Below, piece after piece: positions 1 through 37,470 of a stretch of DNA of 37,470 nt. The translations under genes and the position numbers were made by a program. How positions within the stretch are numbered: the first letter of the stretch is position 1; every line of letters starts with the position of its first letter. Source of the DNA: Candidatus Levyibacteriota bacterium (GTDB lineage: Bacteria; Patescibacteriota; Microgenomatia; Levybacterales; UBA12049); NCBI GenBank assembly GCA_027459745.1, contig DAIDHL010000005.1, positions 64,646 to 102,115 of the forward strand, written 5' to 3'. Under the pieces are notes generated by a model. The model was not told where the DNA came from. It did not search any database and worked only from the letters and a program-made list of their open reading frames with translations.

Positions 1-3000
1 TTCCCCCACCGCCACCGCCTGTACTTGAACCATTAGCATTTATTACGCCCCCTGAAGCAACAGTTATTGTTTGACTACTATTAATTACGACTGCACCTCC
101 ACCATTTGAACCATCACCATAATATCCATACATACCACCACCACCACTACCTGAATCATCGTAAGTATATGTATTAGTAGTTGTACAGGCTGGACTTCCA
201 TTTATTTGACCTGCTCCTATGTAACTTCCTCCACAACCTCCATAATATGTGTTTCCTTGGTAAAGAAGTCCTCCTCCTCCTCCTCCTGGCCCATAGCCAG
301 CATATCCATAGGTGGAAGTTTGTCCTCCTTTATAACCTAGCCCAAGCATGTTGATAGTTCCACCAATTGTCACATTTCCTGTTGCGTTCAAAGTAGCAAG
401 TAAAGGACCAGTAAAAGAATAATATGCACTATCAAGTGTTAATGTTGTACCTGAGGGAATATTTATTGAAGTAAAATTGAATAAATTTTTAGTCGATCTT
501 GTAATAGTACAAGTTGAAGTACCACTATTCCAAGAGAGTCCAGTTCCTGTACATCCTCCTGTTGCACTACCTTTAGACAAATCTAATGTACCATCCGCTC
601 CTGTTCCTCCTGAAACTTGAGAACTATACATCACTGTAGCGTTATCTATAAGTGCTATCGGTAGCGCACTAGATGTAGCTGCACCTACAGAAACGTTACC
701 ATTGGTACTATTAATGGGTGCTTTATACACTGTAGCTCTAGCATTTGCTGCTGTTCCATCCGTACTTCCTCCAAGCGTGTAAAGATAACTGTTTGCTCCC
801 ACTTGTCCCGCAGCAAATCCAAAATTCGTGATACCCGTATCTAGCGGATTTTGATTAGTTGATGAAAGAGCAGTCAAATTATCCACAGTTCCAATCGTTT
901 TCATAGATCCTGTACCCTCAAAAAAGTTTGAATTATCTTGAGAAATTGGAAATTGGGTACTGTCAGAGCTTGTATAATTTCCAGCCATATTATCCAACGA
1001 GTCAATCTGGAAGCCGGTATTATATGTCGTCGCACCACTCGTTATTGCCGTATTACCATAATATATAGAGTAGGCATTGGTGCTAATGCCTGCCGCTACT
1101 GTGGCTTGGAGCTGGAAGGTGAAAATAACCGAAGAATTAGTAAATGTAGCGACATTTCTGGCAATTTCTGTTCCATTATAACCAATTCTAAAATCTTGCT
1201 CATCAGGCCTGGACTTTTGATAGATTAAAGAAGCTTGATTACCGCTTAAAATAACAGTTACTTCGTAACCAATTGGTAACGTGGACACATCTGTGTTGGA
1301 AATTTGCAACATGTTCTTATAGGTAAAATCATTGGTGCCCAGAGTCCACAATCCGGGTACAGCTGTGCCGATAGTGGTATTGGCAGCCCCAGTCATATTG
1401 ATACCTCCGCCAAAAGCTGATTGACCAGATGCTACGGACAAAGAATAAGCATTAGCAATTCGCTCATTCGTTCCGGCAGTCGGTGCACCAGCGATGGCAA
1501 AGGTAGCAGCCTGATTGGTATACACAGAATTATTGGAAGCATTCAAAGTAGGTGCGGAAATTGAATTGAAATTCATACTTGTGACAGCTCCTGATGTAGC
1601 TGTACTTGTATCAGTAAACGTTTGGGAAGCCACCGCCAAGGCTGATCCCGTTGATGAAGGAGTACCAGAAGAGTTAGAACGAATATCCAAAGAAGCTTGA
1701 GGCGCCGACGTCCCAATTCCTACTCCGCCGGTGGGTAATAAAGCAATATTGCCGGTCGTACTGCCACCCAGTGTCAAAGTACCATTTTGCTCGGTCTGAA
1801 TAGTACCATCAGCGCCAAGAGACAAACCAGAGCCAGTACTGGTCGCAGACAAAGAAGCGATTGGCGTACCGCCTGCCACATTAACGACCGCAAACTTGGC
1901 TGAGGCAGTAGATACTCCGCCGATTAAGAAATCCTGAGAAGTATTATTCTCTTCAATCACCGGTCCGGCTGATTGGAATGGCTGATAAGTTCCTCCACCC
2001 GGACAACTACCTACTCCTGTTACAATACCACCCGTAGTTACCACACAACCGGATGATCCACTCGTTATACCCTGATTACCACCCACCTCATATACACCGG
2101 AAGTTAAGTTAAGATTGCCATTATTGGTTAAAGTTAATTTAGTAGTACCCGAAGATGACGCTGTAAAGATATCATTGGTATTTGCTCCTGTTTGATTGAT
2201 AATTAAAGCAGCATTGCCGCCAGTAGTTCCTCCTGCCAAGGTCAAAAGAGAATTGGAAGTCGAGGTACCAATCCCAATATTGCCATTATTATTAATGTAT
2301 AAAGCCGGATTGGTATTCAACCCACTTATCCCACTTAATGAAGTATAAAAACCTAGATTACCACCATTTAATAAATCCAAAGAATTTGTATTATTATTAC
2401 CCGTCGGCACTGCTAAGGCTAAGTTACCAGATATAATTTGAGTGGGTGTTCCACTATTCACATTGGTAAAGGCAAAGACTGCTGACGAGGTAGATGTTCC
2501 ACCTATCAACAAGTCTTCTGAAGCATTGTTCGCGACGATAGCTCCATTTTGGGAGCTAAACATGTTAGGCCCCAAAGCACAATTTCCCCATATTGGATTT
2601 GGCGAAGCATAGAGCAAGCACTGATTTGGATTACCAGACGAGGTAAACGAACTAGAACCAACAGTGATTGGCACGAGTGAAATATTTGATACTCTACCTT
2701 GCGCATCGGTCGTAATCACTGCACTCTCTGTAGCGCTGCCATAACTGCCGGCTGTTCCCAGACTCTTTAGAGTAATTACTCCTGTGGATTGAATCGTCGC
2801 ATCACCTGTCATGGTAGCCCAAGAGGGAGCGCCACCTGTCCCCAATAATAACTGCCCGTTGGTACCTACTGCTGTACTTAACAGACTTGAAGATCCACCA
2901 TATATTAGTCCATTAGTAGTGTAACTCGATGCTCCCGTACCTCCATTGCCAAAACCAAGTTGTCCAGTAAAATTGGAACTCGTACCCAGATTAATCTTCC

Positions 3001-6000
3001 CAGAAGACAATATTCCTCCTGCTACTGAGACAAAACCATCCGTCATCAAACCAGAAAAAGTAATCGTCCCTGCGCTAGACAGACCTGTCAAACCTTTCAA
3101 AGCTCCTGTAGCGGCAATATCACCATTATTGGCGATCGTAAACCGAGCTACGCCTGAAGCAGAAGCTGCAAAAACATCATTATTAGACGATCCGGTTTGG
3201 TTAAGAATTAAAGCTGCATTACCACCTTTGACTCCGCCTTCTAAATCCAAAGCTGCAATTGGATTGGTCGTACCGATACCTACATTGCCATTGTCATAAA
3301 TATCTCCTGTACCCAAAGTATATTGTCCGCTAAAGATTGGTACATAATTAGCTACACCATTGCCGCCCAAACTGGTAGCTGTTCCCGTACAATTACCGGA
3401 AGTATCACAAAGCTGTTGATTGCCCCAGTACAATGAACCAGATGGCGCACCACCACCAGCCGTGGTATTTAAAATATCATTGGCTCCTAATGCGGCCCCC
3501 AAACGGACACTGCCTTGTACGTCTAACTTAGCTCCAGGATTGCTAGTACCAATACCTACCAAACCAGAGTTGGCAATGTATAAAGCTGAATTATCACCAG
3601 ACGTTCCCCCTACACTTGTTTCAATATTTAAACTACCCCCATTTAGTAAGGACAAAACATTATTTGCATTACCACCTCTTGAGACAGCCAAAGATAGATT
3701 TCCAGCGATACTGGCCGTCGGATTACCGGAGTTTACATTGAGTAAACCAAACACAGCCGAACTAGTGGATGTTCCCCCGATTAAGAAATCAGTAGTCGTA
3801 TTAACCGGTACTATGGAACCATTTTGGATATTCCAGTAATTCGGTGTCACCACACCAGGACAAGTGCTCCAGGCAGGAGCACCACTAATAACCATCAAAC
3901 ATTGATTAGTGCTACCAATAGCTAAAGTATTTAGACTAGAACCACCACCATATATTAATGATCCGGCAGCCAAAGTATTAAAACCCAAACCCCCATGAGC
4001 AAAACCCAAAAGATTGCTCACGTCACTGCTGCTTGAAAGATCAACTGTACCATTACTCAATGTACCAGTCGTGATATCAGATCTGACAATACCCCCAGTA
4101 GCTAAGGCACCGAAAGAAATCGTACCTCCACTGGCAATACCTGCCAAACCGGAAATTGCCCCGGTAGCAGCAATATTACCATTATTATTAATGACAAATT
4201 TAGTTGCTCCTGATGAGCTGGCGGCAAAAATATCACCTGCACTTGGCTGATTAACAATCAAACTAGAATTTCCACCCACTGAGGTCTCCACATCCAGACC
4301 AGCCTTAGGAGTAGACGTTCCTACTCCAATGCCGTTGTTGTAGTAAAGTATGGATGACCCAATCACTGTTCCGCTGATGAAGTAAGCAATTGCATTATTA
4401 GTTCCACTACCCGTAATGCCACCGCCTCCTCCACCGCCGCTTCCACAATTGCCTGAACTGTCACAAATAGTCAGATTACCCCAATATAATGACCCGGAAG
4501 GAGCACCACCTGAGGCTGTTGTATTCAAAATATCATTGGCTCCCAAAGCCGCTCCCAAACGAACACTGCCTTGTACATCTAACTTAGCCCCCGGATTATT
4601 AGTACCAATACCGATTGAGGTATTTTTTTGGAAAACTGCTGAATTGGAAATTGAATTGGTATCAAAGAATAAAGGCAAGTAACCAGCTGTACCGGTACCC
4701 GCTAAACCTGTGCCCGAACCTAAACAATTACCCGACATATCGCATACCTGACTACCATTCTGATAAATATTGGTACCATTTACAGTAGTTCCTCCAACTG
4801 TCGTACCTGAAATAGTCGTTCCGTTTACCGTGCCCCCATTGAGCACCTTGGCATATACATTGTTATATTCATTGCCCGTCCCCGTACCCAAGTTGTACGT
4901 ATCAGCCAGCGTAGGATTCAAACTGGTAGCCACACCGGCTATATTCATCACATCACGACTGCTGTTTAAGACATTCGTTCCGCCCATTTGCAAATTTCCG
5001 GCTGTAATATTGACGTAACTTGAGGGAGTCAGACCCGTAGACAAATAACTTGAGCTGATAGTATCGATATTAACTAAATTGCCTTTATTATCAATTCGCT
5101 CAGTACCCCCGTATAAAATTGGATTAAGAGAAGTATAAATGCCTCCACCAGTCACTCCTCCTTGGGCGGTAATATTCCCGTTCATTTGCACATTTCCGCT
5201 ACTATCAATAAAATTGCCATATATACCACCTGAGAAAAACTGTACATTACCCGTAGTACCATTGGAACCAAATGTCAGAGAATTACGTGAGGTAGTACCA
5301 ATATTGCCATTGGCATCCAAAACCAATGCATTTTGTCCGGCGGAAATAGTGGCGGTACTCGTTCCGCTTTGAATATTTATAAAGCCAATTCGGGCACTTG
5401 CTGTACTAACTCCACCTAGTAACAAATCATTGTTTACAGTCGCTGGTGATAATGCACCACCATTTAGTTGCCAATAATTAGTCGTCGCACAGTCACCCCA
5501 AGTCGGTGTACTCCCACCGCTGGACATCAGACATTGTGAGTTCAAACCGGCTCCTGTATATGCCAAGGCTGTACCATTGGAATATAACAACCCTCCAGCT
5601 GCTCCCACACTGCCCAAACCAGTACCACCGCGCGCGATTCCCAAGATACCGGTAGTAATAACGGAAGCATTTAGTGAAGGAGTTGTATTTGTCACACCTG
5701 TGATGCGACCTTTTGTATCTGTTGTGAAAACAGGAATTTGACTGGCACTGCCATATGTATTTGAAGATCCTACATTAGCGAGAGTAGCCACTCCATTTTG
5801 ATTGAGAGTGAAGTCACCACTAATACTAGTAAACAACGGCGCACTACCTGTTTGACCGATCAGTATTTGTCCATTTGTTCCTGGACCTGTCTGTCCCAAA
5901 GAACTAGCCCCGTTACCCAACAACAAAGCATTTTGTGTAAAACTTGAATTACCGGTACCACCGTTAGGAACTGGTACGATGCCAATAAGCTGCTGCCCGT

Positions 6001-7627
6001 TTACTACCACTGGAGTATTCGTCACTGAGACGATGCGGCCCGCTGCATCAGTAGTAAACACAGGAATGGCGCTGGCACTACCATATGTATCTGGCGTACC
6101 CACATCTTTCAAAGTCAAAATTCCATTTGGACCACTAGGTATAATAGTCGCATCACCTGATAGTGTATAAAACGCAGGAGCGCTACCTGTACTACCCAGC
6201 AACAATTGTCCACTTGTCCCGGCAGCTGTGGTTAATAGAGCAGAAGAAGAACTACCATACAGAATACCATTCAACGTAAATGAGGTTTGACCGGTTCCCC
6301 CATGACTGACCGGCAACGTATTGATAACTTCTGTGCCGAGATTAACTGCACTACTCGCCAATAACCCTCCTGCCCCTACATGCAAAACTCCTGTTGATAA
6401 GTTGGGCATGGTCACATTGCCGTCCAGATTGACCGTGTTATTAAACGTCCACAAACCAGTAATCGTTTGATTGGTAAAAGTTTGCGGGATATGGCCCCCT
6501 GCATAATCAAGAGAGATATTTACTGTCGAACCGCTTTTACTCGCAATAAAGTCAGGATGAAGAAAATCGACTGTATCAATACTGCTGTATTGAGTGAGAG
6601 GACCATTTTGAACGTTAATTGACCCAGATGATCCTGAGGCCACATTCGAACAGATCCAGACATCATTGATACCATCCCATTGTAAAACTTGAGCATCTGA
6701 GCAACCGTGTAATAAACCTAATTGACCATTAACAAATTCTAACCCAGAATATGACTGAGTAGTGGTGGAGGTTGATTTAGTATTGATTAAATTAACGGCT
6801 AAACTACCTGAGCTAGAGCTCAAGCCATTCCCAGTCAAAGAAGTAAAATTATCTCCATTTAACTCAATTGACCCGAATTGTGCGGTACCCGTCACATCCA
6901 GAGGGAAGGCTGGCGAAGTAGTGCCGATACCCACATTGCCTGAATTGTAATAGATATTCGCACCACTAGTAGTCCATTGTGAGGTAGAGCCTGCCGAAAT
7001 AGTTAGCTTCTTACCAGTTGAATCAGTCACTATTCCGATTCCTGTGCCCGGTACAAAAGTTAAAGTATCAGTTGCTGATCCTGCTGTCAGAGTAGTTTGA
7101 CCACCAACTGCTATATTGGCAAAAGAATTAGAGGAAGAAGAAGCACTGGCAGAGATTTTATTACCACTGATGGTAATATTATCTCCAGCTTGCAAGGTGA
7201 CATCCCCCGTCGCTCCATTCAAAGAAAGCACTCCAGTATTGCTAACAGTAGGTGTTTGGCCGCTTGTTATATCTATACCCGTTCCTGCAGTAACCCCATA
7301 AATCAAATTTGGTGCAACCACTTTCCCATTGCCCGTGACTACGTTCTGACCATTGGTTTGGATACCTCCATTAAATGTTGCCAGGCCTGTAACATTTAAT
7401 GCCCCTTTAACAAAAGCATCTTTATCAAAAGTTACGTTTTCACTAAATTCACTTGGCAAATTGACTTGGAAGAGATTTTCCAGACTCAATGTGGAAATAC
7501 CCAAAACACTTTTACTCTTAGTCGCTGTAAGGGGTTTTGAAAAAGAGAATAATGGCCATGAAGACAGTAAGCCCAAAGTTATTAACAAAAATACCAAGAG
7601 TGCAGATACGAATAATTTCTTTTTCAT
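1..7627 (-). CDS. Giant exported beta-strand-repeat / tail-fibre-like surface protein, C-terminus beyond window
   Basis: Reading the minus strand from the ATG at 7625-7627 gives one frame with no stop to the window edge, at least 2542 codons; the plus-strand ORFs here are shadows. Residues 1-25 (MKKK followed by a hydrophobic stretch) look like a signal peptide. The body is Gly/Ser/Thr/Asn/Ala rich. It contains three phage-tail-fibre-like modules (GGTG...LLYG, then GDxT...TYGSA...TTDxxGR), seven GIGT-type stalk motifs each followed by L-D-V or similar, and four D-[FL]-L-[IL]-G-G-x-S-T motifs. Around 1000-1330 there is a DUF2341-like segment (RPDEQDFRI...IYYGN), and 1-330 is glycine-rich. The known relatives of these motifs are trimeric fibres and CPR surface proteins. 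An attachment role is inference. No catalytic site was recognised; the true length and any C-terminal anchor are unknown. Confidence 0.9.
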   Translation of the reverse strand, partial: MKKKLFVSALLVFLLITLGLLSSWPLFSFSKPLTATKSKSVLGISTLSLENLFQVNLPSEFSENVTFDKDAFVKGALNVTGLATFNGGIQTNGQNVVTGNGKVVAPNLIYGVTAGTGIDITSGQTPTVSNTGVLSLNGATGDVTLQAGDNITISGNKISASASSSSNSFANIAVGGQTTLTAGSATDTLTFVPGTGIGIVTDSTGKKLTISAGSTSQWTTSGANIYYNSGNVGIGTTSPAFPLDVTGTAQFGSIELNGDNFTSLTGNGLSSSSGSLAVNLINTKSTSTTTQSYSGLEFVNGQLGLLHGCSDAQVLQWDGINDVWICSNVASGSSGSINVQNGPLTQYSSIDTVDFLHPDFIASKSGSTVNISLDYAGGHIPQTFTNQTITGLWTFNNTVNLDGNVTMPNLSTGVLHVGAGGLLASSAVNLGTEVINTLPVSHGGTGQTSFTLNGILYGSSSSALLTTAAGTSGQLLLGSTGSAPAFYTLSGDATIIPSGPNGILTLKDVGTPDTYGSASAIPVFTTDAAGRIVSVTNTPVVVNGQQLIGIVPVPNGGTGNSSFTQNALLLGNGASSLGQTGPGTNGQILIGQTGSAPLFTSISGDFTLNQNGVATLANVGSSNTYGSASQIPVFTTDTKGRITGVTNTTPSLNASVITTGILGIARGGTGLGSVGAAGGLLYSNGTALAYTGAGLNSQCLMSSGGSTPTWGDCATTNYWQLNGGALSPATVNNDLLLGGVSTASARIGFINIQSGTSTATISAGQNALVLDANGNIGTTSRNSLTFGSNGTTGNVQFFSGGIYGNFIDSSGNVQMNGNITAQGGVTGGGIYTSLNPILYGGTERIDNKGNLVNIDTISSSYLSTGLTPSSYVNITAGNLQMGGTNVLNSSRDVMNIAGVATSLNPTLADTYNLGTGTGNEYNNVYAKVLNGGTVNGTTISGTTVGGTTVNGTNIYQNGSQVCDMSGNCLGSGTGLAGTGTAGYLPLFFDTNSISNSAVFQKNTSIGIGTNNPGAKLDVQGSVRLGAALGANDILNTTASGGAPSGSLYWGNLTICDSSGNCGSGGGGGGGITGSGTNNAIAYFISGTVIGSSILYYNNGIGVGTSTPKAGLDVETSVGGNSSLIVNQPSAGDIFAASSSGATKFVINNNGNIAATGAISGLAGIASGGTISFGALATGGIVRSDITTGTLSNGTVDLSSSSDVSNLLGFAHGGLGFNTLAAGSLIYGGGSSLNTLAIGSTNQCLMVISGAPAWSTCPGVVTPNYWNIQNGSIVPVNTTTDFLIGGTSTSSAVFGLLNVNSGNPTASIAGNLSLAVSRGGNANNVLSLLNGGSLNIETSVGGTSGDNSALYIANSGLVGIGTSNPGAKLDVQGSVRLGAALGANDILNTTAGGGAPSGSLYWGNQQLCDTSGNCTGTATSLGGNGVANYVPIFSGQYTLGTGDIYDNGNVGIGTTNPIAALDLEGGVKGGNAALILNQTGSSNNDVFAASASGVARFTIANNGDIAATGALKGLTGLSSAGTITFSGLMTDGFVSVAGGILSSGKINLGTSSNFTGQLGFGNGGTGASSYTTNGLIYGGSSSLLSTAVGTNGQLLLGTGGAPSWATMTGDATIQSTGVITLKSLGTAGSYGSATESAVITTDAQGRVSNISLVPITVGSSSFTSSGNPNQCLLYASPNPIWGNCALGPNMFSSQNGAIVANNASEDLLIGGTSTSSAVFAFTNVNSGTPTQIISGNLALAVPTGNNNTNSLDLLNGGNLGFYTSLSGISGLNTNPALYINNNGNIGIGTSTSNSLLTLAGGTTGGNAALIINQTGANTNDIFTASSSGTTKLTLTNNGNLNLTSGVYEVGGNQGITSGSSGCVVTTGGIVTGVGSCPGGGTYQPFQSAGPVIEENNTSQDFLIGGVSTASAKFAVVNVAGGTPIASLSATSTGSGLSLGADGTIQTEQNGTLTLGGSTTGNIALLPTGGVGIGTSAPQASLDIRSNSSGTPSSTGSALAVASQTFTDTSTATSGAVTSMNFNSISAPTLNASNNSVYTNQAATFAIAGAPTAGTNERIANAYSLSVASGQSAFGGGINMTGAANTTIGTAVPGLWTLGTNDFTYKNMLQISNTDVSTLPIGYEVTVILSGNQASLIYQKSRPDEQDFRIGYNGTEIARNVATFTNSSVIFTFQLQATVAAGISTNAYSIYYGNTAITSGATTYNTGFQIDSLDNMAGNYTSSDSTQFPISQDNSNFFEGTGSMKTIGTVDNLTALSSTNQNPLDTGITNFGFAAGQVGANSYLYTLGGSTDGTAANARATVYKAPINSTNGNVSVGAATSSALPIALIDNATVMYSSQVSGGTGADGTLDLSKGSATGGCTGTGLSWNSGTSTCTITRSTKNLFNFTSINIPSGTTLTLDSAYYSFTGPLLATLNATGNVTIGGTINMLGLGYKGGQTSTYGYAGYGPGGGGGGLLYQGNTYYGGCGGSYIGAGQINGSPACTTTNTYTYDDSGSGGGGMYGYYGDGSNGGGAVVINSSQTITVASGGVINANGSSTGGGGGG

Positions 7628-7668
7628 TGTCACAATAACCAAAAGGACCTAAAAAGGCCCTCTATTCA

Positions 7669-7697
7669 GTAAAACAAGTAACTCTAAGTCATGTCAA
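7669..7697 (-). promoter_or_regulatory. Putative promoter of the giant surface protein
   Basis: On the minus strand a perfect TTGACA (7692-7697) is followed after 17-18 bp by TTTTAC/TTTACT, a weak -10. The predicted leader is about 34 nt and contains a short hairpin, GGGCC-loop-GGTCC, followed by a T-run just before the ATG. No Shine-Dalgarno is obvious. Confidence 0.45.
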
Positions 7698-7861
7698 GAA
7701 AAAAACACAAACTGCTTTGAAAAAAACTAGAACGTAGGCTCAACATTTATATGTAAAAATTAGGAGTAAAATGCAGTGCTTAAAATTAGAAACTACAATA
7801 CAAAAAACCAAAATCTAACACATTTTTATAAATTAAATACTAGGAGATTAATATATAAATT

Positions 7862-7884
7862 TTATAATATGCCCCATATTATAA
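7862..7884 (-). terminator. Hairpin over the stop codon of the FMN reductase gene
   Basis: TTATAATATG, a 3-nt CCC loop, then CATATTATAA gives a perfect 10-bp stem that overlaps the TAA of the reductase gene (7879-7881). The stem is AT-rich and the following sequence on the minus strand is A/T-rich rather than a clean U-tract, so termination is plausible but not certain. Confidence 0.4.
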
Positions 7885-8460
7885 ACTGCTATTTAACTTT
7901 TCTCTTAACTCTTTCATGCCTTTAGACCAAAAAACTAACTGCTCAAGCATTTGTCCGGCCTGAATTTCCTGTTGAGTAGAAAATTTATAATTGCCCTTTT
8001 CATTTAAATTATCCCAATAGTTAGGTAATAAAATTTGTTCTCTTAAATCATACATTTTACATTCACCGGCCACTTCTCTTAACTGTTCCACCGCTCTTGC
8101 TCCACCTGCCAATGAACCGTAACTTACAAAACAAACCGGTTTATAATTCCATTCATGCCACAGATAATCAATTGCATTTTTAAGTACGGCCGACATACCA
8201 TGATTATATTCCGGCGTCACAAATATAAAGCCGTCCGCTTCTTCGATTAATTTGGCCCACCGAACTGTATGCTCCTTAGAATACTTTTTTTGGGAAGGAG
8301 GTATTGGTTCATCAAGAAAGGGTAAATTAATTTCCTGTAAATCAACGAGTTCTACATCAATATCCTCCCGTTTTTTTGCTAAATCATAAATCCAATTTGC
8401 CGGTTGAATATTAAATCTTCCCGGACGAGTTGAACCCATCAATATTTTTATATTTAACAT
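7879..8460 (-). CDS. NAD(P)H-dependent FMN reductase family protein
   Basis: The 193-residue flavodoxin-fold protein opens with the strand and FMN-phosphate loop typical of the SsuE/ArsH/azoreductase superfamily (KILMGSTRPGR, first 15 residues). The family's second signature, TPEYNHGMSAVLKNAIDYL, follows at about residues 95-113, and SYGSLAGGARA fits the third flavin loop. Such enzymes reduce FMN or quinones with NAD(P)H in the cytoplasm; the substrate here cannot be told. I chose the ATG at 8458-8460 over the in-frame TTG at 8484 because family members begin right before the first beta strand. The gene stands alone, with palindromes upstream that could be operators. Confidence 0.88.
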   Translation of the reverse strand: MLNIKILMGSTRPGRFNIQPANWIYDLAKKREDIDVELVDLQEINLPFLDEPIPPSQKKYSKEHTVRWAKLIEEADGFIFVTPEYNHGMSAVLKNAIDYLWHEWNYKPVCFVSYGSLAGGARAVEQLREVAGECKMYDLREQILLPNYWDNLNEKGNYKFSTQQEIQAGQMLEQLVFWSKGMKELREKLNSSL

Positions 8461-8515
8461 AAAACTAATGATAATTTTTCCCAACTATAAAATCAAGTAG
8501 GTACCTTTAGGTAAG

Positions 8516-8533
8516 TTACTTTAGTTAAAGTAA
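8516..8533. promoter_or_regulatory. Perfect 18-bp palindrome upstream of the FMN reductase gene
   Basis: TTACTTTA-GT-TAAAGTAA has perfect 8-bp arms. A second near-palindrome, TACCTTTAGGTA, lies about 5 bp away (8500-8511), so related half-sites with CTTTAG are repeated. They lie about 40-75 bp upstream of the reductase start, around the expected -35. A two-site operator for a dimeric winged-helix repressor is an inference; flavin reductases of this type are often under HxlR- or MarR-type control. Confidence 0.4.
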
Positions 8534-9106
8534 TTAATCAAAAAGAATTGTTGTTCTAAAAAACATTTATTTTTGCTCTATCATATAAATTAACTACCCC
8601 CGATAAAAACTATATATTATTTTCATACTGTGACTTAAACTTATAACTCTGTTTATCCCTCTGCCTTGTTGGTCAGCAGATTCTGTTAATTCAGAACTAA
8701 CTTTCCTCCCACATTAAATTACTTATTCAAGAAACCAAAAACTTTCACTACAAAAATCTATTTTTTACATAATATACATCTTATATATATTTACTATGGC
8801 ATAGTATTTTAATACAATTGTCAAGAAAGAGCATATACTTAGTATCTACCTGGAATAATAAAAACCGTATTTGATCGACAATACCTCATATAAAAATATT
8901 TTATAAAGGATGCTAGAATCTATACATTTAAAAATTGTAATTTAGATCACATATCTACTTCTTGCCAATCTTTTTTTTCACTGCTATGCTTAAAGGGGGA
9001 GTAGTCATCCATGAATTTTGCTTCCAACAGTTTTAATCTTCTTTTTCTTACAAATTGTCCTGTGTGCTCAATTTTTTCTCGACTTCCATACTTATAAAGT
9101 TTATAG
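8534..9106. other. Long AT-rich intergenic gap, no convincing gene
   Basis: About 570 bp between divergent genes, very AT-rich. I see no ORF with coding character; the 61-codon minus-strand ORF at 8947-9132 overlaps the DUF378 start and looks like chance. The only structured element is a 15-nt odd palindrome, TACTATG-G-CATAGTA (8792-8806). No tRNA or ncRNA signature was recognised. Confidence 0.5.
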
Positions 9107-9122
9107 AAAGGAGGTGAAATTG

Positions 9123-9320
9123 ATGAAAACATTAAAAGTTGTAGCCTTGGTCTTATTATTGGTTGGCGGCCTCAATTGGGGTCTGGTTGGTTTGTTTCAT
9201 CTTGATTTAGTGGTAACAATTTTCGGCATGGGTACTATGCTAACAAATCTAGTATATGTCTTAGTCGGATTAAGTGCTTTGTATGTCGCCTATTTATGGT
9301 GGCAAAAGAAGTTGAAGTAG
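9123..9320 (+). CDS. DUF378 family small membrane protein
   Basis: A 65-residue protein with two hydrophobic helices. It carries the DUF378 hallmarks: an N-terminal helix ending in VGGLNWGLVGLF, then a second helix (LVYVLVGLSALYVAYLWW). The start at 9123 is fixed by a strong Shine-Dalgarno, AAGGAGGTGA, ending 6 nt upstream; the longer in-frame version from 9018 would bury that site. The family is widespread in bacteria and its function is unknown. It stands alone and is followed by an inverted repeat. Confidence 0.9.
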   Translation: MKTLKVVALVLLLVGGLNWGLVGLFHLDLVVTIFGMGTMLTNLVYVLVGLSALYVAYLWWQKKLK

Positions 9321-9331
9321 TTATCACTTCA

Positions 9332-9365
9332 GTGGCACAAATTGATATAAAGATACTTGTGCCAC
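9332..9365 (+). terminator. 9-bp perfect inverted repeat after the DUF378 gene
   Basis: GTGGCACAA (9332-9340) and TTGTGCCAC (9357-9365) form a perfect 9-bp stem with a 16-nt loop, 11 nt after the DUF378 stop. There is no U-tract behind it, so it may be a weak terminator, an mRNA 3' end stabiliser or a protein site. Confidence 0.35.
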
Positions 9366-9406
9366 ACATAGCGGTAAGTACGATTAAAACAGCAAAGATT
9401 TTGTTG

Positions 9407-9435
9407 TTGACATACTGTCAAAAATCCGCTTAGAT
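9407..9435 (+). promoter_or_regulatory. Promoter giving a predicted leaderless mRNA for the 9442 gene; palindromic -35
   Basis: TTGACA (9407-9412), a 17-bp spacer, and TTAGAT (9430-9435). The -10 ends 6 nt before the ATG at 9442, so transcription should start at or next to the start codon. The -35 is half of a perfect palindrome, TTGACA-tac-TGTCAA (9407-9421). Confidence 0.6.
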
Positions 9436-9441
9436 AGATAC

Positions 9442-9942
9442 ATGAACGGTCAAGATAACCTACCCCGCAACCCTATTTCTTTAGCTGAAACCCAACAAAC
9501 ACTAACAAGTGTCAATCCCACAGAAGTTTCCTCACAAACAGCAGCATTAACTAAGTTACAAAATGAAACAAGTGATGGAATAGACTCTAATTCTTCTGCA
9601 GAACTCCCGAGTATAAATACTAATAGTTTTGATACTATAGCACCTACAACGACAAATGAAACTGTTACTTCCACAGAGCATAATGAAGAATTACCTCCAC
9701 CTATATCTAAAACTTTGGTGGATTTTCTTTCTAGTAGAGTGGATCAAAAAAAACCAGCAGAGTCAATAAAATCAGCTCTTGAAGAATTAAAAGGTGCATT
9801 AGGATACGAACAAGCCTTATCCAATCTACTAAGCACACCTGCAGGTATAAAATTAGCTGAACTACTCATGAGAATTGGGGAGAATAGAGCAAATAATGGT
9901 CAGTCTTCCACCCTGACTTCAAATGAGAGAAAAACAGTTTAG
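9442..9942 (+). CDS. Hypothetical protein, disordered N-terminus
   Basis: A 166-residue protein I do not recognise. Residues 1-85 are Ser/Thr/Asn/Glu-rich and appear disordered. Residues 90-150 look helical (ISKTLVDFLSSRVDQKK, then ESIKSALEELKGALG and an amphipathic LLSTPAGIKLAELLMRIG segment). There is no signal peptide or membrane segment. The start is supported by a promoter whose -10 lies 6 nt upstream (leaderless). The 74-codon ORF on the opposite strand is a shadow. It precedes the GH130 pair but is separated from it by 70 bp and probably has its own promoter. Confidence 0.7.
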   Translation: MNGQDNLPRNPISLAETQQTLTSVNPTEVSSQTAALTKLQNETSDGIDSNSSAELPSINTNSFDTIAPTTTNETVTSTEHNEELPPPISKTLVDFLSSRVDQKKPAESIKSALEELKGALGYEQALSNLLSTPAGIKLAELLMRIGENRANNGQSSTLTSNERKTV

Positions 9943-10012
9943 TTTATCTTCATAGAAACATAAATAAATATAATTATTTTTCTTATTTTGTGCTCTGCGT
10001 CACAATTCTAGC

Positions 10013-11932
10013 TTGCCTCAGACTCTTGCAATCTGTTCACAAAAGCGTCAATATAAATATGTAGCCTCTTTTTCTTCTTATATGGAAACCAAAGATACTG
10101 CATCAATCAAAGATTTGGGAGTGGCCATAAGTGACAACAAAGTTGTCATTTTTTCCAACGCTCAGCATGCTGGAACAAGTATTTTTAGAGCCGGTATAAG
10201 TAAGGATGGGCTATCTTTTAAAAGCTCCACTAAACAGCCGCAAATCTTGATTTCCAATGGTCAGTTAGAAGACACCAAAAGCTGTCAGGATTTTTTTATC
10301 ACTACTATCCATAACACCAATTACTTAATATATAAGAAAAAGCTAAATGATACATATACTCTTAATCTTGCCAAAGCTAAAAATGTTTATCAATGGCAGT
10401 TTCTGACAAAATTAGAAAATATCCAAGAAAAAGGTGCGATCATTCCATTACAAATAAATAATAAAGACTTAGCGCTAATTTATGGTGAAACAGAGATTAA
10501 GATAGCATATTTAGATTCTAAATTTAAAATAACTAATACGCAGACTCTTCTCTCGCCTAGACAAAATGCCTTTGACAAATTTCCACTGGAAGTTGGGGGT
10601 ATTTTCCCACATGAAAGCGGCATACTTGTGATATATTTTGTTAAAACACCAAGGCGTGAAGGCGAACAATATTCTGCGGGTGCAGTACTTTTGGATAAAA
10701 ATAACTTAACTAAAATTCTCTGGAGATCAGATCAGGCCATTTGGGAACAGCCAGAAGATTGGAATAATATGACTGTCTATCCGCTTGGAGCCCTACATTT
10801 TAAAGACAATCTTCTTTTTTATTTCGGAATTGAAAATAAAAGTGTTGTGGCAGTTTCATTTAAAAACTATAGTAGAATTTTTAGCCCCAAAAGATTTTTC
10901 CCAACCCCCGCTTTGAGTAAACACAAACAAAATCCGATTATCACTCCTGTTATGCAGCACTCTTGGGAAAATCAATCAACTTTTAACGCTGCCGCTGTTT
11001 ATGATAATGACAAAGTCCATTTAATCTACCGTGCCCAGGGTGACGCCAATACTTCAGTACTTGGATATGCTAATACTAGTGATGGTTTTAATATAGATGA
11101 TCGGTCGGAAATGCCTATTTATGTACCTCGTGAACAATTTGAAACTCCCTGGCGTCAACCTTTTAAACTTACCAAGCAATATATGTCCGGCGGCGGTTAT
11201 GGAGGTTGTGAAGATCCTAAGCTAACAAAAATAGATAACCGCTTTTACCTTACTTATGTAGCTTTTAATGGTATGGACCCGCCACGGGTAGCCATCTCCT
11301 CAATTGAAGTTGAAGATTTTCGCCAGCAGAACTGGAATTGGTCTCCTGCTAAACTCATATCTCCACCGAATGTTATCGATAAGAGTGCTGTTTTGTTCCC
11401 GGAAAAAGTTAATGGGAAATATGTGATGATGCATAGAATTTTCCCTAATTTATTAATCGATTTTTTGGATGATTTAAACTTTAATGAATATCTCAAGGGA
11501 GATCATCGTATTGAGCCGAGGGAAAATATGTGGGATAGCAGAAAACTTTCAGCTGGAGCCCCCCCTATTAAAACTAAAGACGGATGGCTGCTGATTTATC
11601 ATGCAGTAGATGACCGTGATGACAAACAATATAAAGTGGGTGCAATGCTGCTTGATATTAATTATCCTACCAAAGTTAAATATCGTTCTTTACACCCTAT
11701 TCTCACCCCCACAGAATGGTATGAAAACGAAGGTTTTAAAGCGGGCATTGCCTACCCCTGTGGAGCAGTAGTCATTAATGGAGAGTTAATGGTTTATTAT
11801 GGAGGGGCAGATACTGTTGTTTGTGTAGCCAGTAAAAATCTTAATGAATTCTTAAAAGAACTTAAAGAATCCAGCCCTATCACTATGGAATCAGTTCCAA
11901 ATCACCAATTTATTACCAGAAATTCTAAGTAG
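10013..11932 (+). CDS. Double-propeller GH130-family glycoside phosphorylase/hydrolase-like protein (degenerate + canonical module)
   Basis: The 639-residue protein appears to hold two GH130 (DUF377) five-bladed propellers. The C-terminal module (about 300-620) is canonical: NPI start, LIYRA, GCEDPK with the expected catalytic Asp at 401, PPRVA (Arg425), MMHR (His474-Arg475) as candidate phosphate ligands, and a closing CGAVV...VYYGGAD blade. The N-terminal module (about 20-295) keeps only traces: CQD at 91-93 where CED is expected, and LGALHFKDNLLFYFG. Known GH130 members act on beta-mannosides, mostly as phosphorylases. No signal peptide, so probably cytoplasmic. The start is uncertain: TTG at 10013, or ATG at 10082, which would cut into the first blade. 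Confidence 0.8.
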   Translation: MPQTLAICSQKRQYKYVASFSSYMETKDTASIKDLGVAISDNKVVIFSNAQHAGTSIFRAGISKDGLSFKSSTKQPQILISNGQLEDTKSCQDFFITTIHNTNYLIYKKKLNDTYTLNLAKAKNVYQWQFLTKLENIQEKGAIIPLQINNKDLALIYGETEIKIAYLDSKFKITNTQTLLSPRQNAFDKFPLEVGGIFPHESGILVIYFVKTPRREGEQYSAGAVLLDKNNLTKILWRSDQAIWEQPEDWNNMTVYPLGALHFKDNLLFYFGIENKSVVAVSFKNYSRIFSPKRFFPTPALSKHKQNPIITPVMQHSWENQSTFNAAAVYDNDKVHLIYRAQGDANTSVLGYANTSDGFNIDDRSEMPIYVPREQFETPWRQPFKLTKQYMSGGGYGGCEDPKLTKIDNRFYLTYVAFNGMDPPRVAISSIEVEDFRQQNWNWSPAKLISPPNVIDKSAVLFPEKVNGKYVMMHRIFPNLLIDFLDDLNFNEYLKGDHRIEPRENMWDSRKLSAGAPPIKTKDGWLLIYHAVDDRDDKQYKVGAMLLDINYPTKVKYRSLHPILTPTEWYENEGFKAGIAYPCGAVVINGELMVYYGGADTVVCVASKNLNEFLKELKESSPITMESVPNHQFITRNSK

Positions 11933-12024
11933 ATTTAATAAGTAGGAATAATGTAGTATGTAGAATGTAGAACGAAAATACCGATGGTGAATATTATTGC
12001 CATATACTACTTTCTACTAAATCT
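11931..12024. repeat. Long imperfect inverted repeat between the two GH130 genes
   Basis: AGATTTA (11931-11937) pairs with TAAATCT (12018-12024). Inside it GTAGTATG pairs imperfectly with CATATACTAC, and TGTAGAA-like units recur (11953-11972). It fills nearly the whole 109-bp gap. It could be a small palindromic repeat element or a transcript hairpin; no transposase is present. Confidence 0.4.
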
Positions 12025-12041
12025 TTTAGGATTTACAGCTT

Positions 12042-13982
12042 ATGCAAATAAATCGTTCTGACAAAAACCCCATTCTACTACCTTCTCGCCAAAATACGTG
12101 GGAATCTACTGCTGCATTCAACGGTTGTGTTACAAAAACAAATGGCACGTTTCATATGTTATATCGTGCGCTGTCATCAACACAAATAGTCAATAAAAAT
12201 AAACTGCAACTTTCCTCAATTGGTTATAGTCAAAGTAGTGACGGAGAAAATTTTTCTGAACACACACAGCTTTTTATTCCCCAGGAAAGCTGGGAGATTT
12301 ATGGCTGTGAGGACCCCAGAATCACGTTTTTGGATAATAAATATTACATTTTCTATACCGCATTATCTCAATTTCCTTTCAATGCCAATGGTATCAAAGT
12401 TGGGTTGGCCATCACACAGGATTTAAAAACTATAACGCAGAAACACCCAGTCACCCCTTTTAATGCCAAAGCCATGTCACTTTTTCCGGAAAAGATAAAT
12501 GGTAAATACGCAGCTATACTAACCGCTAATACAGACCAGCCTCCAGCTAAAATAAGCTTAGCACTGTTTGATAAGGAAGAAGAAATGTGGTCAAATGACT
12601 ACTGGCAGCGCTGGTATAGATATCTGGATGACCATGCAATACCTTTACAGCGGGCGGACAAAGATCAGGTGGAGATTGGCGCCCCACCTATCAAAACTGA
12701 TTATGGATGGCTGTTAATTTACGCTTATATAAAAGATTATTTTACTGACCATAAAATCTTCACCATTGAGGCAGCACTACTTGACTTACATAATCCTAAA
12801 ATAATTTTGAGTAGAATCACTACACCATTATTACAGCCGGAGACAAATTATGAACGTTTTGGTTATGTACCCAACATTGTTTTTCCATCCGGAGCACAAA
12901 TACACAATGATGAACTTTTTGTCTATTATGGAGCAGCAGATACATATACATGCTTGGCCAAATGCTCTTTGTCTGAATTGTTAAGTGAATTAAATGATCC
13001 AAAAAATAAAGTTGAACATGTAGGTGAAGCAGTTGATATCTCAGTACGTTTACACCGATATTTCGAAAATCCTATCCTAGCACCAATCAATGATCATGAA
13101 TGGGAAAATAAAGCTGTATTTAATCCTGCCGTAATTAAAATCCAAGACAAAATTCATATTTTATACCGGGCGATGTCAAATAATAATGTTTCCAATATTG
13201 GTTACGCACAAACAACAGATGGATATCATATCGATCAGAGATTGGACAAACCAGTATATGTACCCAGAGAAATTTTTGAAACCAATGGATCAGGCAATAA
13301 TTTTGGCTGTGAAGATCCGCGTCTAACATTGATTGATGAAAGAATTTACATGTGCTACACGGCTTATGATGGACACAATGCACCCCGAGTCGCATTTAGT
13401 TCTATCAGTTTGGAGGACTTTCTATTACAACGCTGGCATTGGTCAATTCCTAAATTAATTTCACCACCCGGAATTGATGATAAGGACGCTTGTGTTTTAC
13501 CAAAAACCGTTGGAGGTAAGTACATGTTCTTTCATCGCTTACAAACTTTCATCTGGGTAGATTTTGTTGACGATTTACATTTTTATGAAGGCAATTATCT
13601 GGGAGGATCAATTTTACTAAAGTCCCGACCAGGCCAATGGGATAGTCATAAAGTAGGTATTGCAGCACCACCGATTGAGACACCTGATGGTTGGTTGCTG
13701 TTATATCATGGTATCGGTGATGATCATTATTACCGTGTGGGTGCAGTTCTGTTGGACTTGGATAACCCAAAGCAGATCCTAGGCAGAACCACTTATCCAT
13801 TACTTGAACCTGAAATGCATAATGAAAAAGACGGCCAGATACCAAACGTGGTATTCCCATGCGGTGCGGTTGTCAAAGACGATACTCTTTTCGTGTATTA
13901 TGGCGGGGCAGATAGTGTCACAGACGTTGCCACAGTAAAAATGGATAAAGTACTCCAGTTGCTAAAAAAATCTCACCTCTAA
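12042..13982 (+). CDS. Double-propeller GH130-family glycoside phosphorylase/hydrolase-like protein (two canonical modules)
   Basis: 646 residues with two full GH130-type propellers joined by a linker near residues 320-337. Module 1 (about 1-320) has NPILLPS, MLYRA, GCEDPR with Asp91, and closes with PSGAQ...VYYGAAD. Module 2 (about 340-640) has NPILAP, ILYRA, GCEDPR with Asp425, APRVA (Arg449), FFHR (His498-Arg499) and CGAVV...VYYGGAD. Module 1 lacks the Arg and His-Arg positions that in module 2 would bind phosphate (GIKVG and AAILTAN stand there), so only module 2 looks like a phosphorylase. This gene and 10013-11932 are homologous neighbours, four propellers in all. No signal peptide. A substrate such as beta-mannosides is a family-level guess. 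Confidence 0.85.
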   Translation: MQINRSDKNPILLPSRQNTWESTAAFNGCVTKTNGTFHMLYRALSSTQIVNKNKLQLSSIGYSQSSDGENFSEHTQLFIPQESWEIYGCEDPRITFLDNKYYIFYTALSQFPFNANGIKVGLAITQDLKTITQKHPVTPFNAKAMSLFPEKINGKYAAILTANTDQPPAKISLALFDKEEEMWSNDYWQRWYRYLDDHAIPLQRADKDQVEIGAPPIKTDYGWLLIYAYIKDYFTDHKIFTIEAALLDLHNPKIILSRITTPLLQPETNYERFGYVPNIVFPSGAQIHNDELFVYYGAADTYTCLAKCSLSELLSELNDPKNKVEHVGEAVDISVRLHRYFENPILAPINDHEWENKAVFNPAVIKIQDKIHILYRAMSNNNVSNIGYAQTTDGYHIDQRLDKPVYVPREIFETNGSGNNFGCEDPRLTLIDERIYMCYTAYDGHNAPRVAFSSISLEDFLLQRWHWSIPKLISPPGIDDKDACVLPKTVGGKYMFFHRLQTFIWVDFVDDLHFYEGNYLGGSILLKSRPGQWDSHKVGIAAPPIETPDGWLLLYHGIGDDHYYRVGAVLLDLDNPKQILGRTTYPLLEPEMHNEKDGQIPNVVFPCGAVVKDDTLFVYYGGADSVTDVATVKMDKVLQLLKKSHL

Positions 13983-13986
13983 ATTT

Positions 13987-14364
13987 CTAATGAGATAGAT
14001 GTAATAACCGAAGAATGTGTGGTGTAAAGATTAATATACCTACAATAACTGAGCCTACCGCCGTCAGTAATACCATACCAGAAGAAACATCTTTAGCAAT
14101 TCTAGCCTCCTCGTGATGTTCCTTCGTAATAAGATCAACAATTTTTTCCATGGTAGAATTTATCATCTCAGTAACAATAACTAATAAAATCATGACACCC
14201 AAGATTCCCATTTCAAAAGGGTTTACATCTAATAATAAACTAAAAATTATCACTATTAAGGCGACCAAAAAATGAACCCGTATGTTCTGGTCGTGTTTAA
14301 AAACATATTTTATACCTTCCCATGCATAACCAAATGAACTGATAAAGCGTTTTTGATTAATCAT
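13987..14364 (-). CDS. dgkA: Diacylglycerol/undecaprenol kinase (DgkA family)
   Basis: A 125-residue integral membrane protein with three hydrophobic helices. It has the Gram-positive DgkA signature: an amphipathic N-terminus (FGYAWEGIKYVFKHDQNIRVH), then E-M-I-N-S-T-M-E-K-I-V-D and HHEEARIAKDVSSG with the conserved Glu/Asn and Lys-Asp residues (Ser replaces the usual Thr after Asn). In Gram-positive bacteria such enzymes mainly phosphorylate undecaprenol, feeding the lipid carrier pool of peptidoglycan and glycan synthesis. It lies 3 nt after the PAP2 gene in the gltX operon. It ends 4 nt from the convergent GH130 gene, and no terminator is evident in that gap. Confidence 0.9.
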   Translation of the reverse strand: MINQKRFISSFGYAWEGIKYVFKHDQNIRVHFLVALIVIIFSLLLDVNPFEMGILGVMILLVIVTEMINSTMEKIVDLITKEHHEEARIAKDVSSGMVLLTAVGSVIVGILIFTPHILRLLHLSH

Positions 14365-14367
14365 AAA

Positions 14368-14961
14368 TTATCCTTTCAATACAGATTCAATCATAACATA
14401 AACAATAATAGTGATACAGAAACCAAAGATTGCGCCCATGACTGTTTCTGAAACTGTATGACTATGCAGCTTAATGCGTGACCATGCCACCAATGGAATT
14501 AGTACTAATACCCAGGAATAAAGTAACCCATTTAAAACCACAAAAGCAAAGAGTATGCTTGTAACGGATGCCACATGAATACTCGCTTTTATTTTAGTGT
14601 TAATTAAATCCAACAAACCTAAGGCAACAATTGCACCAAAAGCCAGGACTAACATGACTAATGGCCCATTGAATAACAACAAAGATATGATATATACAGC
14701 TATAGCAATAAAGACAGCTAAAAAGAACAACGGTCGTTGAGATCTGACAGAAACATCCAGATTAGTAAATTTTCCAGTCTTCACCTGATACATGATAAAT
14801 ACGCCTAAAATAAAAACAACTAACCAGGAGAAAAATGTCCATCTTACAGCTTCCGTATAGTTATTTTCTGCATGCATGATAATTAAGTATGGCACAGGCA
14901 AAAACAAGACTAATGGATGGAAAACTACAGACAAAATGCGGGCCAAAGAAATGATGAGCAT
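14368..14961 (-). CDS. PAP2-family membrane lipid phosphatase
   Basis: 197 residues with about six membrane helices. The three PAP2 motifs can be traced: DVSVRSQRP (about 75-83, the KxxxxxxRP element with Lys changed), KASIHVAS (about 132-139, the xSxH element), and SRIKLHSHTVSETVMG (the SRxxxxxHxxxD element with Glu replacing the usual Asp). The family removes phosphate from lipid phosphates such as undecaprenyl diphosphate or phosphatidate. Being sandwiched between gltX (9 nt) and dgkA (3 nt), the pair could interconvert polyprenol, polyprenyl phosphate and diphosphate. The altered motif residues leave activity open. Confidence 0.78.
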   Translation of the reverse strand: MLIISLARILSVVFHPLVLFLPVPYLIIMHAENNYTEAVRWTFFSWLVVFILGVFIMYQVKTGKFTNLDVSVRSQRPLFFLAVFIAIAVYIISLLLFNGPLVMLVLAFGAIVALGLLDLINTKIKASIHVASVTSILFAFVVLNGLLYSWVLVLIPLVAWSRIKLHSHTVSETVMGAIFGFCITIIVYVMIESVLKG

Positions 14962-14970
14962 AATTTAAAT

Positions 14971-16392
14971 CTACAAATATTTTCGTACTCTAGCAAGAGT
15001 TTTATCTTTACCCAAAATCACCAAACTTTCCGGTAAGGGTAATCCTTTAGGTTCTCCAGTAAAAATCGTATACAAAACGGGCATTTTTATCTTGTAATTA
15101 AGTAGAATCTGTTTTAATGATGACAAAATGTTTTCATTATTCCAACTATCTATATCTGTTAGTGATTTTTCCAAACTTTGAGCTATTTGTTTATTCATTT
15201 CTGATTTTTCTACTGGAATTTCTTGAAAAAAATGTCCAGCTAATTGCTTAAATTGCTTTAAGATTTCCATACGTGTTTTAACTAATCCCCAAATCAAATT
15301 CTTACTATTGGAGTTAGTTTCTAACAGCTCAATTGTGTGTGATATGTCAGGATCATTGGCATAAAACCTTTTCAAAGCTCTAACTAATTCTTCATCCGAC
15401 ATATTTTGAATATATTGCTGATTCATCCAGGTTAACTTGGTTAGATCAAAGATAGGCGCAATCGGACGGATGTCATTCAGATCAAATTTTTCAATAAATT
15501 CCTGCAAAGAAAAAATTTCTTTCTCTTCGGGATGACTCCAACCCAATAATGCTAAATAATTTAAAATTGCATCGGGTAAATAACCCTCTTCACGGAACCA
15601 ATTGACATTGGTATGCCCTTGCCTTTTAGACAATTTTGATTTATCAGGATTGCGCAGAGTGGCCGTATGATAAACCACTGGCATTTCCCAGCCAAAATAT
15701 TGATATAACAACACATGCTTAGGTAAAGAAGGTATCCATTCTTCTGCTCGGAGAATATGAGAGATTTGCATTAAATGATCATCCACTACTACGCCCAGAT
15801 GATATGTAGGATAACCATCTGACTTTAGCAAGATTTGTTTACTTACTTGCTTGTAATCGAAGGTGATTTTACCTCGTATTCCATCCGTAACAGTAATTGT
15901 ACCTTCATCCGGTACTTTCATGCGTAAGACCCAGTCCTGACTTTTTAACATGTCAGAGACAGTAGCAGGAGCTGGTGGAATATCCGTATGTTCTGTTGCC
16001 GTTTTTGCTACAGCAGAATAATCTTTTTTCTTGCCAGTAGCATCTGTTTTTGGATAGTAATCAAAGAATGCCAACCCTTTGTCCAATAATTCCTGGGCAT
16101 ATTTATGATAAATTTCCAGACGCTCAGACTGACGATAAGGTGCAAATTCTCCCCCTTTACGTGGACTTTCATCTTCAAATAAGCCTACCCAATCTAAAGC
16201 AGAAAATATTACTTCTTCTGCATCATTGACCAGGCGGGTTCTATCTGTGTCCTCAATTCTTACGATAAACTTCCCATTGTTTTTATGTGCGTAGGCATAA
16301 TTAAATAAAGCCTGGTAAACTGTGCCGATATGGGGATAACCCGTAGGAGAAGGCGCAATACGCAACCGATATTCTAATTTATTTTTATTCAT
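14971..16392 (-). CDS. gltX: Glutamyl-tRNA synthetase
   Basis: 473 residues, the usual length of bacterial GluRS. The class I HIGH motif reads HIGT at residues 21-24 after PSPTGYP, and the KMSKS motif reads KLSKR at 253-257. RIEDTDRTR and the LRAEEWIPS element are also intact. It charges tRNA-Glu. If no GlnRS exists in the genome it may be non-discriminating and also charge tRNA-Gln for a GatCAB route, which the window cannot show. First gene of the operon gltX-PAP2-dgkA. A promoter (TTGAGT, 17 bp, TACAAT) lies 47 nt upstream and overlaps the promoter of the opposite gene. Confidence 0.96.
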   Translation of the reverse strand: MNKNKLEYRLRIAPSPTGYPHIGTVYQALFNYAYAHKNNGKFIVRIEDTDRTRLVNDAEEVIFSALDWVGLFEDESPRKGGEFAPYRQSERLEIYHKYAQELLDKGLAFFDYYPKTDATGKKKDYSAVAKTATEHTDIPPAPATVSDMLKSQDWVLRMKVPDEGTITVTDGIRGKITFDYKQVSKQILLKSDGYPTYHLGVVVDDHLMQISHILRAEEWIPSLPKHVLLYQYFGWEMPVVYHTATLRNPDKSKLSKRQGHTNVNWFREEGYLPDAILNYLALLGWSHPEEKEIFSLQEFIEKFDLNDIRPIAPIFDLTKLTWMNQQYIQNMSDEELVRALKRFYANDPDISHTIELLETNSNSKNLIWGLVKTRMEILKQFKQLAGHFFQEIPVEKSEMNKQIAQSLEKSLTDIDSWNNENILSSLKQILLNYKIKMPVLYTIFTGEPKGLPLPESLVILGKDKTLARVRKYL

Positions 16393-16434
16393 ATTAAACG
16401 CCCAACAGCTAAAAGCAAATAGTTAATAGCTAAG

Positions 16435-16467
16435 TTGCATTGTACCCAAATTTTACCATATACTCAA
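16435..16467. promoter_or_regulatory. Two overlapping back-to-back promoters (gltX and the 16471 gene)
   Basis: Plus strand: TTGCAT (16435-16440), 18 bp, TATACT (16459-16464), ending 6 nt before the ATG at 16471. Minus strand: TTGAGT (16462-16467), 17 bp, TACAAT (16439-16444) for gltX. Each -10 overlaps the other promoter's -35, so both cannot be occupied by RNA polymerase at once. Confidence 0.55.
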
Positions 16468-16470
16468 GAT

Positions 16471-17592
16471 ATGTGGTCCCTTCATGCAGTAACGGAAAAC
16501 GTACGTAAATCAGCAATAATCGGAGTAGTCATACTTATTGTCATCATACTATTATGGTCGATTATTTCCAATATCATCTCTTATCTTAGTCGTCCTGCTT
16601 ATGTCCCCCCTACACAAGGTTTTGGATTATTACCTCCTATCCCTTTCCCGACATCCAACATTACGACCAAAATGACTTATACATTAAATACCGTAGATGG
16701 AAGAGCTGATCTTTTAGATCCCTCTACAGGACAACCCTTGCCAGTAAGCGATCGTATAAACGTGTATAAAATTATCCAAACTGCTCCTTCTCTTAACAGC
16801 TTACAGACGGCAGATACAAAGGTTGCTGCCATCGGGATGGTCAATCCTGATGGATCTGCCATCAAAGAACAACGAGTCTCTGAGACAGAGTATAGCTGGA
16901 CAGAAACCAACGGTATGCAGAGGGTGATGAATATGGACATCAGCAGTAATAATTTTACTTTAACCTCAAATTATCTTAACTATCCGGCTGTTCTGCAAGC
17001 TAATAATTTACCAACTGATTCTCAGGCTATTTCTACTGCTCAAAGTTTTCTTAATACTCTACAACTTGATATGTCTGATTTTGACTCAAGTCTTACCACT
17101 ACGACTGACTATACTATCAGCAATGGAGCATTGATACCTGTAACAACTGCTGCACAAAAGATCATGGCTGTTAAAGTAGACTTTTTCCAACAAGCGGTTA
17201 ATAATTTACCAATTTTTTATCCAAATCCGCCTGATTCAATTTTGAGTTTTATTGTCACAGGTGGAGATACTGCACCAGAAGTTGCTCAAGCTAAATTTAT
17301 ACATCAGATTGTTGATACATCAGCTCAAGGTAGTTCGGATTATCCCTTAAAGACAGCCCAGCAAGCCTATGGAGATTTACAAGCAGGGAATGCTTATATT
17401 GTACCTGAGTTTGATACTAGCTCCGGACAAGCTAGCATCAGAACAATTTCTTTAGGTTATTACCTGGGAACTAATCCCCAACAATACTTGATGCCAATTT
17501 ATATATTCCAAGGAGATAGCAATTTTGAAGCTTACGTCTCTGCAGTTAATGATTCTGTGCTGGCAACTCCGACACCATCTCCGACTCAGTAG
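16471..17592 (+). CDS. Membrane-anchored extracytoplasmic protein of unknown function
   Basis: 373 residues from the ATG at 16471, chosen because a TATACT -10 ends 6 nt before it; the in-frame TTG at 16435 is itself the -35 box. A single helix (IIGVVILIVIILLWSIIS, about 17-34) is followed by a Pro-rich linker and a 300-residue outside domain rich in Ser/Thr/Gln. It contains TAQSFL and QAYGDLQAGNAY, the latter somewhat like periplasmic PepSY/YycH-type folds, but I do not recognise a family. The tail TPTPSPTQ is low-complexity. Its last 47 nt overlap the convergent D,D-carboxypeptidase gene. Confidence 0.8.
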   Translation: MWSLHAVTENVRKSAIIGVVILIVIILLWSIISNIISYLSRPAYVPPTQGFGLLPPIPFPTSNITTKMTYTLNTVDGRADLLDPSTGQPLPVSDRINVYKIIQTAPSLNSLQTADTKVAAIGMVNPDGSAIKEQRVSETEYSWTETNGMQRVMNMDISSNNFTLTSNYLNYPAVLQANNLPTDSQAISTAQSFLNTLQLDMSDFDSSLTTTTDYTISNGALIPVTTAAQKIMAVKVDFFQQAVNNLPIFYPNPPDSILSFIVTGGDTAPEVAQAKFIHQIVDTSAQGSSDYPLKTAQQAYGDLQAGNAYIVPEFDTSSGQASIRTISLGYYLGTNPQQYLMPIYIFQGDSNFEAYVSAVNDSVLATPTPSPTQ

Positions 17593-18550
17593 TATACTGA
17601 ATATTGTTATCGATCAAATGTAATAATTCCAGCGTGTCGGCATAACGATTGGTACTATCCATAACGATTATGATAAATACATGCGACCCATCTTGTTTGG
17701 CGGTAATTAACACTTGCCCTGCTTCTTCTGTTGTACCTGTCTTAATACCCACCACACCATCCTGACCTAATAATTGATTTAAGTTGGTAAGCGGATAGCC
17801 ATACACTTTATTAGTCGTCATAATGTACATATTTTGTGTTCCCACAATTTGATGTAGAAGTGGCTGGCGAAAAACTATATCTGCCAAATCAGCCAAATTA
17901 CCTACTGTTGCATAATCACCTGGATCATCCAGACCAGCCGGATCTTGATAGGCAATATTGTTAAGATGTAAAGCTTTAGCTTTTGCATTCATCGCAGCTA
18001 CAAAGGCTTTTTCTCCACCGGGATAATTATCAGCCAGCGCCATAGCCGCATCATTGGCTGAAGGTAAAAACATGGCATATAGCAAATCAACAAAACGGAA
18101 TTGTTCACCTGCAAAAAAATGTAATCCAGAACCTTCCACAAAATTTCTTTTGATAGTCAAAACATCATCGGGTTTATAATAATCAAGCCCTACTAAAGCC
18201 GACATCATCTTGGTGGTAGAAGCCATGGAGGCATGTACGTAAGGGTTTTTTTCGTATAAGACCTTATGTGAATCAGCATCCATAATAATCGCACTTACAG
18301 CAGAGATAGTGGGTTGGAAATTATAAATTAGGGAAGGATAATCTGCCCACGGCTGGGCTGTATTTATATTCTGCAATTTTAACTGCTGAGTTTGATTTTG
18401 TAAGTTGCTGGCAAAAATGGCCAAAATTATTAAAATACCCAGCAGTAGAAAAGGAAATAATAATAAACGTATCTGTAGGTCGAAACGAATAAAAAATCTT
18501 GTAATAACTTTACAGGTTGTCTTCAGATGATTGTTGAGAGAGTCTTTCAT
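17546..18550 (-). CDS. D-alanyl-D-alanine carboxypeptidase, peptidase S11 family
   Basis: 334 residues. One membrane anchor at about 28-50, then a DacA-type penicillin-binding domain outside the cell. All three active-site motifs are intact: SxxK as S111-T-T-K114, SxN as S164-A-N166, and KTG at 270-272 in VGIKTGTTEEAG. It trims the terminal D-Ala of peptidoglycan stem peptides. The C-terminal DacA extension is missing, as in short S11 enzymes. The ATG at 18550 follows an in-frame TTG directly. It overlaps the aspS end by 41 nt, so the two are co-transcribed and perhaps translationally coupled. Confidence 0.93.
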   Translation of the reverse strand: MKDSLNNHLKTTCKVITRFFIRFDLQIRLLLFPFLLLGILIILAIFASNLQNQTQQLKLQNINTAQPWADYPSLIYNFQPTISAVSAIIMDADSHKVLYEKNPYVHASMASTTKMMSALVGLDYYKPDDVLTIKRNFVEGSGLHFFAGEQFRFVDLLYAMFLPSANDAAMALADNYPGGEKAFVAAMNAKAKALHLNNIAYQDPAGLDDPGDYATVGNLADLADIVFRQPLLHQIVGTQNMYIMTTNKVYGYPLTNLNQLLGQDGVVGIKTGTTEEAGQVLITAKQDGSHVFIIIVMDSTNRYADTLELLHLIDNNIQYTTESEMVSELPAQNH

Positions 18551-19844
18551 CAATTCTTTCCATATCGCGAGGAAACAACGAAGCTTCCCTCACATTATGC
18601 AGCTCTAGTAATTTCATTGTAAGCCGTTCTAAGCCAAATGAAAAGCCTCCTTCTGGTGGCATGCCATATTTAAATGCCATTAAATACATGCCAAAGTTCT
18701 CGGGATTAACCTTTTTGTTTTTCATCGCTTGGATCAATTGTTGATAATCGTTAATACGTTTACTTCCGCTTAAGATCTCAATTCCTCTAAACAGTAAATC
18801 ATACGATAAACTATATTCAGGATTTTCTGGGTCAGGCATTGTATAAAAGGCTCTTTTTTTAGTAGGAAAATGAGTAATGGTTACGAAGTCTGATTGATGT
18901 TCTTCTTTGCCCCACAGGCATATTTCTCTTTCATCTTCGGGATTTAAATCATTTTCCTTTGATAAATCTCTTCCCGTGCGTTTGGTTACAATAACTTGTG
19001 CCTGCCTTAATGTTAGTCTAGGAATTTGATCTGGGACTAAGGGCTGATCTACTCCAAATTCCTCCAGTATCTGACTATAATTTTTGGATACATTGGAAAC
19101 CATCGATGTGCCCACATATTCTAAGGCATTTAGCAATTCATCAAACGAATCTATAAAAGCAATTTCGATATCCATCTGCGTTGCTTCCGTTAAATGCCTT
19201 GTCGTTACTGATGGCTCTGCCCTATATGCTTTTGCAATTGTATAAACACGCTCCAGCACTCCAACCATAATTTGCTTGTATAATTGAGGACTTTGGGTCA
19301 TAAACGCCTTGTGACCAAAATAATCGACTTGAAAGACTTCCGCTCCACCTTCTGTAGCACCTGCAGCTATAGTTGGAATGAATATCTCTGTGCAGCCAAG
19401 TTTTTCAGCTGATTTACGAAACTCATCAGCTAATGCAGCTTGGACTTTAAATATTTTCTGAATCTTCTCGTGTTTAAGTGTAAGGGAACGATGATCTAAT
19501 AAAGTTGGCAACTCAAGATTAAGTGTCTGCTGTCCCATATCGAAAGGCAGCGTCTCTGATTTGCTTAATACTACATATTCCTGAACATCAATCTCCACTT
19601 TTCCTGTAATAATTGCCGGATTGATCATCTTTTCTGGACGTTTTTTGACAACGCCTATAATTTCTATTGAAGATTCGGGTGTCAAATCGGACATTTTTTG
19701 AAAACCAACACACTGGATAACACCAGTTCGATCACGTAAATCAATAAATGTTAGCTTGCCATGATCACGTTTAGTATTTACCCAGCCCTTAAGTGTAACT
19801 GTTTCCCCTATCTTTTCAATTGTGTCTTTAATCAAAGTTCTCAT
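18510..19844 (-). CDS. aspS: Aspartyl-tRNA synthetase, archaeal/eukaryotic (non-discriminating) type
   Basis: 444 residues, the short archaeal AspRS layout without the bacterial GAD insertion. It has an N-terminal OB-fold anticodon domain (LKGWVNTKRDHGKLTFIDLR), then a class II core with AGATEGGAEVF, TQSPQLYKQ, YRAEPSVTTRHL, SGSKRI and the motif 3 element FGLERLTMKLL. The D in TQMDIE and overall pattern favour AspRS over AsnRS. Archaeal-type enzymes often also charge tRNA-Asn, which then needs GatCAB; that is an inference here. I chose ATG 19844 over the upstream in-frame start at 19901, which lies in a hairpin leader. Followed by the carboxypeptidase gene. Confidence 0.9.
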   Translation of the reverse strand: MRTLIKDTIEKIGETVTLKGWVNTKRDHGKLTFIDLRDRTGVIQCVGFQKMSDLTPESSIEIIGVVKKRPEKMINPAIITGKVEIDVQEYVVLSKSETLPFDMGQQTLNLELPTLLDHRSLTLKHEKIQKIFKVQAALADEFRKSAEKLGCTEIFIPTIAAGATEGGAEVFQVDYFGHKAFMTQSPQLYKQIMVGVLERVYTIAKAYRAEPSVTTRHLTEATQMDIEIAFIDSFDELLNALEYVGTSMVSNVSKNYSQILEEFGVDQPLVPDQIPRLTLRQAQVIVTKRTGRDLSKENDLNPEDEREICLWGKEEHQSDFVTITHFPTKKRAFYTMPDPENPEYSLSYDLLFRGIEILSGSKRINDYQQLIQAMKNKKVNPENFGMYLMAFKYGMPPEGGFSFGLERLTMKLLELHNVREASLFPRDMERIDERLSQQSSEDNL

Positions 19845-19857
19845 GCTTGAAATTATT

Positions 19858-19901
19858 TTGAGGCTAAAGAGTGCGTAGATATTATTATCCCCTAGCCTCA
19901 A
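19858..19901 (-). promoter_or_regulatory. 9-bp perfect hairpin in the aspS leader
   Basis: On the minus strand TTGAGGCTA, a 26-nt loop, and TAGCCTCAA. It sits between the predicted aspS start of transcription (about 19903) and the ATG at 19844. Possible mRNA stabiliser or binding site for AspRS or another protein; no T-box consensus was seen. Confidence 0.45.
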
Positions 19902-19909
19902 CTTTGTGT

Positions 19910-19938
19910 ATCATACATGGAAATATAGCTATTGACAA
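19910..19938 (-). promoter_or_regulatory. aspS promoter
   Basis: TTGTCA (19933-19938), 17 bp, TATGAT (19910-19915) on the minus strand. Its -35 overlaps the -35 of the plus-strand promoter for the leader RNA (19932-19937), so both promoters compete for one segment. Confidence 0.55.
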
Positions 19939-19961
19939 GGGTGTTTTTTAAGTACTATACT
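19932..19961 (+). promoter_or_regulatory. Promoter of the leader/attenuator operon
   Basis: Perfect TTGACA (19932-19937), 18 bp, TATACT (19956-19961), predicting transcription from about 19968. It precedes a short ORF, a strong terminator and two unknown genes. Confidence 0.65.
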
Positions 19962-19981
19962 CACTTCTGGGTTAAATTAAT

Positions 19982-20041
19982 ATGAGAACTAATTTACACG
20001 TAACTAATTTTAATAATCTCCGCGCTCAACAAATGAGCTAG
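19982..20041 (+). CDS. Candidate 19-residue leader peptide
   Basis: ATG at 19982 to TAG at 20039-20041 encodes MRTNLHVTNFNNLRAQQMS. It starts about 14 nt after the predicted transcription start. Its codons 12-16 form the 5' arm of the outer terminator stem and its stop codon lies in the 5' part of the inner stem, so a ribosome on it would prevent the terminator from folding. The peptide has no run of one amino acid. It resembles the logic of ribosome-mediated attenuators (erm- or vmlR-type leaders), not any sequence I know. Translation is unproven. Confidence 0.45.
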   Translation: MRTNLHVTNFNNLRAQQMS

Positions 20042-20100
20042 GGGATTTGGCGCGTGTAAAAGACCAAATCTCCTCTCATTGCGAGCAGGGGATTTTTTTT
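20014..20100 (+). terminator. Two-stem intrinsic terminator/attenuator with U8 tract
   Basis: Inner hairpin: GGGGATTTGG (20041-20050) pairs with CCAAATCTCC (20064-20073), extended by AATGAG/CTCATT-type pairs (20032-20037 with 20075-20080). Outer stem: AATCTCC..GCTC (20015-20027) pairs with GAGC.GGGGATT (20083-20093), followed directly by eight T. The inner loop holds CGTGTAAA (20053-20060), an exact complement of TTTACACG (19993-20000) upstream, which would allow an alternative fold or pseudoknot. The stop-like structure sits between promoter and gene, so it must be read through for expression, or it ends a separate small RNA. Confidence 0.7.
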
Positions 20101-20109
20101 GGGAAATAT

Positions 20110-20481
20110 ATGAAAAAAGATAACGGACAATTTATACCAGAATTATATGCAAGGTTTGGTTCTTACCCAAACAATACCACTATTCCAGATAGTGAAAAAC
20201 AGCGGAATATGCTGCAATGGTCTGAACAAGGACCTGATCAAGAAAAAAGTAGAGCTATTTTACGAGGTCAACAAGCTTTTGCTGCCTACTTACACGAAGC
20301 GGGCTTAGCACCAGCTTCAGAATGCTATATGGATTATATGGGATATGAGGTAAGTCCACATTTTGATATTTATTCCGTTCCTTTAAGTGTACAAAGAGCA
20401 ATTAGAGGTAGAGGTAGATTACCTAAATCAGAAAGAAACGCACGAATAGCAAAAGACAGACGCACTCAATCACAAATTTAA
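20110..20481 (+). CDS. Hypothetical protein downstream of the attenuator
   Basis: 123 residues from the ATG at 20110. The in-frame TTG at 20047 is inside the terminator stem and is rejected. No membrane segment or signal. It is rich in charged and aromatic residues, with YMDYMGYEVSPHFDIYSVP in the middle and a strongly basic tail (RGRGRLPKSERNARIAKDRR) that could bind nucleic acid. I do not recognise a family. It is followed after 2 nt by a second unknown gene, so the two form one operon controlled by the upstream leader. Confidence 0.7.
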   Translation: MKKDNGQFIPELYARFGSYPNNTTIPDSEKQRNMLQWSEQGPDQEKSRAILRGQQAFAAYLHEAGLAPASECYMDYMGYEVSPHFDIYSVPLSVQRAIRGRGRLPKSERNARIAKDRRTQSQI

Positions 20482-20483
20482 AT

Positions 20484-20846
20484 ATGGGAATATCAAAAGA
20501 AGCAATATTAACTAAAAGAGAAAAATTAAAAGGTCTTGACGCTGCTAGTAGTCTTGGTTCTACATCTGTATATTCAGGATTACCACACCATGATTATTAT
20601 AGAACTTCAGCAACTGTTGAACCCTCAACCATGGTGGAGGCTATAAAATATATGTATCAGTTACTTAGTGATATGGAACCAGATCAGGCCGCTAAATATG
20701 CACAAAATTTAGCCAGAGATGGAGAGCTACTTTCAGAGGCTTATAAAGGTATGACTATGGCGCTAAAATATACTGGAGGAAAGAAAATAATACCTCAATC
20801 GCCTGAACCGATGCCTATGAGAACTATGCCAATACCTAAGTCATGA
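20484..20846 (+). CDS. Hypothetical protein, second gene of the attenuator operon
   Basis: 120 residues, start 2 nt after the previous stop. The middle (about 50-95) looks helical: MVEAIKYMYQLLSDMEPDQ, then KYAQNLARDGELLSEAYKGM. The tail is Pro/Met-rich (PMPMRTMPIPKS). No signal peptide or membrane helix. No recognised family. It ends 5 nt before the convergent recJ end. Its only visible partner is the 20110 gene. Confidence 0.7.
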   Translation: MGISKEAILTKREKLKGLDAASSLGSTSVYSGLPHHDYYRTSATVEPSTMVEAIKYMYQLLSDMEPDQAAKYAQNLARDGELLSEAYKGMTMALKYTGGKKIIPQSPEPMPMRTMPIPKS

Positions 20847-20851
20847 TATTA

Positions 20852-22669
20852 TTAATTTTGTATACTAATATCTTTTAACTTCAGCTGTAAGTCTACACTT
20901 CCATTCCAGCGATTTTCATCAAGAGAATAAGCAATATCTACTTTGTCACCGATAGTTAATTGTTCGGCCAACTCTCCCAGACCAAACCCAATCGCCTCAA
21001 TAATTCTGGCTTGTCCAGAATTATTCTTGTTTGAAATTTTTAACTTCAAATGATTCTTATCCTTACCCAATAATCTCATATCCTCTATCCTCACACCTCG
21101 TGTAACAAACACGGGCTCAGGATTATCCATACCAAATGGCGCTAACTGTTGCAGCACATCATATAAATCCAAATTTAAATATTCAAACGGCAATTCTACA
21201 TCTATACGTAAAGAACGTATTAACAAACTTTCTTCGATCATTTTTTCAGCCATGTCTTCCAATTGCTTTTGCAAATCTGACATCTTATCAACTGATACGG
21301 TAAAACCAGCTGCCATTTTATGACCACCCACGTTAACATACATATGGTTAAACCTTCGCAAAAAATCAATAATATTGACACCGGGAATTGATCGAACAGA
21401 AGCTTTAGCATGAGTCTCTCCAATCGATAAAACAATAGATGGACGATAAAATTCCTCAACGAGTTTGCCTGCTACTAATCCAATGACCCCAGGATTATAT
21501 GTTTCATGTCCAACAAATAATATTTTTTTTACTTTTAATTCTTTGCTTTTAATCCTATTATTTACCTGTTCCAGTGCGTGTTGTACAGTTTTTTTGGTCA
21601 AATCCTGTCTCTCACGATTAATCTGCCCCAACTTAGCAGCTAAGGAGAAAGCTTTCTCGCTATTATGAGTACATAATAAGCGCAAACTATCCATTGCGCT
21701 CTCAATCCTACCAGCCGCATTCAGACGCGGGCCAATGATAAAACCCACCTCATAGGTGCCAATTTTTTGTGGATCAATTGCAGCTTCGGCAAAAATCGCT
21801 TGTAAACCTAGCCTACTAGTACGACGCAGATAATCAAAACCAATCTTAACAATAGTTCGATTCGCACCGGTCAATGGTACTAAATCAGCTATGGTACCCA
21901 AGACAGCCAACTCAAGATGAGAATCTGAATTATCATCATTACGACGAACCGATGGACGAAGCGACTCAGTACTAGATTGCTTCATTTCTTCCGCAATGAC
22001 AATAGCATTTTTGATTTCCTTACTCAGCAGGTATGCCACTCCAGCCCCACATAATTTAGTTGTATGCACAATCGCCAAAGCTTTAGGTAGATTATTTACA
22101 TTTTTTAACTTACCATTTTTACTCTTTTGATAAATTTCAGTTTTCAATTCTTCACCGCTTTCTGGCACGTGGTGATCGGTGATAATGACATCAATATTCA
22201 AACTATTGGCATATTCCACTGCTTCATTGGCTACTATGCCATTATCTACAGTTATTATCAATTTTAGATCTGGATTTTGAGCTTTAACATTATCAATCCC
22301 TTTGATAGATAAACCATAACCCTCATCCACACGGTGGGGTATATAGGGCAAAACCAAAAAGCCTAACTTATTTAACGTTTCCCACAAGATAGCAGTACCC
22401 GTTATTCCATCCACATCATAATCGCCAAAGACAATTATTTTTTCTTGGTTATCAAAAGCAGATTGCAAACGTTGCAAAGTTTTATTAAGTTCAATATGGT
22501 CTAGGCCAACATATTCAGAGGTAACTTTATTAATGTTAGGGTGCAAAAATTCTTCAATATCTTCTTTAGTTTTTATACCTCTATTTTCTAATAAAATATT
22601 TATCAGTCCAGTATACTGATCATCTGTTTTTTGCCATTTAACATTGTGTTTTATTTCCCATTTTTTCAT
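20852..22669 (-). CDS. recJ: Single-stranded-DNA-specific exonuclease RecJ
   Basis: 605 residues, close to the usual 550-600. The DHH-family metal motifs are intact: DYDVDG at 83-88, VDNG near 141-144, DHH at 165-167, RLNAAGR, and the DHHA1 motif GGHKMAAGF, followed by the C-terminal OB domain. It degrades single-stranded DNA 5' to 3' in recombination and mismatch or base-excision repair. Between residues about 180 and 250 there is an insert rich in Lys/Ser relative to the family core. It is divergent from cca, sharing a 48-bp intergenic region. Confidence 0.96.
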   Translation of the reverse strand: MKKWEIKHNVKWQKTDDQYTGLINILLENRGIKTKEDIEEFLHPNINKVTSEYVGLDHIELNKTLQRLQSAFDNQEKIIVFGDYDVDGITGTAILWETLNKLGFLVLPYIPHRVDEGYGLSIKGIDNVKAQNPDLKLIITVDNGIVANEAVEYANSLNIDVIITDHHVPESGEELKTEIYQKSKNGKLKNVNNLPKALAIVHTTKLCGAGVAYLLSKEIKNAIVIAEEMKQSSTESLRPSVRRNDDNSDSHLELAVLGTIADLVPLTGANRTIVKIGFDYLRRTSRLGLQAIFAEAAIDPQKIGTYEVGFIIGPRLNAAGRIESAMDSLRLLCTHNSEKAFSLAAKLGQINRERQDLTKKTVQHALEQVNNRIKSKELKVKKILFVGHETYNPGVIGLVAGKLVEEFYRPSIVLSIGETHAKASVRSIPGVNIIDFLRRFNHMYVNVGGHKMAAGFTVSVDKMSDLQKQLEDMAEKMIEESLLIRSLRIDVELPFEYLNLDLYDVLQQLAPFGMDNPEPVFVTRGVRIEDMRLLGKDKNHLKLKISNKNNSGQARIIEAIGFGLGELAEQLTIGDKVDIAYSLDENRWNGSVDLQLKLKDISIQN

Positions 22670-22702
22670 GTCAATTTGCTTTATATATAGTGTTTTAGTT
22701 GC

Positions 22703-22710
22703 TATACTAT
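22703..22710 (+). promoter_or_regulatory. Extended -10 of cca
   Basis: TGC-TATACT with TATACT at 22703-22708 (or TACTAT at 22705-22710), ending 7-9 nt before the cca ATG. No good -35. Predicts a leader of at most a few nucleotides. Confidence 0.5.
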
Positions 22711-22717
22711 AGCAGAT

Positions 22718-24073
22718 ATGAATGAAAATGTACCGGTTGCTATTAAAGAAATTTATAAAAAAATTAAGTCATCTGGCTTTGAAATATATCTAGTTGGCGG
22801 CAGTGTGAGAGATCTCCTACTCAAGCGGCCAATTAAAGATTGGGATTTAACGACCAGTGCTACTCCTGAACAAATTTTGCAGATTTTTCCTAATGGATTT
22901 TATGACAATCAGTTTGGCACAGTAGGAATACCACTGGAAGATATACAAGAGGGTCAAAAGTCAGTTCTGGAAGTTACTACATTTCGTACAGAGGATGGAT
23001 ATGCTGATAACCGGCATCCGGAAAATATAGCCTGGGGCAAAAGCCTAGATGAGGACGTTACCAGGCGTGATTTCACGATTAATGCTCTGGCGATGGATTT
23101 GACTAACGATAAAATTATTGATCTGGTCAATGGTCAAAAAGATTTAAAAGCAAGAATCATCAAAACAGTTGGTGATCCTGATCAACGATTCAAAGAAGAT
23201 GCACTTCGTCTCATAAGGGCTATTCGTTTTGCTACGCAACTTGGTTTTCAAATTGATGAAAAGACTTTATGGTCTATAAAAAACGATGCCGCACTTTTGA
23301 AAAATATTTCTCAGGAAAGAATTCGTGATGAATTGTTAAAAATACTTGCCAGTGAATATCCTTATGAAGGGATTCTGTTACTAAAAAATACTGGTTTACT
23401 GGAATATATTTTACCTGAACTTCTGGAAGGCAAAGATATATCAATGGTACGACCGGGCAGACATCATACAACAGATGTACTCGAACATAATCTGTTAGCA
23501 TTGAGATACTGTCCCTCAAATGATCCTATTGTGAGACTAGCTGCACTCATTCATGATATTGCCAAGCCACAAGTAAGAGGAGAAGATCAAAATGGCTTGG
23601 TTATCTTCCACAATCATGAATTGGTCGGAGCAAGAATGGCAGCCGTAATTGCGGATCGTCTGAGATTATCGAAAAAACAAAAAGAAAAGATAGTTACTCT
23701 TGTTAGATGGCATATGTTCACAGTAGATGAACATATTACAGATGCTGCAGTTCGACGTTTTATCCGCAGAGTTGGAGTAGATAATGTGAGAGATATATTG
23801 GACGTCAGGATTGCAGATCGTTTGGGTAGTGGAACTAAAACTGCAGAATCGTGGCGATTGTTGGAATTCAAAAAACGTATTGAGGAACAGCTGTCACCTG
23901 CACCTTTTTCTATCAATGATTTAGCCATTGATGGAAATGATGTAATGAAAGAATTAAATCTTAAACCTAGCAGACAAATTGGTGAAATATTACAAAAACT
24001 TTTTGCAGAGGTTGATGAAGATTTAAGCAAAAACAATAAAGACTTTTTATTAAAAAGAATAAAAGAGATTTAA
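22718..24073 (+). CDS. cca: CCA tRNA nucleotidyltransferase with HD domain
   Basis: 451 residues. The N-terminal class II nucleotidyltransferase head is clear: GGSVRDLLL at 27-35 and the metal-binding DWD at 41-43, then RRDFTINALAMD and the neck with EDALRLIRAIRFA. A C-terminal HD domain (LIHDIAKP, near residue 280) with a following HN-H pair matches the bacterial CCA enzymes of the PcnB/Cca HD type. It adds or repairs the 3' CCA of tRNA. Divergent from recJ; followed after 4 nt by a small ORF. Confidence 0.94.
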   Translation: MNENVPVAIKEIYKKIKSSGFEIYLVGGSVRDLLLKRPIKDWDLTTSATPEQILQIFPNGFYDNQFGTVGIPLEDIQEGQKSVLEVTTFRTEDGYADNRHPENIAWGKSLDEDVTRRDFTINALAMDLTNDKIIDLVNGQKDLKARIIKTVGDPDQRFKEDALRLIRAIRFATQLGFQIDEKTLWSIKNDAALLKNISQERIRDELLKILASEYPYEGILLLKNTGLLEYILPELLEGKDISMVRPGRHHTTDVLEHNLLALRYCPSNDPIVRLAALIHDIAKPQVRGEDQNGLVIFHNHELVGARMAAVIADRLRLSKKQKEKIVTLVRWHMFTVDEHITDAAVRRFIRRVGVDNVRDILDVRIADRLGSGTKTAESWRLLEFKKRIEEQLSPAPFSINDLAIDGNDVMKELNLKPSRQIGEILQKLFAEVDEDLSKNNKDFLLKRIKEI

Positions 24074-24077
24074 TAAA

Positions 24078-24278
24078 ATGAAACACAAGTCTCTGACTAT
24101 AAATTTTAAGAGCATACTACCCGTTATTATTTGTTTTATCTTCTTTGGCTTATATACAATTCTAGGCATTATTAGGCATTTACATTATGGCCTGAGAAAA
24201 AAACTTTTATGCACAATTCCCCATGCAAAGAGACAGCTTGTGACTGGTTTCGCTGGGCAGGTACCCCTCAGTATATGA
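24078..24278 (+). CDS. Small membrane protein ORF, possibly the 5' part of a frameshifted gene
   Basis: 66 residues starting 4 nt after the cca stop. Residues 11-33 form one hydrophobic helix, then a basic segment (RHLHYGLRKK). The last 25 residues overlap the next ORF in another frame and look unlike protein. At codons 24198-24203 the sequence A-AAA-AAA could permit a -1 slip that joins the helix to the second ORF (24209-24436). Whether this is a real frameshift, a mutated gene or two genes cannot be decided here. Confidence 0.45.
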   Translation: MKHKSLTINFKSILPVIICFIFFGLYTILGIIRHLHYGLRKKLLCTIPHAKRQLVTGFAGQVPLSI

Positions 24279-24436
24279 TTGTAGATACTTCTTCAGATTG
24301 GGATATTCGGCATTTCTTAACAAACCGTGATGAATTTATAAGTGGTTTAAATAACTTAGAAAAGCAAGGAGTAATTACTAAATATAGAGAAGACAATAAT
24401 ACGAAATTGTATAAAATATTAAAGAAACCTAATTAA
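24209..24436 (+). CDS. Small ORF with winged-helix-like C-terminus, possibly the 3' part of a frameshifted gene
   Basis: 75 residues. The second half (RDEFISGLNNLEKQGVITKYREDNNTKLYKILKK) reads like the recognition helix and wing of a winged-helix protein. The N-terminal part has two Cys (CKETAC). The frame is open from 24176, so joining with the 24078 ORF by a -1 slip at the A7 run would give a one-helix membrane protein with this tail. No Shine-Dalgarno in front of the ATG at 24209. Confidence 0.5.
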   Translation: MHNSPCKETACDWFRWAGTPQYMIVDTSSDWDIRHFLTNRDEFISGLNNLEKQGVITKYREDNNTKLYKILKKPN

Positions 24437-24746
24437 ATTAATCCAGAACATTTATAATGTTAATAACAAATATTCTATCATTCTATCTTTGTAATCTATA
24501 ATTACTAAAAATGTACTGAATGAATTATTTATTTTTTACATCTATCTTGTATATAATATATACTCATAAATATTACAATTCGCTTGACATACACTCATAC
24601 ACTAACTACAATAACTTCAATGCCAAAAATGTTTATGCAAAGAAATTATTTAGTTTTGACGAACACGCAAAAGGGCTACTAATGCCCAACCTCCGCTAAC
24701 CGACTAAACTTCTTTATTTTTCGCACATGTTTTTGGCAACTATATT
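24437..24746 (+). other. 310-bp intergenic region with structured leader before the ABC transporter
   Basis: The left part (24437-24583) is AT-rich and empty. After the promoter at 24584-24612, the predicted leader has TTTAGT (about 24649) able to pair with ACTAAA (about 24701), enclosing a small hairpin GGGC-TACTAAT-GCCC (24675-24689). A T-rich stretch (CTTCTTTATTTTT) follows it. No riboswitch class was recognised, and no Shine-Dalgarno precedes the ATG at 24747. Confidence 0.4.
24584..24612 (+). promoter_or_regulatory. Consensus promoter of the ABC transporter operon
   Basis: Perfect TTGACA (24584-24589), 17 bp, TACAAT (24607-24612). Transcription from about 24619 would give an unusually long leader of about 128 nt before the ABC gene. 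Confidence 0.65.
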
Positions 24747-25682
24747 ATGAATGTGTTAGAGGTGAAAAACCTAACTAAAAAATTTGGCAAATTTACGGCC
24801 GTAGATAATATTTCCTTTTCAGTTAAGGAAGGGGAAATTTTGGGTTTGTTGGGTATAAATGGTGCTGGAAAGACTACCACTCTGCAGATGTTGTTGGGTG
24901 TGATGACACCCACAAGTGGAGAAATAAACTACTTTGGTAAAGACTTAATAAAACATCGTGAAGATATTTTAGAACAGGTAAACTTCTCCTCAACCTATAC
25001 TAACCTACCCTGGGTTTTGAATGTTAAAGAAAGTCTGACTTTTATATCCTATCTTTATGCTATAAAAAATAGAAAAAAACGGGTAGAGGATATCATGCAA
25101 ACATTCCAGTTGACAGAGTTAGCGAAAAAGTTAAATAGCCAATTATCGGCCGGCCAAAGGACAAGAGTTAATTTGGCGAAGTCGATGCTGAATTATCCCA
25201 GGGTGTTGTTACTGGATGAACCAACAGCTTCCTTGGATCCTGAAATCGCCAAATATATTCGCGACTTTCTATTGGAACAAAGAGCCAAATATAAAATGTC
25301 TATTATTATAACCTCCCACAATATGAATGAGGTAGAGGAAGTTTGTGATCGAGTGGTCTTTATTAAACAGGGAAAGATAGTAGCTGACGATACGCCTTTG
25401 GCACTGGCTAAAACATTACAAATTAGTCAAGTTTCTCTGGTCTTAAGCGCAGGACAAAAACAATTAGAAGAAATTGTTAAGCAACAAAAAATTGAAATGA
25501 CAACTAAAGGTATATTCACACATCTGACAATCAAGGAGAATGAAGTAGCCGATTTCTTGCATCAAATTATGGATGCAGGTGTGCGTTATAGTGAAATTAG
25601 TATCGACAAACCCAACTTGGAAGATTACTTTTTGTCAGTAGCAACTAAAACCAAGGAGGATAAAAATAATGAAACTACATAG
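24747..25682 (+). CDS. ABC transporter ATP-binding protein (ABC-2/export type)
   Basis: 311 residues. Walker A GINGAGKT at 36-43, signature LSAGQ at 133-137, Walker B VLLLDEP at 153-159, and the H-loop His in ITSHNMNEVE. The C-terminal 80 residues are the extension typical of the DrrA/CcmA/NatA exporter subfamily. It powers the permease encoded next, whose start overlaps by 14 nt. The substrate is unknown; candidates include drugs, lipids and glycans. Confidence 0.94.
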   Translation: MNVLEVKNLTKKFGKFTAVDNISFSVKEGEILGLLGINGAGKTTTLQMLLGVMTPTSGEINYFGKDLIKHREDILEQVNFSSTYTNLPWVLNVKESLTFISYLYAIKNRKKRVEDIMQTFQLTELAKKLNSQLSAGQRTRVNLAKSMLNYPRVLLLDEPTASLDPEIAKYIRDFLLEQRAKYKMSIIITSHNMNEVEEVCDRVVFIKQGKIVADDTPLALAKTLQISQVSLVLSAGQKQLEEIVKQQKIEMTTKGIFTHLTIKENEVADFLHQIMDAGVRYSEISIDKPNLEDYFLSVATKTKEDKNNETT

Positions 25683-26454
25683 AATTTATGCCATTATCTT
25701 AAGATATTTATACGCCTTTCGCCGCAGCTATGACAGAGTTACTGATACTTTTTATTGGCCCTTAATTGATTTATTTTTATGGGGTCTGACTAGTGCATAT
25801 TTTAGTGCTACGTCACATACTGGAGCAACTTTTATAACTACCGTCATTTCAGGCGTCTTGTTGTGGATTATCGTCTGGCGGGCACAATATGAAATTTCTG
25901 TTGGCTTACTCACAGATTTATGGGATCGTAATTTAATCAATATCTTTATCTCCCCAATTACTTTCTCTGAGTGGCTAATTTCATTTGTAATTTTAGGAGT
26001 TATCAAGGGATTTGCCAGTTTGGCTTTCGCCGCTACTATTGCCTATTTTATGTATCATGTACAAATCTTAATGTACGGAGTATATTTGCTGCCTTTTTTT
26101 GCATTACTTTTATTAAACGGCTGGTGGATCGGTTTTTTTGTCGCTGGACTAATCATCAGATATGGCACCAAGATTCAGACTTTGGCATGGACAGTGGCTG
26201 GATTAGTCATACCTTTTTCAGGTGTTTTCTATCCGATTTCTATCTTGCCGCATTGGGCACAAAATATCTCATGGGTACTTCCCACTAGCTATATTTTCGA
26301 AGACGCGAGACAGTTCGCAACACACGGAACTATCAATTTAAATAACCTGGGCATCAGCTTGGTTATGAGTATAGCTTATGTGATAATAACTATTTGGTTT
26401 ATCCGCCAAGGAATGAATAAAATATTGCAAAAAGGACTGGTTAATCTCGAATAA
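25669..26454 (+). CDS. ABC-2 type transporter permease
   Basis: 261 residues with six hydrophobic segments, matching ABC-2 permeases. The region SGVFYPISILPHWAQNISWVLPTSYIFEDAR is the usual signature before the last helices. The start is set by a strong Shine-Dalgarno, AAGGAGGA (25653-25660), inside the end of the ATPase gene. It forms the membrane half of the exporter. No terminator follows before the yqeY promoter. Confidence 0.92.
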   Translation: MKLHRIYAIILRYLYAFRRSYDRVTDTFYWPLIDLFLWGLTSAYFSATSHTGATFITTVISGVLLWIIVWRAQYEISVGLLTDLWDRNLINIFISPITFSEWLISFVILGVIKGFASLAFAATIAYFMYHVQILMYGVYLLPFFALLLLNGWWIGFFVAGLIIRYGTKIQTLAWTVAGLVIPFSGVFYPISILPHWAQNISWVLPTSYIFEDARQFATHGTINLNNLGISLVMSIAYVIITIWFIRQGMNKILQKGLVNLE

Positions 26455-26463
26455 AAATAATTT

Positions 26464-26493
26464 TTGCAAACCTATCACTTATTAGTATATAAT
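26464..26493 (+). promoter_or_regulatory. Promoter giving a predicted leaderless yqeY mRNA
   Basis: TTGCAA (26464-26469), 18 bp, perfect TATAAT (26488-26493), ending 6 nt before the ATG at 26500. The longer ORF beginning at the TTG of 26464 starts within this -35 and is therefore not the gene start. Confidence 0.7.
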
Positions 26494-26499
26494 CAAAAT

Positions 26500-26952
26500 A
26501 TGACCAAGAAAGATTTACAATCTCAACTCAAAGAGTCTATGATGGCTAAAGATACTGAAAAAACTTCGGTGTTGCGTATGTTGATTTCTGCTATCACCTA
26601 TTATGAAATTCAGAAAGGCGGAGCAGGTTATGAAGCAAATGATGAAGATGTTTTAACTGTCATCCAAAAAGAAGCCAAACAGCGCAAAGATTCCATTAGT
26701 GAATATGAAAAAGCTAATCGTCAAGATTTGGCTGATAAAGAAAAAAGTGAACTAAAAATGTTGCAGGAATATTTACCCAAACAACTGAGTGAAGAAGAAA
26801 TAAAAGAACTAGTTAAACAAACCATCTCCCAGACCGGTGCAAGTAATATTCAAGACCTTGGAAAAGTCATGGGTCAGTTAGCTCCTCAAACCAAAGGCAA
26901 AGCCGATGGTGCAGTCGTTAGCAGAATAGTTAGAGAAGAATTGAGTAAATAA
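26500..26952 (+). CDS. yqeY: GatB/YqeY domain-containing protein
   Basis: 150 residues matching YqeY: an N-terminal helical half (LQSQLKESMMAKDTEKTSVLRML) and a C-terminal half like the GatB tail domain (EYLPKQLSEEEI...MGQLAPQTKGKADGAVVSRIVREEL). The family resembles the tRNA-binding tail of the GatB amidotransferase subunit; its own role is not settled. Start at 26500 because the -10 box is 6 nt upstream. The next gene's ATG follows the stop directly. Confidence 0.92.
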   Translation: MTKKDLQSQLKESMMAKDTEKTSVLRMLISAITYYEIQKGGAGYEANDEDVLTVIQKEAKQRKDSISEYEKANRQDLADKEKSELKMLQEYLPKQLSEEEIKELVKQTISQTGASNIQDLGKVMGQLAPQTKGKADGAVVSRIVREELSK

Positions 26953-27513
26953 ATGCTATATTTTATTACCGGCAACAAACACAAAATAGAAACTGCCAAA
27001 CACGAACTTGATAAATTTAACATCCACTTCCAGACGAAAGAATTTGAGATCACGGAAATACAGTCAGATTCCATAGAAAAAATTGCCGAACATAAGGCTC
27101 AGGAAGCTTTTAAGATTTTAAAAAAACCCTTAATCGTCAAAGACGACGGATGGTTTATTCCTGCACTTAATGGATTTCCCGGTGCATACATGAAGTATAT
27201 TAATGATTGGTTTAAATCACAAGATTTTCTTAACTTAATGCATGATAAAATCGATCGAACGATTATTCTTCACGAAGTTTTGTGTTATATCGATAACGAT
27301 CACTTGCAAACATTCTCTACTAATATCAAAGGCTCTTTTTTAGACCACATAGAAGGTGAAGGTATCGCCAGTAATCAGGTCGCAACTTTACGCAAAGACA
27401 AAAAAAGTATTGCCTTAGCCAGAAATGAAGGACTTTTACTTTATGATAATGATGTTACTGAAAGAGCATGGCCAACTTTTGCAAAATGGTATCAAGATAA
27501 TATTACTAAATAA
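26953..27513 (+). CDS. rdgB: Non-canonical purine NTP pyrophosphatase, RdgB/HAM1 family
   Basis: 186 residues. The family signature begins at once (FITGNKHKIETAKHEL), with the substrate loop near KDDGWFIPALNGFPGAYMKYI (about 58-78). It hydrolyses ITP, dITP and XTP to keep deaminated purines out of nucleic acids. The C-terminal part is more divergent than in E. coli RdgB and nearer the archaeal/CPR HAM1 forms. It is co-transcribed with yqeY and its end overlaps the convergent Nudix gene by 8 nt. Confidence 0.88.
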   Translation: MLYFITGNKHKIETAKHELDKFNIHFQTKEFEITEIQSDSIEKIAEHKAQEAFKILKKPLIVKDDGWFIPALNGFPGAYMKYINDWFKSQDFLNLMHDKIDRTIILHEVLCYIDNDHLQTFSTNIKGSFLDHIEGEGIASNQVATLRKDKKSIALARNEGLLLYDNDVTERAWPTFAKWYQDNITK

Positions 27514-27937
27514 GACCTAATTCTTTTTTGGCCAAATCTACAATTAGATCCATGTCTGGCAAAGTTGGAAAATTCTTTACTTCATCAATGGGAATCCATT
27601 TAATATCTGCCACATGATGATCTTTTTTAGCTGGCTCTCCCTCTTTGATTAATTTACATAAGAATACAAAACACAACGTTTGCTGCTTACCCCACTCATA
27701 ATCCCAATAATTCACACCTGTATAGGGTAAAAGTTTTACCACTTCAATTTCCCTACCCGTTTCCTCGCTGAATTCTCTTTTAACCGCTTGTTGTGGAGTC
27801 TCGCCAAAATCACATTTTCCGCCCGGCAATTCCCATTTCATATGAGCTTCAGGACATTCTACTTCGTCACGTTGTGACATCAATATTTTGCCATCATGAA
27901 ATAAAATTCCGCTAAAAACAGTAATCTGCTTGTTCAT
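27506..27937 (-). CDS. Nudix hydrolase
   Basis: 143 residues with a full Nudix box (about 40-62): G-x5-E-x7-REFSEETG-x-E-I. The box Glu residues are intact. It has the compact one-domain MutT-like size; substrate unknown. The neighbouring HAM1 gene suggests nucleotide pool cleaning. I chose the ATG at 27937, which has GGAG about 8 nt upstream, rather than the ATG at 27952, five codons earlier. Confidence 0.9.
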   Translation of the reverse strand: MNKQITVFSGILFHDGKILMSQRDEVECPEAHMKWELPGGKCDFGETPQQAVKREFSEETGREIEVVKLLPYTGVNYWDYEWGKQQTLCFVFLCKLIKEGEPAKKDHHVADIKWIPIDEVKNFPTLPDMDLIVDLAKKELGLI

Positions 27938-27954
27938 AACTAAAACTCCCATCT

Positions 27955-28020
27955 ATGATTCTCGGGAACGTAGTGACTCCAGGATCTGGGATCTCTCGAT
28001 TTGGGATAAACCAGAATCAT
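27955..28020. repeat. Palindromic intergenic element
   Basis: ATGATTCT (27955-27962) and AGAATCAT (28013-28020) are perfect 8-bp ends of a 66-bp element that contains a smaller near-palindrome, CCAGGATCTGG. It resembles dispersed non-coding palindromes seen between genes in many bacteria; copies elsewhere in this genome are not visible in the window. Confidence 0.4.
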
Positions 28021-28104
28021 AAATCTCTTTGATTATAATACTAACGAAGTTAATTTGGAAATTGGATATGACCTATTAAAAAGATTTGTGACCTTTAATC
28101 CCAT

Positions 28105-28150
28105 GGGATCCTTCGACTCCCTCGTATAACTCGGTCTCTCAGGATGACAG
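28105..28150. repeat. GGATCCTTCGACTC...CTCAGGATGAC-type palindromic repeat
   Basis: The segment starts GGATCCTTCGACTC and ends TCTCAGGATGACAG, the ends ATCCT and AGGAT being complementary. From memory, closely similar palindromes (ATCCTTCGACTCGC...GAGCTCAGGAT-like) recur in intergenic DNA of many unrelated bacteria; this copy has a diverged middle. Confidence 0.5.
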
Positions 28151-28181
28151 AAAAAAATCAAACAATTATATTTTTTCTGTC
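28146..28181. terminator. Hairpin downstream of secF
   Basis: GACAGAAAAAA (28146-28156) and TTTTTTCTGTC (28171-28181) make a perfect 11-bp stem with a 14-nt loop, 20 bp after the secF stop. Its A/T-rich base yields U-tracts on both strands, so it could end transcription from the secF side. It overlaps the palindromic repeat by a few bases. Confidence 0.45.
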
Positions 28182-28201
28182 AACTATACACTTCACTACG
28201 A

Positions 28202-29116
28202 CTACGATTTCTTACGTCTGTCATCAATCTCTTGCCAGAGGACTAGAAGTGGTGCAGCGTTAAAAATAGAAGAATATGTCCCACTAATAATCCCAATCAA
28301 AAGAGCGACTACAAACCAACGCACAGATTCTCCACCAAAAAACAATAATGTCGCTAATACCAGAATCGCTGTCAAAGATGTATTTAAAGATCTGGACAGG
28401 GTCTGGACAATTGAGTCGTTTACCACTGTGGCAAACTTTTGTCCACTACCACCCTTGATCAAGTTCTCGCGAATACGATCAAAAACCACAATAGTATCAT
28501 GAACGGAAAAACCAATCACTGTCAAAACAGCTGTCACAAATAAACTATCAATTTGAACCTGAAAAAAATGTCCGAAGATAGAAAACAACCCAACCAATAC
28601 CAACACGTCGTGTATCAGCGCGATAATCGCACACAAACCAAACCTCCATGATCTGGCAGGACGAGGAACTTTACGAAATGATAAAGCAATATATAATACA
28701 ATTAAAATAGACGCTACTATAATTGATTTGAATGCGTTGGTGGTAATTTCCGAACCAATCACAGGACCGATTGTTTCAAAAGATCCTTGCTTGATATAAG
28801 GGCCAAATTGTAATAGCAGCTTACTCATTAAGTGTGTATTCTGTACATTATCCAAGGGATTAGTTTGTACAGTAACTTCGTTTGGTGCTGTTGTTTGCAA
28901 ACTATAGATCGGCATTTCTGCTTGTGCAAAACTCTTCTTAACGTCTGAAATTGTCTGATTATTAACAGGTTGTTGGAAGTCATAGGCAATGACTGACCCT
29001 CCCGTAAAATCAATGCCCAAGTCAAGTTTCCACACTAAAAGTGAAATAATACCCGGAATAATAATTAACAAAGAAAAAACAAAATACCAGATTTTATGTT
29101 TGATAATATTTCTCAT
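28202..29116 (-). CDS. secF: Protein translocase subunit SecF
   Basis: 304 residues. First helix at about 10-30, then the periplasmic P1 head beginning with DLGIDFTGGSVI, and five further helices in the RND fold with the SecF signature DTIVVFDRIREN in the middle helices. With SecD it uses the proton gradient to aid export through SecYEG. Start ATG at 29114-29116, 4 nt after the secD stop. This export machinery would handle the exported proteins of the window, the giant fibre included. Confidence 0.95.
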   Translation of the reverse strand: MRNIIKHKIWYFVFSLLIIIPGIISLLVWKLDLGIDFTGGSVIAYDFQQPVNNQTISDVKKSFAQAEMPIYSLQTTAPNEVTVQTNPLDNVQNTHLMSKLLLQFGPYIKQGSFETIGPVIGSEITTNAFKSIIVASILIVLYIALSFRKVPRPARSWRFGLCAIIALIHDVLVLVGLFSIFGHFFQVQIDSLFVTAVLTVIGFSVHDTIVVFDRIRENLIKGGSGQKFATVVNDSIVQTLSRSLNTSLTAILVLATLLFFGGESVRWFVVALLIGIISGTYSSIFNAAPLLVLWQEIDDRRKKS

Positions 29117-29120
29117 AATT

Positions 29121-30518
29121 TTATTTTCTATAAAACGCCTGTAACAATGTTCTAGTCACAACTACGGCAGAGAACAAAGAGACAATTACTCCAATAAATA
29201 ATGTCAGGGCAAATCCTTTTATAATACTTGTACCGAAATAATACAAAATCAAACTGGTTATAATACTAGCCGCATTGGAATCACGAATTGATGTCCAAGC
29301 CCTAGCAAAACCTAGTTCCAAAGATCTTTGTGGGCTATGACCCCGTCTCATCTCCTCCCGACTACGTTCAAAAATTAAGATATTAGCATCTACGGCAATA
29401 CCAATTGAAAGAATAAAACCGGCAATACCTGCCAAAGTTAATGTTACAGGAACTAGTCTAAACACAGCTAACACCAATAATGTATATAACACTAAAGCTA
29501 CACTTGCAATCACTCCCAATCGCCCATATAAACCGATCATAAAGGCTATGATAATTATAAAGCCCAAAATACCGGCGAACATACTTTTGTCCAAAGATTG
29601 CTGTCCTAGAGTTGCTCCGACTGCTTGTTGCTGCAAGATGGACAAAGGAACGGGCAGAGCTCCCGCATCTAACTGAATCGCCAATTGTTTGGCTTGATCG
29701 GTCGTAAAACTCCCCGTAATTTGTGCGCTACCATTGGGAATGACCGAACTAACAGTTGGGGCACTGACCAAAACATTATCCAAAACAATAGCCACACTTT
29801 TGCCAATGTTTCTTTTGGTAATATCTGCAAATTTCTTGGTTCCATCAGCTGTAAACTGTAATAAAACGTCAGGGGCGCCAGTTTGAGAATCAAATCCCAC
29901 TGTGGCAGACTTGAGATCTTTACCGGTTAAGTTAGTTTCTTTGGCATTCGGTCCTAAATATTGAGGTACACCATAAGGTAAATTAGCTGAAGACGAGGCT
30001 GTAGTGGTCTTAGCTGAGCTACTAGCTCCTTCTTCCCAGAAAGTCAACTGAGCGGTCTGCCCCACTAATTGTGCAGCTTGATTAACATCTGTAATGCCCG
30101 GAATTTCCACGATGATACGATAACTGCTGCCCACTCTGGCGGTCTGGACAACTGGTTCAGAAACGCCATAGAAATTAACGCGTCTTTCAATCACCGTTCG
30201 CGCTGCTTCTAAGGCATTATCACGCTGATCAACCGGAATCTTTTTCATATCCGCTTGCAAAGTAAGACTGGTACCCCCTTGCAGGTCTAGTCCTTTGTGT
30301 AAAGAGTAGTCAGCTTGAATATGGGCCAAATTTAATAAGTTTGTTAAATTGGGCAAAACCAAAGTATGATTTATGGTGAGCTTTTTTTGATGATTTAAGA
30401 AAGGAAAAACCTGATTGACGTCAAACGGAACAGTGATTTGCGATGGCAAATTAATCAATATCGCAAAAATAGCAACCAGAGTAATCAATCCAGTCATCCA
30501 GGGAGACGTACGTTTCAT
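29121..30518 (-). CDS. secD: Protein translocase subunit SecD
   Basis: 465 residues. One N-terminal helix, the P1 region with LDLQGGTSLTLQADM (near 80), P1 base with EIPGITDVNQAAQLVG, and the RND membrane part with AGFILSIGIAVDANILIFER. The insert between about 170 and 185 is Ser/Thr/Ala-rich, a soft loop. Its ATG overlaps the stop of the upstream regulator gene by 4 nt (ATGA), so translation is probably coupled. Confidence 0.95.
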   Translation of the reverse strand: MKRTSPWMTGLITLVAIFAILINLPSQITVPFDVNQVFPFLNHQKKLTINHTLVLPNLTNLLNLAHIQADYSLHKGLDLQGGTSLTLQADMKKIPVDQRDNALEAARTVIERRVNFYGVSEPVVQTARVGSSYRIIVEIPGITDVNQAAQLVGQTAQLTFWEEGASSSAKTTTASSSANLPYGVPQYLGPNAKETNLTGKDLKSATVGFDSQTGAPDVLLQFTADGTKKFADITKRNIGKSVAIVLDNVLVSAPTVSSVIPNGSAQITGSFTTDQAKQLAIQLDAGALPVPLSILQQQAVGATLGQQSLDKSMFAGILGFIIIIAFMIGLYGRLGVIASVALVLYTLLVLAVFRLVPVTLTLAGIAGFILSIGIAVDANILIFERSREEMRRGHSPQRSLELGFARAWTSIRDSNAASIITSLILYYFGTSIIKGFALTLFIGVIVSLFSAVVVTRTLLQAFYRK

Positions 30519-31090
30519 GCAAGCAGTGCCTCCTCGTCGCCGATTAGCATTATCCGAGTTCCGGACAAGATACCGGTGATGAATGGATCTTTACGTTGTT
30601 TGCGAAAAATAAATTCTTCTTCCGTCATAGCTGTGTAATTGATTTCACGATTTAATCTTTGTTCTTCTGTTCTTACCAGCAAAGCTAATTCTGGTAAGAC
30701 AACCGTACCAACCACCAAAAAATCTACATGATCCTGGGACATTTGGGTGCGGCGAATAAAACGGCCGCTGAACATAGCATATTTTATTTTACCTAGTTTA
30801 GCACGATTAGCAAGAACTTCTTTACCCAAACCCAAGGTTTTGGCGCCCATTCCCAGTAAATCATAATAATAAGGATAATCTGAAGAAAGTTCGTAATACA
30901 CACGGTTAGCTCTTGGCTCTTTGTTTAAAATTCCATGTTTTTCTAAAAATTGCAGCTCGCGGCGTACTGCGTTTATTTCATCCCCTGTTTGACGCACACA
31001 TTCTCGTACGTGAAACATTTCATGCGGATGATTCAGAAAAAATTCCAGAAGCAGTACACGTGATTTGGAAGTAATAAGGTCTTTAAACAT
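30515..31090 (-). CDS. Winged-helix regulator with degenerate nucleotidyltransferase-like domain
   Basis: 191 residues. The N-terminal 75 residues form a winged helix (LLLEFFLNHPHEMFHVRECVRQTG, then VRRELQFLEKHGILNKE). The C-terminal half has the fold pattern of the MNT-type nucleotidyltransferases found in HTH-NTase proteins (VDFLVVG, then EINYTAMTEEEF, then DPFITGILSGTRIMLIG). The catalytic GSxxxG-(x)n-DxD is lost: the loop reads SGRFIRR and the acidic pair is HVDF, so enzymatic activity is doubtful. First gene of the secDF operon. A palindrome inside its own promoter suggests autoregulation. Confidence 0.75.
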   Translation of the reverse strand: MFKDLITSKSRVLLLEFFLNHPHEMFHVRECVRQTGDEINAVRRELQFLEKHGILNKEPRANRVYYELSSDYPYYYDLLGMGAKTLGLGKEVLANRAKLGKIKYAMFSGRFIRRTQMSQDHVDFLVVGTVVLPELALLVRTEEQRLNREINYTAMTEEEFIFRKQRKDPFITGILSGTRIMLIGDEEALLA

Positions 31091-31098
31091 TTGTTACA

Positions 31099-31128
31099 AT
31101 TATTCTCAAAATACTTTGAGATTGGCAA
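31099..31128 (-). promoter_or_regulatory. Regulator-secDF promoter with palindrome in the spacer
   Basis: TTGCCA (31123-31128), 18 bp, AATAAT (31099-31104) on the minus strand, 8 nt before the ATG. The spacer is occupied by CTCAAA-GTAT-TTTGAG (31105-31120), a 16-bp near-perfect palindrome placed where a repressor would block RNA polymerase. Confidence 0.5.
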
Positions 31129-31233
31129 TTGTGCACATTATATACCCTAATTTACATTTTGTGAATGCCTTATGCTGTTTTCGTATTTTATCTGATCGAA
31201 TAACTAAATATATTCTCCTGTATAAACGTTCTG

Positions 31234-32403
31234 CTATTTAACCGTCAGTTTTTGATCGAGAGGAACTATTTCAAACCACATATGTCCGCGGTTGAATTGA
31301 ATCTCATTGCCATTAGCATCATAAACTAAAGTTCTGGATGTCCGGGTGTCTTTTTTCCAAGTCGCACTAATTTCTTTACCATCCATAAAGATTTTTGCAT
31401 CTCCGCTACCCTTGGTACCATAAAGATTATGTAAATTATTTTCATATCCGTCATTGGCTGATTGTTGAGTTTCAAATAAGACAATTATGTCTTTGGCCGT
31501 CAATTGCATATTGGTGTCACGATCGATGTGTGCAGTACCACCATTGAAACGCAAATAATCATCATTCTTCGCATCATATTTCCATTCGACTATGTAATCA
31601 GAGTCTCCCCAGAATGGCACGGTTATATCTGATGCGGTTGGATTGCTAGCAGGAGAATCACTCTTGAAAGTATATTTCACAAAGTTTGCATCCCAAGCAT
31701 CACCTTGTTTATCAACATTAGTTAATCCTCTGCTTGCGCCGATAGCCCATAATTTACTAGTTGTGGAGTACATGGTATGCTCAGTAGCCACAGGATGTCC
31801 TTGTCTCGTATCATCTCTCCAATATGTGGGATAACCAATACCAAACTGATTCAAATCATTGTAGCCATCCCACCCATACTGTGTGATCTGACCCAAGGCA
31901 TCGGCCGGACCTGGGGTATTAGCTCCCCCTACATGCGCATACAATGGATAATCACCATATTCAGACACGTAATCCAAGAAGTAAGTACGGGCAGAACGTA
32001 CAGGGCCGACAATTCCAGCATCCTGACAATAATAAATATTTAGAGTACGTGTAATTCCCCCTTCTGCCACTGCCTCGTATGTTACATCAGCAAATGAGAT
32101 ACCGGATTGCGGACGGGCATCAATTTCATTTTCAATCATAATACCTAACGGACGATGTTTTTGCCACCAGGCCTGCTGACTAGCTGTATACATTACACCA
32201 TTGAGCGGACAAGGTTGTGTTTTGGGTTGGGAGTTATCAAAATTCAGTGCAACTTTATCATTAGTCTGATTAGGGATATTCACTACAGCTTGATTTTTGC
32301 TGGCATTGGCATTGGAGGTGTTAAAGAAGAAATACGAACCAACCGCCGAAACAATATATAACAGCAACCCAACGATTATATAAACGAGCTTTTTATTCTC
32401 CAT
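31234..32403 (-). CDS. DUF3048 domain-containing, membrane-anchored protein (YerB-like)
   Basis: 389 residues. One helix at about 7-27 anchors it; the rest is outside. The DUF3048 signatures are clear: LGIMIENEIDARPQSGIS, ADVTYEAVAEGGITR, GPVRSARTYFLDY and YAHVGGA. The C-terminal half fits the second DUF3048 domain. Its function is not established; B. subtilis YerB is a lipoprotein of this family. The promoter (TTGTAA, 18 bp, TATTCT) puts the -10 7 nt before the ATG. Confidence 0.9.
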   Translation of the reverse strand: MENKKLVYIIVGLLLYIVSAVGSYFFFNTSNANASKNQAVVNIPNQTNDKVALNFDNSQPKTQPCPLNGVMYTASQQAWWQKHRPLGIMIENEIDARPQSGISFADVTYEAVAEGGITRTLNIYYCQDAGIVGPVRSARTYFLDYVSEYGDYPLYAHVGGANTPGPADALGQITQYGWDGYNDLNQFGIGYPTYWRDDTRQGHPVATEHTMYSTTSKLWAIGASRGLTNVDKQGDAWDANFVKYTFKSDSPASNPTASDITVPFWGDSDYIVEWKYDAKNDDYLRFNGGTAHIDRDTNMQLTAKDIIVLFETQQSANDGYENNLHNLYGTKGSGDAKIFMDGKEISATWKKDTRTSRTLVYDANGNEIQFNRGHMWFEIVPLDQKLTVK

Positions 32404-32410
32404 GATATTT

Positions 32411-32440
32411 AGAATAACAAAATTACTAGCGCTTTTACAA
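32411..32440 (-). promoter_or_regulatory. Promoter giving a predicted leaderless DUF3048 mRNA
   Basis: TTGTAA (32435-32440), 18 bp, TATTCT (32411-32416) on the minus strand, ending 7 nt before the ATG at 32403. Confidence 0.55.
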
Positions 32441-32470
32441 GTAGAAATTTTCTCTCAACTGAAGATGCTT

Positions 32471-32962
32471 CTATGAGAAGACAATTTCCTTGTTCATTAC
32501 TTCTTGGCCATTGGCAGTGTCAGCCATGGCAATCACTTTCTTTTCTTCATCTGATAAGTCATATTCAATTCCTTTGCCTTTTATTATTCTTTTAGCGTAC
32601 CAGCGCATACCAGAACGGGCGTATAAACCTGAAATGACGATACCTGTATCGTATTTATCCAATAAAGCTAAGATAAAACTTTGATCTCCACCTGTATCCT
32701 TGAATGGATTAAAACGCAATAAGCCAATTTTTTGAATATGCAACTTTTCTTTTTGCTCGAGTATACTGTCATTTTTTTCTAATTTCACAATTTTTTCCTT
32801 AGCGTTTTTGACTTCTTGCAGTAACTCATCCAAAGTTGTTTGTAGAGATTTCTGATCAGAACCATTTAGAATGCTATTATAATGTGCCTTCAATTTGAAG
32901 AATAAATACGTCAATGCTGCTGACCAAATTATTAAAATTGTAGAGATAATATAAAAAATCAT
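32471..32962 (-). CDS. DUF4446 family protein
   Basis: 163 residues from the ATG at 32962; the TTG at 32977 is an alternative. One N-terminal helix, a coiled coil at about 35-75 (TLDELLQEVKNAKEKIVKLE), then a C-terminal domain with IQKIGLLRFNPFKDTGGDQSFILALLD and GIVISGLYARSGMRWYAK, the DUF4446 hallmark. The family is common next to sporulation or division genes in Firmicutes and in CPR; function unknown. Divergent from the gene at 33065. Confidence 0.88.
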   Translation of the reverse strand: MIFYIISTILIIWSAALTYLFFKLKAHYNSILNGSDQKSLQTTLDELLQEVKNAKEKIVKLEKNDSILEQKEKLHIQKIGLLRFNPFKDTGGDQSFILALLDKYDTGIVISGLYARSGMRWYAKRIIKGKGIEYDLSDEEKKVIAMADTANGQEVMNKEIVFS

Positions 32963-33024
32963 ATCAATATATATCAAATCCTCGCTAGATTATTTATCAA
33001 GTTGGACATTCTCATGGTAGCCTC

Positions 33025-33043
33025 TTGACAGCTTCACTGTCAA
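33025..33043 (+). promoter_or_regulatory. Palindromic -35 region upstream of the 33065 gene
   Basis: TTGACAG-CTTCA-CTGTCAA has perfect 7-bp arms. The first arm is a consensus -35; the -10 (TGTACC or TACCCT) is weak. The pattern repeats the TTGACA-tac-TGTCAA element at 9407-9421. Confidence 0.45.
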
Positions 33044-33064
33044 TAGTGTACCCTAGCCTCTATC

Positions 33065-33361
33065 ATGGCTAAACAGCGGAAAACTCGCAAAGAAAAACAA
33101 CTGGCCGATCTGAAAAAGAAAACACTATCTTTTACACCGTCTAATAACGCCAGTTCTTACTCTTATTCATCCACCATCTCCACAAAGCAGACGACCACAG
33201 CCGCACCCATGATTGCCCAGAGTCCAAGAGAATCGTCTAACACTTCTGTCATTTATCTTTATGCTTGGGCAGACTTACGTAAAACCTTTTTTATCACTCT
33301 GGCTATTGTTCTGGCCCAGCTTGTGTTATATATAATAGAGACCCGAACTAAATTATTTTAA
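33065..33361 (+). CDS. Small membrane protein of unknown function
   Basis: 98 residues. A very basic N-terminus (KQRKTRKEKQLADLKKK), a Ser/Thr-rich middle, and one C-terminal helix (FFITLAIVLAQLVLYIIE, about 75-92). This tail-anchored layout with a charged cytoplasmic head is typical of small CPR proteins; I do not recognise a named family. The DUF5679 gene follows after 86 bp and has its own Shine-Dalgarno. Confidence 0.75.
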   Translation: MAKQRKTRKEKQLADLKKKTLSFTPSNNASSYSYSSTISTKQTTTAAPMIAQSPRESSNTSVIYLYAWADLRKTFFITLAIVLAQLVLYIIETRTKLF

Positions 33362-33447
33362 ACATGACAACAACTTCCTGCTGTTTCCATCTACACGCCC
33401 AAATTTATAAACAGATCTTTTTTTCTGAGAGGAGGTGACTTTAATCT

Positions 33448-33606
33448 ATGGCAGCAACAATGTACTGTGTAAAATGTCGTGCTAAGAGAGATGTAGAAAA
33501 TCCAGAACACGTAACTATGAAAAACGGCAAACCAGCAATGAAAGGCAAGTGCCCAGTTTGTGGAACAGCAATGTTCAAAATTGGTGGCGCAAAGAAAGCC
33601 GCTTAA
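33448..33606 (+). CDS. DUF5679 small zinc-ribbon protein
   Basis: 52 residues, beginning MAATMYCVKCRAKR and carrying CPVCGTAMFKIG. The two CxxC knuckles at residues 7-10 and 35-38 mark a zinc ribbon. The pattern of the DUF5679 family (MYCVKCR, then VTMKNGKPAMKGKCPVCG) is closely kept. A strong Shine-Dalgarno, GGAGGTGA (33431-33438), fixes the start. Function unknown; zinc ribbons of this size often act with nucleic acids or ribosomes. Followed by a palindrome and an intrinsic terminator. Confidence 0.9.
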   Translation: MAATMYCVKCRAKRDVENPEHVTMKNGKPAMKGKCPVCGTAMFKIGGAKKAA

Positions 33607-33616
33607 TGCTGATTCG

Positions 33617-33632
33617 ACGTAGTATACTACGT
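33617..33632. repeat. Perfect 16-bp palindrome after the DUF5679 gene
   Basis: ACGTAGTATACTACGT is fully self-complementary and lies between the DUF5679 stop and the terminator. It could be a dimer-binding site or part of a processing signal. Confidence 0.5.
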
Positions 33633-33642
33633 AATGATTCTT

Positions 33643-33673
33643 AAAAACCCCGCTCGTTTGTAGTGGGGTTTTT
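33643..33673 (+). terminator. Rho-independent terminator of the DUF5679 gene
   Basis: AAAAACCCCGCT pairs with AGTGGGGTTTTT (one G-U), a 12-bp stem with a 7-nt loop and a terminal T-run. The A-run on the other side allows bidirectional use. It lies 37 bp after the stop. Confidence 0.85.
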
Positions 33674-33685
33674 AGTAAGCTAAAC

Positions 33686-33714
33686 TTGCCTTACAAAGAG
33701 ACTTATAGTATAAT
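33686..33714 (+). promoter_or_regulatory. Promoter giving a predicted leaderless mRNA for the 33722 gene
   Basis: TTGCCT (33686-33691), 17 bp, perfect TATAAT (33709-33714), ending 7 nt before the ATG at 33722. The longer ORF from 33686 starts in this -35. Confidence 0.65.
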
Positions 33715-33721
33715 TATCCTC

Positions 33722-34555
33722 ATGAATCTTGAAATGCGGAGTTTGGAACAAAGGAAAATAGTACAGACTGCTATGGATCAATTTTCCGCAAATTTAGGAC
33801 CCAACCTTATAAGGGGCATTCTGTTAGGCAGATTAAAACTTCATCCGCGGATCTCACAATTTGACTGGCAAAATCAGCATATAGTAGATACACAAAACGC
33901 ACAAAAGGCTTTACCATGGCTCGATTTTCGTAATCTGCTGGGTGAGGCTCAGGCTATGAACGACATACAGTTTTGGGAGGCTTTAATTCGGTCCACTCCT
34001 CAATCTACACGCGAAGAACTGTTAAGAGTGTTAGGGAAAAAATGGGCGCATGGTGTAGCTGCTAGAATTCATGAAGCCAATAAATCTTTTTTTGTGCCAA
34101 GTACACAACGAATGTTATTAGCCGCTGTATTAGGTAATGAGCTGCAAGACCCAATTACTCATGCATATGATGGAAAAAATGCCATTGCTAATCCGGCTAT
34201 GCATGCAGTAAAAAAACTTTTCCTCCACAAAGTATCTTCACCTGAAGAGATATATGCAAGACTTACTGAGTTATTTCCACCACGCGGAGAAGCAGCAGGA
34301 CACCATCCTGGTCACACTTCCGCCATCCACGGATTAAGACAACATGATGCTTTTGCCAGGCGCTTTGATCCCCAAGATACTACAGGAAGGTTTGCTGATA
34401 AAGATAGGCATTGTCCAGCTGTTAGCCTAACGGCAAAGATATATGGAGCGTACGGCAATATTCTCCAAACTCCCGCTTATCGCAGCTCTTTCCTAGAAAG
34501 AATGCAGGTCCAACAGAATGATTCTGGACTTTGGCGAGTTATTATACGCAGATAA
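33722..34555 (+). CDS. Hypothetical protein, helical, no recognised family
   Basis: 277 residues from the ATG at 33722. No signal peptide or membrane helix. Several amphipathic helices with high Gln, Arg and Ala content; a His/Gly stretch near the middle (GEAAGHHPGHTSAIHGLRQHD) could bind metal. The C-terminal part, RHCPAVSLTAKIYGAYGNILQTPAYRSSFLERM, is well formed. I cannot name a family. The 74-codon minus-strand ORF at its 3' end is treated as doubtful. Confidence 0.72.
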   Translation: MNLEMRSLEQRKIVQTAMDQFSANLGPNLIRGILLGRLKLHPRISQFDWQNQHIVDTQNAQKALPWLDFRNLLGEAQAMNDIQFWEALIRSTPQSTREELLRVLGKKWAHGVAARIHEANKSFFVPSTQRMLLAAVLGNELQDPITHAYDGKNAIANPAMHAVKKLFLHKVSSPEEIYARLTELFPPRGEAAGHHPGHTSAIHGLRQHDAFARRFDPQDTTGRFADKDRHCPAVSLTAKIYGAYGNILQTPAYRSSFLERMQVQQNDSGLWRVIIRR

Positions 34556-34675
34556 AGGTATCTAAACATTCTAAGAATACTGCTCGAGCCAAGCGAGGAT
34601 TCTGTCTCTCTCATGCCAGTACTGGAATCATAATTCTTAAACCCTAAATCCCTGACAACTCTTCTAATTCCTCTC

Positions 34676-34704
34676 TTGCATTTTTTTATCAGCTCATCCA
34701 TAAT
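34676..34704 (+). promoter_or_regulatory. Promoter giving a predicted leaderless mRNA for the 34711 gene
   Basis: TTGCAT (34676-34681), 17 bp, CATAAT (34699-34704), ending 6 nt before the ATG at 34711. The -10 begins inside an 11-bp inverted repeat. Confidence 0.5.
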
Positions 34705-34721
34705 AATCTTATGGATGAGCT
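34691..34721. promoter_or_regulatory. 11-bp perfect inverted repeat spanning the -10 and the start codon
   Basis: AGCTCATCCAT (34691-34701) and ATGGATGAGCT (34711-34721) with a 9-bp centre. The right arm is the start of the gene itself (Met-Asp-Glu-Leu), so the left arm encodes the same residues on the minus strand. If the mRNA starts at 34711 the hairpin is not in the RNA, favouring a DNA operator. Confidence 0.5.
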
Positions 34722-35280
34722 AAGCAATAACGTTCCCAATGAGCACAATCTTAATACCCTCACTCATGAAATTTCTATTAAGCATACTAATGATCAGAAT
34801 ACTCTCCTGGATGTTCATGTAGGCAATCCTCTACGTAAAATTACACAATTACTGGAAGAGATCAAAAAACAGAAAGCCTTCAGTTTTACCTTGAAAGGTT
34901 CTTTGGGAGTAGCGGGTATCGCAGCCGTTCTGGTGACTTTTGGCTTATTTGGAGGTACGCATGCCTTATGCAGTCGCGGAACACAGGCACATGTAGGGAT
35001 ATTGCGACGCTTGTCTTATGCCGAGATGACCAATGATTCTTTGTTTGTACGAGTAGAAAATATTTGGCGGGTTGTGACTGGCAGCGCACCTCTAGTAGCG
35101 AAAGAAAAAGCCTGGAACATTTTATTGAAGAATGATGGTAGTGCCATACATTTAATTACTGATTCTCGAAATGATACCACTCAGTTGACAAACCAATACC
35201 TAGTAGCTGTAGGTGAATATGATGTCTGTTCACAAACTTTAACCTTAAATGCACCACATTCTATGGAATCTCTACAGTAA
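34711..35280 (+). CDS. Single-pass membrane protein of unknown function
   Basis: 189 residues. An N-terminal cytoplasmic part (1-55) that includes VHVGNPLRKITQLLEEIKKQ, one helix at about 60-81 (LGVAGIAAVLVTFGLFGG), then an outside domain of about 105 residues with two Cys (HALCS and YDVCS) that could form a disulfide. The segment KKQKAFSFTLKGSLG before the helix is Lys-rich, consistent with the inside side. No family recognised. The start is supported by the promoter. Confidence 0.75.
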   Translation: MDELSNNVPNEHNLNTLTHEISIKHTNDQNTLLDVHVGNPLRKITQLLEEIKKQKAFSFTLKGSLGVAGIAAVLVTFGLFGGTHALCSRGTQAHVGILRRLSYAEMTNDSLFVRVENIWRVVTGSAPLVAKEKAWNILLKNDGSAIHLITDSRNDTTQLTNQYLVAVGEYDVCSQTLTLNAPHSMESLQ

Positions 35281-35323
35281 AACTTTTATTATCATTCTAT
35301 CTTATCTACCACTCATCTATTGA

Positions 35324-35332
35324 TGCTATACT
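35324..35332 (+). promoter_or_regulatory. Extended -10 before the PD-(D/E)XK gene
   Basis: TGC-TATACT with TATACT at 35327-35332; it ends 6 nt before the second ATG (35339), while the first ATG (35333) abuts the box. No good -35 was found. Confidence 0.5.
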
Positions 35333-35338
35333 ATGCAC

Positions 35339-36175
35339 ATGTCCAACTCATCATCTACCACCACTTGGATTTCTCATTCTTCCATGAATGATTTTCTCAG
35401 TTGTCCCCAACTTTATTATCTACGAAATGTCTACAAAGATCCGAAAACCAAACGCAAAATCAACATTATTAATCCCGCTCTAGCTCTCGGCCAAGCCGTC
35501 CATGAAGTCTTGGAAGCACTTTCTACTCTACCGGTAGAAGAAAGAATGAAAATTTCTTTGTTGGATAAATATGAACAGGTCTGGTCAACTCTCAGTGGTA
35601 AAAAAGGTGGTTTTCATTCTGAGGATGAGGAAAAAGAATACAAAGAACGCGGCCGACAGATGTTACAAACAGTCATTGATAATCCTGGTCCGATTGCTCA
35701 CAAAGCCGTGATGCTAAAAGTAGAAGATCCTAATTTCCCTATTCCCAAATTTAAACTATCAGTGGAAGACGATATTATGTTGTGTGGAAAAATTGATTGG
35801 ATGGAATATGTCCCCGAGACCAATAGTGTACATATTATAGATTTCAAAACCGGCCGACATGAAGAAGATCCAGGTTCTTTGCAGTTGGCTATTTATTGTC
35901 TATTGGTGAAAAACTTACAGAAAAGAAATATTCACCAAGTGAGTTATTGGTATTTGGATAGTGAAAAAGAACCACGCAAGATGGAATTACCTGATCTTGA
36001 TGAAGCCAAAGAAAAATTGTTAAATGTGGCTTTAAGGATGAAAGCTGCCCGAGCTAATCGTGCTTTTGCTTGTCCGAGAAATGGCTGTTATAGCTGTAAA
36101 CCTTTTACAGCGATTATTGAAGGCAAAGCAGAATTTGTGGAAGCCAAATCCTACCAGGATATCTATATCCTCTAA
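35339..36175 (+). CDS. PD-(D/E)XK nuclease family protein with Cas4/AddB-like Fe-S cysteines
   Basis: 278 residues from the ATG at 35339. Nuclease motifs: GQAVHE with His55, GKIDWME with Asp153, IIDFKTG with Asp168 and Lys170, and Gln182 in QLAIY. Four cysteines in the right order (Cys22, then Cys245, Cys250, Cys253) match the 4Fe-4S clasp of Cas4 and the AddB/RecB-like nucleases. There is no CRISPR array, no cas gene and no helicase partner in the window, so it is a free-standing RecB-family nuclease, probably in repair. Confidence 0.87.
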   Translation: MSNSSSTTTWISHSSMNDFLSCPQLYYLRNVYKDPKTKRKINIINPALALGQAVHEVLEALSTLPVEERMKISLLDKYEQVWSTLSGKKGGFHSEDEEKEYKERGRQMLQTVIDNPGPIAHKAVMLKVEDPNFPIPKFKLSVEDDIMLCGKIDWMEYVPETNSVHIIDFKTGRHEEDPGSLQLAIYCLLVKNLQKRNIHQVSYWYLDSEKEPRKMELPDLDEAKEKLLNVALRMKAARANRAFACPRNGCYSCKPFTAIIEGKAEFVEAKSYQDIYIL

Positions 36176-36227
36176 AGACTCTCCCACCTCTCCTTTTCTA
36201 TCTCACCCTCCTAAAAGTCAGCCACAA

Positions 36228-36863
36228 CTATATTCTTTTCCCTGACTTAGTCAAGGATACTAAACGAGGAAGTTCTTCTGCAAGATACTGTACTGTTGTA
36301 GCATTAGATCTTTTATCTTCAGCTACATATTCCGATATTTCATGTGCCTCAACCATGTCTGCCAATAACAATCTATCTCCCCTTGCGCTCCTAGTCACAT
36401 CACAAGATTCACACATACTTAATCTCGTACATTCAGTAATTGGAATACTTGGAGGCTGTCCCGTGAGTGCTCCTTCTAATTCAGCCTGTTCAAATCTACG
36501 AACTGTCTTGGGAAATGCCCCACTACCATAACTTATACAAGTTATCGGACGAAATGGATAAATAGTACATTTTCTAGCTTTCTTGTCAAAGAAGGGACAA
36601 TAGGTTTCCGCAGGATCTGTTGCTTGTTGATGAGCTCTCTCAATCGTATTATTAGAAATTGCTCGATCATTGGCTGCTTGCAAGATCAATCTCCAATCGC
36701 CTTCTAGGACAACTATATCTCTTTGTTCACAACAATTTCCTACGCCCATTTGGCAAGGATGATTGGCAGGCATTCGTCTACTTAAATCCAATGCTCTAGC
36801 TCGCATAGCATAATATTGAGGATCAGCGCCCAAAATAATTGGCTCTCTATCTTTTCGTCCCAT
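36228..36863 (-). CDS. YkgJ-type cysteine cluster protein
   Basis: 211 residues. The YkgJ (zinc- or iron-chelating) pattern is clear: CC at 44-45, then CPFFDKKARKCTIYPFRPITC with Cys89, Cys99, Cys109, plus additional Cys later (CTRLSMCESC). The family is presumed to bind Zn or Fe-S through these cysteines; role not established. The spacing between CC and CPFF is longer than in the shortest members. Convergent with the PD-(D/E)XK gene; the 52-bp gap has no clear terminator. Confidence 0.85.
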   Translation of the reverse strand: MGRKDREPIILGADPQYYAMRARALDLSRRMPANHPCQMGVGNCCEQRDIVVLEGDWRLILQAANDRAISNNTIERAHQQATDPAETYCPFFDKKARKCTIYPFRPITCISYGSGAFPKTVRRFEQAELEGALTGQPPSIPITECTRLSMCESCDVTRSARGDRLLLADMVEAHEISEYVAEDKRSNATTVQYLAEELPRLVSLTKSGKRI

Positions 36864-36916
36864 AAGATAGTAAGTCTAGCAAAATTCAGCCTCGCAAGCA
36901 AATTTTATTGCAATAT

Positions 36917-37351
36917 TTATTTTTCTACGTTCGCTAGATAGATTTCTTTTAGCTTCAAAACCAATTCTTTATCAACTTCTGTTTTACTCCAAACAGGTGG
37001 ATGACCAAAGGTCTCATCCTTCCATTCCCGGCCAAAAAACTCTCTAGTCTTGAGATAACGTGGGATCGCATGAATATGTAAGTGATGTAATGCATTACCC
37101 ATCTGCAAATAGTTAAATCTATCAGGTTTAAAATTAGCTATAGACATGAACGTCGACTCATACTCTTTCATGACTGTTTTTAATTCAATAATTTCGTCAT
37201 CAAATAAATCAGATATTCTCTCCACATCTCTTTTTGCAAAAATAATGAAGCATCCTAATGTATGTTGACAAAAACTCACCTCCAGGGCCCAATGGGTATA
37301 TTCTTTTACAAAACCATCTTTATATTTGCCAGCTTTGTCCCAAATTCTCAT
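36917..37351 (-). CDS. HIT family protein
   Basis: 144 residues. The histidine triad is H90-L-H92-I-H94 followed by AIPRY; the N-terminal half has the family's TLGCFIIFAKRDV strand (HxLGH-like). HIT enzymes hydrolyse or transfer nucleotides, e.g. Ap4A or AMP-lysine; the substrate is not shown. A TATACT -10 (37358-37363) ends 6 nt before the ATG. It lies downstream of nothing visible; the last 119 bp of the window hold no gene I can support. Confidence 0.88.
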   Translation of the reverse strand: MRIWDKAGKYKDGFVKEYTHWALEVSFCQHTLGCFIIFAKRDVERISDLFDDEIIELKTVMKEYESTFMSIANFKPDRFNYLQMGNALHHLHIHAIPRYLKTREFFGREWKDETFGHPPVWSKTEVDKELVLKLKEIYLANVEK

Positions 37352-37357
37352 AACTTA

Positions 37358-37363
37358 AGTATA
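37358..37363 (-). promoter_or_regulatory. -10 box of the HIT gene
   Basis: TATACT on the minus strand, 6 nt before the ATG at 37351. The -35 is weak (ATTCTG at a 17-bp spacing). Predicts a leaderless mRNA. Confidence 0.5.
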
Positions 37364-37470
37364 ACAGTTGTATACACGTTCAGAATGCCTATTAAAATCT
37401 AGAAAAACGCGAAATTTCATAGATAAAACCTGCAAAGAATATTGTTAGAGACTGGAAGTCGGGAACGAAA

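Follow-up and report, generated by a model that had tools for sequence, protein, structure and literature searches.

The stretch of DNA analyzed here (the window, 37,470 nt from a Candidatus Levyibacteriota bacterium) contains a leader that is very probably a ribosome-mediated transcription attenuator of the trp/his/leu type, located in front of an operon of two genes, P1 and P2. The leader is assigned to this class by its conserved promoter, its in-frame ORF, the position of the stop codon, and its mutually exclusive helices, together with the recovery of amino-acid attenuators by a covariance model (R1) built from leaders of this kind. The elements, their conservation, their exclusive pairings, and the class of leader to which they belong are established at the level of sequence.

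The divergent genes aspS and recJ flank the leader and P1-P2, which are encoded on the plus strand. The order on this strand is promoter, 19-codon ORF, hairpins that end in a U8 tract at position 20100, P1, and P2. The promoter (19932–19961) is composed of TTGACA (19932–19937), an 18-nt spacer, and TATACT (19956–19961); it has 11 of 12 consensus matches and is the top-scoring site of the region. The leader ORF (19982–20041) encodes MRTNLHVTNFNNLRAQQMS and is closed by TAG at 20039–20041. P1 (123 residues, 20110–20481) and P2 (120 residues, 20484–20846) are both open, are separated by 2 nt, and belong to no known family. The consensus promoter, the 19-codon ORF, and the two downstream genes without known function were all found where the initial annotation had placed them. 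Within the window, no plus-strand gene directly upstream would need a terminator at the leader, and no Rfam match was obtained for the window at the gathering score. Elsewhere in the window, two adjacent ORFs of about 640 residues (10013–13982) carry repeated GH130-like motifs (GCEDPRLT), as judged by eye. The ORFs listed from 1 to 7650 are all short, on the plus strand, and rich in proline and alanine; they probably lie antisense to a very long gene of repetitive sequence that extends past the start of the window.

Segment 1 of the leader RNA (AAUCUCC, 20015–20021) is located inside leader codons 12–14 and pairs with 20041–20047. The inner part of the resulting stem 1 (20024–20038) is formed by GCTCA (20024–20028) with TGAGC (20034–20038), and the paired part of segment 2 in this stem begins at the last base of the TAG codon (20041). 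Segment 2 (AGGGGAUUUGG, 20040–20050) has as its partner either segment 1, in the terminating conformer, or segment 3 (CCAAAUCUCCU, 20064–20074), in an antiterminator of 11 bp. Segment 3 is common to the 2:3 and 3:4 helices. Segment 4 and the U8 tract (AGGGGAUU with U8 at 20093–20100) occupy 20087–20100, and the 3:4 helix is an intrinsic terminator of 9 bp (20066–20074 with 20087–20095) that is mutually exclusive with 2:3. An outer helix, P0, is formed by UUUACACG (19993–20000) as the 5′ strand and CGUGUAAA (20053–20060) as the 3′ strand; the complement is exact over 8 nt, and there is no other of that length in the leader. The fold energy of 19968–20100 was determined to be –38.0 kcal/mol, compared with –24.2 ± 3.4 kcal/mol for dinucleotide shuffles (z = –4.1), and none of the 200 shuffles was as good. 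The minimum-energy fold contains 2:3 inside 1:4, and the ensemble centroid contains P0, 1:2, and 3:4; these are the two rival conformers of a four-segment attenuator layout. A simple terminator scan, whose rule does not allow a loop and bulge of this size, did not call the plus-strand terminator, which folding does detect.

These pairings amend the initial annotation. The hairpins and U8 tract of the proposed two-stem terminator are present, but stem 1 (20015–20047) is the anti-antiterminator, and the terminator arms are found at about 20066–20095. The ORF had been said to overlap the 5′ arms of the terminator; it overlaps stem 1 and not the terminator arms proper. The exact 8-nt complement had been recognized correctly, but its reading as an alternative fold was rejected, since P0 encloses stem 1 and closes the terminating conformer; instead, the alternative fold is formed by the pairing of 20040–20050 with 20064–20074. 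P0 stabilizes the OFF state.

In the proposed mechanism, RNA polymerase would start near 19968, and a ribosome would translate the 19-codon ORF. A ribosome stalled at about codons 9–16 would cover segment 1 and open P0; in this state, the 11-bp 2:3 helix would form, 3:4 would be blocked, and P1-P2 would be transcribed. A ribosome that reaches the UAG codon would mask segment 2, so that the 3:4 terminator would form and transcription would stop in the U8 tract. Without translation, P0 and 1:2 would hold segment 2, and transcription would be expected to stop as well. The earlier suggestion that either translation or stalling frees the downstream genes is therefore retained for stalling but not for completed translation, since the ribosome at UAG would mask segment 2. 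The stall window (A site at about codons 9–16) is an estimate from the usual ribosome footprint; we infer the kinetics and the signal in addition to this stall window.

Another genome of the genus has the whole leader (78% identity, E = 2.5e-35), again between aspS and recJ and with the leader promoter retained. The peptide is MSCNLHIIISNNLRFQAS in place of the MRTNLHVTNFNNLRAQQMS of the window, and the start and stop codons are both kept. Within the ORF there is a single indel, of 3 nt and in frame; a further 2-nt indel is outside the ORF. The two ATG codons were set against each other for this comparison, MAFFT having placed a compensating 2-nt gap directly after the start. The stop codon is again at segment 2, and segments 1–4 are all retained. 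In the inner part of stem 1, GCTCA/TGAGC is replaced by CTT/AAG with the pairing preserved, a compensatory change that was read directly from the sequence. P0 has two mismatches in this genome, and its own-strand rank is 0.68, no better than that of swapped strands. The gene behind this leader is a different ORF of 93 residues, for which the searches gave no match to P1 or P2.

The upstream regions of aspS were taken from 40 genomes of the family. In about 20 family genomes, the same layout was found between aspS and recJ: a promoter, an ORF that is mostly 16 codons long, a stop at segment 2, segments 2, 3, and 4, a U run, and an ORF of varied family. The leader ORFs of these relatives were partly picked by eye. 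P0-like pairing recurs in most relatives, with changing sequence; among 36 leaders, the mean rank of a leader's own strands against swapped strands is 0.28, compared with an expected 0.5 (KS p = 4e-5), and the rank of the window leader is 0.014. The wider leader set overturned the view that P0 is not conserved, for which the two failing pairs in the second genome of the genus had been the reason. The proteins encoded behind the aspS-side leaders form several unrelated groups. At one locus (L026:131–1011), there are two leaders, each preceding its own small orphan ORF. Non-conservation of the ORF or stems had been named initially as the outcome that would speak against attenuation; the ORF frame, the stop position, and the helices were found to be conserved in the genus and in the family.

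When genomes were scanned with a sequence pattern covering segments 2-3-4, 10 of the 73 from the family gave a match; among 374 sampled from the class, the matching genomes all belonged to the same order. The reversed control pattern gave no match in the same genome sets. The covariance model R1 was constructed from 14 leaders, all of which precede genes without known function. The training copies were loop-trimmed to one length because MAFFT was unable to align the full-length leaders, and the E-values of R1 are rough. Such a search had been suggested by the initial annotation as a check, and R1 was found to recover the leader class in the order and in the class, including amino-acid attenuators with matching codon runs. 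With 82 genomes of the order, R1 identified many further leaders. Histidine codons are present in the leaders of hisG (KAAHHNLS) and a histidine/aromatic ammonia-lyase (KKAHHTSLT). The leaders of leuA (LLLNLVLLL), ilvE (LLLVVDLLILV), three ilvA genes (Ile-rich), and aspartate kinase (EIIIITSS) were also matched, as were those of cysK (ICCT and ICCCA), pheS (FFFFTFTS), DAHP synthase (TFWFYF and WFYFFF), thrS (TTTT), the methionine synthase metE (MMEMM), and phosphoserine phosphatase/phosphoglycerate dehydrogenase (SSSS). For the proteins tested, Pfam or NCBIfam gave the identity of the enzyme. Each of the named amino-acid leaders is enriched in the cognate residue (p = 0.05 to 2e-5 each), where the residue was fixed by the gene and the leaders were chosen by eye from the match list. 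Across the class, R1 matched 90 of 281 genomes at E = 1e-3, including leaders of trpS (WW), lysS (KK..KK), and cysK (CCC), with the genes named by eye. The matches L105, L107, L110, L117, L118, L122, L124, L127, L129, L140, and L142 look like chance hairpins and were rejected.

The position of the stop codon was determined for the 44 leaders outside the training set that show a clear 2:3 pairing (one training locus, L026, remained among them). In 23 of these, an ORF that starts with ATG or GTG and has 9 or more codons ends within –2 to +3 nt of segment 2, compared with 4% for dinucleotide shuffles (p = 6e-21). In a set of 33 leaders, the 3:4 positions form standard pairs in almost every case, with three different pair types at one position (covariation); segments 2 and 3 also covary (Fisher p = 0.007). 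Since 1:2 and 3:4 were used in fitting the alignment, the 2:3 count is the only one unaffected by this bias.

Several other leaders were observed during these searches. The window genome has a second attenuator-like leader (L106:1500–1700, contig C20) that consists of a promoter, MLNFLSCQIHFSLPTMLMVV followed by TGA, and an AATCTCC/GGGAGATT terminator; it precedes a 230-residue protein without a Pfam match. Tandem attenuators with STTTTIS and ETTTTTQF leaders precede a gene for a SerB-like phosphatase and an apparent thrS (L111:4000–4245), and a leader-like element with three Tyr codons precedes an ORF without known function and an apparent tyrS (L075:900–2484). His, Asp, Asn, and Tyr are the residues read by queuosine tRNAs. 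The leader MHSRVDVNNNYSPYPYALR (L139:850–1666) precedes a queuosine precursor transporter (TIGR00697), and these four residues account for 8 of the 18 positions that follow its Met (p = 0.005); this leader could be an attenuator that senses the queuosine modification of tRNA. The leader MNSRVDVNNNFSPSSSSDLN (L136, about 1541–1700, minus strand) precedes a SerB-SerA fusion and has SRVDVNNN in common with the queuosine-transporter leader of another genome.

The divergent neighbor aspS (18513–19847, minus strand) encodes a non-discriminating aspartate--tRNA(Asn) ligase (NF003483, 475.8 bits versus a cutoff of 353). Its promoter, TTGTCA-17-TATGAT (19910–19938, minus strand), overlaps the –35 element of the leader promoter (a CTTGACAAG-type element), and the two transcripts diverge back to back from one common –35 element (19910–19961). 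A minus-strand –35 element with a –10 element of 5/6 matches at exactly 17 nt is present in 18 of 21 aspS-side leaders (L024–L065). The overlap would link the aspS and leader transcripts at initiation, and attenuation would separate them afterwards. Two relatives of aspS were found at 69% and 59% identity, the latter in a Patescibacteria MAG. The identity is only 53% between the aspS of the window (18513–19847) and that of another genome of the same genus (L024:4429–5787), and the neighboring proteins look much closer; aspS has likely been replaced at a fixed site.

Asparagine is encoded by leader codons 4, 9, 11, and 12, three of which are within the estimated stall window, and Asn codons are at the control position in both the window and the same-genus leaders. 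The Asn content of the window leader (4 of 18) has an uncorrected p value of 0.012, which is not significant after correction for 20 amino acids. No AsnRS scores above its cutoff in the window's genome. From the Asn codons in the stall window, the non-discriminating aspS neighbor, and the result for AsnRS, our best local guess for the signal is the supply of Asn-tRNA, which may act through slow decoding of Asn codons 9, 11, and 12; we hold this guess tentatively. Asn runs are absent from the other aspS-side leaders. A single amino-acid signal for all aspS-side leaders was rejected after His, Lys/Arg, and Asn were checked by eye, since these leaders have no common codon run, in contrast to the leaders of biosynthetic genes in the same class. 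Queuosine-codon sensing at the window leader was likewise discarded, there being no enrichment by eye across the aspS-side leaders. P1 and P2 show no functional link to any amino acid.

No match for P1 or P2 was obtained with Pfam, PHROGs, PADLOC, or NCBIfam, except for one sub-threshold Pfam match of P2 (E = 0.25), and these searches found no resistance family for either protein. The viral collection gave no match for P1 or P2, the genome and phage collections gave none for P1, and the plasmid collection gave none for P2, which is an orphan. Matches of P2 to polyubiquitin are summed weak repeats (single-copy E of about 1) and were dismissed. P1 has one clear homologue (37% identity, E = 4e-9), which, in another genus, follows a similar leader next to aspS. 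The similarity of the same-genus 93-residue ORF to this homologue is weak (E of about 0.01) and is not significant evidence. The AlphaFold model of P1 alone is a low-confidence fold (pLDDT 47) and is unusable. In one relative, the next gene on the contig that contains the end of the P1 homologue encodes a methyltransferase with a weak, below-cutoff similarity to a 16S rRNA methyltransferase.

Because the aspS-side leaders have no common codon run, the main rival explanation is an attenuator that senses antibiotics or general translation stress. Here, a ribosome stalled by drugs or damage anywhere on the ORF would turn on P1-P2, no single amino acid would be sensed, and P1-P2 would protect or reprogram translation; the difference from the best explanation is in the signal only. 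The methyltransferase beside the P1 homologue and the known parallels BmrC/BmrD (PMC4191407) and toiL (PMC12121999) are consistent with such a sensor. However, P1 and P2 belong to no resistance family, and Asn codons occupy the control position in both leaders of the genus. We consider the stress sensor a possible explanation, short of a probable one. A trans-acting, terminated small RNA of about 135 nt, with incidental read-through into P1-P2, is an improbable explanation for the leader. The leader does have a strong promoter and terminator of its own and is conserved in the same-genus genome although the gene behind it differs, but a small RNA needs neither the conserved in-frame ORF, nor a stop at segment 2, nor the 2:3 antiterminator, and the leader usually precedes an ORF that starts a few to tens of bases past the U tract. 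A small RNA may arise as a by-product but would leave the conserved ORF unexplained. Two mutually exclusive folds in front of genes would also suit a metabolite riboswitch or a protein-binding leader in which the ORF is a chance frame, but this is very improbable given that conservation among the relatives is limited to the arms, ORF, and stop codon and includes no aptamer-like loops, that no Rfam family matches at gathering scores, and that the relatives found by R1 have cognate codon runs.

A ribosome-mediated attenuator, the preferred reading, is a textbook mechanism (PMC1183508) for which comparative work is available in other phyla (PMC1262725). The window leader has in common with the trp/his/leu attenuators (PMC1183508) a short ORF, segments 1–4 with exclusive 1:2/3:4 and 2:3 pairings, a U-run terminator, and a stop at segment 2; it differs in having no self-evident control codon, orphan rather than biosynthesis genes, and the additional helix P0. 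With BmrC/BmrD of Bacillus subtilis (PMC4191407) and toiL of E. coli (PMC12121999), it shares a short ORF on which stalling would open a downstream block with no amino-acid codon run required, but there is no recognized resistance gene or toxin downstream. The leaders of hisG, leuA, cysK, pheS, thrS, and others in the same order or class are likewise detected by R1 and have the same segment order and stop position, but they have cognate codon runs and known genes. In the open-access literature (subscription papers and preprints excluded), we found no earlier description of such attenuators in Patescibacteria or the Candidate Phyla Radiation.

Patescibacteria, to which this tiny-genome bacterium belongs, are mostly uncultured, and little is known of their gene control. 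With ribosome-mediated attenuation and its readable control codons, the signals sensed by these bacteria and the genes that respond to them could be predicted from sequence. The site between aspS and recJ is a conserved switch in front of genes without known function, and the function of these genes may be tested through what stalls the leader. A broader reading, which we regard as rather unlikely, is that the stall-sensing leader, with its promoter shared back to back with a tRNA(Asn/Asp) ligase gene, is a fixed switch in front of interchangeable, fast-evolving orphan genes. If so, this would be a translation-stress-induced effector site in Patescibacteria, in which the cargo (for example, ribosome protection, growth arrest, or phage defense) turns over between genera and the sensor stays.
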